DNA of 64,000 bases from Candidatus Binatia bacterium (GTDB lineage Bacteria; Desulfobacterota; Binatia; HRBIN30; BPIQ01): positions 806,585-870,584 of the forward strand of contig BPIQ01000002.1 in assembly GCA_026004195.1 (NCBI GenBank). Direction: 5' to 3'. Below the pieces are notes generated by a model, which made no database searches, was not told where the DNA came from, and saw nothing but the letters and a program-made list of their open reading frames with translations. Shown here one piece after another: positions 1 to 64,000 of the stretch. The number at the start of each line of letters is the position of its first letter. Position 1 is the first letter of the stretch. A program made the position numbers and the translations under genes.

Positions 1-323
1 GGGTCGAAAAAAAAGCCGAGTTCGCGGTTGCTCGCCACCACGACCCGGCCGCCCACGAAGAATCCCAGCTCGCCGCATGCCAGGGTTTCGAACTCCGCCA
101 CCTCGGCCTCGTCTTCGAAGCCTACCCAGAGCCGATCCCGCCCCGAAGAGTCGGCCACGAGCACGAGAGCCGCCGTCCCGAAAGCGGGATCGTCCGGGCC
201 GGGCGGAACGAGGTCGCAGCCGACGGTGGTGCCTCCGGTGAGCTCGACGACGCACCGGCCCCCACAGGAGAGCAGGAACAAGAAGAGGACGCCCGAGGCG
301 CTAAACACCCGTGCGGCCGTCAC
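1..323 (-). CDS. Partial lipoprotein, C-terminus beyond the left edge
   Basis: An open minus-strand frame runs without a stop from a GTG at 323 to the window edge, about 107 residues. The first residues carry two arginine/alanine-rich turns, then a hydrophobic stretch ending in the lipobox FLLSC at about residues 16-20. This predicts a lipid-anchored envelope protein. The rest is rich in Val, Gly and acidic residues and I do not recognise a domain. The start overlaps the end of the upstream VWA gene by 23 bases, and AAGGTG sits just upstream of the GTG, so it is probably the third gene of the CbbQ-like/VWA operon. A second in-frame GTG at 308 would remove the arginine. Function unknown. Confidence 0.6.
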   Translation of the reverse strand, partial: MTAARVFSASGVLFLFLLSCGGRCVVELTGGTTVGCDLVPPGPDDPAFGTAALVLVADSSGRDRLWVGFEDEAEVAEFETLACGELGFFVGGRVVVASNRELGFFFD

Positions 324-3300
324 GGGTCACCTTGCGGTAGATTTTCGGAAGCTCCCGTGGGAGCGCGTGGGTGTCCTCGATCACCATGTAGCGAGAGGGC
401 TCGCACATCTCTCGCAGGTAATCGTGACCCGCCCGGTCCACCGTGATGCAGTAGGGGACGACCCCCCACGCTTCGAGTTCCCGCAAGGCGGCGGCCGTGT
501 CGCGAATTCCGTAGACGTTGCTCCGCCGGTCCTGGCCGTAGTCGAAGTCCTGGGGGAATCCGTCGCTCAAGAGAATCAGGTGCCTCCGGGCAGCCGCGAC
601 CGCGCGGAGTTTCGTGCCCGCGTGTCGCAGAGCGGCTCCCATGCGGGTGCTTCGTTTCGGTTCCATGCCTCCGATTCTCGACCGGACGGCGGAACTCAGA
701 CGTTCGACGAAGGACTTGGCCACGTAGAACTCGACGTTCCCGCGCCCGTGCCCCGAGAACCCGTAAATGGCGTAGGCGTCGCCGATCTCTTCGATCGCCT
801 GCGCCATCAGAACCAGGGCGGCTTTGGTGACGTCGATGATGCGTTTCCGGGAGCTCTTCTCGCCGACTCCGCCGACGACCTCGTCCGTCGACGCGCTCAT
901 GTCGACGAGAAAGACGGTGGCGACGTCTCTTTCTTCCCTGCGTCGCGTCACGTAGAGCTTCGTGCTCGGGGTGACGCGAGCCCTCCAGTCGGCTCGCGCA
1001 CGCACGAGCGCGTCGAAGTCGACCTCTTCTCCGTCCTCCATGCCTCGTACCCTCCGGTACCGCATCGGCCGGATCTTCTGGAACTGTCGCCGGATCTCGG
1101 GAACGAGCTCGGAGTACTCGGTCAGGATCCGCTCGAAACACTCCCCCGAGTCTCCGTCGAGCAGGATTTCGCGAAGCCGGCACCACCCCCTCCGATAGTC
1201 GCCGATCTGATAATCCCACTCGTCGTAGAAGTAGACGTCTCCACCCGACTCCCCGCTCCGCCCGGGCCGCAGAAGAACCGGGTGGAGCTCCCCGATCTCC
1301 TCGCGCAGCCGCTCCACGCCCGAAAGGGGGAGCTTCCCCACGAGCTCCGTGACGAAAAGCCCGCTCCGGTGAGACTCCGCGGACCGGGACTGCCCGAGCC
1401 TCCGTCCTTCGAGCCCCTCGAGAAGACGGCGGAGCTCCTCGTCGGAGAGCGCCGAGCCTCCGCCTTCGGCTCCTTCCTCGCCGAGCTCGATCGCTCGCTC
1501 CGCGGGGTTTTCGAGCTCGCTCGCCGAAGACTCGGGCGTGGAAACCGGCTTCGAACCGTCCTCCGAAAAAACGTCCAAACGTCCTTCGGCGATGCTCTTC
1601 TCGAAACCGAGATCGTCCGGGGAAGCCGGTTCGGAGGGCGTCGGCTCGCCGTCCAACAAAAAGCCGAGCCGCGCGACGATCCGTTCCGCTGCCGCGAACG
1701 AGTCCCGCACCCGGGCCTCCGGGAACGAAAGAGGACCGATTTCCGGACGGACGAAAAGAGCGAAAAGCCGTAGCCAGGGTGGCAACGACGCCGGGTCGCC
1801 CGCCGTCGATGCCGCCCAGAGCGCGTCGAAAAACCGCCGCCCGAGGGGAGGCCCGACGCCCGGGCACGCGCCAAGCCACTCCCGCGCCACCCAATCGAGA
1901 TCGGCAGCGAGACCCGGATAGGAAGCACGGATGCGGTGGGCCACGCGGAAGGTTTCCGTGAAAAGGAAAGCCTCCTCGAGGAACGCGGCGTACGGCGAAG
2001 ACCCGAAACACTCGAAGAGCTCCGGGCACTCGTAAGTCCCGAACTCCCGCCGGCCGGCCGCGAAACCGGCGAGCACACGGTAGAGCCGCTCGTTGTCCTC
2101 TCGCGTCGCGAACAGCGAGACCCGCTCGGGGAGAAAAACCGTCCCGGAACTCTCGAGAGGAAGGCAAAGTCGCGTGACGGGCACGGTGGCGAAGGACACG
2201 TCCTGCCCGCTCAACATGCGGACGAGCCGTCGCAGGACGCCTTCGAGCTCCTCGAGGCCCACGCCGGTCGAGAGCCCCTCGAGAACCCGCACGCTCGTCC
2301 GCGACTCCAATCCGAAGTAGGCGACGCCGGCTCGCGGGTTCTGCGCCGCGATCTCGAGCCCGCGTTCGACCCAGCTCGCGAGTCTTTTTTCGTCGGCCTG
2401 CTCGACGAGAAGGGGAAGCCGGCGGAAAAAGGGTAGTCCCGCCCCCGGAACGCGCGCGGCCACGAACTCCACGAGTCGAAGCACCTCTCTCCTTCGGGCG
2501 CCGGGGGGGAGACAACGAACGATAGGGGCGACCAGAGGCAACACTTCCGGGAGTTCGCTCCCGCACGCGGGGGCACAGGCCCGAAAGGCCGCCAGCACCG
2601 AAGTTCGCGACGCGCGCGTGAGAGAGGCGAGGTGCGAAGGCGCTTCTCGCAAAAAGGCGAAGGCGGCCCGCGGGTCGCGGGACGCAAGACGCCCGACGGT
2701 GTCCAGAAACAGCTCGTGCTCCCGCCCGTGCCAGCTCGAAAGTGTGCGGGGCAAGCTTCGGTAGACCTCCCCCTCCCGAGCGATACCGCGGAGCAGGGGG
2801 CCGAGCCGTGCCCAGGATGCGTAAGTCCGGGGATGGAGTACTTCGAGCGCCTCGCGCGAATGGGTGAAAAACGCCTGCGCGCAGAACTCGCCCTCCCACC
2901 CCTGGTCGCGGAGAAGTCCGAGGCCCGCACGGGCCCACGCTTCGAGCGCCTCCGGCGCGAGCGAAGGGACGACCGAGGCCGTTTCCCTGGCGAAGGTGGA
3001 GGCGAGCTTCCGGGAAACCCGGAGGATTTCCGAAACCGCCCCCGCCCAGCGGCGAACGCGGTAGAACCCGCTCTCACCGAGGGAAGGTACGTCGACCGAA
3101 AAAAAAGCCGTGGCGACCTCCCGCGCCGGGGGCTCCCGCTCGAGAAACCCGAGACCCGTCTCCACCCATTCGCGAAAGCTCTCCCCGAGCGCGATCCGAG
3201 CCCCGGCGGACGCACGGTAGAACGCCCGAGCGGCGGCGAGCGATCCCCGGGAGATGCGCTCGGCCGCCTCGTGGATCTCCCTACGAAGCTCCGGAGAGAG

Positions 3301-3384
3301 GTGCTCGAGCTCGCTCGTTTCGTCCGTCGGGGTCGCGTCCGGGAATCGTTGCCCTTCGACCCGGGGTGGCCTCCGGTTTTCCAT
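301..3384 (-). CDS. VWA-domain protein of the CbbO/NorD type
   Basis: Predicted 1027-residue soluble protein. The last 200 residues form a von Willebrand A domain with the MIDAS motif DMSAS at about 828-832, a conserved Thr region (RSTRMG) near 915 and LSDG near 942. The upstream 800 residues are helical and include an acidic, low-complexity stretch around 600-660. This layout is that of CbbO/NorD proteins, which work with a MoxR-class AAA+ ATPase to remodel a metalloenzyme such as RuBisCO or nitric oxide reductase. The ATPase gene lies immediately upstream with a 14-base gap, so the two probably form a complex. At 1027 residues it is longer than typical CbbO or NorD. No RuBisCO or NOR gene is in the window, so the client is unknown. 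The ATG at 3384 is chosen as the first Met after the ATPase stop. Confidence 0.85.
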   Translation of the reverse strand: MENRRPPRVEGQRFPDATPTDETSELEHLSPELRREIHEAAERISRGSLAAARAFYRASAGARIALGESFREWVETGLGFLEREPPAREVATAFFSVDVPSLGESGFYRVRRWAGAVSEILRVSRKLASTFARETASVVPSLAPEALEAWARAGLGLLRDQGWEGEFCAQAFFTHSREALEVLHPRTYASWARLGPLLRGIAREGEVYRSLPRTLSSWHGREHELFLDTVGRLASRDPRAAFAFLREAPSHLASLTRASRTSVLAAFRACAPACGSELPEVLPLVAPIVRCLPPGARRREVLRLVEFVAARVPGAGLPFFRRLPLLVEQADEKRLASWVERGLEIAAQNPRAGVAYFGLESRTSVRVLEGLSTGVGLEELEGVLRRLVRMLSGQDVSFATVPVTRLCLPLESSGTVFLPERVSLFATREDNERLYRVLAGFAAGRREFGTYECPELFECFGSSPYAAFLEEAFLFTETFRVAHRIRASYPGLAADLDWVAREWLGACPGVGPPLGRRFFDALWAASTAGDPASLPPWLRLFALFVRPEIGPLSFPEARVRDSFAAAERIVARLGFLLDGEPTPSEPASPDDLGFEKSIAEGRLDVFSEDGSKPVSTPESSASELENPAERAIELGEEGAEGGGSALSDEELRRLLEGLEGRRLGQSRSAESHRSGLFVTELVGKLPLSGVERLREEIGELHPVLLRPGRSGESGGDVYFYDEWDYQIGDYRRGWCRLREILLDGDSGECFERILTEYSELVPEIRRQFQKIRPMRYRRVRGMEDGEEVDFDALVRARADWRARVTPSTKLYVTRRREERDVATVFLVDMSASTDEVVGGVGEKSSRKRIIDVTKAALVLMAQAIEEIGDAYAIYGFSGHGRGNVEFYVAKSFVERLSSAVRSRIGGMEPKRSTRMGAALRHAGTKLRAVAAARRHLILLSDGFPQDFDYGQDRRSNVYGIRDTAAALRELEAWGVVPYCITVDRAGHDYLREMCEPSRYMVIEDTHALPRELPKIYRKVTRDGRTGV

Positions 3385-3398
3385 CGACCGCGGGGGGT

Positions 3399-4205
3399 TC
3401 AAGCGAAGACGGCGCCGACGACCTCGTCGATGGCCCTCTGCGTGTCCGCCTCGTCGGTGAGAGAACGGCTGATCGCGGCCGAGCAAGCTCTCCGGGGGGG
3501 AATCCCCTCCCGGACCAATCGCGCCGCGTAGATCAGGAGTCGCGTGCTCACCCCTTCTTCGAGCCCGCTCGCCTTCAAATGGCGGATCTTCTCGCCGAGT
3601 TTGGCGAGCTGGAGAGCCGTTTCCAGATCCACTCCACTTTCGTGGGCGATGATCCGAGCTTCCTTGTCGCGCGGTGGATAGCCGAACTCGATCGTGACGA
3701 ACCTCTGCCGTGTCGAGGGCTTGAGATCCTTCAGAACGCTCTGGTAGCCCGGGTTGTACGAAAGCACGAGCAGAAAGTCGGGATGGGCTTCGAGAATTTC
3801 TCCCCTCTTGTCGATCGGAAGAATCCGCCTGTGGTCCGTCAAAGGGTGGATCAGGACGATCGTGTCCTTCCTCGCCTCCACGATCTCGTCGAGGTAACAG
3901 ATCGCACCGTGACGCACCGCCTGCGTCAAAGGGCCGTCGATCCAGACCGTCTCGTCTCCCTGGATGAGGTAACGGCCGACGAGATCGCTGCCGCTCAGGT
4001 CCTCGTGGCAAGCCACCGTGACGAGGTTGGTGGGAATGCCCTCCGGCGGGCGACCGTTGCGGACCAAGACGGCCATGTGCTCCACGAAGCGCGTCTTCCC
4101 GCACCCCGTCGGCCCCTTGAGCAGGACCGGCAGGCGGGCTTCGTAGGCTGCCCGGAAGATCTCGACTTCGTCGCCGACGGGAAGATAAAAAGGCGGGGCC
4201 GTCAC
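3399..4205 (-). CDS. MoxR-family AAA+ ATPase, CbbQ/NirQ/NorQ type
   Basis: A 268-residue AAA+ ATPase, the usual length for CbbQ/NorQ. Walker A is GPTGCGKT at 31-38 and Walker B is CYLDEI at 103-108. The stretch [12 protein letters not shown] at 69-80 is characteristic of this subfamily. Family members form hexameric rings that, with a VWA adaptor, activate or load cofactors into metalloenzymes. The VWA partner follows 14 bases downstream. The start is a GTG at 4205, because no Met precedes the conserved N-terminus. No strong Shine-Dalgarno is visible. The gene is divergent from the FAD oxidoreductase, with 64 bases between starts. The family is secure; the client protein cannot be read from this window. 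Confidence 0.9.
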
Positions 4206-4269
4206 CGTGGGTATCCGGCCGGCATTCTAGGAGCCCGGTTCTTCTAACGCAATTCTCGTCCCGAGCGCG

Positions 4270-5373
4270 ATGAAAGACGGAGACGCGGAGTCCCACCCCT
4301 GGGGCACGCCGCCCTGGAGGACGCCGGGCGGGATGCCACCCGCACGGTTTCCTTCACGGTGTTCGGTGGCGGTCGTGGGTGGAGGAATCACCGGGCTTTC
4401 CGTCGCCTCTTTTCTCGCACGCCGGGGGGTTCGGGACCTGGTCCTCTTCGAAAAGGATCGGGTGGGATCGGGAGCCACAGGGCGCAGCGGCGGAATCGCC
4501 CTCGAAGGGACGGCAGCCGGCCCGCCTTACGACCTGCCCGGCTGTCTCGAAGCCCTGGAGGACCTCGTCGAAACCGAGGCACTCGACTGCGAACTCGAAC
4601 GCGGGACCTGCTGGGAGCTCGTGCACGGGACGGGTTCGAGGATGCTTCCCTGGAGGGACGAAGGAAGACCGCTGTCCGTCGCAGCGAGCGTTCCCTGCGC
4701 CGTGCTCGATCCGGGTGCGCTCGCCGACGAACTCGCGCGAAAACTCGCCCGTCGAGAGGGCGTGACGATCCTCGAAAAGACGCCGGTGGGCCGGTTGCGG
4801 CGCGGAGCGATACCGGCACTGGAAACTCCCCGGGGGGTCTGCGAAGCGGACCGCATCGTGCTCGCGCTCGGTGCCTACACGGCCTCGCTCGTTCCCGTCG
4901 GGGATTCCTTTCGCTCGGTGTTGACCCTCGCCGTGTGCACGGACCCGCTCCCGGACGCTGCGCTCGCCGAACTCGGTCTCGCGGAAGCCCTTGCGTTCTA
5001 CACGCTCGACCTGCCCTACCTCTGGGGGCGGCGGACGGCGCGGGGAAGTCTCGTCGTCGGGGGCGGGCTCCTCGGGCCTCTCGGCGAAGAAATCGACCTC
5101 CGCCGAGGGAATGCAGCCCGGCTGCTCCGCAAGCTCACCGACCGCGTCCGGGCGCTCCACCCCACGCTATCCTCGGTGTCCGTTCGCTGGCGCTGGTGCG
5201 GACCCGTGGCTTTTCTGCCCGACCGAAAGCCGCTCTTGCGCACCGACCCCGAGGACGAGCGGATCGTCGTCACGGGAGCGTATGCCGGGCACGGGCTCGC
5301 GCTCGGCGTTCGCGTGGGGCAGCTCGTCGCGGACCATCTCGTGGAAGGCACTCCGCTTCCGGACTGGGGCTGA
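4270..5373 (+). CDS. FAD-dependent oxidoreductase (DAO/DadA superfamily)
   Basis: Predicted 367 residues. A Rossmann FAD-binding motif VAVVGGGITGLS lies at about 33-44, with a second dinucleotide-contact acidic residue at the end of strand 2 (LFEKD). A C-terminal TGAYAGHGLALG segment is typical of glycine/D-amino-acid oxidase family proteins (PF01266). It probably oxidises an amine or amino acid in the cytoplasm; the substrate cannot be deduced. The roughly 30 residues before the Rossmann strand are Pro-rich and poorly family-like, so the true start may lie downstream (for example Met22). It converges on the parvulin gene with a 47-base gap that shows no clear terminator. Confidence 0.85.
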   Translation: MKDGDAESHPWGTPPWRTPGGMPPARFPSRCSVAVVGGGITGLSVASFLARRGVRDLVLFEKDRVGSGATGRSGGIALEGTAAGPPYDLPGCLEALEDLVETEALDCELERGTCWELVHGTGSRMLPWRDEGRPLSVAASVPCAVLDPGALADELARKLARREGVTILEKTPVGRLRRGAIPALETPRGVCEADRIVLALGAYTASLVPVGDSFRSVLTLAVCTDPLPDAALAELGLAEALAFYTLDLPYLWGRRTARGSLVVGGGLLGPLGEEIDLRRGNAARLLRKLTDRVRALHPTLSSVSVRWRWCGPVAFLPDRKPLLRTDPEDERIVVTGAYAGHGLALGVRVGQLVADHLVEGTPLPDWG

Positions 5374-5420
5374 GTGCGCGCCCCCCGCCTCGGGCGCCGT
5401 CGCGAAGAGGTTCCGGGTGC

Positions 5421-6302
5421 CTACTCCCCGAGAGACTCCGGGAACACGACCCGATACCGGGACGCGAGCTTCGCGAGCGCTTTCCGGCGCGCGTCGCGCC
5501 GTCGTTCCTCGAGCCAGTCTTGCACGAGGCGCTCCCGGATCTCCTCGAACTCCGGCGTCCGCCCGCGCTCGCGCGAGAGGACGCGGAGGACATGGAACCC
5601 GTGGCGCGACCGCAGCGGCCCCGTCCAGCGCCCGACCGGAGCGGAGCGAACGGCGCGCGCGAACGCCTCGCCGAAGAGCGATGCGATTTCTTCGGCGGAC
5701 CTTTTCTCGAATCGCGACCCGAGAAGAAAAGGGAGCCCGAGTGACTCCGGGCGCTCCCCGGCACGCAGAGCCCGCAGGACGGCCCCCGCAGCCCGACCTT
5801 CGTCGCCGAGGAAAACCTGCACGAACGAGACCCGGTCCGGCTGCCGGTACGCGGAGCGCCGCGACCGGAAGTATCGTTCGAGTTCCGCTCGGGTGGGCAG
5901 TCGGTCGACCTCCGCATCGACGAGGAACTCCATCTTCTGGACGAGCCGCCGCCGAACGACGGGATCGTCCCGGTCGAGCCCGAGTGCCAGGGCTTCCCTG
6001 TAGAGCATCTCCTCTTCGACCCAGTTTCGAACGAGATCCCGGAGCCGTTCCCGTGACGGCCATTCGCCGGTCCGACGGAGGTGAGTTTCCCGCAGCACGC
6101 GCACCGTGTCTTCGTCGACCCGGACGGTCGTCCCTCCGTCGGGATCGCTCCACACGTACGCGAAAAGAAGTCCCGAACCGAGGAAAACGTACAGGAGCAG
6201 AGACCCGAGAGTCCTTCCGGCTGGACCGGCCCCCGGAGCAGTGGCACAAACGGTGATCGGTCCCGTTCGATGCCGCGATCCCGGAGAACGCCGCCGCTTC
6301 AT
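5421..6302 (-). CDS. Membrane-anchored parvulin-type peptidyl-prolyl isomerase
   Basis: Predicted 293 residues. A basic N-terminus is followed by one transmembrane segment (about 32-50) and then a soluble, probably periplasmic region. The C-terminal half contains a rotamase-like segment: GSRFEKR, then FARAVRSAPVGRWTGPLRSRHGFHVLRV, given here in parts as the VGRWTGPL and RHGFHVLRV motifs of PpiC/PF13145 proteins. Such proteins assist folding of exported proteins. A GAGG Shine-Dalgarno lies just upstream of the ATG at 6302. This start overlaps the divergent sulfatase start by 33 bases, so one of the two starts may be slightly off. Confidence 0.75.
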   Translation of the reverse strand: MKRRRSPGSRHRTGPITVCATAPGAGPAGRTLGSLLLYVFLGSGLLFAYVWSDPDGGTTVRVDEDTVRVLRETHLRRTGEWPSRERLRDLVRNWVEEEMLYREALALGLDRDDPVVRRRLVQKMEFLVDAEVDRLPTRAELERYFRSRRSAYRQPDRVSFVQVFLGDEGRAAGAVLRALRAGERPESLGLPFLLGSRFEKRSAEEIASLFGEAFARAVRSAPVGRWTGPLRSRHGFHVLRVLSRERGRTPEFEEIRERLVQDWLEERRRDARRKALAKLASRYRVVFPESLGE

Positions 6303-7670
6303 CTCCTCGCCCTCGTCACGGTCCTCGTTTGCGTCTCGGCCGCACTTTACCCCCTCCTCCGAACTCCCGCCAACCTGCCGGACGTCCTCCTGATCGTCCT
6401 CGACACCACGCGGGCGGACCGGCTGAGTCTCCATGGCTATCCTCGCCCCACGACGCCCATCCTGCGGGAGCTGGGCGAGCGGTCGGTCGTCTTCCGCCGC
6501 GCTTTCGCGACGAGCCCCTGGACCATACCGAGCCACGCCTCCCTCTTCACGGGAAAGATGCCCGGCGAACTCGGCGTCGGGTGGCACAACCTGCGGCTAC
6601 CGGAGGGGATTCCGACGCTGGCCGAAGTTTTCCGCTCGGCGGGTTACCGGACCGTGGCCTTCTTCCAGAACCCGATCCTCGAGGAGCCCTCGTTCGCCCG
6701 CGGGTTTTCCACGTGGCAGAAGACGGGCGTCGGGAAAGCAGCGAGCGAGCTGGCGCCGTTTTTGCGCTCGCTTTCGGCCGAGGAGCCCGTGTTCCTCTTC
6801 CTCAACCTCTTCGCCCCTCACCTGGCGTACAACCCCGCTCCGGAACATCGCTCGCTCTTCGTGCGGGAATGGTCTCCCCGGGTGCGGCGCCTCGCACACG
6901 CCCGCTGGCACACGCTCCTCGAGCGATACTGGTCCGGGAACCTTTCGCGGGAAGACATCGGCATTCTCGGGGACCTCTACGACGGGGAGCTCCACTGGGC
7001 GGATACCGAGCTCGGCCAGGTGTTCGCCCTCTGGAACGAGACGGGGCGGAGGCGTCCCCTCGTCGTCGCCGTGACCGCCGATCACGGCGAGAGTCTCGGA
7101 GAGAAAGGGCTCTTCGACCACCAGCTCAGCGTCTCCAACACCCTCCTGCACGTTCCTCTGGTTCTTTACGCTCCCGGGCGACTCGCCCCGGCGACGGTCT
7201 CCCGACCCGTCTCCCTTCGAGACCTGCCACGCACGCTCCTCGAACTCGCGGGAAACCGCCACGCCCGTTCGTTTCCGGGCCGATCGCTGGTGGAAAGAGC
7301 CGTGCACGACGGCGGCGGCGTCGTCGTTTCGGAGTACGAGCTTCCGGCCGTCGTCCTCGACGAACTCCGGACGGAGGTGCCTTCCTTCGATGTCGAGCCC
7401 TTCAGGCGAGGGCTCGTCGCCGTCCAGAACGAACGCTTCAAGCTCGTCGTGCCTACCGCCGGCAAGATGGAGCTCTACGACCTGCAGAAGGACCCGGAAG
7501 AGTCCCGCGACCTCTACCCTCCTCCCCCGGGCTCGGAGGCGGCGCGCGCCCTGCGAATCCTCCTCGCGGCGGTCGAAGCCGAATCGGGGACGGAAACCCA
7601 CCGAACGCCCGTCCTCTCCCCCGAGGACCTCGAGAGACTCCAGACCCTGGGCTACCTGCCCGGACCGTGA
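6270..7670 (+). CDS. Sulfatase-fold hydrolase, membrane-anchored
   Basis: Predicted 466 residues. One hydrophobic segment (about 10-30) suggests an N-terminal anchor or signal peptide, so the enzyme should face the periplasm. Sulfatase-family metal-site motifs are present: IVLDTTRAD at 42-50 and TADHGESLGEKG in the middle. In true sulfatases the nucleophile sits in C/S-x-P-S/A-R; here the aligned stretch is T85-I-P-S-H-A-S-L-F-T-G, with Thr instead of Cys or Ser. Formylglycine cannot form, so a classical sulfatase mechanism is unlikely; a Thr nucleophile as in phosphotransferases of this superfamily is an alternative. The start at 6270 overlaps the divergent parvulin gene. Confidence 0.85.
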   Translation: MPRSRRTPPLHLLALVTVLVCVSAALYPLLRTPANLPDVLLIVLDTTRADRLSLHGYPRPTTPILRELGERSVVFRRAFATSPWTIPSHASLFTGKMPGELGVGWHNLRLPEGIPTLAEVFRSAGYRTVAFFQNPILEEPSFARGFSTWQKTGVGKAASELAPFLRSLSAEEPVFLFLNLFAPHLAYNPAPEHRSLFVREWSPRVRRLAHARWHTLLERYWSGNLSREDIGILGDLYDGELHWADTELGQVFALWNETGRRRPLVVAVTADHGESLGEKGLFDHQLSVSNTLLHVPLVLYAPGRLAPATVSRPVSLRDLPRTLLELAGNRHARSFPGRSLVERAVHDGGGVVVSEYELPAVVLDELRTEVPSFDVEPFRRGLVAVQNERFKLVVPTAGKMELYDLQKDPEESRDLYPPPPGSEAARALRILLAAVEAESGTETHRTPVLSPEDLERLQTLGYLPGP

Positions 7671-8341
7671 GGGGCGGCGCGTCGCCTCGTCCCCTGCACG
7701 ACGGTAGGAAGGGCCGAAACGCTCGGCTCCCCGCGCACGTAAAAACGCCACGGACGCCGCGCGTCGGCTCCCGCGTAGGAAACTCCGACGCGCGCGGCGC
7801 GGCCTACGGCACGGTCGGGAACTTCCAGCCCCGGTTCGATCCGCAACGGGCCGTCGAGCAAGTCCGCGCCGTTGTGGCGTCGGTCGATCCCGAGCGCCCG
7901 GCACAGGTTGGCAGGCCCCTGGCAGAGCCGTCGATCCTCGACGCTTCGCCCTCTCCTCTCGCGCATGAGATCCAGTCCCCGGACGGGAAGGAGTGCTCGA
8001 ACCAGCACGGCGTGCGGGACGCCCACGTCGGCGACGACCACGTTGAAGCAGTAGTGCATCCCGTAGACGAAGTAGACGTAAGCGTGACCCGGGGGCCCGT
8101 ACATCACCTCGTTGCGGGCCGTTCGCCGTCCCCCGAACGAGTGCGCGGCACGGTCCCGGGGCCCCCGGTACGCCTCGGTTTCCACGACATAACCGGCGGC
8201 CGTCCCCTCGGGGCTCTCGTGCACGAGGAGCGTACCGAGAAGATCCCTCGCCACCACGAGCGCGTCACGCCGGAAAAACTCGCGATCGAGCGGTCCCCGC
8301 CGCGGCGGACACGATTCGAGCGAGAACGGGAGGATCTTCAT
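7652..8341 (-). CDS. DNA-3-methyladenine glycosylase (AAG/MPG family)
   Basis: Predicted 229 residues of the AAG/MPG family (PF02245), which removes alkylated purines such as 3-methyladenine to begin base excision repair. Recognisable segments are LARDLLGTLLV-like VVARDLLGTLLV, the catalytic region VVETEAYRGPRDRAAHS, the DNA-intercalating/active site stretch YGMHYCFNVV, and LCQGPANLCRALGI near the C-terminus. The ATG at 8341 overlaps the stop of the upstream TPR gene as ATGA, so translation is probably coupled. The 3' end overlaps the convergent sulfatase gene by 19 bases. Full length for bacterial members. Confidence 0.93.
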   Translation of the reverse strand: MKILPFSLESCPPRRGPLDREFFRRDALVVARDLLGTLLVHESPEGTAAGYVVETEAYRGPRDRAAHSFGGRRTARNEVMYGPPGHAYVYFVYGMHYCFNVVVADVGVPHAVLVRALLPVRGLDLMRERRGRSVEDRRLCQGPANLCRALGIDRRHNGADLLDGPLRIEPGLEVPDRAVGRAARVGVSYAGADARRPWRFYVRGEPSVSALPTVVQGTRRRAAPHGPGR

Positions 8342-9411
8342 TCGGTCAGCGACTGCATCAGGTTGCCGCTGCCGGCGTCGACGAGCCGGACTACCAGGGG
8401 TTCCGTCTTTCCGTGTCGTCGCTTCGCCGAACGCATCGCCTCGTGGATGCGGGAGAGAAACCGCTCGCGCACGGGCTCCGGCATCGCGTCCATCGGAAAA
8501 TCCCTGAGCCGCACGGTCATTTCGTCGCCGGACCAGGAGATGCTTTCCAGCTTGGGCCCGACCATGGGGTGGTTCCGGAAAAATCCCTCGGCTTCCGCCT
8601 CGAAGCTCGAAGCCGCGCCGAGCCGAGCGAGAACCTCGCCGACGCGCTCCCGGAAGCGATCGTCGGGAGCCGCCTTCTGCGCGGCACGGAACGTCTCGAC
8701 CGCCTGCTGCAAGTCGCCCTTTTCGTGGTAGGCGATGCCGAGGTTGAAAAGCGCCTCGAAAAACCCGGGCCTCGACCGCAGGATCTCTCGGTAGAGGGAA
8801 ATCGCGCGGTCGAGGTCTCCGCGAGCCATGTACATCGTGGCCATGTCCGTCCGCACGTCGAGGTCCTCGGGTTTCCGCTCGAGGTAGGCCCGGTAGTACC
8901 GGATCGCCTCGTCGGCGGCCTCGCGTTCGAAGGCGAGATTGCCGAGCTGCCGTAACGCCTCGAGGTCGGCGGGGTCGAGTTCGAGAACCCGGCGATAGGC
9001 CTTCTCGGCCTCGGCGAGGTAGGCGCGATCGAACTGCGCGGCACGGTATTGGACCGCTGCGGCCTTTTTCCACTTCTCCACGTTTTCGGGGTCTCGCTCC
9101 GCCTCTTCGCGGATCCCCCGGATCATCGCCCGGACATCCTCCGGGAGCTCGATCGGGGGATGGCCTTCGGGCAGCTCGGCCGAGCCCGGTGCGCTTCTAC
9201 CGGGTACCCGGGGTGGCACCCGCTCGCCGAGCCGTCCCAGGACGACGGCCGCGGCACCGACGAGGAGAACGCACGAAAAGACCAGCGCCGGAGCCGGGAT
9301 CCTCGGGATCGTGAACGGGCCGGAAGACACGGCGCGGCCGCAGGCGGAACAGTAGCGTGCGCCCGCCGGCACTCCCTCCGCCCCGCAATACGTGCAGAAG
9401 AAACGAGGCAT
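8338..9411 (-). CDS. Zinc-ribbon, membrane-anchored TPR protein
   Basis: Predicted 357 residues. The N-terminus carries a zinc ribbon, CTYCG followed by CSACG (about 6-25). A single transmembrane helix follows at about 40-60. After a linker, at least four tetratricopeptide repeats occupy roughly 110-260 (for example AYRRVLELDPADLEALRQLG and the next units). The last 100 residues form an extra domain of unknown type. It is probably a scaffold on the inner membrane. Met20 of the longest frame (position 9411) is chosen because it starts directly at the ribbon. The gene is translationally coupled to the downstream glycosylase, although no functional link is obvious. Confidence 0.8.
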   Translation of the reverse strand: MPRFFCTYCGAEGVPAGARYCSACGRAVSSGPFTIPRIPAPALVFSCVLLVGAAAVVLGRLGERVPPRVPGRSAPGSAELPEGHPPIELPEDVRAMIRGIREEAERDPENVEKWKKAAAVQYRAAQFDRAYLAEAEKAYRRVLELDPADLEALRQLGNLAFEREAADEAIRYYRAYLERKPEDLDVRTDMATMYMARGDLDRAISLYREILRSRPGFFEALFNLGIAYHEKGDLQQAVETFRAAQKAAPDDRFRERVGEVLARLGAASSFEAEAEGFFRNHPMVGPKLESISWSGDEMTVRLRDFPMDAMPEPVRERFLSRIHEAMRSAKRRHGKTEPLVVRLVDAGSGNLMQSLTE

Positions 9412-9646
9412 GCAACCGGATTTCGGGTCTTTCCGGCCAACGCTAGCAGCCGACCCGCCGGGTGCCAAGTCGCCCCCGCTCCGCCGTGCCGCGCACCCTC
9501 GTCCCGCCGGTGGCTCTGCCGCCCGAGCTCTCGCTCCCGAAAGAAAATCCGGACGAGCTCCCGCGGCGCGCCCCGCGCTCTTACGGCGAGAGGCTGGCCC
9601 CCCGGGCCCGTTTCAGGTAAGCGATTCGGGCCGGAGGAGGAAGAAA

Positions 9647-10210
9647 GTGAGAGCTCGTTCGCTGGCCAGCCTCCCTGTCTGCGCCCTTGCCGCGGCACTT
9701 TGCTTTTCGTCCTGCACGTGCCGTCGGGAAACCCCACCGCCTCCCAGAGAGGCGAGGGTCCTGCCTACGAAACCGGCCGGTTTCGGCACGGCGACGACTC
9801 CGAGCCCGAGCCCGACGGTCGGGACGAGCGCTTCGCCGACTCCGGCTCTTTTGCCCACCCATACCCCGGCTCCGCCGCCCCTCGCGGACCTCCCGGGGGA
9901 CTTTCCCGCGGACGTTCCCGTGCTGCCCGATGCCCGAATCGCGGCCGTGCAGAAACTCGCCGGCCAAGCGCACAACGTGATCTTCACCGCCGTCACCCCG
10001 CCGCCGGAAATTTTCCGGTACTATCGCGAGGACCTGAAGTCGAAGGGCTACCAGCTCACGCAGGAATACCAGGCCAAGGAGCAGTCCTTCCTTTCGTTCA
10101 AGAAGGGGCAGCTCGTCGTCAACATCGTCATCACGCGAGATCCGAACGACCCGGATCGGAGCGCCGTGGCGGTCATGTACCAGGTCGAGGAGGAAGTCGA
10201 AGAATTCTGA
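9647..10210 (+). CDS. Lipoprotein of unknown function with Pro/Thr/Ser linker
   Basis: Predicted 187 residues. A GTG start at 9647 has a GGAGGAGG Shine-Dalgarno seven bases upstream. The signal peptide ends in FSSC (about residue 21), so the protein should be lipid-anchored. A low-complexity Thr/Pro/Ser linker spans about 35-80. The folded part (about 85-185) has the pattern of a small alpha/beta domain: PVLPDARI, FRYYREDLKSKGY, then a strand-rich end with an acidic EEEVEEF tail. I do not recognise a named family. The stop overlaps the proposed start of the downstream glycosyltransferase, so the two probably form an operon. Confidence 0.75.
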   Translation: MRARSLASLPVCALAAALCFSSCTCRRETPPPPREARVLPTKPAGFGTATTPSPSPTVGTSASPTPALLPTHTPAPPPLADLPGDFPADVPVLPDARIAAVQKLAGQAHNVIFTAVTPPPEIFRYYREDLKSKGYQLTQEYQAKEQSFLSFKKGQLVVNIVITRDPNDPDRSAVAVMYQVEEEVEEF

Positions 10211-12162
10211 AGATCGCCTCCGCGTGGGTTCTCGGACTCGCCGCGATCGGGGCACTCCGGGCGGAGCGTTCTCCCGCGCTCGCCGGGGCACTGCTGGTTT
10301 TTTCGGCCGTTCTCTTCGCCGCCGGGTCGCGCGTGCCCGAGCCCGAAGAGCCGATCCTGCGAGCCGGTAGCCGCGACGACTCCGGCCGGTGGATGGCCGC
10401 GGTCGGCGCTCTTTTCACCGGGCTCTCCACGCTCCTGCTCTCGGTCGACTGGGCCGATTTCCTCTTCCCCGTTTTCTGCGTGGGACCGCCGGCACTCCTG
10501 TTGCTCGGCCTCGGACTCGACCGGCTCGGGGGGTTCGGAAGTCGGTCGCCGCGATTTGCCGGCCGCTCGCGCGCGAATCTCGAGCTTGCCCCGTGCCTCG
10601 GAATCCTTCTCCTTCTCGCGGCCGGTTACCGGTTCGCCACCCTCGGGTGGTTCCCGCCCCCGGACGGTTTTTCCTCGATCGAGGAAACGCAGAGGGCCAC
10701 GGGTGGCGTGGCCATCCTCGATCGAGGGGCCCGCCCCTGGGAGTGGCCTTACTGCCAGTATCTCGCGGCGGCCTCCTTCGCCGCTTTCGGACGGAATATC
10801 TACGCACTGCGGGTCCCGGTCACGGTGCTCGGCTCGCTCACTCCGCTTTTCTTCTACGCCTTCGCGCGCCGGTTCCTGTCGGCGCGAGCTGCCTGGATCG
10901 CCGCGGCTTTCCTCGCGGTGTCGCGCTGGCACGTCCAGGTGAGCTGGTACAACGAGGACGTCTACGTCCCGCTGTTTCCCTTCACGGTCCTCCTCTGGTT
11001 GCTTTTCCGGACCTCCCGCGAGCCTCGTCCGCTTCTCCACGTCGCGCTCGGAGCGCTCACGGGATCGATGTTGTACACCTACGCGGCTTTTCGCCCCACC
11101 TTTCTCCTGGTCCTCCTTTTTCTGGCACTCGTGGTGATGCGGAGACCCGAGCGGCGCCTCCTCATGCGGCCCTACGGGGTGTGGGCTGCCGTCTTCGCCC
11201 TTTTCGCCTGCCCGCTCGTTTCGCTGCTCCGGGGAGAGCCGGACCTCTATTTCGAAGCCCTCCACCGCTCGTTCGCCAACCGCGACTACTACAGTCCCGA
11301 CCCCGGGCGATTTTTCGCCCTGCGCATCGAGCGCGCGGTCGCCGTCGCCCGTGCCTTTCTCGCCTCGGATCGGGGCGCTTTCTTTCCCTCGCTCAACTCG
11401 GGCGAGGAACCGCTCCTCGACCCCGTGACAGCGAGCCTTTTCGTCTTCGGCCTGGCGACGGCTCTCCGGTCGCCCACGCCCCGACGTACCTACCTTCTCG
11501 GGGCGTTCGGCTTCCTTCTCGTCGGGACGACGATCGTCGTGCAGAACCTGGATTTTCGCCGGCTCTCGATTCTCGTGCCGTTCGTCTTCGCCTTCGTCGG
11601 GATCGCCGCGGAACGCGTGCTCCGCGCCCCGTCGCGAAGGCGGGCGTCCGTCGCGCTCTTCCTGCTTCTGGCCGCGAGCGCCGCCTACAACGCCCACTTT
11701 CTCTTTTTCCGGCTCTCGCGCGACCCGGTCACCCGCGCCTACCACCGCGACGTCTACACCGTACCCGCCTTCTACCTCCACCACCACTACGCGGGTGAGT
11801 ACGTGTTTTTCCTCACCGACACCGTCCGGAACTTCTTCCTTCCCAACGACTACGACTGGCTCAAACCGCCGGACCTGGCGGGCGAAACGCTGGAAGACCC
11901 GCAGCAGTTTTTCCGGCCGAGGAGGGTCGACCGGAAGGCCGTCCTTCTTCTCGCCGAACGTCCGCTCCTCGAAGGGCTCGTCCCGAAGGTCGAGCGGACG
12001 TACGAGGAAGCGGCGTGCGAAATCCGACGGGACCCCGACGATAGCCGGTGGGATCTCGCCGTCTGCCGCATCCCGCGGGAGAGTTACGAGCGAGGGCACC
12101 TCGCGACTGCCGCGCGGGAAAAAGGCCCGACGGAGCCCTCTCAGCCTTCTTTGCGGAAGTAG
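10207..12162 (+). CDS. GT39-like membrane glycosyltransferase
   Basis: Predicted about 651 residues, with ten or more transmembrane segments in the first 480 residues and a soluble C-terminal tail. It resembles ArnT/PMT-type (GT39/GT83) glycosyltransferases, which use a polyprenyl-phosphate sugar donor at the periplasmic face. The first-loop acidic motif is in DGFSSIEETQRA. No ATG, GTG or TTG precedes the first predicted helix. The best start is CTG at 10207, overlapping the TGA of the upstream lipoprotein as CTGA, with AGGAGGA 12 bases upstream; ATT at 10204 is the other option. A start at Met394 of the genome context (10393) would delete the first helices. The 3' end overlaps larC by 22 bases. 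Confidence 0.75.
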   Translation: MKIASAWVLGLAAIGALRAERSPALAGALLVFSAVLFAAGSRVPEPEEPILRAGSRDDSGRWMAAVGALFTGLSTLLLSVDWADFLFPVFCVGPPALLLLGLGLDRLGGFGSRSPRFAGRSRANLELAPCLGILLLLAAGYRFATLGWFPPPDGFSSIEETQRATGGVAILDRGARPWEWPYCQYLAAASFAAFGRNIYALRVPVTVLGSLTPLFFYAFARRFLSARAAWIAAAFLAVSRWHVQVSWYNEDVYVPLFPFTVLLWLLFRTSREPRPLLHVALGALTGSMLYTYAAFRPTFLLVLLFLALVVMRRPERRLLMRPYGVWAAVFALFACPLVSLLRGEPDLYFEALHRSFANRDYYSPDPGRFFALRIERAVAVARAFLASDRGAFFPSLNSGEEPLLDPVTASLFVFGLATALRSPTPRRTYLLGAFGFLLVGTTIVVQNLDFRRLSILVPFVFAFVGIAAERVLRAPSRRRASVALFLLLAASAAYNAHFLFFRLSRDPVTRAYHRDVYTVPAFYLHHHYAGEYVFFLTDTVRNFFLPNDYDWLKPPDLAGETLEDPQQFFRPRRVDRKAVLLLAERPLLEGLVPKVERTYEEAACEIRRDPDDSRWDLAVCRIPRESYERGHLATAAREKGPTEPSQPSLRK

Positions 12163-13319
12163 GCCAGAAGAGCCGAACGGTAGACCTCCCGGAGCGGAAC
12201 CCCACTCGAACGGGCAAGTGCCTTGCAGTCCTCGTACTCGGGTGCCACCGTAGGCGGCCCCTCGCCCCCCTCGGCGACCTTCACCCGGACCCGCCCGTAG
12301 GGGCACTCGACTTCCTCCGTGCGACGCGGGAGTTTCCAGCGCCGGGCACGGGAAACGCGCACTCCCAGGGTCGAGGTCTCGAGCAGGAGAACCCGCGCGA
12401 GCCGCGAGCGGTCTTCGGGCCGCCCGAGCACGCGCAGGAGAACACCCGGCCGGTTTTTCTTCATCTGGGCCGGCACGAGGAACACGTCGAGCGCCCCCTG
12501 CTCGAAAAGTTTCTCGAGGACGTAGTCGTAGAACTCCGGCGACATGTCGTCCACGTTGGTCTCCAGAACGACCACCTCGTCCTGCTCCCAGGCGTCGTCC
12601 ACCTCGCCCAGGACGGCGCGCAACACGTTCGGTCGATCGCGGAGGGTCCGACTTCCCGCACCGTATCCCACGGATTCGACCCGGAACGGGGGAGGCTCGG
12701 AATCCGTCTCCGCCAAGCCGGCCAGAAGAGCGGCGCCGGTCGGCGTGACGAGCTCTCCGCTGCCGTCGCCTGCGCGGAGCCGAAAGCCCCGCAAGAGCTC
12801 GACCGTCGCGGGCGCCGGCACCGGAATCGGACCGTGGGCCGAATCGACGGTGCCCGAGCCGCCGGGAAGTTCCGAGACGAAAATCCTTCGCACCCCGAGA
12901 AATTCGAGCGCGCCGACCGTACCCACGACGTCGACGACCGCGTCGACGGCCCCGACCTCGTGGAAGGTCACGTCCTCGGGCGGCACGCCGTGGATCTTTC
13001 CCTCCGCTTCCGCGAGTCGGGCGAAGACGGCGAGGGATTTCTCCTTGACAGCGGGGGCCAGCTCGCTCTCTTCGATCCACCGCCGGATTTCGCGGAATTT
13101 CCTGTGTCCGTGCTCGCGACCGTGCTCGACCTCCACGTCGAACTTCGTCGCACGAACGGCCCCGACCCGCTTGGGAAAGGCCCGCAGCCGGAATCCCCCC
13201 ACGGGGAGCGCCCCCAGGATCGCCTCGACCTCCCCGAGCGGGACGCCGAGCGAGAGCAGGGACCCGAGCGCCATGTCACCGGCAATTCCGGAAAACGCGT
13301 CCCAGTAGAGCACCCTCAT
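12141..13319 (-). CDS. larC: LarC-type nickel insertion protein
   Basis: Predicted 392 residues. LarC uses CTP-dependent chemistry to insert nickel into the pincer nucleotide cofactor used by lactate racemase and related enzymes. Conserved parts include WDAFSGIAGDM near the N-terminus, FHEVGAVDAVVDVVG around 130, GSGTVDSAHGPIPVPAPAT around 170, TPTGAALLAG near 215 and the C-terminal domain stretch ETNVDDMSPE. Some bacteria encode LarC in two frames joined by ribosomal frameshifting; here it is one continuous frame. The start overlaps the stop of the upstream ImmA/IrrE gene as ATGA. No larA, larB or larE is in the window. Confidence 0.88.
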   Translation of the reverse strand: MRVLYWDAFSGIAGDMALGSLLSLGVPLGEVEAILGALPVGGFRLRAFPKRVGAVRATKFDVEVEHGREHGHRKFREIRRWIEESELAPAVKEKSLAVFARLAEAEGKIHGVPPEDVTFHEVGAVDAVVDVVGTVGALEFLGVRRIFVSELPGGSGTVDSAHGPIPVPAPATVELLRGFRLRAGDGSGELVTPTGAALLAGLAETDSEPPPFRVESVGYGAGSRTLRDRPNVLRAVLGEVDDAWEQDEVVVLETNVDDMSPEFYDYVLEKLFEQGALDVFLVPAQMKKNRPGVLLRVLGRPEDRSRLARVLLLETSTLGVRVSRARRWKLPRRTEEVECPYGRVRVKVAEGGEGPPTVAPEYEDCKALARSSGVPLREVYRSALLAYFRKEG

Positions 13320-13954
13320 CGACGCTTCAGGCCTCCGGCACGGGTCTGGCGGGCGGCGTATTCGATCCACTCCGAACGTGTCTCGGGTCTCCGCCAGACG
13401 GAGCCCCGGGAGAAAGCTTCCAGCTGGAAGGCCATCGTACTCTCGGAGACGAGAAACTTGCGGGCGAGGGCACGAACGAACTCGGAAGGGTACGGGGGGC
13501 TCGTCCCCGGCGGCAAGATGGCTGCGATCGACCAGAGGGGGGCGAGGAGAGCCGCCGCTCCGAAATTGGCCTCCCGCTCGAGCACGGCACCGCGGCCCGA
13601 GACTCTCCCCGGGTCCACCCTCCGGCAACCGACGAGGTTCGGAAGCCGTCCTTCGGGGAAATGGATCTCGCCGTGGACGATTTCGTGGGCGAGCGTGAAC
13701 CGGATGCGGGTGCGGGGGTTCTGCTTGCGAAGGTAGATCGTCCGCTGTTCGCCGTCCGGCGTCAGCACGATCTTTCCGTCGAGACCACCCGGAAGATCCA
13801 CCTCGAATACCCGGTAGGTGTCGAACCGTGCCAGAAATTCCTCGAGGCGAAAAGGAGGGGAGCGGAACCCGACACAGCGGTGGATCCCGTCGACCGCCTC
13901 GAGGATCTCCGCGGCACGCGCCGAGCTCGAAGCTGCTCTGCCGTACACCGTCAA
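13316..13954 (-). CDS. ImmA/IrrE-family zinc metallopeptidase
   Basis: Predicted 212 residues. The zinc-binding HExxH motif is HEIVH at 90-94, and the probable third ligand lies in the EREANFGAAALL helix about 40 residues later. This is the PF06114 pattern. Family members cleave phage or stress repressors (ImmA) or DdrO (IrrE). No HTH repressor gene is adjacent. Instead the gene is translationally coupled to larC. The C-terminal 60 residues resemble a small helical substrate-recognition region. The substrate is unknown. Confidence 0.8.
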   Translation of the reverse strand: MTVYGRAASSSARAAEILEAVDGIHRCVGFRSPPFRLEEFLARFDTYRVFEVDLPGGLDGKIVLTPDGEQRTIYLRKQNPRTRIRFTLAHEIVHGEIHFPEGRLPNLVGCRRVDPGRVSGRGAVLEREANFGAAALLAPLWSIAAILPPGTSPPYPSEFVRALARKFLVSESTMAFQLEAFSRGSVWRRPETRSEWIEYAARQTRAGGLKRR

Positions 13955-14156
13955 GAAACAGCGCCTCCCGGGATTGGCCGCCCTTCCATGCTAGCACCGG
14001 CAAAGGAACGAGAGAAAAGCCCCCGGCCTCCCTGGAAGCCGGAAGTACCAGGCTCCGTCCGGGAAAGCCAGGACCTCCCCCGGGGACCCCGCGGTGCGCG
14101 GGACGGAAGCTCGGGCCGGCAATCCGGACCGTCGTGCCGAAGGCCGGCGGCAGCGC

Positions 14157-15125
14157 TCACCGGCCCGAGGGGCCCGTCTCCGGCTCCTCCGGCGGAAGCC
14201 CGAGCTTCGTCCTGAGCTCCCGCCACTCCCGCGGCGAGAGCCCGACGTCCTCGGGGCGTACCCGCTCGCCGGCCAGCATCCTGCGGACCGCCTCGAGGCC
14301 CCCGCGGGAGATCCGGAATCCCCCGAGCCGATAGTCCCGCACGGCCTCGTACGTGATCGGAACCCACCGCCGGACGATGTCGAGGATCACTTCCGCATAG
14401 GCGCGGATCTCGTACTGCGCGTGCTCGTCGGCCCGAAGCTCGAGGAAGTGGATCAGGTTGTGGAGGTCGATCTTCCAGTACCACTGCGTGTAGAAGTTCA
14501 GCGAGAGATTCATCCGCGCGAGCTCGCGGGCGAGGCCCTTCCTCGAGGGATCGAGGATCGTTCCGTCCTGTCGTTCGTTGAGCATTTCCTCGTAATGGGC
14601 GTACGCTCGCTCCGCATCTTCGCGGAGAAGCCGGAGGACACGGGCCGCCTCCTCCCCTTCGAGAACCTCGCCGCGCCCCTGGCGATTTCCCCTCGACTGC
14701 GTGGCGAGGTGCTCGGGAGCGGGGACGTAGAACTCCTTGTCCAGGATGGAGTACCGAGCGGAGTACTCGTTCACGTTGGCGGTCCTGTGGCGGATCCACT
14801 GCCGGGCCACGAAAATCGGGAGCTTCACGTGGAATTTGATCTCGCACATCTCGAACGGAGTCGTGTGCGAGTGGCGCAGCAGGTACCGGATGAGCCCGAC
14901 GTCGTCGCGAAGTCTCTTCGTGCCCTTCCCGTAGGAAACCCGTGCGGCCTGCACGACGGCGGAATCGTCGCCCATGTAATCGACGACGCGGACGAAACCG
15001 TGGTCGAGGACGGGGAAGGGAAGGTAGAGGATCTCTTCGAGGGCCGGGACCGTGACACGGCGGGTGGAGTACGTTCGCGCCCGCGCGGCATCCACTTCCG
15101 CCTGCTGTTCGGCGGTGAGCCTCAT
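14157..15125 (-). CDS. thyX: Flavin-dependent thymidylate synthase ThyX
   Basis: Predicted 322 residues. ThyX makes dTMP from dUMP using methylenetetrahydrofolate, NADPH and FAD. The signature RHRx7S is present as [11 protein letters not shown] at 112-122. [17 protein letters not shown] (about 87-103, in shorter parts HTTPFE and KFHVKLP) and the C-terminal [11 protein letters not shown] region also match. It is somewhat longer than many ThyX proteins (220-260 residues), with an extra segment around 130-160 and a C-terminal extension. The ATG at 15125 overlaps the DUF309 stop as ATGA. It is the last gene of the purH-to-thyX run, linking purine, folate and dTMP metabolism. No thyA is seen here. 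Confidence 0.95.
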
Positions 15126-15499
15126 CGAGGGGCCTTCGAGAGCAGGCGGATTTTCGGGGCTCTTCGCTTCTCGAACCATCGACGCGACGCGACCTTGTTT
15201 CTCCGGAGCTCCTCGAGATACGAACTCACGTCGTCGTAGAGGGCATCGACGTCGATTTCCAGGTACGAGGGTCGGTAGTCTTCGAGACGGAGCAGGCAGG
15301 CTTGCAAGAGGTGGTTCCTCCCCCTACCGCCGCCGCGGTGGAAGTGCAAGTACAAGGCGACCGAAAGCTGCACGAGCGCCTCGACGAACGGCCGCTCCTC
15401 TTCGGAACTCTCGTGCCAGGCTCGCTCGAACTGCTCCTGGCTCGAGAAGTAGTCGGCACGGTTGAAGCTCTCGATCGCGGCCCGTAGCTCCGGGCGCAT
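15122..15499 (-). CDS. DUF309-family protein
   Basis: Predicted 125 residues, all helical. The family pattern is visible as [17 protein letters not shown] near the N-terminus and [19 protein letters not shown] in the middle, followed by [15 protein letters not shown]309 proteins (PF03745) are small and uncharacterised; they often sit near nucleotide or folate genes. The gene starts seven bases after the DUF1015 stop and overlaps thyX by four bases. Confidence 0.8.
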
Positions 15500-15506
15500 G
15501 GTCTTC

Positions 15507-16784
15507 TCACTCGAGCGGACGAAAGACGAGCCCGCTCAGAAGCTTCGGCACGAAAAAGGTCGTTTTCTCCGGCAGCTTCTGCCCGCTTTCCGCGGCCCGA
15601 CGAATGGCATCGATCCCCGGAGGGGGCACGAAAAACGCGGCGTGGGCCCGACCGGCACGTACCTGTTCGAGCGCCTCGTGGAAGTCCCTCGTGTACCGGA
15701 GCCTCCCCTCCGAAGCGGCCTCCGACGCCTCGACGCCGAGCATCCGGGAAAACACGACGCGGTCGAGCACGACCACGGCCATTCGGCGCACCTCCGGCGA
15801 GAACTCCGGCAGGAGCCTGCCGAGCGCCTCCGAGTCGGGGACCCGGAGCAGAAGGAAGGGCCCGTCTCGGAGAGCCGCGCCGAACCATTCGGATCCCTCG
15901 GGACTCGCCTCCGCGCGCTCGGGCGGAAGGGGCTCCTCGCAGGTTCGAACCTCGAACACCGAGGAAAGCTCGCGGGCGAACTCGCGGGTGGAACGTCCCG
16001 AGTCCACCAGCACCCGATGGGTCGGCAGCACGACCAGGCCCGGGTCGCGCATCGAGCAGAGGTACGCGAGGACGAAGTTCGCCGGATGGTCCGGCGAGAG
16101 CTCTCCGCGCTCCCGCAACCGGTCGCGGAACGCGAGCGCGGTCTCGTACCTGTGGTGCCCGTCGGCGATGAGAACCCACTGGGCGGAAAGCCCCCTTTCG
16201 ATCTCCCTCGCGCGTCGCTCCTCTCGGAGCGGCCAGAGGCGGTGGCGGCACCCCTCCTCGTCGGAGACGTCCACGGCCGGGAGCTCGGCCTCGAGGGCCC
16301 GGCGGGTCGGTTCGAGCACTTCGAGGTCCTCGGGGTAGAGCCCGAAGATGGGGCACAGATTGGCCCGGCAAGCCTCGAGGAGTCTCAGCCGGTCCTCCTT
16401 GGCCTTGGGGAGCGTCCTTTCGTGAGGCCGGACCCATCCGCTTTCGAACGGCTCGAGCCGCAACGCGCCGACGACTCCCGTGCGCGAGAGCGGCCGGCCG
16501 GAGATCGGACAGGAAAAGTCCTGCACGTAGACGTAGAAAACCGGTTCGGCCTCCGGCACGAGCACCCCTTTCCTCCGCCACTCGGCGAAGCGCACCGCCG
16601 CCACCTCGTAGCGGTCGGACTCGCGGCCGAGGATGAGCCGCACGACGTTGTAGGGGCTCTTGCGGTAGAGCCGCGACTGCAGCTCCCCGTCGATCACGTC
16701 GTACGGCGGTGCGACGAGATCCGCAGGGTCTCCGGCCACCGCAGGGTCGAACCGAAGTCCGCGAAAAGGCCGGAAGTCCACCAT
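15507..16784 (-). CDS. DUF1015-family protein
   Basis: Predicted 425 residues, the usual length for DUF1015 (COG4198, PF06245). Conserved segments are PFRGLRFDPAVAGD and VAPPYDVID at the N-terminus, SPYNVVRLILG near 55, and the hallmark ADGHHRYETAL near 210. The biochemical role is not established. Met19 of the longest frame (position 16784) is chosen because family members begin at about FRPFRG. It lies four bases after the YrdC-family gene stop, within the purine operon. Confidence 0.88.
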   Translation of the reverse strand: MVDFRPFRGLRFDPAVAGDPADLVAPPYDVIDGELQSRLYRKSPYNVVRLILGRESDRYEVAAVRFAEWRRKGVLVPEAEPVFYVYVQDFSCPISGRPLSRTGVVGALRLEPFESGWVRPHERTLPKAKEDRLRLLEACRANLCPIFGLYPEDLEVLEPTRRALEAELPAVDVSDEEGCRHRLWPLREERRAREIERGLSAQWVLIADGHHRYETALAFRDRLRERGELSPDHPANFVLAYLCSMRDPGLVVLPTHRVLVDSGRSTREFARELSSVFEVRTCEEPLPPERAEASPEGSEWFGAALRDGPFLLLRVPDSEALGRLLPEFSPEVRRMAVVVLDRVVFSRMLGVEASEAASEGRLRYTRDFHEALEQVRAGRAHAAFFVPPPGIDAIRRAAESGQKLPEKTTFFVPKLLSGLVFRPLE

Positions 16785-16788
16785 GGAC

Positions 16789-17394
16789 TCACCCCGACCC
16801 CTCCGCCGCCTCCCGCAGCGCCTCCTCGGCGACCGCACCCGGCCTCAGGATTCGTAGCGGCGGACCGGGGTCGACGACGGTCGACGGCGAGCCTCCCGCG
16901 AGAGTGCCGCCGTCGACGTAACGATCCACCGCTTCCCCGAAGTAAGCCCGTGCTTCTTCGATCCGGACGGGCGGCGGCTCGCCGGAAGGGTTGGCGCTCG
17001 GAGTCGTGAGGGGAGCCCCCAGAGCCTCGACGATGGAGGTCGCCAGTGCGTGACTCGACCACCGGACCCCGATCGTGCCGCTTCCGGCCGTGAGAAGCGG
17101 CGAGACGTGGGGCCGGGCGGGCAGCACGAGGGTCAGAGGACCGGGCCAGAAGCGCTCCGCGAGCCTGCGTGCCGCGGCCGAGAAGCGATCGGCCACCCGC
17201 TCGACCATCTCGAAACCGGAGACGAGAACCGCGATGGGCTTCTCGGGAGGGCGGACCTTGAGGCGCACGAGCTTTCGGACCCCTTCGGGAGACTCGACCG
17301 ACGCCCCGAGGCCGTAGAAGGTCTCCGTGGGATAGACGAGGACGCCTCCCGCGCGGAGAACCGACACGACTTCTTCGAGCTCAGGCGAGTCCAC
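16789..17394 (-). CDS. Sua5/YciO/YrdC-family threonylcarbamoyl-AMP synthase
   Basis: Predicted 201 residues, a single YrdC domain. It should make threonylcarbamoyl-AMP from threonine, bicarbonate and ATP for the tRNA t6A37 modification. Conserved parts are [13 protein letters not shown] at 18-30, [13 protein letters not shown] ([13 protein letters not shown]) near 50, [11 protein letters not shown] near 83, the basic TIGVRWSSH segment and [15 protein letters not shown]. The C-terminal Sua5 domain is absent, as in TsaC. It overlaps purE by 14 bases. Confidence 0.9.
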
Positions 17395-17914
17395 GTTCCT
17401 GCTGGAGGCGCTCGTTTTTGGCCTCCACCTTGTCGGCCAACGCCCGCTTGTGCTCCTCGAGTTTGGCGGCGAGTCTCGGCTCCCCTAGGGCGAGGATCTG
17501 GGTGGCGAGGATCGCGGCATTTTCGGCCCCGGCTTTTCCGATCGCCACGGTCGCCACGGGCACACCGGCCGGCATCTGCACCGTCGAGAGAAGCGCGTCG
17601 AGGCCACCGAGCGAACCGCTCTCGAGCGGAACACCGATCACGGGCAGCGTCGTGTGCGCCGCGACCACTCCGGCGAGGTGGGCGGCAGCTCCCGCTCCCG
17701 CGACGAACACCTCGATGCCGCGGGAGTGCGCCTGCGCGACGTAGGCGATCGTACGCGCCGGCGAGCGGTGCGCCGACGTGACGCGGACCTCGTAAGGAAC
17801 TCCGAACTCGTCGAGCTTCGCGGCGGCAGCGGACATGACGTCCCAGTCGGAGTCGCTGCCCATGAGAATCGCAACCCGCGGTCGTTCGCCTTTTTTCTTG
17901 CTCTTCTTCGCCAT
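17381..17914 (-). CDS. purE: N5-carboxyaminoimidazole ribonucleotide mutase PurE
   Basis: Predicted 177 residues. PurE converts N5-CAIR to CAIR in de novo purine synthesis. The class I signatures are GSDSDW at about 19-24, SAHRSP at 47-52, and [25 protein letters not shown] in the middle. The protein has a basic N-terminal KKSKKKGER extension and a charged helical C-terminal tail (about 155-177) not usual for PurE. purK is not in the window. It follows purD by 15 bases. Confidence 0.95.
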
Positions 17915-17929
17915 CTCGACCCCTTTCCG

Positions 17930-19219
17930 CTACGCGCCCCGGTCGCCGGCCGACCGTGCTGCCCGCCGCCCGATGTCCTTCCGGTAGTGCACGCCGTCCC
18001 AGCGGATTTTCTCGACCATCCTGTAGGCTTCCTGCACGGCCGAAGGCACGTCCGAGCCGAGCGCCGTGACGGCCAGGACGCGGCCACCCGCGGTGACGTA
18101 ACGACCGTCCCGCAATGCCGTCCCGGCGTGGAACACGACACCGTTCTCCCACTTGCGGGCTTCTTCCAGTCCCTCGATTTCCACCCCGGTCTGGTACGGT
18201 CCCGGATAACCCGCCGATGCCATGACGACACAGGCCGAAGCCCGCGAGTCCCATTCGGCTCGCACGCCCTCGAGCCTGCCCTCGACACAGGCTTCGAGCA
18301 AATCGAGCAAATCCGAGCGCAGGCGCAGCATGAGAACCTGGCATTCCGGGTCGCCGAAGCGCACGTTGAATTCGAGAACCTTCGCCTCCTCGCCCCGAAC
18401 CATCAGGCCCGCGTAGAGCACGCCCCGGTAGCGGATTTTCTTCTCCTCGAGGCCCGCCAGAACCGGCCGCACGATGCGCTCGAGAACCTGCCCCTGCACG
18501 GAGTCGGTCAGGACCGCGGACGGCGAGAAGGCACCCATCCCGCCCGTGTTCGGGCCGGTGTCGCCGTCGAAGGCCCTCTTGTGGTCCTGAGAACTCGCCA
18601 GGGGGAGGACGGACATGCCGTCCACGAGCGCCATGAACGACGCCTCTTCCCCCTCGAGGAACTCCTCGACCACCACCCGGCTACCGGCGTCTCCGAAAAG
18701 CTTCCCCTCGAGCATTTCCTGGATCGCCTCTTCCGCTTCCGCCACGGTCCGGCAGACGAACACCCCTTTCCCCGCCGCCAGGCCGTCGGCCTTCACCACG
18801 ACCGGAGCCCCCACTTCGCGGACGTAGGTCTTGGCTTCTTCGGAGCTCGAAAAGACCCCGAAAAAACCCGTGGGGACTTTCTGTTTCCGGCAGAGTTCCT
18901 TGGCGAAGGCCTTGCTTCCCTCGAGTCTCGCGGCTTCTCGTCCCGGACCGAAGATTTTCAGGTTGTGGCGCTCGAACTCGTCCACGATCCCCAGGGTCAG
19001 GGGGAGTTCGGGTCCGACCACCGTGAGGTCCACCTTCTTTTCTCTCGCGAACCGAACGAGCCCGGCGACATCGTCGGCACGCAGGGGCACGAGTTCGGCC
19101 AGCTCGCCGATGCCCGCGTTACCCGGGGCGCAGTAGATCTTTTCGACCCGGGGAGAACGGCCGAGCTTCCAGACCAGGGCGTGCTCCCGCCCTCCACCTC
19201 CCACGACCAGAACGTTCAT
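17930..19219 (-). CDS. purD: Phosphoribosylamine-glycine ligase PurD (GARS)
   Basis: Predicted 429 residues, full length. It ligates glycine to phosphoribosylamine with ATP, step two of purine synthesis. The N-terminus VLVVGGGGREHAL, the KADGLAAGKGV segment of the ATP-grasp domain (about 140), GPNTGGMGA near 230 and EFNVRFGDPECQ near 285 are all present. It sits 60 bases downstream of purH and 15 upstream of purE. No strong Shine-Dalgarno is seen before the ATG at 19219. Confidence 0.97.
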   Translation of the reverse strand: MNVLVVGGGGREHALVWKLGRSPRVEKIYCAPGNAGIGELAELVPLRADDVAGLVRFAREKKVDLTVVGPELPLTLGIVDEFERHNLKIFGPGREAARLEGSKAFAKELCRKQKVPTGFFGVFSSSEEAKTYVREVGAPVVVKADGLAAGKGVFVCRTVAEAEEAIQEMLEGKLFGDAGSRVVVEEFLEGEEASFMALVDGMSVLPLASSQDHKRAFDGDTGPNTGGMGAFSPSAVLTDSVQGQVLERIVRPVLAGLEEKKIRYRGVLYAGLMVRGEEAKVLEFNVRFGDPECQVLMLRLRSDLLDLLEACVEGRLEGVRAEWDSRASACVVMASAGYPGPYQTGVEIEGLEEARKWENGVVFHAGTALRDGRYVTAGGRVLAVTALGSDVPSAVQEAYRMVEKIRWDGVHYRKDIGRRAARSAGDRGA

Positions 19220-19279
19220 CGATTCGTCCGCCGGGGCGAAATCTTGCTCGAACCCTCGGTGAAGCGCAACGACCCGGTC

Positions 19280-20824
19280 TCAGTGCTTGAAGTGGCGCAC
19301 TCCGGTGAAAACCATGGCGAGACCGGCCCGGTCGGCCGCTTCGATCACCTGTTCGTCTCTCGTGCTCCCCCCGGGCTGGACCACTGCCGTCGCTCCCGCC
19401 GCAGCGATTTCCTCGACGGCGTCGGGGAACGGGAAAAAGGCCTCGCTCGCCACGACCGAACCCGCAAGGTCGATCCCGAGACGCCGCGCCCGCGCGACCG
19501 CGATCCGGACCGGGTCGACCCGCGACGTCTGCCCCCCCGCCAGGGCCAGGGTGGCATCTTCGGTCGCGAAGACCACGGCGTTCGACTTCACGTGTTTGAC
19601 GACCGGCAATCCGAAGCACATGGCCCGCAACTCGGCTTCCGTCGGACTCCGACGCGTCACCACGCGCCCCCGGGCGGGGTCTTCCATCGCCAGGTCGGGC
19701 TCCTGCACCAGAAGTCCCCCGAAAACACGCCTGCAGTCCCTCTCCTCCCGCGGGACGCGCGCGGGGTTCCACCGGACCAGGCGACGGTTGCGCTTTCTCG
19801 TGAGAATCTCGAGCGCGGGAGGTTCGAAATCGGGGGCGATGAGAACTTCGGAGAAGATCTCGTCGACCGTTTCGGCCAGTGCCCTCGACCAGGGCCGATT
19901 GCTGATCAGGATGCCCCCGAAAGGCGAGTCGGGGTCGGTTCGGAACGCCTTCCGGTACGCCTCCACGTCGGTCGGGGCCTTGCCGACGCCGCACGGCGTG
20001 TTGTGCTTGAGAATGGCGACCACGGCTTCGGAATCGTCCGCGAATTCCAGCATGAGCTGCATCGCCGAATGGATGTCGAGGATGTTGTTGAAAGAGAGCT
20101 CTTTGCCGTGAAGTTTCTCGCAAAACGAGAAAAAGTCCCCGTAGAGAGCCGCCCGCTGGTGAGGGTTCTCCCCGTAACGGAGGTCGGCCGCCTTGCGGAA
20201 AGCCAGGTGCAGCGTCGCCCCGAAGGGGCTTCCCTCGACCGCTCCGAGGTAGTCGGCCACGGCTCCGTCGTAACGCGCCGTGTGCGCGAAGACCTTCGCC
20301 GCGAGGCGTCGGTTCGTCCCTTCGGAAACCGAGCCCCCGCTCTCCCGCATCTCGGCCAGGACCGCACCGTAGTCCTCGGGATCGACCAGCACCGTGACGA
20401 AGGGAAAGTTCTTCGCGGCCGCTCGGAGGAGCGTCGGACCCCCGATGTCGATGTTCTCGAGTGCTTCCTCGAGCGTGCAGTCGGTCCGGGCCACCGTCGC
20501 CTCGAACGGATAGAGGTTCACGACGACCATGTCGATCGTCGGGATTCCCAGCCGCTCGAGCTCGGAGAGGTGGGCCGGCAGGTCCCTCCGGGCGAGAATG
20601 CCGGCGTGGATTTTCGGCTGAAGGGTCTTCACGCGGCCGTCCAGGATCTCCGGAAAGCCCGTGTAGTCCGAGACCGAGACCACGGGTAGGCCCGCACGCC
20701 GCAGCTCGGCTGCCGTGCCGCCGGTGGAAAGGATTTCCACGCCGAACTCCACGAGCCCTCGCACGAACCCCACGAGGTCCCGCTTGTCGCTCACGCTCAC
20801 GAGCGCCCGTCCGATACGTCCCAT
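19280..20824 (-). CDS. purH: Bifunctional AICAR transformylase/IMP cyclohydrolase PurH
   Basis: Predicted 514 residues, catalysing the last two steps to IMP. The N-terminal cyclohydrolase domain (about 1-190) begins with RALVSVSDK and contains STGGTAAELRRAGL and GRVKTLQPKIHAGIL. The C-terminal transformylase domain carries the catalytic KHNTPCGVG and the segments AVVFATEDATLALAGGQTSRVD and ASEAFFPFPDAVEEIA. The ATG at 20824 starts directly at the family N-terminus; a longer reading frame upstream is not family-like. It is the first gene of the minus-strand run that ends in thyX and is divergent from thiS. Confidence 0.97.
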   Translation of the reverse strand: MGRIGRALVSVSDKRDLVGFVRGLVEFGVEILSTGGTAAELRRAGLPVVSVSDYTGFPEILDGRVKTLQPKIHAGILARRDLPAHLSELERLGIPTIDMVVVNLYPFEATVARTDCTLEEALENIDIGGPTLLRAAAKNFPFVTVLVDPEDYGAVLAEMRESGGSVSEGTNRRLAAKVFAHTARYDGAVADYLGAVEGSPFGATLHLAFRKAADLRYGENPHQRAALYGDFFSFCEKLHGKELSFNNILDIHSAMQLMLEFADDSEAVVAILKHNTPCGVGKAPTDVEAYRKAFRTDPDSPFGGILISNRPWSRALAETVDEIFSEVLIAPDFEPPALEILTRKRNRRLVRWNPARVPREERDCRRVFGGLLVQEPDLAMEDPARGRVVTRRSPTEAELRAMCFGLPVVKHVKSNAVVFATEDATLALAGGQTSRVDPVRIAVARARRLGIDLAGSVVASEAFFPFPDAVEEIAAAGATAVVQPGGSTRDEQVIEAADRAGLAMVFTGVRHFKH

Positions 20825-20899
20825 CGACCACCGAACCGAGTGCGCGGAAAAGCCGCGCGGAATCGAGTCGGACGCGTCGGTTATCAAATGCCCTTCGAG

Positions 20900-20928
20900 T
20901 TGTAAAGGTAGGTGCGCGCGGCTATCCT
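20900..20928 (+). promoter_or_regulatory. Predicted sigma-70 promoter of thiS-thiG-thiE
   Basis: TTGTAA at 20900-20905 and TATCCT at 20923-20928 are separated by 17 bases. The expected transcription start is near 20935, only about five bases before the thiS ATG at 20940, and no Shine-Dalgarno is visible there. The transcript could be leaderless. No TPP riboswitch fits in this space. Confidence 0.4.
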
Positions 20929-20939
20929 GACCCGCGAAG

Positions 20940-21140
20940 ATGACCGTCACGGTGAACGGAGAGCTCCGCGAGATCCCGGAGGGCCTTTCCGTAGCGGAGC
21001 TCCTGCAGGAGCTCGGAATTCGCACCGGTCGGATCGCCGTGGAACTCAACCGCGAGGTGCTTCCTCGCGACCTTTACGGCACGCGGCGGCTCGCCGACGG
21101 AGACGTCGTCGAGATCGTGCACTTCATCGGCGGGGGATGA
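20940..21140 (+). CDS. thiS: Sulfur carrier protein ThiS
   Basis: Predicted 66 residues with the ubiquitin-like fold of ThiS. The C-terminus ends in Gly-Gly-Gly, whose terminal Gly-Gly is adenylated and thiocarboxylated to carry sulfur for thiazole formation. [17 protein letters not shown] and the [12 protein letters not shown] stretch are family-typical. The stop overlaps the thiG start as ATGA. The activating enzyme ThiF and thiazole donor enzymes (ThiH or ThiO) are not in the window, although an unassigned FAD oxidoreductase occurs at 4270. Confidence 0.93.
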
Positions 21141-21922
21141 GCATCGTGGACGACACCTTCGAACTCGGCGGGAAACGTTTCCGCTCGCGGCTGATCGTCG
21201 GTACGGGGAAGTACAAGGACTTCGAGGAAACTCGCCGGGCCATCGACGCTTCGGGGGCCGAGATCGTGACGGTAGCGGTGCGCCGCGTGAACATCACGGA
21301 TCCCCGCCGCGAGAACCTCCTCGATTATCTGGACCTCGACCGGATCACCGTGCTTCCGAACACGGCCGGCTGCCACACGGCCGCCGAAGCGGTTCGCACG
21401 GCCCGACTGGCCCGGGAGGCCGGGGTGGGCAACTGGGTCAAACTGGAAGTCATCGGAGACGAACGGACACTCTTCCCGGACATACCGGAAACGCTCGAAG
21501 CGGCGAAGGTGCTGGTACGCGAGGGCTTCCTCGTCTTCCCCTACGTGAACGACGATCCCGTGACGGCGAAGCGACTCGAGGAGATCGGATGCGCGGCCGT
21601 GATGCCGCTGGCTGCCCCCATCGGCTCGGGGCTCGGCATCCGAAACCCCTACAACATCCGGATCATCCTCGAGCAGGCTCGAGTTCCCGTGATCGTCGAC
21701 GCCGGCGTGGGTACCGCTTCGGACGCGGCCATCGCCATGGAGATGGGGTGCGATGCCGTGCTGATGAACACGGCCATCGCGGGTGCCAAGGACCCCATCC
21801 GGATGGCCAGAGCCATGAAACTCGCCGTGGAGGCGGGCCGGCTCGCCTACCTCGCCGGGCGCATCCCGCGCAAGCTCTACGCGACCGCTTCGAGCCCGCT
21901 CGACGGCCTCCTCGAGCCGTGA
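21137..21922 (+). CDS. thiG: Thiazole synthase ThiG
   Basis: Predicted 261 residues, a TIM-barrel enzyme that joins DXP, dehydroglycine and ThiS-thiocarboxylate into the thiazole phosphate of thiamine. The Schiff-base lysine is K102 in WVKLEVIGD. The phosphate-binding and barrel segments [29 protein letters not shown] and [14 protein letters not shown] are clear. ATGA overlap with thiS and GTGA overlap with thiE indicate a coupled operon. Confidence 0.97.
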
Positions 21923-22593
21923 CCGCAAGGCGGCTCCCGTTCCGCCTCTGCCTGGTCACCGACCGCAAGCGGTGCGGCGGCAGCGAAGGACTGCTGGGTA
22001 AGGTCCGGGCCGCGCTGCGCGGCGGAGTCGACGCCGTGCAGCTCCGGGAGAAAGACCTCGACGGAGGTGAACTCTTCGAGCTCGCGCGGCGGCTCCTCGA
22101 GGAGTGCCGCGCTCGTGGCGCTCTGCTTTTCGTGAACGACCGGATCGACGTCGCGCTCGCCGTGGGAGCCGACGGCATCCACCTTCCGGCCCGCTCCTTC
22201 CCCGTTCCGGAAGCGCGGCGTCTGGTCGGGCCCGAGCGGTGGATCGGGATTTCGACGCACTCCGAATCGGAGGTTCGGGCCGCCGCCCGAGACGGGGCCG
22301 ACTTCGCGGTTCTCGGCCCCGTCTACCCGACACCGGGGAAGGGGCCACCTCTCGGGACGGAACCTCTGCGGCTCGCGTGCAGGGACTCCGGCATCCCGGT
22401 CCTCGCCATCGGAGGAATCCTCCCGTCCAGGGTCTCCGAGGTTCTCGCGGCGGGGGCACGAGGGGTCGCCGTCATCGGTGCGGTCCTCGACCGGGACGAC
22501 CCCGAGCGCGCGGCCTCCGAACTCCGGAAGGCGCTTTCGTCCTCGGCCGCCCCCGGGAGCGACGCAAGGCGTCGAGAACGAGCCGATCCGTAG
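21919..22593 (+). CDS. thiE: Thiamine-phosphate synthase ThiE
   Basis: Predicted 224 residues. ThiE condenses hydroxymethylpyrimidine diphosphate with thiazole phosphate. Signatures: LCLVTDR at the N-terminus, [14 protein letters not shown] near 37, [22 protein letters not shown], then [14 protein letters not shown] and IPVLAIGGI. The start is a GTG at 21919 that overlaps the thiG stop. The 3' end overlaps the convergent NUDIX gene by 122 bases, the longest convergent overlap in the window. The last 20 residues are Ala/Arg-rich and beyond the conserved fold. Confidence 0.93.
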
Positions 22594-23020
22594 GGAAAGC
22601 GAGCGGCGGCAGGTCGTCCAGGGGAAAGAACGCGACCTCGTCGAGATCGTCCCCCGCTCGGGGGACGCCGCGCACCCCGCGCGCGCGGAACCAGACCCCC
22701 ACGGTGAGGCGGCCGGGATCGTGGAAGTTGGAGTGCACGGCGAGCAGGCTCAAGCCCTCCGCCTCGAGCGACGTCTCTTCCCGAAGCTCGCGGCGAGCCG
22801 CTTCGCGAACGTCCTCCCCCCACTCGACGTAGCCGCAGGGGACGCACCAGAGCCCCGCGTACGCACCCCGCGCCCGGCGACCGAGGAGAACGCGCCCTCG
22901 CGAACGCACGACCACGGCAACCCCTACGCGAGGCCCTCCCCGGCACCTCGGACACTCTTTCGGCGTACCGCAGACCTCGCAGGCCTGGCTCCCTCGTACG
23001 CTTTCCCGTCGGGATGGCAT
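22472..23020 (-). CDS. NUDIX hydrolase with N-terminal zinc ribbon
   Basis: Predicted 182 residues. An N-terminal zinc ribbon is formed by CEVCG and CPRCRG (about 13-27), then a NUDIX fold. The Nudix box runs from GYVEWGED to REETSL (about 68-90) and matches the consensus except that the final Gly is Ser. Such ribbon-NUDIX proteins resemble NADH pyrophosphatase-like or ADP-sugar/nucleotide hydrolases, but the substrate is uncertain. The C-terminal 35 residues are Arg-rich and overlap thiE on the other strand, so they may be dispensable. Met at 23020 is chosen just before the ribbon. Confidence 0.8.
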   Translation of the reverse strand: MPSRRESVRGSQACEVCGTPKECPRCRGGPRVGVAVVVRSRGRVLLGRRARGAYAGLWCVPCGYVEWGEDVREAARRELREETSLEAEGLSLLAVHSNFHDPGRLTVGVWFRARGVRGVPRAGDDLDEVAFFPLDDLPPLAFPTDRLVLDALRRSRGRPRTKAPSGVRRPRARGRPGRGPHR

Positions 23021-23050
23021 TTGACCGTTCCTTGCAGCAAGGCGTATGAT
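23021..23050 (+). promoter_or_regulatory. Predicted sigma-70 promoter of the orphan secreted-family gene
   Basis: TTGACC at 23021-23026 and TATGAT at 23045-23050 are spaced by 18 bases. The predicted start of transcription is near 23057, giving a leader of about 35 bases before the GTG at 23091. The ATG at 23046 lies inside the -10 box and so cannot be the start. Confidence 0.6.
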
Positions 23051-23090
23051 GCGCGTCAAGGCAAGAGGACGTGCGGCACGGGGAGGTAGC

Positions 23091-24170
23091 GTGAAGAGGA
23101 AGGTCTTCGGGTTTTTCGTATCGCTCGCACTGGCTGCGTCCGCGACGCCGGCTTCGGCGTGGTGGTTCGACTTCTCCTGGTTGCAACGCCTCGCCCCGAG
23201 CCCGACGCCCACTTCGGGCGCGGGGGTGTCCGCACCCACGGTGACGCGGACGCCGACGCGCGTGCCGTCCTTCACTCCGACCCCGACGGCCACGCGCACA
23301 CCCCCGACCGGTGCCGTCGCGTCCTCGGGTTCCCCGGCGCAGAAACTTCCGGCCGCTCTGCTCGTCTACCCCTACGTGCGGGCCGGAACGCAGGATGGCA
23401 CGACCTACGACACCCGGATCGAAATCCTCAACATGACCTCGGCTCCCGTCTCGCTCCAGTGTTTCTACCTGCGAGCCGAAGACTGGTTCGAAACGGGCTT
23501 TTTCGTCACGCTGACGGCCGGCCAGCCACTTTCCTGGCTCGCCAGCACGGGGGCCCGGAACGTGATCACGTTCACGGCCGTACCCCCCTTCCAGGGCGAG
23601 GGAGAGCTCAAGTGCGGGGTTCTTCCGGCCACGCCCGACCTGGAGTCCCACAACGCGGTCCAGGGGAGGGCCATCGTGTTCGACGACCAGGGTCAGGTGG
23701 CGGGCTACAGCGCCATCTCCTTCCGCCGCCTCGTCCCCGGCGAGTTCACGGGCACCTTCGAGCTCGACGGCATCACCTACGAGATGTGCCCCCGGACACT
23801 CCACTTCGACGTCCTCGCGGCCAAGCCGGGTTCCCAGAGCGAGATCGTCCTGGTTCCCTGCACGCAGGACTTCCTCGAACAGAGACCGACGACCGTGACG
23901 GCGTCGCTGCTCGTCACGAACGAGTTCGAGCAGACCTTCTCGGGCTCGCGGTCCGTCGAGTGCTGGACGCGGCTTCCGTTCGGCCAGTTCTCGAGTACGC
24001 TGAACAAGTCCACCCTCGGCACCGACACGGCACATCTCGCCGTGCGGGGCGTGCAGTCCTCGCTCCTCGGGCTCGTCCTCGACAAGTTCGAAGCCTTCGG
24101 CAATCCCGCCACCGCTGCGAACGAACCTTTTTTGAGCGGTGGGCGGCCCGGCGTCGTGACCTTCCCGTGA
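23091..24170 (+). CDS. Orphan member of the tandem secreted-protein family
   Basis: Predicted 359 residues. GGGAGGT lies four bases before the GTG at 23091, followed by a signal peptide KRKVFGFF...ATPASA. A Thr/Pro/Ser linker of about 45 residues follows (about 35-82). The rest has the same ordered motifs as the six proteins at 50.9-58.5 kb: LLVYPYVRAG, a CFYLRAEDW stretch in place of CFYVNA, QPLSWLAS, GELKC, a YSAIS-like motif, MCPRT, LVPCTQDF, VTNEFEQTFSGS and VECW. It is more divergent than those and has no adjacent partner. It is followed after seven bases by the aminotransferase gene, probably co-transcribed. Function unknown. Confidence 0.75.
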   Translation: MKRKVFGFFVSLALAASATPASAWWFDFSWLQRLAPSPTPTSGAGVSAPTVTRTPTRVPSFTPTPTATRTPPTGAVASSGSPAQKLPAALLVYPYVRAGTQDGTTYDTRIEILNMTSAPVSLQCFYLRAEDWFETGFFVTLTAGQPLSWLASTGARNVITFTAVPPFQGEGELKCGVLPATPDLESHNAVQGRAIVFDDQGQVAGYSAISFRRLVPGEFTGTFELDGITYEMCPRTLHFDVLAAKPGSQSEIVLVPCTQDFLEQRPTTVTASLLVTNEFEQTFSGSRSVECWTRLPFGQFSSTLNKSTLGTDTAHLAVRGVQSSLLGLVLDKFEAFGNPATAANEPFLSGGRPGVVTFP

Positions 24171-24177
24171 AACTCGC

Positions 24178-25554
24178 GTGAAAGAAGGTCGGCGGTTGCG
24201 CGAGCTTCTTCGAGACGACCGCAGGTACCTTTTTCACGGCTTCGTTTCCCCCGCCCGGGCTCGGCGGGAGGGGAGCGTCGTTCTGGTCCGAGGCAAGGGG
24301 CCCTACGTGTGGGACGCCCGAGGCCGGCGCTACCTCGACGGCGTCTCTTCCCTCTGGAACGTCGCGATCGGTCACGGAAACGCCCGGATCGCACGCGCGG
24401 TGGCGCGTCAGATCCGGAAGCTTTCGTACGCGACGACGCTGCTCGGCTTTTCTTCCGAGCCGGCGGTGGAACTCGCGCGGGAGCTCGTCCGTCTCGCCCC
24501 CCGCGGACTTTCCCGCGTCGTTTTCACCTCCGGGGGTTCGGAGGCCAACGAAACCGCCGTGCGGCTCGTGCGGATGCACTGGAGACTCAGGGGACGGAAC
24601 TCGAAAACGGGAATCGTCACACTCGAGCGCGCCTACCACGGGTCGACGACCGGCGCCGCGACGCTCACCGGCCTCCGGGATTTTCACCGGGGGTTCGGAC
24701 CGATGCTCCCCGGGGTTTTCCGCATCCCGAACGCTTACTGTTACCGTTGCCCCCTCGGAAAAACCTATCCCCGGTGCGGGGTAGCCTGCGCGGACGAACT
24801 CGACCGAGCCGTCCGCAGAATGGGAGCCGACCGCGTCGGAGCTTTTTTTGCCGAGCCCGTCCAGGGCGTGGGCGGCGTCATCGTACCCCCTCCGGAGTAC
24901 TTCCCGAAAATCCGCGAGATCTGCGACCGCCACGAGCTCCTCTTCGTGGCGGACGAGGTGATCACGGCGTTCGGCAGGCTGGGCTATCCCTTCGGGATCC
25001 AACGCTGGGGGGTCACGCCCGATCTCCTGGTGTTCGCCAAGGGGGTGACGAGCGGCTATCTTCCGTTGGGCGGCGTTCTCCTCCACGAACGCGTCGCCCG
25101 AGTCTTCGAGGAAGCGGGACCCGACTTCACCCTCCACCACGGCTTCACCTACTCGGGCCACCCCGTCGTCTGCGCGGGAGCCCTGGCCAACCTGGAAGTT
25201 CTCCGAAGAAAACGCCTCTTTCGCAAAGCCCGAAGCACGGAAAAGACGCTGCGGGCACTGCTCCGCCCGCTCGGGGAGCTGCCCCTCGTGGGAGACATCC
25301 GGGTCGTGGGAGCCATGGCCGCCATCGAGCTCGTCCGCGACCGGAGCCGGAAAACGCCCTTTCCCGAGGAGACCCGCGTGGCCTGGCGGGTCCGGGAACG
25401 CGCCCTCGCGCACGGGGTGATCGTCCGCGGGAGCCGGGACAACGTCATCCTCTGCCCCCCTCTCGACCTCTCCGCTCGGCTCCTCCGGACACTCGTCTCC
25501 GCCGTCGACCGGTCGATCCGCGAAGTAGGCCGGGAGTTCGGGTACCGGCTTTGA
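24178..25554 (+). CDS. Class III (omega-type) PLP aminotransferase
   Basis: Predicted 458 residues of the class III family (BioA, omega-amino acid:pyruvate and diamine transaminases). Seen are YLDGVSSLWNVAIGHGN, TSGGSEANETAVRLVRMHW, ERAYHGSTTGAATLTG, the PLP-contact Asp in FVADEVITAFGRLG, the catalytic Lys in VFAKGVTSGYLPLGG and HGFTYSGHPVVCAGAL. The closest type by motif is the omega-aminotransferase group rather than BioA; no biotin genes are nearby. An inserted Cys cluster around 185-205 (CYRCPLGKTYPRCGVAC) is as in some omega-transaminases of this group. The start is GTG at 24178, close behind the secreted-protein gene. Confidence 0.88.
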   Translation: MKEGRRLRELLRDDRRYLFHGFVSPARARREGSVVLVRGKGPYVWDARGRRYLDGVSSLWNVAIGHGNARIARAVARQIRKLSYATTLLGFSSEPAVELARELVRLAPRGLSRVVFTSGGSEANETAVRLVRMHWRLRGRNSKTGIVTLERAYHGSTTGAATLTGLRDFHRGFGPMLPGVFRIPNAYCYRCPLGKTYPRCGVACADELDRAVRRMGADRVGAFFAEPVQGVGGVIVPPPEYFPKIREICDRHELLFVADEVITAFGRLGYPFGIQRWGVTPDLLVFAKGVTSGYLPLGGVLLHERVARVFEEAGPDFTLHHGFTYSGHPVVCAGALANLEVLRRKRLFRKARSTEKTLRALLRPLGELPLVGDIRVVGAMAAIELVRDRSRKTPFPEETRVAWRVRERALAHGVIVRGSRDNVILCPPLDLSARLLRTLVSAVDRSIREVGREFGYRL

Positions 25555-25586
25555 CCGTCTCGCCGGGGGCGCGTACGATTTTCGGT

Positions 25587-25748
25587 ATGCGAGAGTTTCT
25601 CTACGGCGTGATCGTGGGCGCCGCGGCGGTCTACCTCTACACGTACTTCGATGCCGCCGGGGCCCTCGACGCCCTCAACCGGTGGACTGCGTCGGCAGTC
25701 CAGGCCGCCCGGGGCTACAGCGACGGGTCGCCGCGCGCGGCTCGATGA
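25587..25748 (+). CDS. Small single-pass membrane protein
   Basis: Predicted 53 residues. One hydrophobic helix with aromatic ends spans about 4-22 (FLYGVIVGAAAVYLYTYF), followed by a short polar tail. It begins 32 bases after the aminotransferase stop. Its last 74 bases overlap the convergent thrombospondin-3 gene. No family recognised; supported by position and a sensible helix. Confidence 0.45.
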   Translation: MREFLYGVIVGAAAVYLYTYFDAAGALDALNRWTASAVQAARGYSDGSPRAAR

Positions 25749-26571
25749 ACCAGGCCTTCCCGTTCTCCGCGAGGACGATCCGCCCGCAGCCCGACCGCAG
25801 AGCACGCCGGAGGAGGCGGAAAGCCTCCTTCCGCACGAGTGCCCCTTCCCGCAAAAGCCTTCGGACGGCCCGGATCACGCACCTCCTGTACTCTCCTTCC
25901 GCCCAGTCCCTGCCCTTCGGGCTCCAGAGACAGGGACACCTCTGTTCGAGACTGCATCCCCCCGAGTCCACGGGTTCCGTCGGATCCGTTCCCGGGCACT
26001 CGTCGCACCGATCTCCGTAGCCGTCGGCGTCCTGATCTTCCTGTTCGGGGTTCGCCTGCGCTACGCAATTGTCGGTCGCGTCGCCCACGCCGTCGAGGTC
26101 CCAGTCGGGGTTCGGCGAGCTCCCGCGGTCCGCGAGCAGGACCAGAAGGTATCCCGGCACGCCCTCTTCCGCCGTGCCGAGGGCCAGGAGCAGTCTTCCC
26201 GCCTCCGTCCTCTGGCCGTGGCGTAGCTCGAGCCGTACCGGTTCGTCGTTGATCCGGGCCAGCACGAGCCCCCGAAGGAGCTCCTCGTTCTCCCCGAACT
26301 CGAGGAACCCTACGGCACGAACCCGATAGGATTCGCTTTGCCAGTCGACATCCGTCAGTGCGCCGACCCGGCTCCGCGAGGAAAGGGGAAGAGGAACGAC
26401 GGAAAAGCTTCCCCGCAGGGGCTCGGGTTTGGTCCGCGGGACCGGGCATCCCCTGCAAATCCGGGCGATCACGCTGCCCCGCGAGAGTTCGAACCGGACC
26501 GGCTCCGCCGCCCGGGCTCGCGCGGCAAGACAAGCCAGGAGGAACGAGAGAAGCGTCGCCCGGCCCTTCAT
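25675..26571 (-). CDS. Secreted protein with thrombospondin type-3 calcium motif
   Basis: Predicted 298 residues with a signal peptide (LLSFLLACLAARARA). A strand-rich region occupies about 25-150. At about 165-210 there is a type-3 thrombospondin repeat, DLDGVGDATDNC followed by DQDADGYGDRCDEC, an Asp-rich calcium-binding loop module common in outer-surface proteins. The C-terminal 80 residues are helical and Cys-containing. No partner is evident. The last 74 bases are shared with a small membrane protein on the other strand. Function unknown. Confidence 0.7.
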   Translation of the reverse strand: MKGRATLLSFLLACLAARARAAEPVRFELSRGSVIARICRGCPVPRTKPEPLRGSFSVVPLPLSSRSRVGALTDVDWQSESYRVRAVGFLEFGENEELLRGLVLARINDEPVRLELRHGQRTEAGRLLLALGTAEEGVPGYLLVLLADRGSSPNPDWDLDGVGDATDNCVAQANPEQEDQDADGYGDRCDECPGTDPTEPVDSGGCSLEQRCPCLWSPKGRDWAEGEYRRCVIRAVRRLLREGALVRKEAFRLLRRALRSGCGRIVLAENGKAWFIEPRAATRRCSPGRPGLPTQSTG

Positions 26572-26621
26572 CCCGGGCCCAGCCTAGCCCGGGCCCGCCC
26601 GGTGCGCAAAAGCCCGAACGG

Positions 26622-28379
26622 TCACCGGTCTCCCGACTGTTCGAGGCCCCGCGCCCGACTGGGATGGCGCAACTTGCGCAACGCCTTGGCCTCGATTTGC
26701 CGGATCCGCTCTCTCGTGACGGAAAACCTCTGCCCGACTTCCTCGAGGGTGTAGTCGGACTTCTCCCCGATGCCGAACCGCATGCGGAGGATCTGCTCCT
26801 CCCTGGGCGTGAGGGTAGCCAGAACCTTGCGCGTTTGTTCCTCGAGGCTCGTGTAAACCGCCGCGTCCGCCGGGGAGACCGTCTGCCGGTCTTCCACGAA
26901 GTCGCCGAGCGAGCTCTCTTCCTCGTCGCCGATCGGGGTCTCGAGCGAAACGGGCTCCTTCACGATGCGCAGAACTTTTCGCACCTTGTCGAGCGGCATT
27001 TCCATCTTGGCGGCGATCTCCTCCGGAGTCGGCTCCCTTCCGAGCTGTTGGACCAGGTAGCGGGAAGATCGCACGACCTTGTTGATCGTCTCGATCATGT
27101 GGACCGGGATGCGGATCGTCCGGGCCTGGTCGGCGATCGCGCGGCTCACGGACTGCCGGATCCACCAGGTAGCGTACGTGGAGAACTTGTACCCGCGCTG
27201 GTACTCGAACTTCTCGACGGCCCGCATCAAGCCGATGTTCCCCTCCTGCACGAGGTCGAGAAACCCGAGCCCGCGGTTCGTGTAACGCTTCGCGATGCTC
27301 ACCACCAGGCGCAGGTTCGCCTCGATCAGATGCTTCTTGCCTTCCTGAGCCCTCGTCTCCCCCTCCCGGATGACCGCGAGGCGGCGTCGAAACTCCTCCT
27401 CCTTCATCCCGACTTCGCGTTCGACCTCCTGGATTCTCCTGCGCGCTTCGCGTACCTGCTCGACCGCCGTCCTGAGCGTGTCCACCCCGACGCGCAGGGA
27501 GCGCGCCACGGCCTGCGCTCCTGCGTCGTCCCGTACTTTGGAGGCGAGCTTGAGAATCTCGGCGGCGCTCCGCTTGAGCTTGCGCTCGTGCCCGCGGACG
27601 ATCTCGTGCTGCTCGTCGAAAACGCGCTCCGCTTTCTTCAGGCGGTCGACGATGGCGACGATGTGCTTTTTGCCGAGCTGGAGCTGCGAGAGCAACGAGT
27701 CGATCCGCTTGGTGACGGTCCGCTCCCGCCGTTCGAGCTGGGCGACCTTGCGCGGAGGCAGCTTGGCCCGGCGCTGTTGCTCTTCGGCGAGCCTGGTCCT
27801 CTCCTCCACCGCCTTCCGCAGGTTCTCGAGCAGCTTGATGACACGCTTGTCGCGCGGCTTCTCCGCCTGCTCTCCCTCTTCGGTTTCTTCGGACTCTTCG
27901 CTGTCCTCGTCCCGGAGCTCGCGCTCGGAGATCTCCCCCGCCTTGATGCGTTCGGTGAGCTCTTCGAGGTAGCGCAGGGTGTAGGGGTGACGCAGAACCT
28001 CGTTGCGCACCTGGAGCTCTCCCTGCTCGATGCGCTTGGCGATCTCGACCTCCTGCTCCCTGGTCAACAGGGGGACCGAGCCCATCTCCTGCAGGTACAT
28101 CCGAACCGGGTCCGTCGTATCCTCCGCGAAGCCGGACTTCTCCTCGGGCTCTTCGGTCCACTCTTCTTTTTCTTCTTCTTCCTTTCCGAGCCCCGGCTCG
28201 GGCAGGCTCTCGACGGAATCGAGGTCGATGTCCCCGAGCATGGACATCACTCCTTCGATCTCCTCCTCCTGGCCTTCCGCCTCGGGGAGCTCGTCGAGGG
28301 GGGGAATGTCCTTGGCCTCGAGCTCTTCGGAATCGACCGAAGGCAACGGGTCCGAAACCTTTCCTCGAGCGGTCGCCAT
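26622..28379 (-). CDS. rpoD: RNA polymerase primary sigma factor RpoD (sigma-70)
   Basis: Predicted 585 residues. Region 1.2 ([16 protein letters not shown]), the long non-conserved charged helical insert between 1.2 and 2.1 (about 145-330), region 2 ([31 protein letters not shown] and [12 protein letters not shown], here shortened), region 3, and region 4 ([16 protein letters not shown] and [19 protein letters not shown]) are all clear. The group 1 type fits the TTGACA/TATAAT-like promoters found in this window. The ATG at 28379 follows AGGAGG by eight bases. A Lys-rich open extension up to a GTG at 28463 is possible but has no ribosome binding site. Confidence 0.95.
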
Positions 28380-28688
28380 GGAAGTCGCCTCCTGCCCTTC
28401 GACCTGTTTTTTCGAAAGCTTCGCCTTCGAGGTGGTTTCTCGTGTCTTCTTCGACTTACGCACCGGAGCCAAGAATCCGCGTGCCGCTATCGGCAGCGAG
28501 GAGGGCAAACCCCAACATCTCGAGCCATGGCCCCCTCTGCTGCGTTTGACGTTGGAGAATGCAAAGGCCCCGCGATAGCGGCAAATTTCCTACCCTAGTA
28601 CAGCAACTCCCCGCCCTCAGTCAACCCGCTCTGGGCCCCGAAGGACGCGGGGTACGCGGATTGCTCCCTCCCGCGAACCACCGGACCC
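28380..28688. other. Intergenic region between rpoD and the beta-helix gene
   Basis: A 309-base divergent spacer, the longest gene-free stretch in the window. It holds the predicted rpoD promoter and the long rpoD leader (about 210 bases). A GTG at 28463 could extend RpoD with a basic tail. I see no tRNA, small RNA signature or convincing terminator in it. Confidence 0.5.
28595..28624 (-). promoter_or_regulatory. Predicted sigma-70 promoter of rpoD
   Basis: On the minus strand TTGACT (28619-28624) and TACTAG (28595-28600) are 18 bases apart. The predicted transcription start is near 28588, which leaves a leader of about 210 bases to the chosen rpoD start. Confidence 0.45.
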
Positions 28689-30401
28689 ATGACCCCCACG
28701 AGCTCTCCTTCCGCACGAATCCTTCCGTCGCTCCTGCTCCTCGTTTTTCTGCCCTGGCAGGCGCTCGCGGCCCGTCTTTACGTCCTGCCCGAGCCCGATA
28801 GGCCCGGCAGCCACCTGCCACCCGCCCCCTATCTTTCCCTCTCCGAAGCCCTCGAGGCCGCCCGCCCGGGTGACACCGTGATCGTGCTTCCGGGTATCCT
28901 GCGCGAATCCGTGACGGTCGCCATCCGGGGGGAGCCCGGCCGCCCCGTCGTCATCCGCGGCCTTCCCGGTGCCATTCTGGAAAGCCCCGATCCCGGACGG
29001 AGCCTTTCCGCCTTCGACGTGGTCGCACCCACGGCCTGGGTCCGCATCGAGGGCTTCGAGATTCGAGGGGACTTCGACGAAGCCGTCTTCGTGAGGTCCG
29101 GAACTCACGACGTCGTCCTTTCGGACCTCCGGGTCCACGGCAACCGAAAGGGCATCTGGATCGCCGGGGCGACCCACGTCCGCGTGCGGAATTCCCTGGT
29201 CCACGACAACTCGGGGTCGGGGATCCGCGTCTTCGGGACCGCGGACTCGATTTTCATCGAGAACTCCGAAAGCCGCGACAACCGCGACGGGGAGGGCTGC
29301 CGAGGAGATGCCGACGGCCTCGCCGTCGAAGAGGAGGTCGGGGCGGTCACGGTGGACGGCTTTCGCGCCTCGGGAAATTCGGAGGACGGGCTCGACCTGA
29401 AAAGCCCGGTTCCGGTCCTGAGCCGCGTGGAATCCCTTTCCAACGGGTGCACGGGTATCAAACTCTGGCAAGGAGGGACGGTGCAGAACGCCGCCGTTTT
29501 CGGACACAGAATCGGCGTTTCGAACTCGAGTGGGGTCCTTCTCCTGGCCAACGTGACGCTACAGGAAAACCTGATCGGCCTTCGCGCCGGGGAGAACACG
29601 GTCGTGACGATCGTGAACTCGATCGTGAGCGGGCCCGGAAAGGCTCTGATCCTAGGAAAGTCCGCGACATTCCTCGAAGATTCCAACATCTTCTTCCGTC
29701 CCACACACGGCCCGCTTCTGGAGATTCACGACGAGGACTCGAGAGTCCGGTTCTCCTTCGGCTCTCTTCGGGACCAGGGATGGAATACTTTCCGGGGAGA
29801 AAACTCCGGAACCTTGCTCGTCGACCCGAGGCTCTCCGACCTCGGGGAACCGTCGCCCCGGAGCCCGGCGGTGGACAGCGGAAACCCTTCCCTGGCTCCT
29901 GCTTACGATCTCCGGGGGACCCTGCGCCCTCTCGGCACAGGCCCGGACCGGGGGGCTATCGAAACCGGAGTCCGCGAGGTCCTTCTTTCCGTCGATCGCT
30001 TCCGGGCCACCGCTGGAAGCGCAGCCGGCGACAGGTTCCGTCTGCGAGGTCGCTCCACGGCGATTCTGCCCTCTCCGAACGCGCTCGACTTCCGCCTCGA
30101 GAGCGGAAATCGTCGCGTGGTGGAGACGACGTTCTACGAAGACGATATCCTGACCCGCCGGTGGGGTTTCGTCGCTTTCCGCAGTGACGGGGGCCGACGG
30201 GTCCTTCTCCGCGTCCGGCAAAAAGCCTCCGGCACCGAGGTACGGGTCGTGGGGCGGGGTGTCGAGCTCTGGAGGCTCGGGGACGACGTGCGGGTGGATT
30301 TCGGCTCCGGTGACGTCCGGGTGCGCGGGGAGCACTCCCTGGCCGTCAGGGCACTCCGGGGGGGCGCCCTCCGAATTGCGACGGAAAAGCGACTTTGGTA
30401 G
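28689..30401 (+). CDS. Secreted right-handed parallel beta-helix protein
   Basis: Predicted 570 residues with a signal peptide (SLLLLVFLPWQALA). The N-terminal half begins with the SLSEALEAARPGDTVIVLPG motif common to pectin-lyase-like proteins, then has repeated coils with short V-x-I-x-N/D rhythms (for example IRIFG-like GIRVFGTADSIFIENSES and GIKLWQGGTVQNAAVFG). A SPAVDSGNPSLAP and DLRGTLRPLGTGPDRGAIE end motif, typical of choice-of-anchor/polysaccharide-binding helices, occurs near 395-430. A C-terminal beta-rich domain of about 140 residues follows. Probably binds or cleaves a polysaccharide outside the cell. No catalytic residues can be assigned. Confidence 0.8.
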   Translation: MTPTSSPSARILPSLLLLVFLPWQALAARLYVLPEPDRPGSHLPPAPYLSLSEALEAARPGDTVIVLPGILRESVTVAIRGEPGRPVVIRGLPGAILESPDPGRSLSAFDVVAPTAWVRIEGFEIRGDFDEAVFVRSGTHDVVLSDLRVHGNRKGIWIAGATHVRVRNSLVHDNSGSGIRVFGTADSIFIENSESRDNRDGEGCRGDADGLAVEEEVGAVTVDGFRASGNSEDGLDLKSPVPVLSRVESLSNGCTGIKLWQGGTVQNAAVFGHRIGVSNSSGVLLLANVTLQENLIGLRAGENTVVTIVNSIVSGPGKALILGKSATFLEDSNIFFRPTHGPLLEIHDEDSRVRFSFGSLRDQGWNTFRGENSGTLLVDPRLSDLGEPSPRSPAVDSGNPSLAPAYDLRGTLRPLGTGPDRGAIETGVREVLLSVDRFRATAGSAAGDRFRLRGRSTAILPSPNALDFRLESGNRRVVETTFYEDDILTRRWGFVAFRSDGGRRVLLRVRQKASGTEVRVVGRGVELWRLGDDVRVDFGSGDVRVRGEHSLAVRALRGGALRIATEKRLW

Positions 30402-30455
30402 CTTCCGTGCCGAACCCGCCGCATCGGGGAATTCCGATCGGGGAAGGAGCGAGCG

Positions 30456-30638
30456 ATGGCCGGGGGAAAGACGTTCAAACGAGACCAGAAGCGCCGGAAG
30501 GAAATGGCGCGGAAGCTCAAACAGATGGAAAAGGCCCGTAAGCGCCAGGAGCGAAGGGAGGCCAAAAAAAGCGGTGCCGGCGAGGCCGAAGAAGGACCGC
30601 ACGTCGCCACGAAGTCCCAGGATTATCCCGTGGGCTGA
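30456..30638 (+). CDS. Small, highly basic helical protein
   Basis: Predicted 60 residues. About 45 percent of residues 5-40 are Lys or Arg in a continuous helix pattern (KRDQKRRKEMARKLKQMEK), ending in a short acidic and then polar tail. AAGGAG lies nine bases upstream of the ATG. It could bind nucleic acid, or it may be a ribosome-associated protein; no family can be named. It precedes the SDR gene by 39 bases. Confidence 0.6.
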   Translation: MAGGKTFKRDQKRRKEMARKLKQMEKARKRQERREAKKSGAGEAEEGPHVATKSQDYPVG

Positions 30639-30677
30639 CACTCGTCCGACGCCGGGACGAGGAGGCAACGCAGAAGC

Positions 30678-31424
30678 ATGCGGCTCGAGGGCCGGAATGC
30701 CCTGGTGACCGGAGGGTCGCGCGGCATCGGCCGAGGAATCGCTCTGGAGCTCGCCAGGGAAGGGGCGAACGTGGCGGTCCATTACCGCCGTGACGAGCAA
30801 GCCGCCCGAGCGACGGTAGCCGAGATCGAAAGTCTCGGGAGCCGCGCCTTGGCGGTCCGAGCGGACGTGACGGACTGGCCCGCCGTGGCACGGATGGCGG
30901 AAGAGGTTTTTCGTACCTTCGGTGAGCTCCATATCGTGGTGGCGAACGCCGGGGTGGCTTCCCGCGTCCAACCCCTCTGGGAGGTCGACCCCGAACACTG
31001 GCACCGGGTCCTGGGGGTCAACCTGGACGGAGTCTTCTACACGCTCAAGGCGACGGTCGGGCACCTGGTGGAAAAGAGGCGAGGGGTCGTCCTCCTGGTT
31101 TCGTCGGTGGGAGCGGACCTCTGCGCCCCGTACGGCGTGCCCTACTACGCGTCCAAGGCGGCCGTCAACGCGATCACGAAGTGCCTGGCCAAAGAGTGCG
31201 CGCCGGCCGGCGTTCGCGTGAACTGCATCGCTCCGGGCCTCGTCGAGACCGACATGGGGAAGCGGCTCCTCTCCTTCCACGGCGAGGAGCTGCTCCGGTC
31301 GATCCCTCTCGGACGTGCCGGAACGCCCGAGGAGATAGGCAAGCTCGCCGTCTACCTCGCGTCGGACGACGCTTCTTTCGTCACGGGCAAAATCTTCCGC
31401 ATCGACGGCGGAGCCTACATGTGA
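30678..31424 (+). CDS. Short-chain dehydrogenase/reductase, FabG-like
   Basis: Predicted 248 residues, classical SDR. The cofactor motif TGGSRGIG lies at 11-18, NAG at 90-92, catalytic Ser around 140, YxxxK as YYASK around 154-158, and the C-terminal PGLVETDM and FVTGKIFRIDGG segments. It is of the 3-oxoacyl-ACP reductase/glucose dehydrogenase type; NADPH versus NADH and substrate are unclear. The stop overlaps the next gene region, so it is probably co-transcribed with yjbQ and dacB. Confidence 0.9.
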   Translation: MRLEGRNALVTGGSRGIGRGIALELAREGANVAVHYRRDEQAARATVAEIESLGSRALAVRADVTDWPAVARMAEEVFRTFGELHIVVANAGVASRVQPLWEVDPEHWHRVLGVNLDGVFYTLKATVGHLVEKRRGVVLLVSSVGADLCAPYGVPYYASKAAVNAITKCLAKECAPAGVRVNCIAPGLVETDMGKRLLSFHGEELLRSIPLGRAGTPEEIGKLAVYLASDDASFVTGKIFRIDGGAYM

Positions 31425-31426
31425 CG

Positions 31427-31822
31427 ATGCAGCGCGAGTTCCGCGTGCGGACCCGGAAGAAGGCCGAAATGATCGACCTCACGCGACAAGTGGCCGAAAT
31501 CGTCGCGCGGGACGGCCGAGACGCGGAGCTCTGCTCGGTCTACGTCCCCCACGCGACGGCCGCCGTCGTCATCAACGAAAACGCCGACCCCAACCTCTGC
31601 GAGGACATCCTGGAAGCGCTCGACCGCCTGGTACCGGAAGGCCGGTGGCGGCACGACCGCATCGACGACAACGGGGCGGCCCACATCAAATCGGCGATCC
31701 TCGGGCCTTCCGAAACCGTGCCCGTGCGGGAAGGGCGGCTTCTTCTCGGCACCTGGCAAGCCATCATGCTCGTGGAACTCGACGGCCCCCGGGAACGCCG
31801 TGTCGTCGTCACGTTGCGCTGA
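31427..31822 (+). CDS. YjbQ/UPF0047 family protein
   Basis: Predicted 131 residues of the YjbQ family (PF01894), described as having weak thiamin phosphate synthase activity in E. coli. Conserved parts are FRVRTRKKAEMIDLT, CSVYVPHATAAVVINEN, HIKSAILGPSETVPV and GTWQAIMLVELDGPRERRVVV. The ATG at 31427 is chosen; an in-frame GTG at 31421 overlaps the SDR stop. The 3' end overlaps dacB by 23 bases. Confidence 0.9.
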   Translation: MQREFRVRTRKKAEMIDLTRQVAEIVARDGRDAELCSVYVPHATAAVVINENADPNLCEDILEALDRLVPEGRWRHDRIDDNGAAHIKSAILGPSETVPVREGRLLLGTWQAIMLVELDGPRERRVVVTLR

Positions 31823-33044
31823 TCGCGTCCGCGTTTGCTTGCTCGGCCTCCTTCTCGTGGCGTCGGCTCTCGCGAGCCCGGCACGTGCCGAGCACGCGCT
31901 CTCCGCGGCCCTCGCCGAAGGCGCGAACCCGGGCGCCGTTTTCGAGCATCTGGGAGACGGCGAGGTCCTGTATCTGGTCGACGCGGAGGGGAGACCGCTC
32001 CTCGACGTGCGGAGCGGGGAGCCCTTCGTTCCCGCCTCCACGATCAAGCTCTTCACGTGTTTTCTCGCGCTCGAGCACTTCGGGCCGCGCCACCGCTTTC
32101 GGACGGAGTTCTACCTCGACGGAAACGAGCTGATCGTTCGCGGTCTCGGCGACCCCTTTCTCGTCACCGAAGAAATCGAACACATCGCGCGCGAGCTCGC
32201 GCGCCGTATCCCCGGGCGGGAGATCGCGGGCCTCGGCATCGACGACTCCTACTTCGCCTCCGATCTCTCCATTCCAGGTCGCGGGCGTTCCCCCAACCCC
32301 TACGACGCACCCGTCTCCGCCACGGCCGTCAATTTCAACAGCGTCGCCGTGCGCCGAAAACAGGGTCGGGTGACTTCCGCCGACCCGAGAACTCCGCTGA
32401 CCGCCTCCGCACGCGAGCTTGCGCTACGGCAGAAGCTGCGGGGCGCGGCCCGGATCAGTCTCGGGACCCGGGAGCGTGCCCTTCGACACGCAGGCGAACT
32501 GCTCGCGGCCGAACTCCGCAAGGCCGGGGTCCGGGTGGGCAACGCCCTCGACAGCGCAGCTTCGGCGCCTTCCGGAAAGCCCCTTTACGTTCACGCCAAC
32601 TCCCGCCCCCTGGCGGAAGTCTGCCGGTCCATGCTCGAGTTCTCGAACAACTTCGTCGCGAACGTCCTTTTCCTCGACGTCGGCGCGAGTCTCTACGGCC
32701 CACCGGCGAGCCTCGAGAAGGCCCGGCGCGCGGCGCGCTCCACGATCGAGCGCCATCCCGAACTCCGCGGCCTCAGGGTGTGGGAAGGCTCGGGACTTTC
32801 GCGCGAAAACCGCGCCACAGCCCGGGCACTGGCGGCCCTCCTCGAGCTCTTCTCGCCGTATCGTCACCTGCTGCCGCGAAAAAACGGGGTCCTCGCGAAA
32901 ACGGGAACGCTCCGCGACACGGCCACGCTCGTGGGATACCTTCCGTCGAGGACACGCGGCATGCTGCGCTTCGTCCTGGCGCTCGACGGAAGCGGAAGCG
33001 AGCGACGGTGGAGGATCGTCGAATCGTTGGCCCGGACGTTCTAG
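31800..33044 (+). CDS. dacB: D-alanyl-D-alanine carboxypeptidase/endopeptidase (DacB, PBP4 type)
   Basis: Predicted 414 residues with a signal peptide (VCLLGLLLVASALASPARA), so periplasmic. Penicillin-binding motifs are SxxK in PASTIKLF (about 79-82), SxN in EFSNN, and KTG in LAKTGTLRDT. PBP4-family enzymes trim peptidoglycan side chains and cross-links. The protein is shorter than E. coli DacB, consistent with a reduced insertion domain. The GTG at 31800 overlaps the yjbQ 3' end. Confidence 0.9.
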   Translation: MSSSRCADRVRVCLLGLLLVASALASPARAEHALSAALAEGANPGAVFEHLGDGEVLYLVDAEGRPLLDVRSGEPFVPASTIKLFTCFLALEHFGPRHRFRTEFYLDGNELIVRGLGDPFLVTEEIEHIARELARRIPGREIAGLGIDDSYFASDLSIPGRGRSPNPYDAPVSATAVNFNSVAVRRKQGRVTSADPRTPLTASARELALRQKLRGAARISLGTRERALRHAGELLAAELRKAGVRVGNALDSAASAPSGKPLYVHANSRPLAEVCRSMLEFSNNFVANVLFLDVGASLYGPPASLEKARRAARSTIERHPELRGLRVWEGSGLSRENRATARALAALLELFSPYRHLLPRKNGVLAKTGTLRDTATLVGYLPSRTRGMLRFVLALDGSGSERRWRIVESLARTF

Positions 33045-33121
33045 TCTCCGGAAAGCAATCTCCGTCGTAGCTCACCCGCACACCCTTGCCCTCACCGCTC
33101 GATCTGAGCTAAGGGCTCCGC

Positions 33122-34213
33122 ATGCTCTACTCGTGCGACGACCACCTGGACATCTGGACGCTGCCGAAAGACCTCTGGCAGAGCCGCCTCCCCTCGCGCC
33201 TCCGGGACCGGGGACCCAGGGTCGAGGAACGGGACGGCTACGAGTGGTGGGTGTGCGACGGGGACGTGCTCGGCCCGAGCGGAGGAAAACTGCTCGGAGA
33301 CTACAGCGCGATTACGCGGGCCGGTATCGAGGACGACGGCTTTCGGGCGAGCAACCCCCGACTGCGGCTCGAGGACATGGACCGGGACGGGATCGCGGCC
33401 TCCGTCATCTACGGCCCGTCGCTTTTCGGCCTTCCGATCCGCGACCAGGAGCTCAAAGCCGCCTGCCTGCGCGCCTACAACGACTGGGCGGAGGAGTTCA
33501 ACGCCTTCGCTCCGGAGCGCCTCTGCGTTCTCCCCGTGCTTCCCACGCACGACCCGCGCGCCGCCGTCGAGGAGCTCGAACGCGTGGCTTCGCGGGGCCA
33601 CCGGGGGGCGATCGTGAGCCCCTTCGAGTTCCCGGTCGGGGACCCGGCCTGGGACTGCCTCTGGGCGGCGGCCGAAGAAACGGGTCTTCCCCTGAGTTTC
33701 CACATCGGCCACGGAACGTCCCGCGTGCGTGCGGCGTATCTCAGCTGGGAGATGGCCGCTTTCGCGACGGTCGCGCCCATGCAGCTCGACGAAGCGCTGG
33801 CGTGCATGGTCTTCAGCGGTGCTCTCGAACGCCATCCCGGCGCGAGACTCGTCCTCGCGGAGTCGGGTGTCGGGTGGCTTCCCTATTTCGTCGCACGGAT
33901 GGACCAGACAGCCGAAAAGCACGTGCCCAAGGCGCAAGACTACAAACTCCGGAGCCGACCGAGCGAGATTTTCCGGAGGCAAGTCTACGCCACGTTCGAG
34001 GAAGAACCGCTCGGGCCGAGGCTCATCCCGCTCGTCGGAGCCGAGAACTGCATGTGGGCTTCCGACTACCCCCATCCGGACAGTACGTTCCCGAACTCGG
34101 GTAAAGCCATCGAGGAGGCTTTCGCCGGCCTCGATGCCGAAACGATCCGAAAAGTCACGGCCGAGAACTGCGCGCGGCTCTACCGGTTCCCGTACCCGCC
34201 GCCCGAGTCATGA
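33122..34213 (+). CDS. Amidohydrolase-2 family metal-dependent hydrolase
   Basis: Predicted 363 residues of PF04909 (amidohydrolase-related). Metal ligands fit the N-terminal CDDHLD, the central SFHIGHG and the C-terminal WASDYPHPDSTFP. Similar proteins decarboxylate or hydrolyse aromatic and carboxylic substrates, but the substrate is not readable here. The stop overlaps the start of the BKACE gene as ATGA, so the pair may act on successive compounds. Confidence 0.88.
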   Translation: MLYSCDDHLDIWTLPKDLWQSRLPSRLRDRGPRVEERDGYEWWVCDGDVLGPSGGKLLGDYSAITRAGIEDDGFRASNPRLRLEDMDRDGIAASVIYGPSLFGLPIRDQELKAACLRAYNDWAEEFNAFAPERLCVLPVLPTHDPRAAVEELERVASRGHRGAIVSPFEFPVGDPAWDCLWAAAEETGLPLSFHIGHGTSRVRAAYLSWEMAAFATVAPMQLDEALACMVFSGALERHPGARLVLAESGVGWLPYFVARMDQTAEKHVPKAQDYKLRSRPSEIFRRQVYATFEEEPLGPRLIPLVGAENCMWASDYPHPDSTFPNSGKAIEEAFAGLDAETIRKVTAENCARLYRFPYPPPES

Positions 34214-35115
34214 CTTCCAAGGTTCCCCTCGTCGTCGAAGTCGCCCTCAACGGCGTGACTTCGAAAGAGCAGAACCCGTGGGTTCCGCGAACGCCGGAGG
34301 AAATCGCCGCCGACGCCCTCGCCTGCGTCGAACGCGGAGCCTCGATCGTCCACAGTCACGCCGACCTCGTCTCGGGCGACCCGGGCAAGGTGGCCGAGCG
34401 TTACCTCGAAGCGTGGGGCCCCGTGCTCGAACGATACCCCGAAGTGATTTGCTACCCCACGGTTTCCCTGGGCGGGCGCGCCGAGGAAAGGTTCGGGCAC
34501 ATCCCGATCCTCGCCGAACGGGGCGCCGCGCGCATGGGCGTCTTCGATCCGGGGTCCGTCAACCTCGGAGACCTGGGCGAGGACGGCTTGCCCGGCGGAA
34601 GCGTGGACTTCGTCTACCGCAACACCTTCGCCGACATCCGCTACGCGGCCGAGCTCTGCCGCCGTTATCGTCTCGGCCCGAGCGTTTCGATTTTCGAGCC
34701 CGGGTTCCTCCGCGTGACCCTCGCCTACCACCGGGCCGGACACCTTCCGCCGGGAGCGTTCGTGAAACTCTACTTCGGCGGCGACTACGGCTTTTTCCCG
34801 GGTACGAGGGGTTCCGTGCCGTTCGGCCTTCCGCCGACGGCTCGGGCGCTGGACGCCTATCTCGAGATGCTCTCGGGAACCGGCCTTCCCTGGGCCGTGG
34901 CCGTCGTGGGCGGTGACGTTCTCGAAAGCGGCCTCGCCGCCAGGGCGATCGAACTCGGCGGTCACGTTCGGGTGGGGCTCGAGGACTACGGGGGCTCCCG
35001 TTGCCCGAGAAACCACGAGCTCGTCGAGGAAGTCGTCCGCCTGGCCGAAGGAGCCGGACGCCCGGTGGCGACCCCGAAAGAGGCGGCAGGGTTACTCGGG
35101 CTCCCGTTCCTCTGA
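34210..35115 (+). CDS. Beta-keto acid cleavage enzyme (BKACE, DUF849)
   Basis: Predicted 301 residues, TIM-barrel. BKACE enzymes use zinc to cleave beta-keto acids with acetyl-CoA or another acyl-CoA. The HxH zinc ligand motif is in IVHSHADL near 52-57; VEVALNGV, FEPGFLRVTLAYHRAG and VRVGLEDYGG also match. It is coupled to the preceding amidohydrolase gene and its 3' end overlaps the convergent sirtuin gene by 24 bases. The acyl substrate is unknown. Confidence 0.88.
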   Translation: MTSKVPLVVEVALNGVTSKEQNPWVPRTPEEIAADALACVERGASIVHSHADLVSGDPGKVAERYLEAWGPVLERYPEVICYPTVSLGGRAEERFGHIPILAERGAARMGVFDPGSVNLGDLGEDGLPGGSVDFVYRNTFADIRYAAELCRRYRLGPSVSIFEPGFLRVTLAYHRAGHLPPGAFVKLYFGGDYGFFPGTRGSVPFGLPPTARALDAYLEMLSGTGLPWAVAVVGGDVLESGLAARAIELGGHVRVGLEDYGGSRCPRNHELVEEVVRLAEGAGRPVATPKEAAGLLGLPFL

Positions 35116-35877
35116 CACCCGAGCTTCCGCCAGGGCGCGAGCGACCAGGCGCGGAACGATCTCTCCCACGCGCCCGCGCAGGACCACGTCGGCCACGGGG
35201 TCGACCGGCGTCTCCGTGAGATTCACGATCACGAGGCTCGCACCGGCTTCCTTCGCGAGGAGGGGCAGGCTCGCGGCGGGCTGGACGAGCAGCGAAGAGC
35301 CCACGGCCAGAAAACAGTCCGCTTCCCGCGCGAGTCGAACGGCCTCGTCGAGAACCTCGGGACGAAGGGCCTGCCCGAAAGAAATCGTGGCGGGCTTGAG
35401 CCACCCACCGCAGGAAAGGCACGTGGGGACCTCGTTTTCTCGCTCCCAGCGGCGCAAGGCGTCCTCGATCGGGTCCCTGCGGCGGCAGCGGACGCACTCC
35501 GTCTCCCGGTTCGTGCCGTGGAGCTCGACGACACGCCGGCTTCCGGCTTTCTGGTGGAGGCCGTCGATGTTCTGGGTGAGCACGGCGAGAAGGCGGCCTT
35601 CTCTTTCCAGGGTCGCCAGCGCCTCGTGGGCCGGGTTGGGCCGGGCGCGCAACATCTCCGGCACGGTCGCAGCCTTGTAACGCCAGTGCTCCCTGCGCGC
35701 CTCCTCGCTCGCCAGAAACTCCTGGTACGTGACGGGTCGGAATCGCTCCCACACCCCACCGGGACTTCGAAAGTCGGGAATGCCCGACTCCGTGCTCGCG
35801 CCGGCTCCGGTCAGCGCGACGCAGGAACGAGCACGGGCCAGCAAGCGGACGGCCCGGTCGAACGGGTCCGCGACCAC
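35092..35877 (-). CDS. Sir2-family NAD-dependent deacylase
   Basis: Predicted 261 residues. NAD motif GAGASTESGIPDFR at 24-37, TQNIDGLHQKAG near 110, and catalytic His in ELHGT. Four Cys ligands for zinc are in CVRC and CLSCGG. Removes acyl groups from lysine and consumes NAD. The start is a GTG at 35877, four bases after the stop of the cytochrome gene, making it the third gene of that operon. Confidence 0.93.
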   Translation of the reverse strand: MVADPFDRAVRLLARARSCVALTGAGASTESGIPDFRSPGGVWERFRPVTYQEFLASEEARREHWRYKAATVPEMLRARPNPAHEALATLEREGRLLAVLTQNIDGLHQKAGSRRVVELHGTNRETECVRCRRRDPIEDALRRWERENEVPTCLSCGGWLKPATISFGQALRPEVLDEAVRLAREADCFLAVGSSLLVQPAASLPLLAKEAGASLVIVNLTETPVDPVADVVLRGRVGEIVPRLVARALAEARVSEEREPE

Positions 35878-35881
35878 GCCT

Positions 35882-37654
35882 TCAACCTCGGGAGGCGGGA
35901 AGAAGGCGAATCACCTTGGGCAGGCCGCCCTCGATCTGCCAGGTCGGGAAATTCGAATTCGAAGTCCACACCCCGCCGGCCTCGTCGAAGTCGATCTCGC
36001 GCGTGTAGGTCACCCTCGTCGGCAGCGGAAAGACGGTGAAGCGCTCCTCCTCCGGCTCGAAACGAACGAGCGAGTCGGAATTCGTGCCGCAAATCCACAC
36101 GGTATCCGTACGTTTGTCGACGGCCAAGGCATACGGGGTTTCGACTCCCGGCACCGGGAGCTTCCAGCTCCGGAACTTTCCCGTTCGGATCTCGTACCGC
36201 GCGACCACTCCGGAGCTGAACCCCGGAATCCAGAGATTGCCCCGGGAATCGAAGCGGAGCCTCCGCGGTCCCGGAAACGGAGTCTCGAACATCTCGACCT
36301 CGAACGTGTCCGGGTCGATCCGTCCGATGCGGTGCTCGTTCAGTTGGCTGAACCAGACGCTCCCGTCCGGGGCGACGTCGATGCCGTAGGGAACCGGCAG
36401 GTCGACGCCCTCGCTCGCGTTCGTGGTGAGAAACCCCTCGGGGAGAAACCGGGCCACCCAGAGAAAGACGGGAACGAGCCGGACGGCGACCTCCTGGCCC
36501 CAGTCGCGCGCGGGAAGGCGAATCGTGCGCTGCTCGCCGGTCGCGGGGTCGATGACACCCACGTGGTTGCTCACGGCCAGGGTGTACCAGGCGCGTCCTC
36601 TCGAATCGAAACGGAGCGTGTGGGGGTAGAGCCCGTCCTTCTGGACGAAAATCGACCATGCCTCGCGCACCGGGTCGAAGCGCGCGATCTTGTTCCCGAG
36701 ACACAGCGTGATCCAGAGGCTTCCGTCGGGAGCCACCTGGAGGCTGTGGGGCGCCACGTGGGCGTTGCTGTTGGGCGCGAGAAGCGCGCCGCTCGCGTGG
36801 AACACACCGCCGAGCGGGGAGTCGCCCCTTGGGATCGTCCAGCTACGTCGTTCGTTCGTGCGCGGATCGAGCCTGTAGAGACGGTCCTGGTTCGTGTCGA
36901 CGGAGTAGATCCTTCCGTCGGGGTGGACGACGAGGTCGTGTTGCATCGAGGCAGGATGCCCGAGCTCCCACTCCGTCACGACCGTCCCGACGATGCTTTC
37001 CTCGACCGGGAGCGGCTCGAGCTCGCCCCGGCGCAGCGCCGCCAGGTAGGACTCTTCCTCGTAGGCCGAATCGAGGGCTTCGGGAAGCTCGGAACGGAGT
37101 TCGCCCGAGATCACTCCCCCCATGCGCGCCATCAAGAGAAAAATCTTCTCCCACTCTTCCGGTGCCCGCACGACCCGCGTGGCCCAGTTTCCCTGCTGGT
37201 GGCAGAACGTACACTGACGCACGAATTCCTCGCGGAGTTCCGGACGCGAAAGCCGCTTCGTGACGAGCGCGAGCCAGGAGCTCGCGGGAAGCTGCCAGGC
37301 TTTTTCGCGCGGATCCTCGAGCGGCGCCATCTCCAGCGCGAACTCCGCGGGGCGGTGCCCGATCGGGACGGCCTTGCGGACCACGTCCTCGTAACCCCAC
37401 CGCCGCACGCGCAGGTCGTAGGAGCCCGCATCGAGCGGCGGGAAAACGAAGCGACCCTCGCGGTCGGTGTACACCGTCGTGGCCCGACGGAGCTCCCGGT
37501 GAGCGAGCGTCACGAGGGCCCCTCCGAGGGGTCTTCCGCCGACCTCACGCACCGTCCCCCGCACCGCGGCGAGAGGAGGTCCGGCAACCGACGAACGGGC
37601 GAACGCGAGGAGCAGCAGAGCGGCGGCGAAGCCCGCCACGAGTCGTTCTTTCAT
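35882..37654 (-). CDS. Secreted c-type cytochrome with beta-propeller and Ig-like N-domain
   Basis: Predicted 590 residues with a signal peptide (LVAGFAAALLLLAFARSSVAG). The N-terminus (about 28-110) is a CarboxypepD_reg-like domain (VRGTVREVGG...GGALVTLAHRE). A heme-binding CTFCH motif lies at 148-152 in a short cytochrome-like segment. From about 220 to the end there is a Vgb/NHL-type six-blade propeller, with repeated blades such as HDLVVHPDGRIYSVDTNQDRLYRLDP and IDVAPDGSVWFSQLNEHRIGRIDP. Such fusions are seen in proteins that bind or degrade sugars or lactones, with an electron link via the heme. It overlaps the upstream lipoprotein gene as ATGA. Confidence 0.85.
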   Translation of the reverse strand: MKERLVAGFAAALLLLAFARSSVAGPPLAAVRGTVREVGGRPLGGALVTLAHRELRRATTVYTDREGRFVFPPLDAGSYDLRVRRWGYEDVVRKAVPIGHRPAEFALEMAPLEDPREKAWQLPASSWLALVTKRLSRPELREEFVRQCTFCHQQGNWATRVVRAPEEWEKIFLLMARMGGVISGELRSELPEALDSAYEEESYLAALRRGELEPLPVEESIVGTVVTEWELGHPASMQHDLVVHPDGRIYSVDTNQDRLYRLDPRTNERRSWTIPRGDSPLGGVFHASGALLAPNSNAHVAPHSLQVAPDGSLWITLCLGNKIARFDPVREAWSIFVQKDGLYPHTLRFDSRGRAWYTLAVSNHVGVIDPATGEQRTIRLPARDWGQEVAVRLVPVFLWVARFLPEGFLTTNASEGVDLPVPYGIDVAPDGSVWFSQLNEHRIGRIDPDTFEVEMFETPFPGPRRLRFDSRGNLWIPGFSSGVVARYEIRTGKFRSWKLPVPGVETPYALAVDKRTDTVWICGTNSDSLVRFEPEEERFTVFPLPTRVTYTREIDFDEAGGVWTSNSNFPTWQIEGGLPKVIRLLPASRG

Positions 37655-38202
37655 CCTTCCACCTCCAGGCGCGTCACCCCCGAGTCGGACTCGAGCCGGA
37701 ATTCGAGAACCACGGGCTCGAAGCGCTCGAACTCCGCCTCGCCCCGGCGTTCGAGGCGCTGCCCGTCCGCTTCCACCACCAGGCGGAAGGGGATGCGGTC
37801 CGGAGCGCCCCGCTCGCACCGCGCGATGTAGTCCACGCCCACCCGGTACGTCCCTTCGGGCGGGGACTTCCAGGTCACGAGCTCGACGGAGGGTTTTCCT
37901 TCCCGCCCGGGACAACGCGCGTCCTCGACGAGCCGGCCGCCGCTGCGCACCGGCGTGTAGGCGAAGTAGACGGTCTCGAAGCTCGGGTCGGTGACGTAGA
38001 GATCGAGGTCCGCGGGTCCCTGCCAGGCGAGGCGCACCCAGAGGCCCCCGGCCGCGGACGGCGCGGAAACGTCGCCGAGAGGCGGCAGCGGCGCGGGCTT
38101 CTGTCGGCACCCCGTCGCGAAGGGCGCGAGCACCACCACCCAGAGAGCTGCCGCGAGCCATCGGCAGCTCGCCTTTTTTTCGGCGCCCGCCCCTGTTAGC
38201 AT
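37651..38202 (-). CDS. DUF2135/YfaP-like lipoprotein
   Basis: Predicted 183 residues with a signal peptide and lipobox (FATGC, about 30). The body follows a DUF2135 pattern: [29 protein letters not shown], then EDARC, and [20 protein letters not shown] a few codons upstream (38208) is an alternative start. It is the first gene of a minus-strand operon with the cytochrome/beta-propeller protein and the sirtuin. Lipid-anchored, probably periplasmic; function unknown. Confidence 0.75.
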
Positions 38203-38238
38203 GGACACCCTGCACAGGGACGCGCGGCCCTTCGCACC

Positions 38239-40287
38239 ATGACCGCCCGAACGAACCGTCTTGCCAAGGAAACGAGCCCTTACCTTCGGCAGCACCAGTA
38301 CAACCCCGTCGACTGGTATCCGTGGGGAGAAGAAGCTTTTGCACGGGCCAGGCGCGAAAACAAGCCGATTCTCCTGAGCATCGGCTACTCGGCCTGCCAC
38401 TGGTGCCACGTCATGGAAAAGGAGTGCTTCGAGAACGAGGAAATCGCACGGAAGATGAACGAGCTCTTCGTGAACGTGAAAGTCGACAGGGAAGAGCGCC
38501 CGGACATCGACCACATTTACATGACGGCCGTGCAGATGCTCACCGGCCGGGGAGGCTGGCCTCTCACGGTCTTTCTCCGCCCGGACGGGACACCCTTTTA
38601 CGGCGGCACCTACTTTCCGCCGGTCGACCGATACGGGATGCCGGGGTTCCCTCGTGTGCTCGACGCCGTCGCGCGTGCCTGGAAGGAGCGCCCCGACGAC
38701 GTCGAAAAGACGGCGCAGAAGATTCTCGAAGCGCTCCGCAAGTCGGAAGCTTTTTCGCCGACCGACGCGACCCTCGACCCGGGCGCTCCCGTGGGCGCCG
38801 CGGAGGCTCTCGCCCGCGCTTACGACGAACGCTACGGCGGGCTCGGCCAGGCTCCCAAGTTCCCGAACGTGCCCGCGCTCGAGCTTTTCCTGCGCGCCTA
38901 CGACGCGACGCGGGACGCCGCCCACCTCCGGCGCGTGACGCACACCCTGCGCTGCATGGCTCGGGGCGGTATCTACGACCAGCTCGGCGGAGGTTTCCAC
39001 CGCTATTCCGTCGACGAGCGCTGGCTCGTGCCCCACTTCGAAAAAATGCTCTACGACAACGCGCAGCTCGCGCCGCTCTACCTCGAAGCCCACCTCTGCG
39101 AGCCCGACCAGGAGTTCGTACGCGTCGCCCGCGAGACGCTCGACTACCTCCTGCGGGAGATGCGCCATCCCGAGGGTGGGTTTTTCTCCACGCAGGACGC
39201 CGACAGCGAGGGCGAAGAGGGAAAGTTCTTCGTCTGGACCGCCGACGAAATTCGCGAGGTCGTGGGCGCGGACGCGGACGTCGTGTGCCGCTACTTCGGC
39301 GTCACGGAAGTCGGAAACTTCGAGGGCAAGAACGTTCTCCACGTGAGCGTCGACCTCCCGACGCTCGCGAAGCTCTTCGGGCTCACGACCGAAGAAGCGG
39401 CGGCCAAGGTGGAAAGGGGCCGGCGCCTCCTCTTCGAGGCGCGGGAGCGACGGGTAAAACCGGAGCGCGACGACAAGGTCTTGACGGCGTGGAACGGTCT
39501 TGCCATCTCGGCTTTCGCACGGGCGGCGAGCATCCTCGGCGACGAGCGTTACCTCGAAGCCGCCCGCTCCGCCCACTCCTTCGTGCGCCGACACCTCTGG
39601 GAGGCCGGCGAGCTTCGCAGCGTCTACCGGGACGGCGTCGTGAAGGGCACGGCGCACCTCGACGACCACGCGTTTTTGGGAGCTGCGTGCCTCGACCTCC
39701 ACGAAGCCACGGGCGAAAACGCGTACCTCGAAGACGCGCTCGAACTCGGCCGGCGTCTTCTCGCGGAATTCTACGACCGGGAAAAGGGGGGCTTCTACTT
39801 CACGAGCGAAAAGCACGAGCGGCTGATCCTGCGGTCGAAAGCACCGCACGACGGAGCGACGCCGTCGGGGAATTCGATGGCGGCCAGGACGTGCCTGCGG
39901 CTCTACCACCTCGTCGGCGAGCCCGAGTTCCTCGAAGCTTGCGAGCGGACGCTGCGGCTCTACTACCCGCACATGGTCGCGCAACCCTTCGCGTTCGCCC
40001 ACATGCTCGGCACGCTCGACATGTTCCTGCGGCAGCCGAAGGAGATCGTCGTCGTCGGGAACCGCCGGGATCCCGCCACGCAGGAGATCCTCCGGAAGTT
40101 ACGGACCCGATTCGACCCGAACCGCATCCTGCGTCTGGTCGAGCCGGGAGAAGCCCTTCCGCCGCTCCTCGAGGGCAAGGGCCAGGTGGACGGAAAGCCG
40201 ACCGTGTACGTGTGCCACCGCGGAGCCTGCTCCCCTCCGGCGACGGAATGGGACTCGGTTCGTGGCATCCTGGATTCGCTACGATGA
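38239..40287 (+). CDS. DUF255/YyaL thioredoxin-domain protein
   Basis: Predicted 682 residues, full length for the YyaL/SSP411 family (PF03190). An N-terminal thioredoxin-like domain carries CHWC (in [15 protein letters not shown], about 53-56) and [13 protein letters not shown]; the [24 protein letters not shown] stretch is a hallmark. The C-terminal two thirds form an alpha/alpha toroid like N-acylglucosamine 2-epimerases. Function is uncharacterised in bacteria. Stops as ATGA with the LOG-family gene. Confidence 0.93.
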
Positions 40288-41294
40288 AAACTCCGTCCAC
40301 CGAGGGAACGACCGCGCGACGCCGGGTCCATCCGCCCGAAGAAAGCTACGGGCTCGAAATCCGGAGAACGGTGCAGAAGCTTCTGGCCGATCGGCCACCG
40401 CTCGGCGACCTGAAGATCATCAACACGACGCTCAAGGAAATGCGGGCGGCCCTCAGGGTGTTCGGCCGCTACCGGCACGTGCGGAAGGTGAGCGTGTTCG
40501 GGTCGGCCCGAACGCAACCGGGAGACCCCGTTTTCCGCCTCGCCGAAGAGTTCGCGCGGCGGATGGCCGACGAAGGCTACATGATCATCACGGGAGCCGG
40601 CCCGGGAATCATGGAGGCCTGCCAGCGCGGTGCCGGTCGCGAGCGGAGTTTCGGCGTCAACATCCGACTGCCGCACGAGCAGCGTCCGAACCAGGTCATC
40701 GCCGGCGACGAGAAGCTCCTCACGTTCAAGTACTTTTTCACGAGGAAGCTCTTCTTCATCAAAGAGGCCCACGCCGTCACGCTTTTTCCCGGCGGTTTCG
40801 GCACGCACGACGAGGGCTTCGAAGCCCTTACCCTCCTGCAGACGGGCAAGGCTCACCCGATGCCCGTCGTGTTCCTCGACCGGAAAAACGGGACCTACTG
40901 GAAGACCTGGGAACGGTACGTCATCGATCACCTGCTGCGGCAGCACATGATCGCCGAGGAAGATCTGGCGCTCTTTCTCGTCACGCAAGACGTCGAGCGT
41001 GCCGTGGAGGAAATCACCCGCTTCTACCGGGTCTACCACTCCTCGCGCTACGTCCACGACCTCTACGTCATCCGGCTCAACCGGCCCCTGTCGCCCCGAG
41101 CCGTCGAGAAGCTCAACCGCGAGTTCGGCGACATCGTCGTCGAAGGCAAGATCGAGCTCCGCGAAGCTTTTCCCGAAGAAGCGCACGATGCCGCCCCGAA
41201 AGATCTTCCCCGCCTGGCTTTCCGGTTCGACCGCATCCACTTCGGGAGGCTCCGCATGCTGATCGACCGGGTCAACGAGCTCGGCGCGAACTGA
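40284..41294 (+). CDS. LOG-family (lysine decarboxylase-like) protein
   Basis: Predicted 336 residues. The Rossmann domain includes [27 protein letters not shown] and the LOG motif [12 protein letters not shown]. Family members cleave nucleotide monophosphates to release base and ribose 5-phosphate, or are nucleotide-processing paralogues. An N-terminal 60-residue helical extension and a C-terminal 110-residue extension make it longer than plain LOG proteins. The start overlaps the DUF255 stop as ATGA. Confidence 0.88.
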
Positions 41295-41296
41295 GC

Positions 41297-41593
41297 TCAG
41301 CGCTGGCACCCGCAGAGTTCGCACTCGGCCACCCTTCCCCCACGTTCCGAAAGACAGGCCTGCCGGGCCTTCCAGGAGGCGTCTTCGGCACGCCGCGCGT
41401 AGACGGTGCCCGTCCAGGGAACCGCCGGCGCCCTCTGCACGCCGCGCGCCCCGAGGGGCTCGCTCGGCCGAAGCGGCACGGCGCACCGGCAGCGGAAGAC
41501 GGAAAATCCCCCGCCCGGCGTCGGCTGCGCGAAAGCGTTCGCCGCGAAAACGGCGAGCCCCACGCAGAGTGCGACCGCCGGAACCCACCTCAT
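41297..41593 (-). CDS. Small secreted Cys-containing protein
   Basis: Predicted 98 residues with a signal peptide (VALCVGLAVFAANAFAQ) and about 75 mature residues with six cysteines, ending CELCGCQR. No recognised domain; the CxxCxC end could bind a metal or form disulfides. Its ATG overlaps the stop of the upstream alcohol dehydrogenase gene as ATGA; its end lies two bases from the LOG gene. Confidence 0.6.
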   Translation of the reverse strand: MRWVPAVALCVGLAVFAANAFAQPTPGGGFSVFRCRCAVPLRPSEPLGARGVQRAPAVPWTGTVYARRAEDASWKARQACLSERGGRVAECELCGCQR

Positions 41594-42588
41594 GGGACCA
41601 GTACCCCGGCGCCCCGGAGGCCGTCGGTTTTGAGCTGCCGGAGCGCGCGGTTCGCGTCTTCGAGTCGGAAGACGACCGTCTCCGGCCGGATGGGGATCTC
41701 GGCGGCGAGCCGCAAAAGCTCGCTCCCGTCCTCGCGGGTGTTGGCCGTCACCGACCGTACGTTCCTTTCGTGGAAGAGGTGCCGCTCGTAATCCAGCGGG
41801 GGGACGGGCGTGAGGTAGATGCCCGCAATCGAGAGCGTTCCACCCGGCTCGAGCGCCTCGAGAGCGGCAGGCACCAGGTTACCGGCCGGTGCGAACAACA
41901 CCGCGCTCGAAAACCGGACGGGCGGCTTTTCCTCGAGACCACCGGTCCACACGGCGCCCAGCTTTCGGGCGAGCTCCCGGTGCCCGGGGTCCCGAGTCAC
42001 GACGTACACGCGGCATCCCAGGTGACGCGCGACCTGGATCGCGATGTGCGCCGACGCCCCGAACCCGTAGAATCCGACGGCTTCCCCGGGCCGGATCTCG
42101 GCGCGCTTGAGCGCGCGGTAGCCGATGATTCCCGCGCAGAGAAGCGGCGTGATTTCCTCGGCCCCGAGTGTCTCGGGCAGGGCGTAAGCGTAATCCTCCT
42201 GGACCACGGCGAACTCGGCGTATCCCCCGTCTTCGTGGTAGCCGGTGTACCGGCTCTCGGGACACAGGTTTTCTCGCCCGCTCGCGCAGTAACGGCACCT
42301 CCCGCAGGTCCAGCGCAGCCAGGCCACGCCCACTCGGGCCCCCTCGGCGAAACGGCGCGCCTCCGGACCCCTTTTGGCCACCCGGCCGACGATCTGATGT
42401 CCGGGAACCACGGAATCGCGCCGGGGAGGGAGATCTCCTTCCACCACGTGGAGGTCCGTCCGGCAGACGCCACAAGCCTCGACCGCGACGAGGACTTCCC
42501 GGGGTCCGGGTTCCGGCGTCGGTCGCTCCTCGAGCCGGAGCGGCTCCGTTTCGACCGGCGCGGGTGCGTGGAGGACCATCGCTCGCAT
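41590..42588 (-). CDS. Zinc-dependent alcohol dehydrogenase (MDR family)
   Basis: Predicted 332 residues. Catalytic zinc ligands are C39 in CGVCRTD, H62 of the VPGHQIVG motif, and a Cys near 150. The structural zinc site is in CGRCRYCASGRENLC (four Cys). A Rossmann segment GFYGFGASAHIAIQVAR follows. It is similar to class-III-like secondary alcohol dehydrogenases. A second in-frame Met three codons in (42579) is an alternative start. Function: NAD(P)-dependent alcohol/aldehyde interconversion. Confidence 0.9.
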   Translation of the reverse strand: MRAMVLHAPAPVETEPLRLEERPTPEPGPREVLVAVEACGVCRTDLHVVEGDLPPRRDSVVPGHQIVGRVAKRGPEARRFAEGARVGVAWLRWTCGRCRYCASGRENLCPESRYTGYHEDGGYAEFAVVQEDYAYALPETLGAEEITPLLCAGIIGYRALKRAEIRPGEAVGFYGFGASAHIAIQVARHLGCRVYVVTRDPGHRELARKLGAVWTGGLEEKPPVRFSSAVLFAPAGNLVPAALEALEPGGTLSIAGIYLTPVPPLDYERHLFHERNVRSVTANTREDGSELLRLAAEIPIRPETVVFRLEDANRALRQLKTDGLRGAGVLVP

Positions 42589-42671
42589 GGCTCGACTCGC
42601 TCCGAAAACGACGCGTGGCGGGGACCGACTCCCCTTTTGACGTGCTTTCGGCCGGGGTACAAGAGTCCGGG

Positions 42672-43982
42672 ATGTGGCCGCGCATCGATCTCCGGCGCCG
42701 CGGTACGACGCTCTCCCGGGAGGTCGTGGCCGGGGCCACGACGTTCGCGACGATGTCCTACATCGTCGCGGTCCAGCCTACCGTTCTCTCGGAGGCGGGG
42801 ATGGACTTCGGCGCCGTGCTGGTGGCGACGTGCGTCGGCAGCGCGATCGCGACCCTTCTCATGGCGGTGCTCGCCAACTACCCGATCGCCCTCGCCCCGG
42901 CCATGGGGCACAACTTCTATTTCGTTTTCGGTCTTTGCGCCGCCGGGATCCCCTGGGCGGTGGCGCTCGGGGCGAACTTCCTCGCCGGCGTCCTTTTCCT
43001 CCTGCTCACCCTCGTGGGAATCCGCGAGCGCATCGTCGACGCGCTCCCGTCTTCTCTCCAGCACGCGATCGGCGCGGGGATCGGCCTCCTCGTCGCTTTC
43101 GTGGGTCTCCAGTGGGGAGGGATCGTCCAGCCTCACCCCTCGACCCTCGTCACCCTCGGGCCCGTCCGAGAAGGCCCCGTCCTTCTGGCTCTCGCCGGAA
43201 TCGCTTTTCTGTTCGGGCTCCAGGCGCTGCGGGTCCGCGGCGCCGTGCTCTGGACCATGGCTACCGTGGCTTCGGCCGGCACCCTCCTCGGTTACTTCCG
43301 GTTCGAGGGTTTTCTCGCACCGCCTCCCTCGCTCCGCCCCACGTTCCTCGCGCTCGACGTTCGGGGGGCCCTGGACCCCCGCTTTCTCGAGCCCGTGTTC
43401 GTCTTTTTCCTCCTGGCCCTTTTCGACACGGTCGGCACGCTCGTCGGGGTCGCGAGCCGGGCCGGGCTGCTCGTGGACGGCCGGCTCCCGCGGGCACGTC
43501 GGGCCCTTCTCGCCGACTCTCTCGGGATCGTGCAGGGCACCCTGCTCGGGACCTCGACGATCACCTGCTACGTGGAAAGTGCGGCCGGCGTCGCCGAGGG
43601 CGGCAGAACGGGGGTGGCGAACGTCGTCACGGCCCTTCTCTTCTTTTCGGCCCTCTTCCTCTACCCGGTCGTCCAGGCAGTGAGCCGTCCCGTGCCGGTC
43701 GGCGGCCTTTCCGTCTACCCCGTCCTCGCACCGCCGCTCGTCCTGGTGGGTGCTTACATGCTCGCCTCGGCGGCGCGAATCGACTGGAACGACGCCGTCG
43801 AGGCGCTCCCGGCCTTCGCGTGCGTCGTGACGATGCCCTTCACGTTCAGCATCGCCGACGGGATCGGCGCGGGCATCCTCGCCCGCGTGATCCTCTCGGC
43901 ACTGACCCGACGCACGCGCGAGCTCCACCCTTTTCTCCTCCTGGCCGCCGCGCTTTTTCTCGTGCGCTTTCTCTCCGGTTGA
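42672..43982 (+). CDS. NCS2/AzgA-family nucleobase permease
   Basis: Predicted 436 residues with about 12 transmembrane segments. The AzgA/adenine-hypoxanthine-guanine permease pattern is seen: REVVAGATTFATMSYIVAVQP, the NxA-type ALAPAMGHNFYF, FDTVGTLVGVASRAGLL, TSTITCYVESAAGVAEGGRTGVANVV, and FTFSIADGIGAGILA near the end. Predicted proton- or Na-coupled purine uptake. It sits near the PrpD operon with a separate promoter. Confidence 0.92.
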   Translation: MWPRIDLRRRGTTLSREVVAGATTFATMSYIVAVQPTVLSEAGMDFGAVLVATCVGSAIATLLMAVLANYPIALAPAMGHNFYFVFGLCAAGIPWAVALGANFLAGVLFLLLTLVGIRERIVDALPSSLQHAIGAGIGLLVAFVGLQWGGIVQPHPSTLVTLGPVREGPVLLALAGIAFLFGLQALRVRGAVLWTMATVASAGTLLGYFRFEGFLAPPPSLRPTFLALDVRGALDPRFLEPVFVFFLLALFDTVGTLVGVASRAGLLVDGRLPRARRALLADSLGIVQGTLLGTSTITCYVESAAGVAEGGRTGVANVVTALLFFSALFLYPVVQAVSRPVPVGGLSVYPVLAPPLVLVGAYMLASAARIDWNDAVEALPAFACVVTMPFTFSIADGIGAGILARVILSALTRRTRELHPFLLLAAALFLVRFLSG

Positions 43983-44000
43983 AACGACCCGGCACCGGGC

Positions 44001-44030
44001 TTGGCAATCGCACGCCCGATTGGCTATGGT
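44001..44030 (+). promoter_or_regulatory. Predicted sigma-70 promoter of the PrpD operon
   Basis: TTGGCA at 44001-44006 and TATGGT at 44025-44030 are separated by 18 bases. A start near 44037 favours ATG 44053 over the earlier in-frame ATG at 44026, which lies inside the -10 box. Confidence 0.5.
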
Positions 44031-44052
44031 TCGGCCTCGCCTCGAACCCACG

Positions 44053-45504
44053 ATGGAAAACACGCCCTCCCACGTCGCCCGGTGGGTCTCGGAACTCCGG
44101 TCCGAGAACGTCCCCCCGCGGATTCTCGAAGAGGTCAAGCACCAACTGCTCAGCGCCCTGGCCTCGGCCCACGCCGGCCACTTCTCCGAGACGGGCCGGG
44201 CTCTGGCCAAACACGTCCGCGAGTGGGGCGGTAACAAGGAAGCCACGACCATCCCCTCGGGGGAGAAGGTCCCCCTCGAGCACGCCATCTGCGTGAACAC
44301 GAGCCTCGGCATGGCGCTGAACTACGACGACTACTACGTCGCGGGGCCGACACCGCACGCCGTTCCGTTCTGCCTTCTCGCGCTGGCCGAGCGACACGGG
44401 CTCTCGGGCCGTGACTTCCTCGCGGCGCTCGTGGCGGCCGACGAAATCGGGGGCAGGCTCGCACTCGCACTGGGAAAGAGTTTCCTCGACCGACAGCTCC
44501 AGGGCACGCCGCACGCGTTGGCGGTCGCCGTCGCGACTTCTCGTGCTCTCGGGCTCGACGCGGCGCAGACGGATTCCGCTCTGGTCCCGGTGCTCTTCCA
44601 TTCGTCGCGTCTTTCCCCTACCGGCTTTTTCGAGTGCGAGGGCAGGCTTCTTCTGGCGTCCCAGCTCGCCCCCCTCGGGGTGCGTGCCGCTCTCCTGGCG
44701 TCGCAGGGATTCCCGGCGGGCGGCGAGCGGCTCGGCGAGCTCGTGCGCGACCTGACCGGCCAGCCGGCGGAGCGCGTGTTCGAAGGATTGGGGTCCTCGT
44801 GGCTCAGCGACACGCTCTCTTTCAAGACCCACCCGGGCTCCGTGGCCGTGGCGGGCGCGGTCGACACGACGCTCCGGCTCCTGGAGAACCACGCCTTCGA
44901 CAGCAAAAAAATCCGCGAGGTCCGCGTGCAGGTGGGCCCTCTTTCCCTCGCCGTCGAAGAGCGCCTCCGCGGAAAACTGGGCGAGGGCGACGCCCGGACG
45001 GCCATCCTCCACTTCTCGATCGCCTACAACGTGGCCGCGGCCCTGCTGGACAAGGAGCTGACGGCTCGGCAGTTCCTGCGGGAGAGGATTCGCGACCCGG
45101 GGCTCTGGAGGCTCGTGGAGAGGGTCCACGTGGAAGCGAACGATTCCCTGAGGGAGAGGATGCCCAGGGAGGACCCGCTCGGATGGGCGTGGGAGGGAGG
45201 CTCGGGGGTCCATCTCGAGACGATGGCCTTCCACCTCTACCCGGCCCTCCTCGGCGCGGCCGTGGAGGTGGTACTGGAGGACGGGAGAAAGTTCTCGGCG
45301 AGACAGGACATCCCGGACGGGGCAGCGGGTCGAACCCCCGAGGAGCGAAGACGGCACGTCGTGGAAAAATTCCGCCGGGAGACGCGATACACGCTGCGGA
45401 AGGAGAGGATGGAGCGGGTCATCGACCTCGTTCTGAATCTGGAGAAAGCAGCCAGCCCGCAAGTGCGGGAGCTCGTCCGCCTGTCCTGTTCGGAGCGCGT
45501 CTAG
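44053..45504 (+). CDS. MmgE/PrpD-family protein
   Basis: Predicted 483 residues of the MmgE/PrpD family (PF03972), which includes 2-methylcitrate dehydratase and aconitate decarboxylase. FDxxG-like helices and the conserved DDYYVAGPTPHAVP, LSDTLSFKTHPGSVAVAGAVD and VRVQVGPLS regions fit. The exact dehydratase or decarboxylase substrate is unknown. It begins a possible four-gene operon with pterin dehydratase, a carboxyltransferase and a ferritin-like protein. Confidence 0.85.
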   Translation: MENTPSHVARWVSELRSENVPPRILEEVKHQLLSALASAHAGHFSETGRALAKHVREWGGNKEATTIPSGEKVPLEHAICVNTSLGMALNYDDYYVAGPTPHAVPFCLLALAERHGLSGRDFLAALVAADEIGGRLALALGKSFLDRQLQGTPHALAVAVATSRALGLDAAQTDSALVPVLFHSSRLSPTGFFECEGRLLLASQLAPLGVRAALLASQGFPAGGERLGELVRDLTGQPAERVFEGLGSSWLSDTLSFKTHPGSVAVAGAVDTTLRLLENHAFDSKKIREVRVQVGPLSLAVEERLRGKLGEGDARTAILHFSIAYNVAAALLDKELTARQFLRERIRDPGLWRLVERVHVEANDSLRERMPREDPLGWAWEGGSGVHLETMAFHLYPALLGAAVEVVLEDGRKFSARQDIPDGAAGRTPEERRRHVVEKFRRETRYTLRKERMERVIDLVLNLEKAASPQVRELVRLSCSERV

Positions 45505-45543
45505 CGACGAGAACGAGAGCTGTTTCGGAGGAGGATTGGCACG

Positions 45544-45846
45544 ATGGCGCGACCGCAAAAGCTCGCAGACGAGGAAATCCGCCGCCGCCTCGCGGAGCTG
45601 CGGGGTTGGGAGCTCAGGGAAGGAAAGCTCTTTCGCGAGTTCCGATTCTCCGATTTCGTCCAGGCGTTCTCCTTCCTCGCGGCTGCGGCGCTGGTGGCGG
45701 AGAAGCTCGACCATCATCCCGAGTGGTCCAACGTCTACCGGACGGTCCGGGTCTTCCTTTCCACCCACGATGCCGGGGGCGTGACGGAGCTCGACTTCCA
45801 GCTCGCCGCGACGATGAACGAGCTGGCGGCCCGGTGGGGTCTCTAG
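45544..45846 (+). CDS. Pterin-4a-carbinolamine dehydratase (PCD/PhhB)
   Basis: Predicted 100 residues. The PCD signature is present: EKLDHHPEWSNVY and TVRVFLSTHDAGG, with catalytic His residues in DHHPEW. It dehydrates 4a-hydroxy-tetrahydropterin formed by aromatic amino acid hydroxylases; in bacteria lacking phenylalanine hydroxylase it may act on folate or molybdopterin chemistry. No hydroxylase is in the window. Confidence 0.93.
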   Translation: MARPQKLADEEIRRRLAELRGWELREGKLFREFRFSDFVQAFSFLAAAALVAEKLDHHPEWSNVYRTVRVFLSTHDAGGVTELDFQLAATMNELAARWGL

Positions 45847-45860
45847 CCGGCCGGCACGAC

Positions 45861-47252
45861 GTGGGCGAACGCTCGCCTAGCTTTTCCTCGCTTTCCGCCG
45901 CGGAGCGGGCCCGTGCTCTGGCCGACGCGGGCACCTTGCGACCCTGGCCGCAGCGGCTCCCTCGCGGCCTCTGGCTCGGGAGCGGAACCCTGGCGGGGCG
46001 CAAGGTCGTTTTTGCCATGACGGACGGTCACGAACGCGGCGGGACCCTGGGCTTCGAAGAGGGCCGGGCGCTGGGGCGCTTTGTCTCCGAGGCCGATGCG
46101 GAGGCGATCGTCGTGGGGTGGGACACCGGCGGGGTACGGGTTCAGGAGGGGCCCCTGGCCCTCGCGGCGACCTCGGCTTTCGGGGTGAAGCTCACCGAGT
46201 TTTCCCTCCGGCGCGGGCCGGTCTTGGCGGTCGTGAGCGGCCCCCGGGGCTGTTTCGGAGCTCCCGCCGTACTTGCCGGGGCGGCCGACTACGTGGTTCT
46301 CGCCGGCGACGCGCAGTGGGGACTCACAGGGCCGAAAATGCTAGGGGGCGTGAATCCGGAAGGGGCCGTCTCCGCACGGGCGAGGAAACGGGCAGCCCTG
46401 GCCGAAGCCCTCGTCGAAGACAGGGCACCCTCGGTCCGCTCGGCCCTCGAAGAGCTCCTGGGCCGTTCCTGGAGCCCTCCGCCTCCGCTTGCCGTCCTGG
46501 AGAAAAGCTCCGTGACCACGGAACGTCTTCTCCGAAGGCTCCGAAGGTCGAAAGGCCCGAGAAGCACCGGTTCCCTCGAGGCCGGGCGAGAGCGGGACCT
46601 GCTGCGACATTCGTTCCGCGGGCAGTGGGAGCCTTCGGGCCCCTCCGTGCGGAGGCCCGAAGCTCACGCTGTGTGGGGCAAACTGGGGGGACGGCCCTGC
46701 CTCGGGCTTCTGATCGGCCCGGCGAAAAACCGTGAAGAACTCGGGGTGGAAGCCACGTGGGTCGCCACGCGCATGCTGCGACTCGCCGCACGCGAGGGGG
46801 ACGCGGGCAGCGAACGAGCACCGGTCGTCACCTCTCTCTTTTGCCGATCCCACGCGTCCACGGCCGACGAAGAGCGGGCCGGCCTTCCCGTCGCCCTCGG
46901 AAGCGTCCTGCGAAGCTACTGTGCCCTGCGGGTTCTGGGGCACCCCCTGCTCTGCATTCTCGGGGGAGGCGTCTACGGAGCGGCCTATCTCTGCTTTGCC
47001 GCCCCGAGCCACCGTATCGTGGCATTGCGGGGAACCACCGTCGCCCCGATGGCACCGAGGCTTCTCGAAGCTTTCGAGAAGCTCCGGCGCCTCGGGCCCC
47101 GGCGCCGTGCCGAGACGGACCTTCCGGGGGTGCGAATCGTCGATCACCCGGTCCGGCTCCCGCGCATCCTGGCCGAGGAACTCGAGGCTGCACGGCGGGC
47201 AGCGGCCGCGCCGGCGACCGGAAACCACCGTTTCGGGGGAGAAGCAGGATGA
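45861..47252 (+). CDS. Fused carboxyltransferase (malonate decarboxylase beta+gamma-like)
   Basis: Predicted 463 residues. Two crotonase-fold halves are joined. The first half contains GGTLGFEEGRALGRFV and GPRGCFGAPAVLAGAADYVVLAGDAQWGLTGPKML, matching MdcD (beta). The second half, about 250-463, has GLPVALGSVLRSYCALRVLGHPLLCILGGGVYGAAYLCFAA, matching the MdcE (gamma) core. Known biotin-independent malonate decarboxylases use these as separate subunits with an acyl carrier (MdcC) and transferase (MdcA); none of those is seen here. The GTG at 45861 follows the PCD stop by 14 bases. Weak ribosome binding site. Confidence 0.72.
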   Translation: MGERSPSFSSLSAAERARALADAGTLRPWPQRLPRGLWLGSGTLAGRKVVFAMTDGHERGGTLGFEEGRALGRFVSEADAEAIVVGWDTGGVRVQEGPLALAATSAFGVKLTEFSLRRGPVLAVVSGPRGCFGAPAVLAGAADYVVLAGDAQWGLTGPKMLGGVNPEGAVSARARKRAALAEALVEDRAPSVRSALEELLGRSWSPPPPLAVLEKSSVTTERLLRRLRRSKGPRSTGSLEAGRERDLLRHSFRGQWEPSGPSVRRPEAHAVWGKLGGRPCLGLLIGPAKNREELGVEATWVATRMLRLAAREGDAGSERAPVVTSLFCRSHASTADEERAGLPVALGSVLRSYCALRVLGHPLLCILGGGVYGAAYLCFAAPSHRIVALRGTTVAPMAPRLLEAFEKLRRLGPRRRAETDLPGVRIVDHPVRLPRILAEELEAARRAAAAPATGNHRFGGEAG

Positions 47253-48085
47253 GGTACGGAAGCGAAGCTCACAAGGAACTCTTCTGCAGAACCTTCGTGG
47301 AAACGCACGACCCTTACGAGCCTGCGGCCCTGCCGTGGCCCGACCTTCCGTCGGACGTTCTCGAGCGACTCCGCAGCCTTCCCGTCTGGGACGAAGCCGT
47401 CTCGACCGAACGGGAGACCGCTCTGAAGGTGAGAGCTCGCGCTCTCGTGGAACCCGACGCGGTCGTACGGGAAGCGCTCGCGCTGCAGGCCTACGAAGAG
47501 GAGCGCCACTCGGCCCTCCTTTCGACGATGACGGCCCGCTACGGAATCCCGGTACGGTCGCAACCCGAGCCTCGGCTGCCTCGGGATCCCGAGTGGGCTC
47601 TGCTGCGTGTCGGCTACGGGGAATGTTTCGATTCGTTCTTCGCCTTCGGTCTTTTCGCTCTCGCCCGCGACTCGGGCTACTTTCCGCCGGAGCTCGTCCG
47701 GCTTTTCGAACCCGTGATGCAGGAAGAAGCCCGACACATCCTCTTTTTCGTCAACTGGGCGGCCTTCCGAACTTCCCGTCTGCCCGTCCCCCGAAAACCC
47801 GGCTACGCCGCGAGCCGAGCCTTCGCCATTGCCTTGCAGGTCGCGAGCCGCATCCGCACGGCACTCGAAGTCGGCCGGGCGGATACGCAGGAAAACTTCG
47901 CGATGAAAAGCCACACGGCTTTTGCGGACGTCTCGGTCCGAAGCTTCCTCGAACTGTGTCTGGCCGAGAACGAGCGGCGGCTCGGGCCGTACGACCCGAG
48001 GCTTCTGCGACCGACTCTCGTCCCGGGGCTCGCCCGCGCACTCCTACGCGTCCTGCCCGACCGGACTCGCCGCCGGGCGGCGTAG
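47249..48085 (+). CDS. Ferritin-like diiron protein
   Basis: Predicted 278 residues, mostly helical. Two ExxH diiron motifs are present: YEEERH near 83-88 and QEEARH near 152-157. These belong to ferritin-like/CADD-type oxidases and oxygenases. Translational coupling (ATGA) to the fused carboxyltransferase suggests a joint pathway with an oxygen-dependent step. The 3' end overlaps the convergent membrane-protein gene by 42 bases. Confidence 0.75.
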   Translation: MRYGSEAHKELFCRTFVETHDPYEPAALPWPDLPSDVLERLRSLPVWDEAVSTERETALKVRARALVEPDAVVREALALQAYEEERHSALLSTMTARYGIPVRSQPEPRLPRDPEWALLRVGYGECFDSFFAFGLFALARDSGYFPPELVRLFEPVMQEEARHILFFVNWAAFRTSRLPVPRKPGYAASRAFAIALQVASRIRTALEVGRADTQENFAMKSHTAFADVSVRSFLELCLAENERRLGPYDPRLLRPTLVPGLARALLRVLPDRTRRRAA

Positions 48086-49048
48086 GAGATCTTCGAGCTT
48101 CACGCCCGCGAAGGGAAGCGCCACGAGGCCCTGCGCGACGATCGTGAAGAGCTGGAGGGCGTTGAGGACCAGGCCGTAGGCGAGAGCGTCGGCCTGGGGC
48201 ACACCGAAAAGGCCGAGCGCGAGAACGCACGCGTACTGGTAGAGGCCTACCATCCCCGGCGCCTGGGGCAGAGCCGTGCCGAAGCCGATGAAAATGAAGA
48301 CCAGGAGCGCGGCCTGGAAAGGCACGCGAAAATCGAAAGCCAGGATCACGATGTAGCTCGAGAGGATGGGGAGAAACCAGAGCACGACGGAAATCACGGC
48401 GACCCCGGAAAGGAGCTTCGGGTCCGGTAGAACGCTCATCCCGGCGAGAAGCGACCGCGTGACGCGCAGGATGCCTTCGCCGAAACGCTCCGGCAGAAAG
48501 CCCACGACCCGGCGCCGAACGAAAGGCTCTCCCCGCCACCAGAGAAGGGCCGTCACGGCAGCGAGAAGAGCGGCTCCGACGGCGGGAAAGACGGCACCGC
48601 GCCGGACCCACGTCGGCAGGTTCTCGGTGACGAGAAGGCCCAGGAGTACGTAGAAAGCGATGACGATCGAGTCCATCGTTTTCTCGACGATGAGGTTGCC
48701 CACCACGCTCGAGAACCGGATTCCGGAGCGCCGGGAGAGAAGCCAGGGGCGGACGACCTCGCCGAGGCGGGCCGGGAGCAGGTTGATGGCCGTGTAGGCC
48801 ACGGCGCACACGACCCAGAGGCGCGCGAGGGGGATGCGTTCGAGCGGAAGGAGCTCGAGCTGCCAGCGCCAGGCCCGGAGCACCATGATGGCGAGGCTCA
48901 CGAGCACCGCCGGCAGAAGCCACCGCGCGTCGAAGCGGCCGAAAGCCGCCACGAGGTCCGTCCACGCCACGTTTCTCGCCGCGAGGTAGAGAAAAACACC
49001 GCCGAGCAAAAACGCGAGGAAGACGTTGACGGCGGTGCTCCTCTGCAT
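48044..49048 (-). CDS. Flippase-like UPF0104/LPG_synthase_TM membrane protein
   Basis: Predicted 334 residues with about eight transmembrane segments. It matches the AglD/LPG synthase transmembrane domain family (PF03706): LRAWRWQLELLP, INLLPARLGEVVRPWLLSRRSGI, and GTALPQAPGMVGLYQYACVLAL near the end. Members are linked to lipid or glycolipid export. The GAGGGG ribosome site precedes ATG 49048. It follows purB by 19 bases on the same strand. Confidence 0.85.
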   Translation of the reverse strand: MQRSTAVNVFLAFLLGGVFLYLAARNVAWTDLVAAFGRFDARWLLPAVLVSLAIMVLRAWRWQLELLPLERIPLARLWVVCAVAYTAINLLPARLGEVVRPWLLSRRSGIRFSSVVGNLIVEKTMDSIVIAFYVLLGLLVTENLPTWVRRGAVFPAVGAALLAAVTALLWWRGEPFVRRRVVGFLPERFGEGILRVTRSLLAGMSVLPDPKLLSGVAVISVVLWFLPILSSYIVILAFDFRVPFQAALLVFIFIGFGTALPQAPGMVGLYQYACVLALGLFGVPQADALAYGLVLNALQLFTIVAQGLVALPFAGVKLEDLLRRPAASPVGQDA

Positions 49049-49067
49049 GGGCCCCTCTGGCGAGTGC

Positions 49068-50498
49068 TCAGAGAATTTCCGGAGGCTCGTAGTCCCGAGC
49101 TTCCGGTGCGGTGTCGACGAGCGCCTCTGCGCGGCGCACGAAGTCGTCCACCTGTTCGCGTGCCGCCCCGACGTAGCCGCGGACACGACCCAGGACCGAG
49201 CGAACGTCCTCCGCGGAAAGACGCAGGCGCCGGTCCCCCGAGAGCGCCGCGACGAGGCCCTCCAGGTCGGCCTCCCGGGGATGCTCGAGGAGATGTTCGC
49301 GGATGGCGCGGTGCGCTTCCTCGCGTCCGGCGCCCCGCTGCACCGCCACCGCGAGAAAGGCACCGCTCGCGATCCAGGGCAACGTCTCCTCGATTTCGCT
49401 CTCGGCCCGGTCCGGATGGACCTCGAACTCGCGGAGCACCGTGAGAAACGTGTCCAGAAGCCCGTCGCACGCGAACATCGCCCCCGGCAGAGCCACGCGC
49501 CGTACGGCGGAGCACGAAACGTCCCCTTCGTTCCACTGCGTACCGGCAAGTTCCCCGAGCATCGAGAGAAACCCGCCGAGCACGACCCGCAGCGCCCGGA
49601 TGCGCTCGCAGTTCCTCGGATTGACCTTGTGCGGCATGGCCGAAGAGCCCACCTGCCCCTCCCGCGAGCCTTCGGAGACGAGACCGAGACCGGACATGAG
49701 CCGGAACGTCTCGGCGAAGCTCGAAGGGCCCGAGACGAGCCCGTAGAGGCACGAGACGACCTCGAAGTCGAGACTCCGCGGATAGACTTGCCCCACCGCG
49801 GAAAGAAGCCGGGGGAAACCGAGGCGGACCGCCACCCGACGCTCGAGCTCCGCGGCTTTCTCGACGCTCCCGAGAAGCTCGACGAGGTCGGCCCTCGTCC
49901 CGACCGCTCCCTTGATCCCGCGAAACGGGTACTCGCGAAGCAGCGCCTCGAAGCGCCGGAAGGCTTCGAGCATCTCCTCGCCGAACATGGCGAGTCTCTT
50001 CCCGAGGGTGGTCGGCTGGGCAGGTACGTTGTGCGTCCGCCCGACGACCACGATCTCGCGCGTCTCCTTCGCTTTCTCCGCGAGACGATGCAGCGCGGCC
50101 AGCGACTTCGTCCGGAGAAGGCGGAGCGAGCGCAGAACCTGGAGCTGTTCCACGTTTTCCGTGACGTCCCGGCTCGTGAGCCCTTTGTGGATTTCCTCGG
50201 CACCCGCAAGCGCGCAGAACTCCTCGATCCGTGCCTTGAGGTCGTGCCGGAGCCGGAGCTCCCTGCGGCGAATGCTCTCGAGGTCCACACGATCCGCCAC
50301 CCGCTCGTAGGCGGCGATCGTTTCGTCCGACACGTCGAGGCCCAGCTCTTTTTGCACTCGCAGGACCGTGATCCAGAACTGCCGCTCGAGCCGAACCCGG
50401 CCGGCAGGGTCCCAGAGGGCGAGCATGGCCGGACTCGCGTAGCGTTCGGCGAGAACGTCGGGGATCGGGGTCTTCTCTCCGCCCGTGTTTTCGGCCAT
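49068..50498 (-). CDS. purB: Adenylosuccinate lyase PurB
   Basis: Predicted 476 residues, catalysing two purine steps (SAICAR to AICAR, adenylosuccinate to AMP). The fumarase/aspartase superfamily signature is GSSAMPHKVNPRNCERI; HKGLTSRDVTENVEQLQ and VVVGRTHNVPAQPTTLGKRLA are also seen. The ATG at 50498 starts at the family N-terminus; the longer open frame upstream is not conserved. It is distant from the purH-purE cluster. Confidence 0.96.
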   Translation of the reverse strand: MAENTGGEKTPIPDVLAERYASPAMLALWDPAGRVRLERQFWITVLRVQKELGLDVSDETIAAYERVADRVDLESIRRRELRLRHDLKARIEEFCALAGAEEIHKGLTSRDVTENVEQLQVLRSLRLLRTKSLAALHRLAEKAKETREIVVVGRTHNVPAQPTTLGKRLAMFGEEMLEAFRRFEALLREYPFRGIKGAVGTRADLVELLGSVEKAAELERRVAVRLGFPRLLSAVGQVYPRSLDFEVVSCLYGLVSGPSSFAETFRLMSGLGLVSEGSREGQVGSSAMPHKVNPRNCERIRALRVVLGGFLSMLGELAGTQWNEGDVSCSAVRRVALPGAMFACDGLLDTFLTVLREFEVHPDRAESEIEETLPWIASGAFLAVAVQRGAGREEAHRAIREHLLEHPREADLEGLVAALSGDRRLRLSAEDVRSVLGRVRGYVGAAREQVDDFVRRAEALVDTAPEARDYEPPEIL

Positions 50499-50564
50499 GC
50501 TCGTGCCCGCGATTCTCGCAAGCGCCCCTCCGGGGCGCAAGTCGAGGGAGTCGCGTCCTTTCCC

Positions 50565-50945
50565 GTGGAAGCCCGACTCGAACGTCAAAAGACGCTTCTT
50601 CTCACGACCCGGGGCCGGAGGTCGGGGCTTCCCCGCACCGCACGGATCTGGTTCGTGACCGACGGCGAGCGGATCTACGTCCAGGCGGGGCCGAAAGGAC
50701 AGAAAGGCTGGTACGCGAATCTCCGCGCCCACCCCGAAGTTCGGATTCGCGTCGGAAGTCTCGAATTCTCGGGCCGCGCCACGCCGGTGCTCGAGGAGGA
50801 GGAACGCAAAAGAGTCCTCGACCTTTTCCGGAAGAAATACCTTCTCGCCCGGCTGGGCCGCTGGCTAGGCCTGCGATTCGGCCAGGGAAAGCCAGTGCGA
50901 ATCGAGATCGATCGAGAGTCCGACCCTCAGGGAAGGACGATCTGA
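50565..50945 (+). CDS. Split-barrel nitroreductase/deazaflavin-type oxidoreductase (DUF385-like)
   Basis: Predicted 126 residues. The TTRGRRSGLPRTARIWFVTDGERIYVQAG and GWYANLRAHPEVRIRVG stretches (each shown here in part) match the DUF385/Ddn split-barrel family that binds F420, FMN or heme. The GTG at 50565 is a likely start, since the frame upstream is unconserved. The last 19 bases overlap the convergent first gene of the secreted-protein array. Substrate and cofactor are uncertain. Confidence 0.75.
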   Translation: MEARLERQKTLLLTTRGRRSGLPRTARIWFVTDGERIYVQAGPKGQKGWYANLRAHPEVRIRVGSLEFSGRATPVLEEEERKRVLDLFRKKYLLARLGRWLGLRFGQGKPVRIEIDRESDPQGRTI

Positions 50946-52081
50946 TCCGGCTGCTCGCGGACGCCCTGCTTGTGGAGGTTCACGGCGGCGGTCCGGGCCC
51001 TGGCGATGGACCCGTCCGCAGACGTGGCGAGTGTCTCGGTGAGAATCCCGAGAAGCCCCGCCGACACCCCCCGGATCCGGGTCTGCCCCGTGAGCGTCCC
51101 GGCCACGTAAACGCTGAAAATCGAGCGGAGAGGATTGCGGGTGTCGATCCGCGAGAGCGCGGAATCGAAAAGGCACTGCATGGGCCGGCTCGTCGAGAAA
51201 CGCTGCTCGAACTCGTTGAAGACGAGATACTGCACCGTCGTGCCGCCCGGCACCTGATTGAGGAGGTCCTGCTGGCAGGGAACGAGCGTGAGCCGGGAAG
51301 CGACAGCGTTGCCCGTCGGCGCCGCCGGGTTCACGGCGAAGTCGAAGAAGTGGTCCATGACGAGGATGTTGGGGCAACCGTTGTACTCGTTCGAGCCGAG
51401 GACGAGCATGTTGTCCCCGTTGCTGTCCCCTTCGATGCCCTGGATACCGATGGCGTTGTACTTCGCGACGTCGATTTCGACTTCGTCGGGCCCCCCTTTC
51501 GTGATGTCGAAGGCTGTTCTCGTGATCGTCGCTTCCCCCTTGATCACGTTGCGCGCGATGGCCCTGCCGTTCTCGTCGGTCACGATGCACTTGAGCTCCC
51601 CGATGAAGGGGTCTTCCGATACGGGCGGGATCCGCGTGCCCACGTTCGATTCACCCGTGGGACCCACGAGGAAGCGGCCGTCGAGGGGGAGGAGGTCGTC
51701 GGCGAGCCCCCGCGAGGCGACCCAGCCGAGAGGCTGCTCGGCCGTGACGAACACCCGGAAATCCACTTCCTGCCAGCCAGGCAGACAGAGGTCGGCCGAA
51801 TTCGGGCAGGGCTCGGGGTCTTCCGGGTCGCACGCCACCCCGCTGATCGAACAGTGGCTCGTCGCGTCGATGTAAAAGCAGTGGAGCTGGACGAGGCTCT
51901 GCGAGGTGTTGCTCAACTGGATCAGCGTATCGACCCCCTGTCCCGAGTCGACCACGATCTTGGGGTAGACGAGAATCGAAGCTGCGCGATCCGAGGCCAC
52001 GTCGGCACCCGCGGGCGCGGCTCCGAGGAGAAGCGAGATCGCCAAGGCCAGGGCACCACCCAAACCGTTCGCCTTTCGCAT
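50927..52081 (-). CDS. Secreted array protein, type A, last of the array
   Basis: Predicted 384 residues. AAAGGAGCGG precedes the ATG at 52081; the signal peptide is LALAISLLLGAAPAGA. Type A features: SGQGVDTLIQLSN, CFYIDA, QPLGWVAS, DPFIGELKC, KYNAIGIQG, EYNGCPNIL, LVPCQQD, VFNEFEQRFSTS and GTLTGQTRIRGV. It lacks the CVNGEGRC and GAVDC cysteines of the other A proteins and instead has CSISGVACDPED, so it is the most divergent A copy. It pairs with the gene at 52115, 33 bases upstream. The 3' end overlaps the split-barrel gene. Function unknown. Confidence 0.75.
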   Translation of the reverse strand: MRKANGLGGALALAISLLLGAAPAGADVASDRAASILVYPKIVVDSGQGVDTLIQLSNTSQSLVQLHCFYIDATSHCSISGVACDPEDPEPCPNSADLCLPGWQEVDFRVFVTAEQPLGWVASRGLADDLLPLDGRFLVGPTGESNVGTRIPPVSEDPFIGELKCIVTDENGRAIARNVIKGEATITRTAFDITKGGPDEVEIDVAKYNAIGIQGIEGDSNGDNMLVLGSNEYNGCPNILVMDHFFDFAVNPAAPTGNAVASRLTLVPCQQDLLNQVPGGTTVQYLVFNEFEQRFSTSRPMQCLFDSALSRIDTRNPLRSIFSVYVAGTLTGQTRIRGVSAGLLGILTETLATSADGSIARARTAAVNLHKQGVREQPDQIVLP

Positions 52082-52114
52082 GTTGCTCCGCTCCTTTCGT
52101 TGTCCGCGCATCTC

Positions 52115-53466
52115 TCAGGGTGCGAGCTGTTCGGCGGGAATTTCGATGACATCCGGCGTCGACCGCACGCCTTCGACGTGGAGGTTGACGGCAGCGGCGG
52201 CGTGCGGCGATTCGAGGTCACCCCCGGATGGGCCAGCGCCACTTCCCGCGAACTGCGTGACGGCGGCGGGGGCGAGGCTTGCGACGTGCCGCTCCTCCGC
52301 CACCATGAGCACCCCTCGCGGCGTGCCGGCCGCCGAGCGGATTTTCGTCTTGAGGAACATGGTTCCCTGCGGGTCGGGAAGGCTGCCGAGAAATCGAGCG
52401 CCGGAGCCCCCAGATCGCCGAGGAGGAAGTCCGCCCAGCACGTGATCGTCGTCGAGACCGAGAACTGCTGCTCGAACTCGTTCGTCGTGAGGAACTGGAG
52501 CGTGACCGAAGTCGGCTCCTGCGTCTCGAAGTTCTGCGTGCAGGGGACGACGGTGAGCGAGGTCGAGACGCTCGCTGCCGCGAGCCCGATGGAGCTGCCG
52601 CCGCCACTCCTGAACTCGTCGAAGGCGAAGCCCGAGGCCGGATTGGGCGCTCCCTCCGCCAGGTGGTTGAGGATCCAGGTCCGCGGGCAGCCGTTGTACT
52701 CCCGCATGCACGGGCCCGAATCCCCGCACTGCGAATCGTCGGTGCACACCGTCCCCTGAAGAGACCCTTCGCCGACGCACTGGCCGCCACCCAGGACGAG
52801 CCGTCCGTCACCGTTGTTGTTCTCGCCCTTGATCCCGATGCCGTTGTACTTGGAGATGTCCCCGTTCGAAAGCGTAACCAGCGTGGCCTCGCCCTTGAGA
52901 TGGTTTCCCGCGATGGGCGCGCCGGATGCGTCCACCTCGATGCACTTGAGCTCGCCCGTGAAGTCCGGAACGACGGGCGGGACGAGGCCGGGGTCGAACC
53001 CCGAGTCGAGGCAATTCGTCGCCGAGCAAATCCCGCTGTCGCAGTCGGTCGGGAACTGGCAGGGGTCGCCGTCGTTGCTTCCCCCGACGCACACACCCGA
53101 GAGGCTACACGTGGGGTCCAGCGGGTTCACGCGCCGACCGCGGCTTACCACCCAATGGGTCGGCTGCTGCCGGGTGAGCTGGATCGTGAAGTCGATTTCC
53201 TGCCAGAGGGGAGGGTTGTTCGGAGAAGGCGGCAGGCTCGGGTCCGTGAGCGCCCCGTTCACGTAAAAGCAGTGGGCCCGGACGAGAGAATTGGACGTGT
53301 TGGAGATCTGGATCAACGTGTCGCGCGTTCCGTCGGCGATGACCTTGGGAAAAACCAGGATCGAGGCACTTTCCTCGGTCGTCACGTCGCCGAGCGCCGT
53401 GCCCCCCGAGAAGGCCACGGCCACGAGCGCGCCGAGCAGCACGGAAAGCTTACGCTGCTTACGCAT
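52115..53466 (-). pseudogene. Secreted array protein, type B, single-base frameshift
   Basis: The frame starts at ATG 53466 behind AAAGGAGGAGG, with signal peptide VLLGALVAVAFSGGTALG. It reads as a type B protein to about residue 362, then shifts at the GGG run 52376-52378 (CCC on the coding strand); restoring one C would join it to the frame ending at 52115, giving about 450 residues. Two extra Cys-rich modules lie at about residues 120-152 (CSLSGVCVGG...CDSGIC) and 226-255 (CVGEGSLQGTVC...CGDSGPC). If the shift is real, the C-terminal 90 residues are lost and translation would run out of frame to 51922. A sequencing error cannot be excluded. Confidence 0.65.
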
Positions 53467-53528
53467 TCTCCTCCTCCTTTCGATGACCCCGAAACCGGTG
53501 CGACACATACCCCACCCGCCGGGCCGCT

Positions 53529-53557
53529 CTTATAGGGTGGCGTCGGTCTCCTGTCAA
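53529..53557 (-). promoter_or_regulatory. Predicted promoter of the third array pair
   Basis: On the minus strand, TTGACA (53552-53557) and TATAAG (53529-53534) are 17 bases apart. The leader to ATG 53466 is about 56 bases. GGCC (53565-53568), inside the palindrome AAAAGGCCTTTT, lies seven bases upstream of the -35 box. Confidence 0.75.
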
Positions 53558-53592
53558 GTGAAAAGGCCTTTTTCCTTCGCGCATTTAGGTCC

Positions 53593-54766
53593 TCACGGGA
53601 GGTAGACGAAGTCCTTCTGGGAGCGCACGCCCTGGAAGTGGAGCTGGAAGGCGGCGGTGCCGAAATCCCGGAACTCTTCGGCAACCCCCACGAGCGTGTG
53701 CCCGTGGTCTCCGTGGTCGTCTCCCACGCCCCGGATCCGGGTCTGACCCGTGAGCGTTCCGGCCACCTGGGCACTGAAAATCGACCGGGTGTTGAAGCGC
53801 GTGTCGATGTTGGAGAGCTGGATCGTCCGGAAGCACTCGACGGGGATGCTGGTCGAGAACCGCTGTTCGAACTCGTTGAACACGAGAAACTGGACCGGGG
53901 TCCGGCGGGTCTCCTGGCGGAGGAAGTCCTGCGAGCAGGGCACGAGCGTGAGGTAGGTGAACACGGGACCGCCCACCACGGGGTCTTCGGCGAAGTCGAA
54001 AAAGTGATCCAGAATCAGGATGTTGGGACAACCCTCGTATTCCACGCCCTCGTCGCCCCGTCGCCCGAGAACGAGGGTCCGGTCACCGTTGTTCGTGCCG
54101 GGAATGGCCTGGATGCCGATCGCGCTGTAAAGAGTCACGTCGGGGGCGTCGCCCGCCTTGCACGATCGCGGCCTCGCCGTAGAGGTCGTTCCGTTCGACG
54201 GGCTGGTCGTTCTGGTCGACGGCCACGCACTTGAGCTCCCCGATGAAGGGGTCCTCGGCCACGGGCGGGATCCGGCTTCCGGCGTTGTTCTCACCGGAGG
54301 GACCCGTGCGAAAAACCCCGTCGAGGGGAAAGCACGGGATGTTGTTGTTCGGATCCGCGTCGTCCCCATCCGGTGTGGAACGACAGTCCACCGCCCCGGA
54401 AGACACGAGCCAGGCCACGGGCTGGTTCTGCGTGAGAACGATCCGGAAGTCGGTCTCTTGCCACCGGTCTTCGCAACGGCCCGTACAGGGCGGGAGTTCC
54501 TCGAACCGCCCGTCGACGATGCAGTTCCCCTCCCCGTCCACGCAAAGCGGCGTCGCGTTCACGTAAAAGCACTGGAGCGTGATCGCCCGCGACGAAGCGT
54601 TGGCGATCCGAACCAGGGTATCGACCCCGAGGTCGCTGCTCACCACGATTTTCGGAAACACGAGGACGGCAGCCGTGCGGTCGGAATGGACCTCGGCGCG
54701 AAGGGAACCGCCCAGGAAGAGGCCCCCGAAGAAGAGCACGGATACCGAGCGACGGAAGCTTCGCAT
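53593..54766 (-). pseudogene. Secreted array protein, type A, single-base frameshift
   Basis: Starts at ATG 54766 after GAAGGTGCG, with a signal peptide (VLFFGGLFLGGSLRA). Type A cysteines CVDGEGNC, CTGRCEDRW and GAVDC, and the shared motifs QPVAWLVS and GELKC, are present. At the CC at 54156-54157 one extra base shifts the frame after GEAAIVQ; deleting it restores the path to AGDAPD, YSAIGIQ, EYEGCPNIL, VPCSQDF, NEFEQRFSTS and GTLTGQTRIRGV, giving about 390 residues. Uncorrected, the product stops at 54083, losing its C-terminal half. Very similar to the intact A gene at 56077. Confidence 0.65.
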
Positions 54767-54794
54767 CTCTCGCACCTTCGTTCCGCCCCTCATC

Positions 54795-55946
54795 TCACGG
54801 CCCTCCCGGTACCACGACGAGGTCACCACGCGTCCGCTCGCCCACCACCGTCAGGTTCGCCGCCGCCCTGGAAACCAGCGACACGGCGGGGGGAGGCGGC
54901 ACGAAGTGGAGTTCTTCGAGCAAGGCGACGAAACCCGGGTCGCTCGCGGCCGGGCGCATCCGGGTCTGCACGAAGCGCGAACCCAGGCTCCCCACGGAAA
55001 AGACGGGGTTGATGTCGCGGAGCAAAAAATTCCCCCAGCATTCGACCGTCGTACTCGTCGAGAAAGGCTCCTCGAACTCGTTGAAGAGCAGGAACTGGAC
55101 GCGCAAGACCGCCGGTACCTGGGTTTCGAAATTCTGCGAACACGGCACGATCGTGAGCTCCGTGCGGACGGAACTGGCCCCGTCGGAGAGAGCCGGATTC
55201 GACGCTTCCTCCGCGAAGTGCGTGGCCAGGACCGCCTCCGGGCACCCCTGGTACTCCGCGCCCGAGGGGCAGTCGGCGGAAATGCCACCGCCCAGGCAAA
55301 GAACCGTGTCGCTGTCGTTCGTGTCGAAACCGAGAAGCCCGATGGCGTTGTACTTCGAGGCGTCCCCGGGAACCAAATGGGATTCCACCCCGTTGACGGT
55401 TCCGGCGGCCGAGAGAATCGTAGCTTCGCCCTTCAGGTGGTTCCCGCTGATGGGAGCCCCCGACTGATCGACCTCGATGCACTTGAGCTCGCCCTCGAAC
55501 CCGGGGGGCACCGGTGGGATCCTACCCGGGTCGAAACCGGCACCCGGGCAGTCCGTGTTCGTGGGCCCGCAGTTGGGGTCGAAGGGATTCGTCGTCCTAC
55601 CCTCCGAAACGACCCAGTGGGTCGGCTGCTGGCGCGTCAGCACGATGTCGAAATCGACTTCCTGCCAGAGCCTGGGATTGTCCGGACCCGGTGGAAGCTC
55701 CGGGTCCGTGAGCGCGGCGTTCACGTAGAAGCAGTGGCCGTACACGACGGAATTCGACGTGTTGGAAACCTGGATGATCGTGTCGAAAGAACCCAGAGCC
55801 GCGCGACCCGGAAGTTCACCGTAAAGCACCTTGGGAAAGATCAAAATCGAAGCGCTCTTCTCGACGCTCACCTGGGCCGACACCGCAACCGGGCCGAGAA
55901 GGCCCACGAAAACCAGCGCCAGAAGTCCCCTCGACTTCGAACCCAT
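54795..55946 (-). CDS. Secreted array protein, type B, without Cys-rich insert
   Basis: Predicted 383 residues. AAGGAG lies nine bases before ATG 55946; the signal peptide is LLALVFVGLLGPVAVSA. Type B motifs: SASILIFPK, SFDTIIQVSNTSNSVV, CFYVNA, TDPELPPGPDNPRLWQEVDF, QPTHWVVSEGRTTNPFDPNC, GAGFDPGRIPPVPPGFEGELKC, NHLKGEAT, YNAIGLLG, EYQGCP, VPCSQNFETQ, LFNEFEEPFSTS and VECWGNF. The Cys-rich module seen in the other B proteins is absent; only CGPTNTDC occurs there. First gene of the middle pair. Confidence 0.8.
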   Translation of the reverse strand: MGSKSRGLLALVFVGLLGPVAVSAQVSVEKSASILIFPKVLYGELPGRAALGSFDTIIQVSNTSNSVVYGHCFYVNAALTDPELPPGPDNPRLWQEVDFDIVLTRQQPTHWVVSEGRTTNPFDPNCGPTNTDCPGAGFDPGRIPPVPPGFEGELKCIEVDQSGAPISGNHLKGEATILSAAGTVNGVESHLVPGDASKYNAIGLLGFDTNDSDTVLCLGGGISADCPSGAEYQGCPEAVLATHFAEEASNPALSDGASSVRTELTIVPCSQNFETQVPAVLRVQFLLFNEFEEPFSTSTTVECWGNFLLRDINPVFSVGSLGSRFVQTRMRPAASDPGFVALLEELHFVPPPPAVSLVSRAAANLTVVGERTRGDLVVVPGGP

Positions 55947-56022
55947 CCCCGAGACTCCTTGTGAGCGAGCCAGCGAATCTCTCCCCACGCCGCTACCTAC
56001 CGCCCGAGCGGCAAGCCGCGCC

Positions 56023-56051
56023 CTTATAGAGGCCGGGGCAAAAACTGTCAA
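56023..56051 (-). promoter_or_regulatory. Predicted promoter of the middle array pair
   Basis: On the minus strand, TTGACA (56046-56051) and TATAAG (56023-56028) are exactly 17 bases apart, a near-perfect sigma-70 promoter. The leader to ATG 55946 is about 70 bases. GGCC (56058-56061) lies six bases upstream of the -35 box within TTTTGGCCTTTTT. Confidence 0.8.
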
Positions 56052-56076
56052 GAAAAAGGCCAAAAGACGCACCCTT

Positions 56077-57270
56077 TCACGGTAAGACCAGGAAGTCCCG
56101 CTGCGGTCGCACACCCTGGGTGTGGAGATTGACGGCCGCGGCGCCGCTCGAGGGACGGAACTCCTCCGCCACGGCCAGAAGCGTGTGGCCGTGGTCGGAG
56201 TGATCGTCCGCCACGCCCCGAATGCGCGTCTGGCCCGTGAGCGTCCCCGCCACCTGGGCGCTGAAAATCGAGCGGTTGTTCACCTGCGTGTCGATGTTCG
56301 AGAGCTGGATGTTCCGGAAGCACTCGACGAAGCGGCTCGTCGAAAAACGCTGTTCGAACTCGTTGAACACGAGGAACTGCACCGTCGTGCGTCGGAATTC
56401 CTGCCGGAGGAAATCCTGCGAACAGGGGACGAACGTCACGTGCGTGGTGATCTGCTCGCCGGTGACGGGGTCCGTGGCCAGGTCGAAAAAGTGGTCGAGA
56501 ATCAAGATGTTCGGGCAACCGCTGTACTCCACTCCCGGATCGCCGTCCCGCCCGAGAACGAGAATCCGGTTACCGTCGTTCTGGGGCATGGCCCGCAGCC
56601 CGATGGCGTTGTACGTGGAGACGTCGGTCAACACGTCCGTACCCGACTGGATCCCTTCCACGATCGACGCATGGCCATAGAGGTCGTTACGCGGGAGCGG
56701 CTGGTCGTTCTCGTCCACGACGACGCACTTGAGCTCTCCGACGAACGGGTCCTCGGGAACCGGTGGGATCCGGCTTCCTGCATTGCTCTGGCCCCCGGGA
56801 CCCACGCGGAAAACGCCGTCGAGAGCAAAGCAAGGGTCGTTGTTGCCCGGATCGGCGTCGATTCCGTCGGGTGTCGAAGGGCAGTCGACCGCCCCGCGCG
56901 AGACGAGCCAGGCAACGGGCTGGTTCTGCGTCAGAACGACCCGGAAGTCCGTCTCCTGCCACTGCGGCTCGCAGGTGCCGGTGCATTCGGGCTCGTCGAG
57001 AAAACGGGCGTCCGTGATACACCTTCCTTCACCGTTCACGCACCTCGGGGTGGCGTTCACGTAAAAGCAGTTGACCGTAAGGGGCGTATTCGACCGGTTG
57101 GCGAGACGTACGATCGTGTCCACCCCGTTCGACGTGTCGACGACGAGCTTCGGAAAGACCACGATGGCCGCAGCCTGGTCCGACTGGACGTCGGCCCGAA
57201 CCCCGGGGGTCCACGCCACGAGCGCGAGCCCCGCCGCGACTCCCGAAAAGAAAAGGCGCATGCTCCTCAT
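56077..57270 (-). CDS. Secreted array protein, type A
   Basis: Predicted 397 residues. AAGGGGAG precedes the ATG at 57270; the signal peptide is FFSGVAAGLALVAWTPGVRA. Type A motifs: VVFPKLVVDTSNGVDTIVRLANRS, CFYVNATPRCVNGEGRC, ECTGTCEPQW, QPVAWLVSRGAVDC, DPFVGELKC, YNAIGLRAMPQNDGNRILVLG, EYSGCPNILILDHFFD, VPCSQDFLRQ, VFNEFEQRFSTS, VECF, GTLTGQTRIRGVADDHSDHGHTL (shown in parts). The last residues end in DFLVLP. Second gene of the first pair, 35 bases after its B partner. Confidence 0.8.
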   Translation of the reverse strand: MRSMRLFFSGVAAGLALVAWTPGVRADVQSDQAAAIVVFPKLVVDTSNGVDTIVRLANRSNTPLTVNCFYVNATPRCVNGEGRCITDARFLDEPECTGTCEPQWQETDFRVVLTQNQPVAWLVSRGAVDCPSTPDGIDADPGNNDPCFALDGVFRVGPGGQSNAGSRIPPVPEDPFVGELKCVVVDENDQPLPRNDLYGHASIVEGIQSGTDVLTDVSTYNAIGLRAMPQNDGNRILVLGRDGDPGVEYSGCPNILILDHFFDLATDPVTGEQITTHVTFVPCSQDFLRQEFRRTTVQFLVFNEFEQRFSTSRFVECFRNIQLSNIDTQVNNRSIFSAQVAGTLTGQTRIRGVADDHSDHGHTLLAVAEEFRPSSGAAAVNLHTQGVRPQRDFLVLP

Positions 57271-57305
57271 CGTCCGAGGCTCCCCTTCACGAAACTCCGG
57301 CCGTG

Positions 57306-58490
57306 TCATGGCCGCTCCGGAACCACGACCAGGTCCCCGAGAGCACGCTCCCCGCTCACGTGCAGGTTGAAAGCCGTCCGGCCCTCGGTCGGCCCGTGCA
57401 ACTCCTCCATGACCCCCACCAGGCCGGGATCGGCTCCGGCCGAGACCATACGGGTCTGCGCGTAGCGTGTCCCGAGGTTGGCTTCGCTGAAGATCGGGTT
57501 GATCTCCCCCAACCGAAAGTTCTCCCAGCACTCGACCGTCGTGCTCGTGGAGAAAGGCTCCTCGAACTCGTTGTAGACCACGAACTGGACCACGACCCGT
57601 GCGGGAATTTGCCTCTCGAAGTCCTGCGTGCAAGGAACCAGGGTGAGCTCCGAGAAAACCGGCACTTGCTGGCCCAAGAGCGCCCGGACGGCGGGGTTGC
57701 TCGCTCCCTCCGCGTAGTGAGTCGTGAAAAGCACATCCGGGCAGCCCGTGTATTCGGCGCCAGTCGGACACGATGCGCGTGGCTCCCCGCCCAGACAGAG
57801 AACGTTGTCGCTGTTGTTCGTGTCGAAGCCGAGAAGGCCGATGGCGTTGTACTTGCGGGCTGCCCTCGGCGCCGGTGTCGAGAGGAGGGTAGCCTCTCCT
57901 TTCAGGTGATTTCCGCTGATGGGCGCTCCGGACTGATCGACCTCGATGCACTTGAGCTCGCCCTCGAAGCCCGGAGGAACCGGCGGAATCCTACCCGGGT
58001 CGAAACCCGCGCCCTCGCACATGGTGTTCGAGCAGAGGCCACTCTGGCAGTCGCTCGGGAACTCGCACGGGGCCCCCTCGTCCGCACCCCCCACGCAGGT
58101 TCCTCTGAGACTGCAGGCCGGATCGAAGGGGTTCGTCGTCCGCCCCTCCGAGACCCGCCAGTGGGTCGGCTGCTGTCGGGTAAGAACGATGTCGAAGTCC
58201 ACCTCCTGCCACTGCCGAGGGTTGGTGGGCCCCGGTGGCAACTCCGGGTCGAACGGCGCGGCGTTCACGTAAAAGCAGTGGGCGTACACGACGGAGTTGG
58301 ACGTGTTCGAGATCTGGATGATCGTGTCGGTGGTAGCACCCGGGGCCGGATCCTCGAAGAGAACCTTGGGAAACACGAGAATCGAGGCACTTCTTTCCGT
58401 CGTCACCTCCGCCGCGGCCGTAGCGGCGAGGGCCAGGCTGCACAGACCCCCGAGAACCACGGATCGAAAGCGCTGCCCTGACCAACCCAT
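57306..58490 (-). CDS. Secreted array protein, type B, with Cys-rich insert
   Basis: Predicted 394 residues. AAGGAG precedes ATG 58490; the signal peptide is LGGLCSLALAATAAA. Shared type B motifs: SASILVFPK, DTIIQISNTSNSVV, CFYVNA, QPTHWRVSEGRTTNPFDP, GELKC, NHLKGEAT, YNAIGLLG, EYTGCP, VPCTQDFERQ, VYNEFEEPFSTS and VECW. The insert CSLRGTCVGGADEGAPC plus CQSGLC, at residues 126-158, has six or seven Cys and is like Cys-rich repeats of many secreted proteins. The C-terminus ends VVVPERP. First gene transcribed in the array, with its own promoter. Confidence 0.8.
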   Translation of the reverse strand: MGWSGQRFRSVVLGGLCSLALAATAAAEVTTERSASILVFPKVLFEDPAPGATTDTIIQISNTSNSVVYAHCFYVNAAPFDPELPPGPTNPRQWQEVDFDIVLTRQQPTHWRVSEGRTTNPFDPACSLRGTCVGGADEGAPCEFPSDCQSGLCSNTMCEGAGFDPGRIPPVPPGFEGELKCIEVDQSGAPISGNHLKGEATLLSTPAPRAARKYNAIGLLGFDTNNSDNVLCLGGEPRASCPTGAEYTGCPDVLFTTHYAEGASNPAVRALLGQQVPVFSELTLVPCTQDFERQIPARVVVQFVVYNEFEEPFSTSTTVECWENFRLGEINPIFSEANLGTRYAQTRMVSAGADPGLVGVMEELHGPTEGRTAFNLHVSGERALGDLVVVPERP

Positions 58491-58551
58491 TTCCCGAAAC
58501 TCCTTCCCGAGGGGGCAGAACACCCCCCGCCGATACCGGAACGGCGCCGAG

Positions 58552-58580
58552 CTTATAGCGAGCCGGGAGCGCCGTTTCAA
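58552..58580 (-). promoter_or_regulatory. Predicted promoter of the first array pair
   Basis: On the minus strand, TTGAAA (58575-58580) and TATAAG (58552-58557) are 17 bases apart. The leader to ATG 58490 is about 55 bases. GGCC (58589-58592), in GGCCGTTTTGG, lies eight bases upstream of the -35 box, matching the other two pairs. Confidence 0.75.
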
Positions 58581-58663
58581 GCCAAAACGGCCTTGCCTAG
58601 GGAAAAATTCTCGGGTCTTGCACGGCGCCACGAGCCGGCTCTTCGCGCACCGCCCTGGCCCGG

Positions 58664-59581
58664 CTAGTCCGGAACGACTGTGACCCAGTCCTTGTCGAGG
58701 TCGAGCCGCCTCGTCGTGACGTCCCGGTACATCCTCTGAAGCTTCTGCGTCACGGGGCCGGGCTTCCCGCTCCCCACCTGCCGGTCGTCGACTTCACGGA
58801 TGGGCGTCACCTCCGCGGCGGTCCCCGTCATGAACACCTCGTCGGCCACGTAGAGCTCGTCGCGGGTGATGTTCTTTTCCTCGAGCGGGACCCCGAGCTC
58901 GCGCAGGAGGACCATCACGGTATCGCGCGTGATTCCTGGCAGAGCCGAGGTGAGGGGCGGCGTCCGTACCACGCCCCTGCGGACGACGAAAATGTTCTCC
59001 CCGCTGCCCTCGGAGACGTAACCGTCGGAATCGAGGAGGAGCGCTTCGTCGTAACCCGATCGCCGGACTTCTTTCGTGGCCAGGATCGAGTTCACGTAAT
59101 GGCCGCAAACCTTGGCTTTCGTCATGAGCGAATTCGGCGAAAACCTCTGGAACGACGCCGTCTTGGCTCGAATCCCCCTCGCCACGCCCTCCTCGCCGAG
59201 GTACGACCCCCAGGGCCACGCTGCCACGGCCACCCTCACCGGGTTGTCGGCGGCGAGACCCATCTCGCCGTCCCCGAGAAAAGCAATGGGCCGGATGTAG
59301 CAGGACTTGAGACCGTTCACCCGCACCGTTTCCACGCAGGCGGCCGAGAGCTCGGCCGCGTCGTAGGGCAGCTTCATTCCGACGATGTGGGCGGAATCGA
59401 CGAGCCGCTCGATGTGTTCCTTCAGGCGGAAAATCCCGGCCTTGCCGTCGTGTCCCTCGTAACAGCGGATCCCTTCGAACACCCCGAGGCCGTAGTGGAG
59501 GGTGTGCGTGAGAACGTGGATTTGCGCCCGCTCCCAGTCCACGAACTTCCCGTCGAGCCAGATTTTTTCCGTCTTCTCCAC
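58664..59581 (-). CDS. ilvE: Branched-chain amino acid aminotransferase IlvE
   Basis: Predicted 305 residues, fold-type IV PLP enzyme that makes leucine, isoleucine and valine from their keto acids. The N-terminus LDGKFVDWERAQIHVLTH and GLGVFEGIRCY, the catalytic lysine K157 in TKAKVCGHYVN, ALLLDSDGYVSEGSGENIFVV and the C-terminal FMTGTAAEVTPI match. Length is typical. It follows trmFO by 30 bases, in the dprA-topA-trmFO-ilvE order. The array starts 174 bases downstream of its stop. Confidence 0.95.
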   Translation of the reverse strand: MEKTEKIWLDGKFVDWERAQIHVLTHTLHYGLGVFEGIRCYEGHDGKAGIFRLKEHIERLVDSAHIVGMKLPYDAAELSAACVETVRVNGLKSCYIRPIAFLGDGEMGLAADNPVRVAVAAWPWGSYLGEEGVARGIRAKTASFQRFSPNSLMTKAKVCGHYVNSILATKEVRRSGYDEALLLDSDGYVSEGSGENIFVVRRGVVRTPPLTSALPGITRDTVMVLLRELGVPLEEKNITRDELYVADEVFMTGTAAEVTPIREVDDRQVGSGKPGPVTQKLQRMYRDVTTRRLDLDKDWVTVVPD

Positions 59582-59611
59582 GTGTGCCCCCGGCCGCTTT
59601 CGGACCGCTCT

Positions 59612-60976
59612 TTACTCCGCGCCCCGCGTGGAAGCCAGATGGCGCTCGTCGATTTCCCGGGCGAGGCCGTGCCGGAGAATCCAGGCGTCCATGTCGCGAA
59701 GCGCTCGGGCGGCCTGCCGGCGGCGCCGCTCGGCGCCGCGAGCGCCGGGAACCGGCGGGAAGAGGCCGAAGTTCGCGTTCATCGGCTGGAAATCCCGCCT
59801 CTGCGGGTCGCAAACGTAGGCGAGGACCGACCCGAGGGAAGTGGTCGGCGGGGGGACGAGCAGCGGCTCGCCCCGAAGTCTGCGGGCGGCGTTGATCCCG
59901 GCGAGAAGCCCCGCCGCCGCCGACTCGACGTAGCCTTCCACCCCGATGAGCTGCCCGGCCAGAAAGACATCCGGATTCGCCCTGAGCTGGAGAGTCGGGA
60001 GCAAAACACGGGGCGAATTGACGAACGTGTTCCGGTGGAGGCTCCCGAGACGGACGAACTCGGCCTTCTCGAGGCCCGGAATCATACGGAAGACCCGCCG
60101 CTGTTCGGGATACTTCATCCGCGTCTGGAACCCTACCATGTTGTAGAGAGTCGCGTTGCGGTCGTCCTGCCGGAGCTGGACCACGGCATAGGGGCGCTCG
60201 CCCGTCCGGGGATCGACGAGGCCGACCGGACGCATGGGCCCGAAAGCCAGCGACTCCCGGCCCCGACGCGCCATCTCTTCGATGGGCATACAGCCTTCGA
60301 AATAGATGCAGCGCTCGAACTCGCGGGTGGGCACCTTCTCCGCCGCCAGAAGGGCATCGACGAAGGCGTAGTACTGCTCCCGGGTCAAAGGACAATTGAT
60401 GTAATCTTCGCCCCCTTTGTCGTACCGGGAAGCCCGGAAGGTCACCTCCGGGTCGATGGACTCGGCCGTCACGATGGGCGAGATGGCATCGTAGAAGTAG
60501 AGGTACTTCTCGCCGAGGACCGACTGCAGGTGCGAGGAGAAGCTCGGCGAGGTGAGGGGTCCCGTGGCTACGATCACGATGCCGGGCGGGATGCGTTCGA
60601 GCTCCTCTCGGACCACCTCCACGAGCGGGTGCCCCTCGACGAGCGAAGTGACCCCTTCTGCGAAAAGCTCCCGATCGACCGCGAGGGCCGCTCCGGCCGG
60701 CACCTGGCAACGGTCCGCGACCTCCATGATGACGGACCCGAGCTTCCGCATTTCCTCCTTGAGGACTCCCACGGCGGTGTCGAGCGTGTTGTTCCGGAAG
60801 GAGTTCGAACACACGAGCTCGGCGAGCTTCTCGGAGCGGTGCGCCTCGGTCTGCCGCCGGGGCCGCATTTCGTAGAGCCGCACCGGGACCCCGCGGCACG
60901 CGAGCTGCCAGGCAGCTTCGCTACCGGCGAGTCCCCCACCGACGACGGTCACGAACTCCTCGTGTCGCGCTCTCAT
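59612..60976 (-). CDS. trmFO: Methylenetetrahydrofolate-tRNA-(uracil-5-)-methyltransferase TrmFO
   Basis: Predicted 454 residues. The FAD motif [14 protein letters not shown] is at 13-26; the conserved Cys in [11 protein letters not shown] (C56) is a candidate catalytic residue. TrmFO forms m5U54 in tRNA using methylenetetrahydrofolate and FADH2. The long [15 protein letters not shown]-like [32 protein letters not shown] and FGLFPP segments fit. The gene lies 24 bases after topA, an order shared with many deltaproteobacteria and Firmicutes. It replaces TrmA, which is not seen. Confidence 0.96.
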
Positions 60977-61000
60977 CTCCCAGCCTCGAACGGAGTCCTC

Positions 61001-63499
61001 TCAGACGGCCTCGGCTTCCGCAACGGTCTCGCGATACCGGCAACCTTCGCTCAGGCAGCGTCGGACCGTGCCGTCGCGTTTGGTCGTTTTCTCCACGAGA
61101 AACGGCGCCTCGCACCGGGGGCACGGCTCGGGGACGGGACGGTCCCCCGTCGCGAACCGGCACTCGGGATAGCGACTGCAACTGAAGAACGTCTCGCCAC
61201 GGCGTGACTTCTTTTCGAGGACCTCACCCTCTCGGCACTCCGGGCACGGGAGCCCCGTCGGAATGGCGCGGGCCAGCGAACGTACATTCTTGCACTCCGG
61301 ATATCCGGTGCAACCCAGGAACTTCCCGTAACGGCCGAATCGGACCCGCATCGGTTTTCCACATTTGTCGCAAACCTCGTCCGTCGTTTCGTCCTCGAGG
61401 ATGCGGAGGTTGCCCTCGGCGTCGCGCACGAAGTTTTTCGTGTTCTTGCACTCGGGGTACTTCGAGCAGGCGAGAAACTCCCCCGACCGTCCCCACTTGA
61501 TGACCATGGGTGCCCCGCAAGCGTCGCACAGGATGTCCGTGGGATAGCCCTCGCGCTTCACGTCCCGCATCTTCGCTTCGGCCTGCGCGAGGTCGCGCGA
61601 AAAGGGTTCGTAGAACTTCTGCATGGCCTCCACCCACTTCCGCTTGCCTTCCTCGATCTCGTCGAGGTCGCTCTCCATGCGTGCCGTGAACTCCACGTTG
61701 AAAATGTCGGGAAAGGCTTCGACCAGGAGGTCGCTCACCAGAAAGCCGAGCTCGGTCGGGCGCAGCCGCCGGGATTTGTCCTCGACGACGTAGTTCCGGT
61801 CGAGGATCGTGGACACGATGGTCGCATACGTCGACGGCCGGCCGATGCCTTTTTCCTCGAGCTCTCGGATGAGGGTGGCTTGCGTGAACCGCGGCGGTGG
61901 CTGCGTGAAATGCTGCGCCGGCACGAGCTCGAGGAGCCGAAGTTCTTCGCCCTCCGAAAGGTTCGGGAGAAGCCCCTCGGGCGCCTCTTCCTCGGACTCC
62001 TCCCCTTTCCCCTCGGGCTCTCCCCCTTTCGCCTCGGTCTCCAGGCCCTTTGCCTCCTCCTGCCCGCCGTTTTCGTCTTTCTCTTCCGTGTACACCCGCA
62101 TGAAGCCGTCGAACTTCAGGATCTGCCCGCTCGCCCGGAACACGGTCCCGTCGGCTTCGATTTCGATGATCGTCTGGTCGAAGACCGCGGGCTTCATCTG
62201 GCTCGCGACGAACCGGTTCCAGACGAGCGTGTACAGGGCCAGTTCCTCCTTGCTCAGGTAGGGAGCGACCCGCTCGGGAGTGTGCTCCATCGAAGTGGGC
62301 CGAATCGCTTCGTGGGCGTCCTGCGTCCCCTTCTTGTTCTTGTAGGCGAGAGGCTGCTCGGGGAGGTAGTCGAGGCCGAATTTCTCCCGGATCCAGCCTC
62401 GAACGGCCTCGAGCGCCTCGGGGGCCGTCCGCACCGAGTCGGTTCGAATGTACGTCACGAGCCCCACGGCACCCTCGGGACCGAGTTCGACCCCCTCGTA
62501 GAGCCTCTGCGCGATCCGCATCGTACGGCTCGGCCGGAACCCGAGCTTGCGCGCGGCCTCCTGCTGGAGCCTCGGCGTCGTGAAGGGCGGAGCCGGGTTC
62601 CTTTTCCGTTCCTTGCGTTCGACCTTCGTGACACGCCAGGTAGCCGAGCGGAGGCGGTCGACGAGCTCGCGAGCCGCTTCCTCGTTTTCGATCCGGAAAC
62701 TCCGGGGGTCGAGCTTTCGGTCCCCGATCCGAACGAGCTTGGCCTCGAAGGGCGGCGGGACGGAACCTTCGAGTTTCGCGGTCAAGGACCAGTACTCGAC
62801 CGGGACGAAGGCCCGGATCTCGCGCTCCCGCTCGCAGATGAGCCGGAGAGCCACGGACTGGACTCGCCCGGCGGAAAGCCCGCGGCGCACTTTTTTCCAG
62901 AGGAGCGGCGAAACCTGGTAGCCCACGAGCCTGTCCAGGATCCGGCGCGTCTGCTGCGCCTCGTAAAGGCGACGGTCGAGATCTCGCGGGTTCTCGAGTG
63001 CCTGGAGAACCGCCCGCTTGGTGATCTCGTGGAAGAGAACCCGCCGGATCCGGGGGTCCTTGGGCTGTGCCGGTCCCGGCGAAGTTTCCACCCGCCGGGC
63101 CTCGGACTCGGCGGTGGGAGCGCCGTCGTCTTTTTTCGCTTTTTTTGTCCGCTTGCCGTTTCTTCCCTGCTTGCCGTCCTGGCTCTCGCCCTCTTCGTCC
63201 CGCGAGATCGTTTGCGCGATGTGCCAGGCGATGGCCTCGCCTTCGCGGTCCGGGTCGGGCCCCAGGTAGATGCGTTCCTTGTCCCTGGCTGCCTTGCGGA
63301 GCTCCTCGATGATTTTCCCCTTTCCCCGGATGACGTGGTATTCGGGCTGGAACCCCTTTTCGATGTCGACCCCGAGCTTCGTTTTCGGCAGGTCGAGAAT
63401 GTGCCCCACCGACGCCCTCACCTCGTAGTCGCGCCCGAGGTACTTCTTGAGGGTCTTGGCCTTGGCAGGGGATTCTACGATGACGAGATTTTTCGCCAC
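61001..63499 (-). CDS. topA: DNA topoisomerase I TopA
   Basis: Predicted 832 residues, type IA topoisomerase that relaxes negative supercoils. The Toprim domain has VIVESPAKAKT (E9) and DPDREGE (D82, D84). The active-site tyrosine is Y350 in GLVTYIRTDS. C-terminal zinc-finger units include CDACGAP...CSKYPEC, CDKCGKP...CTGYPEC, CPEC...CSRYPEC and CPRCEAP, four in all. Charged low-complexity inserts at about 101-148 (Lys/Glu rich) and about 480-515 (Glu/Gly rich) lengthen it. It follows dprA by nine bases. Confidence 0.97.
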   Translation of the reverse strand: MAKNLVIVESPAKAKTLKKYLGRDYEVRASVGHILDLPKTKLGVDIEKGFQPEYHVIRGKGKIIEELRKAARDKERIYLGPDPDREGEAIAWHIAQTISRDEEGESQDGKQGRNGKRTKKAKKDDGAPTAESEARRVETSPGPAQPKDPRIRRVLFHEITKRAVLQALENPRDLDRRLYEAQQTRRILDRLVGYQVSPLLWKKVRRGLSAGRVQSVALRLICEREREIRAFVPVEYWSLTAKLEGSVPPPFEAKLVRIGDRKLDPRSFRIENEEAARELVDRLRSATWRVTKVERKERKRNPAPPFTTPRLQQEAARKLGFRPSRTMRIAQRLYEGVELGPEGAVGLVTYIRTDSVRTAPEALEAVRGWIREKFGLDYLPEQPLAYKNKKGTQDAHEAIRPTSMEHTPERVAPYLSKEELALYTLVWNRFVASQMKPAVFDQTIIEIEADGTVFRASGQILKFDGFMRVYTEEKDENGGQEEAKGLETEAKGGEPEGKGEESEEEAPEGLLPNLSEGEELRLLELVPAQHFTQPPPRFTQATLIRELEEKGIGRPSTYATIVSTILDRNYVVEDKSRRLRPTELGFLVSDLLVEAFPDIFNVEFTARMESDLDEIEEGKRKWVEAMQKFYEPFSRDLAQAEAKMRDVKREGYPTDILCDACGAPMVIKWGRSGEFLACSKYPECKNTKNFVRDAEGNLRILEDETTDEVCDKCGKPMRVRFGRYGKFLGCTGYPECKNVRSLARAIPTGLPCPECREGEVLEKKSRRGETFFSCSRYPECRFATGDRPVPEPCPRCEAPFLVEKTTKRDGTVRRCLSEGCRYRETVAEAEAV

Positions 63500-63508
63500 T
63501 TTTTCGCC

Positions 63509-64000
63509 CTAATCCGGTTCACTCCCCGAAAGTGCGAAGTACTTGCCGGGATATTGCACGACGGCTCCCTCGAGTTCGAGCCCGAGCAAGGCTTCCAAAA
63601 TCGTGCCTACCGGTGCACCCATTTTCGCGCAAAGCGCGTCTATATGGTGCGGCCCCCCTTGTAAACACCGGAGCAACCGGTCCTCGAACTCCGGGCGATC
63701 CCGTCGCCGCTCCTCCCGAGACGCGGTCCGGAGGCGGGAAGGAGCGATCTCCTCGAGGATGTCGGCCGCCGTCTCCGTCAGTTTGGCGCCCTGCCGAATC
63801 AAGCGGTGCGGCCCTCGCGAGAGAGGGCCGATCGGGCCCGGCACGGCGAACACCTCGCGCCCCTGGTCGGCTGCCCACCTTGCCGTGATCAGGGAGCCGC
63901 TGTGCTCCCCGGCTTCCACCACCACGGTCCCCACGGTCATCCCGGCGAGAAGCCGGTTCCGCCGCGGAAAGTGCCCCGCCTCCGGCCCGACACCCGGAAG
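63509..64000 (-). CDS. dprA: DNA-processing protein DprA, N-terminus beyond the right edge
   Basis: Partial; the frame is open to the right edge and reads 163 residues of the C-terminal part. The Rossmann segment FPRRNRLLAG, VVEAGEHSGSLITARWAADQGR and VFAVPGPIGP are DprA signatures. The last 60 residues (DRPEFEDRLLRCLQGGPHHIDAL and following) form the winged-helix DprA_WH domain. DprA loads RecA onto incoming single-stranded DNA during transformation. The stop lies nine bases before topA. Confidence 0.93.
   Translation of the reverse strand, partial: LPGVGPEAGHFPRRNRLLAGMTVGTVVVEAGEHSGSLITARWAADQGREVFAVPGPIGPLSRGPHRLIRQGAKLTETAADILEEIAPSRLRTASREERRRDRPEFEDRLLRCLQGGPHHIDALCAKMGAPVGTILEALLGLELEGAVVQYPGKYFALSGSEPD

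Follow-up and report, generated by a model that had tools for sequence, protein, structure and literature searches.

The window analyzed here, a 64,000-nt stretch (contig positions 806585–870584) of a 3.63-Mb genome (98.9% complete, 66% GC), carried on its minus strand (50927–58490) six homologous open reading frames of secreted type, in the transcription order B1, A1, B2, A2, B3 and A3. A sequence-only reading of this DNA had described a strictly alternating B-A-B-A-B-A array, and the six paralogues, their strand, order and spacing were all reproduced: genes within a pair were separated by 28–35 bases (35 for B1–A1, 28 for B2–A2 and 33 for B3–A3) and the pairs by 126–130 bases (130 for A1–B2 and 126 for A2–B3). 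The features of the array, together with a distant member of the same family located elsewhere in the window, are as follows.

58552–58580 (about), minus strand: promoter-like site before pair 1, TTGAAA-N17-TATAAG, ending where the earlier reading had ended the array
57306–58490, minus strand: B1, type-B secreted protein of 394 aa, first gene of pair 1, in the B clade in trees
56077–57270, minus strand: A1, type-A secreted protein of 397 aa, second gene of pair 1
56023–56051, minus strand: promoter-like site before pair 2, TTGACA-N17-TATAAG, exact
54795–55946, minus strand: B2, type-B protein, first gene of pair 2
53593–54766, minus strand: A2, type-A gene of pair 2, with one frameshift near 54150 (two open reading frames)
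53529–53557, minus strand: promoter-like site before pair 3, TTGACA-N17-TATAAG, exact
52115–53466, minus strand: B3, type-B gene of pair 3, with one frameshift near 52400 and its C-terminal part in another frame
50927–52081, minus strand: A3, type-A secreted protein of 384 aa, second gene of pair 3
23091–24170 (also delimited as 23046–24170), plus strand: D2, a remote member of the family that bears a signal peptide and a TPT-rich linker

The array itself stood, but the picture of six genes of two types was incomplete, since A2 and B3 are frameshifted in the assembly and a third type (C) and a distant paired type (D1-D2) also exist. D1, the usual upstream partner of D2, was missing from the window's genome. 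The frameshifts in A2, B3 and one further copy of the same genome (L012:7574–8699, near 7945) were accompanied by no further damage, whereas the other genomes read showed no copy with a frameshift; the three represent either assembly errors or recent decay. Comparison of the paralogues revealed that pairs 1 and 2 resemble each other most, as had been claimed: identity was 70–75% for A1–A2 and 68% for B1–B2, compared with 51% for A1–A3 and 48–59% for A2–A3, and the other same-type pairs were likewise lower than the first two. An alignment of the genome's 17 paralogues contained 26 invariant columns, in agreement with the motifs described as common to both subtypes.

Promoter-like sites of the array

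A promoter scan returned no match because it demanded T at the last position of the −10 element; the TATAAG sites came from a direct scan. The exact site TTGACA-N17-TATAAG had only two matches in the 3.63-Mb genome, both in the between-pair gaps of the window array, compared with a chance expectation of about 0.03 per genome estimated from the 66% GC base composition. Together with TTGAAA-N17-TATAAG before pair 1, these matches show that the promoters proposed to lie between the pairs are real as sequence. Among family genes, a site with at least 10 of the 12 consensus bases was located upstream of 23 of 63 B genes versus none of 62 paired A genes, and the commonest form was a T-tract followed by TTGACA-N17-TATAAG. 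Since there is one promoter-like site per pair, each pair of the array probably forms its own transcription unit, which, judging from these sites, is probably strongly expressed.

Distribution of the family and order of its genes

Searches of Pfam, NCBIfam and PDB sequences revealed no credible family match for the members. The same genome contained four further loci, with the orders B-A-B-A (L009), B-A (L010), B-A-C (L011) and B-A-B-A (L012), in addition to the single D2. The family was present in all 15 searched genomes of the window's order (Candidatus Binatia), which we infer to be HRBin30 of the Binatota (PMC8262859); copies numbered 11–23 per genome across the order and 11–22 in each of the 14 other genomes searched. 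It was found in none of 63 genomes from other orders of the class. A phylum-wide search, in which few candidates were scored per genome, added weak negative evidence, and a plasmid search was negative. A scan of 84,980 species genomes for B peptides matched Candidatus Binatia, Bacterium HR30, unassigned Deltaproteobacteria or bacterium assemblies, and one contig labelled Patescibacteria. The last of these, a B-A pair on a 4-kb contig (L052; JAJDCE010000006.1), is probably a misbinned Binatia contig.

The loci were syntenic, and four types with kept neighbours were recognized across the order.

Set I, including the window array: adjoins ilvE (12 loci)
Set II: adjoins a UDP-sugar dehydrogenase (7 loci)
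Set III: flanked by lptD on one side and, on the other, by a lipid-type ABC exporter accompanied by an FG-GAP protein (up to 10 loci)
Set IV: adjoins TPT-rich proteins and a response regulator (7 loci)

Type C, the third paralogous type, was located 3′ of some B-A pairs at the lptD locus (L011:7428–8450, L070:6200–7192, L085:6344–7330 and L095:3819–4793). The set IV array was flanked by long secreted TPT-repeat proteins (L012:2302–4611 and 10634–12943), whose N-terminal part is dockerin-like by eye and has no Pfam match.

Pairing was counted in 47 clusters from 11 genomes. The A and B labels alternated in 85 of 92 adjacencies, compared with a mean of 46 and a maximum of 66 in 10,000 shuffles; 41 of the 42 multi-gene clusters began with B, and no B-B adjacency was observed. 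After four C genes had been moved out, B was followed by A for 62 of 63 B genes, and the remaining B gene was cut by a contig end, so that the order held for all 62 testable cases; it held also in 24 of 24 loci from named genomes. Thus homologues elsewhere occur mostly in B-A pairs and not as single genes. The A genes comprised 62 directly after a B gene, one beside a contig end, and eight without an upstream B gene, which stood alone or as extra tandem copies (two in L077, one each in L079, L089 and L090, two in L099 and one in L103). The pairing had been described as obligate, which is borne out for B but not for A: B never occurred without A over deep divergence, yet A-only copies exist, indicating that the dependence is asymmetric. 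The A-only genes of L077, L079, L089 and L090 cluster as a single clade within the order's family f2. Type D was present elsewhere in the order as a tandem pair, D1-D2, with D1 upstream in the genomes read and the TPT-rich linker in D2; this is a second, independent case of ordered pairing in the family.

Trees, protein features and predicted fold

In the tree, A and B formed two clades across copies, as the sequence-only reading had anticipated, with support of 100/99 for A and 98/91 for B; C formed a third (100/99), and D1 and D2 together a fourth group (100/100). Analysis of the relationship between A and B distances over 58 pairs revealed a correlation of 0.73, compared with approximately 0 for random partners and a mean of 0.12 (maximum 0.38) when partners were shuffled within genomes (2000 trials). 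The mirroring of the A and B trees exceeds these within-genome shuffles; duplication and inheritance therefore acted on whole units, to a degree that the species tree does not account for. The mirrored trees and the single promoter per pair together make a convincing case for a two-gene unit.

Signal peptides of the AxA type were recognized by motif in 110 of 131 members and a lipobox in 3 of 131. AF2 models of A1 (pLDDT 89.5, pTM 0.87) and B1 (pLDDT 86.3, pTM 0.84) were all-beta, with about twenty strands each, and on these models A and B are each read as a signal peptide followed by a predicted all-beta body of two domains. Comparison of the N- and C-halves by hhalign revealed no significant profile–profile similarity, and internal duplication is accordingly not claimed. 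Five cysteines were practically invariant in A, B and C (98–100%) and were present also in the window's D2; an insert specific to A carried four more, each 100% conserved. Cysteine counts were odd in 63 of 87 A, 57 of 72 B and 5 of 5 C proteins; this excess suggested an interchain disulfide, but the sequences share ancestry and D proteins often contain six cysteines, so that such a bond is no more than a hypothesis.

The best domain-sized PDB match for both models was 1nc7 (TM1070), with Foldseek probability 1.00, E-value 3e-4 and a target TM-score of 0.69–0.76 for B, and probability 1.00, E-value about 0.009 and a TM-score of about 0.60 for A; the match covered one domain-sized part of each protein. 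Matches to viral capsid folds had low TM-scores and were set aside as generic beta-sandwich noise. TM1070, a tetramer from Thermotoga, belongs with the Anabaena sensory rhodopsin transducer to the ASRT/ASRAH superfamily (PF07100), whose members are tetramers or contain two or four domains per chain and have been proposed to bind sugars (PMC2739507). One domain-sized part of the A and B models matched the eight-stranded beta-sandwich of this superfamily, and its near-absolute Asn at the end of strand 2 has a counterpart in N58 of A1, which is conserved in at least 90% and ends a predicted strand at 50–58. In contrast, the Trp at the start of strand 1 was absent, the family's first strand being AAILVFPKV-like, as was the SHExxC ligand signature, and the core cysteines and a second all-beta part distinguish the A and B proteins. 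PF07100 had no match in 54 family members and none in 59 genomes of the phylum, and hhalign of the N- and C-halves against eight ASRT sequences gave a probability of 0.1. Since the strand-2 Asn is present but the Trp, SHExxC and a significant profile match are all absent, we use the label ASRT-like fold and do not claim ASRT membership. Secreted ASRAH proteins of actinobacteria are extracellular, contain two such domains, and have been proposed to bind surface polysaccharide; they are lipoproteins encoded next to WhiB and glycosyltransferase genes (PMC2739507), whereas here the lipobox is absent from most members, each operon encodes two paralogous subunits, and the neighbours are different.

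A candidate two-subunit assembly and its alternatives

We consider it somewhat likelier than its opposite that the B-A unit is an operon for two sister secreted subunits of one extracytoplasmic hetero-oligomer. Each unit would be a single two-gene operon, with B first and A second; cognate A and B would make contact and assemble outside the cytoplasm, and units copied and kept as units would provide several paralogous A-B complexes per cell. By analogy with ASRT proteins, which assemble four domains, the complex would combine two chains with two sandwich domains each. The strict B-then-A order, the strong-looking promoters of the pairs' own and the lack of a described family make a common two-part surface structure or binding protein probable. 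Counting against a hetero-oligomer are the eight A genes without B, the lone D2 of the window's genome, which lacks D1, codon usage with no sign of high expression in a low-power comparison, and a resemblance to ASRT without profile backing.

The main rival reading is that A and B descend from an old tandem duplication, have stayed adjacent solely through vertical inheritance and a shared promoter, and work independently, perhaps each as a secreted protein that binds a ligand of its own. Syntenic, vertically inherited loci alone would give largely mirrored trees, and A can stand alone; however, B always kept its A across deep divergence although A also occurs without B, whole pairs were duplicated repeatedly, and D1-D2 arose as a second ordered pair, all of which make separate action unlikely, if still of some weight. 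A surface carbohydrate-binding or adhesin system, with beta-sandwich domains that would attach to polysaccharide of the envelope or the environment and copies that would differ in specificity, is a serious possibility, though short of probable, and can be compatible with the hetero-oligomer. It draws on the match to a fold whose superfamily may bind sugars, on the location of some loci near nucleotide-sugar, lptD and lipid-type exporter genes, and on the 11–23 copies per genome, but the ASRT link has no sequence support, with SHExxC absent, and set I adjoins ilvE rather than sugar genes. The sequence-only reading had also named a ligand pair, and the many copies of two-gene units would suit a ligand–receptor, toxin–immunity or other antagonistic pair under diversification; with A and B homologous, both secreted and sharing all core cysteines, with no toxin or membrane domain matched in Pfam or NCBIfam, and with loci conserved in place and not mobile, such antagonism appears very improbable.

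Returning to the hetero-oligomer, co-expressed paralogous subunits are known as a general kind from surface polymers and layers. The B-A units resemble these in having two homologous secreted proteins in one operon with a strong-looking promoter, in several copies; Pfam and NCBIfam searches matched no S-layer homology, Ig-like adhesin, pilin or sortase family. A bolder version, which we advance tentatively and regard as rather doubtful, is an undescribed order-wide two-subunit surface system, in which several paralogous A-B heteromers, and D1-D2 as a heteromer of its own, would be built from ASRT-like sandwich domains and joined by their conserved odd cysteines to give an outer layer or matrix of high abundance, encoded by genes with the genome's closest matches to the consensus promoter. 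An uncultured bacterial order devotes at least 11–23 genes per genome to one secreted family without a name in Pfam, NCBIfam or PDB sequences, and the universal, paired and syntenic layout, strongly promoted in the window array, marks it as a good candidate for an outer structure that characterizes these cells. Its numerous naturally matched pairs could also serve to study how paralogous subunits remain with the right partner.

The near-perfect sigma-70 promoters of set I suggest that its product is probably abundant, as a component of the cell surface or matrix or perhaps as a surface sugar-binding protein. Codon adaptation to the ribosomal operon was 0.680 for the family, 0.690 for the background and 0.708 for ribosomal genes, a comparison of low power in which ribosomal genes barely differ from the background. 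Across eight genomes, 10 of the 13 exact promoter sites were located at set I pairs, and another two lie, in relatives, upstream of a bactofilin gene and the ATP synthase operon (L134:1500–2630 and L138:1500–2650).
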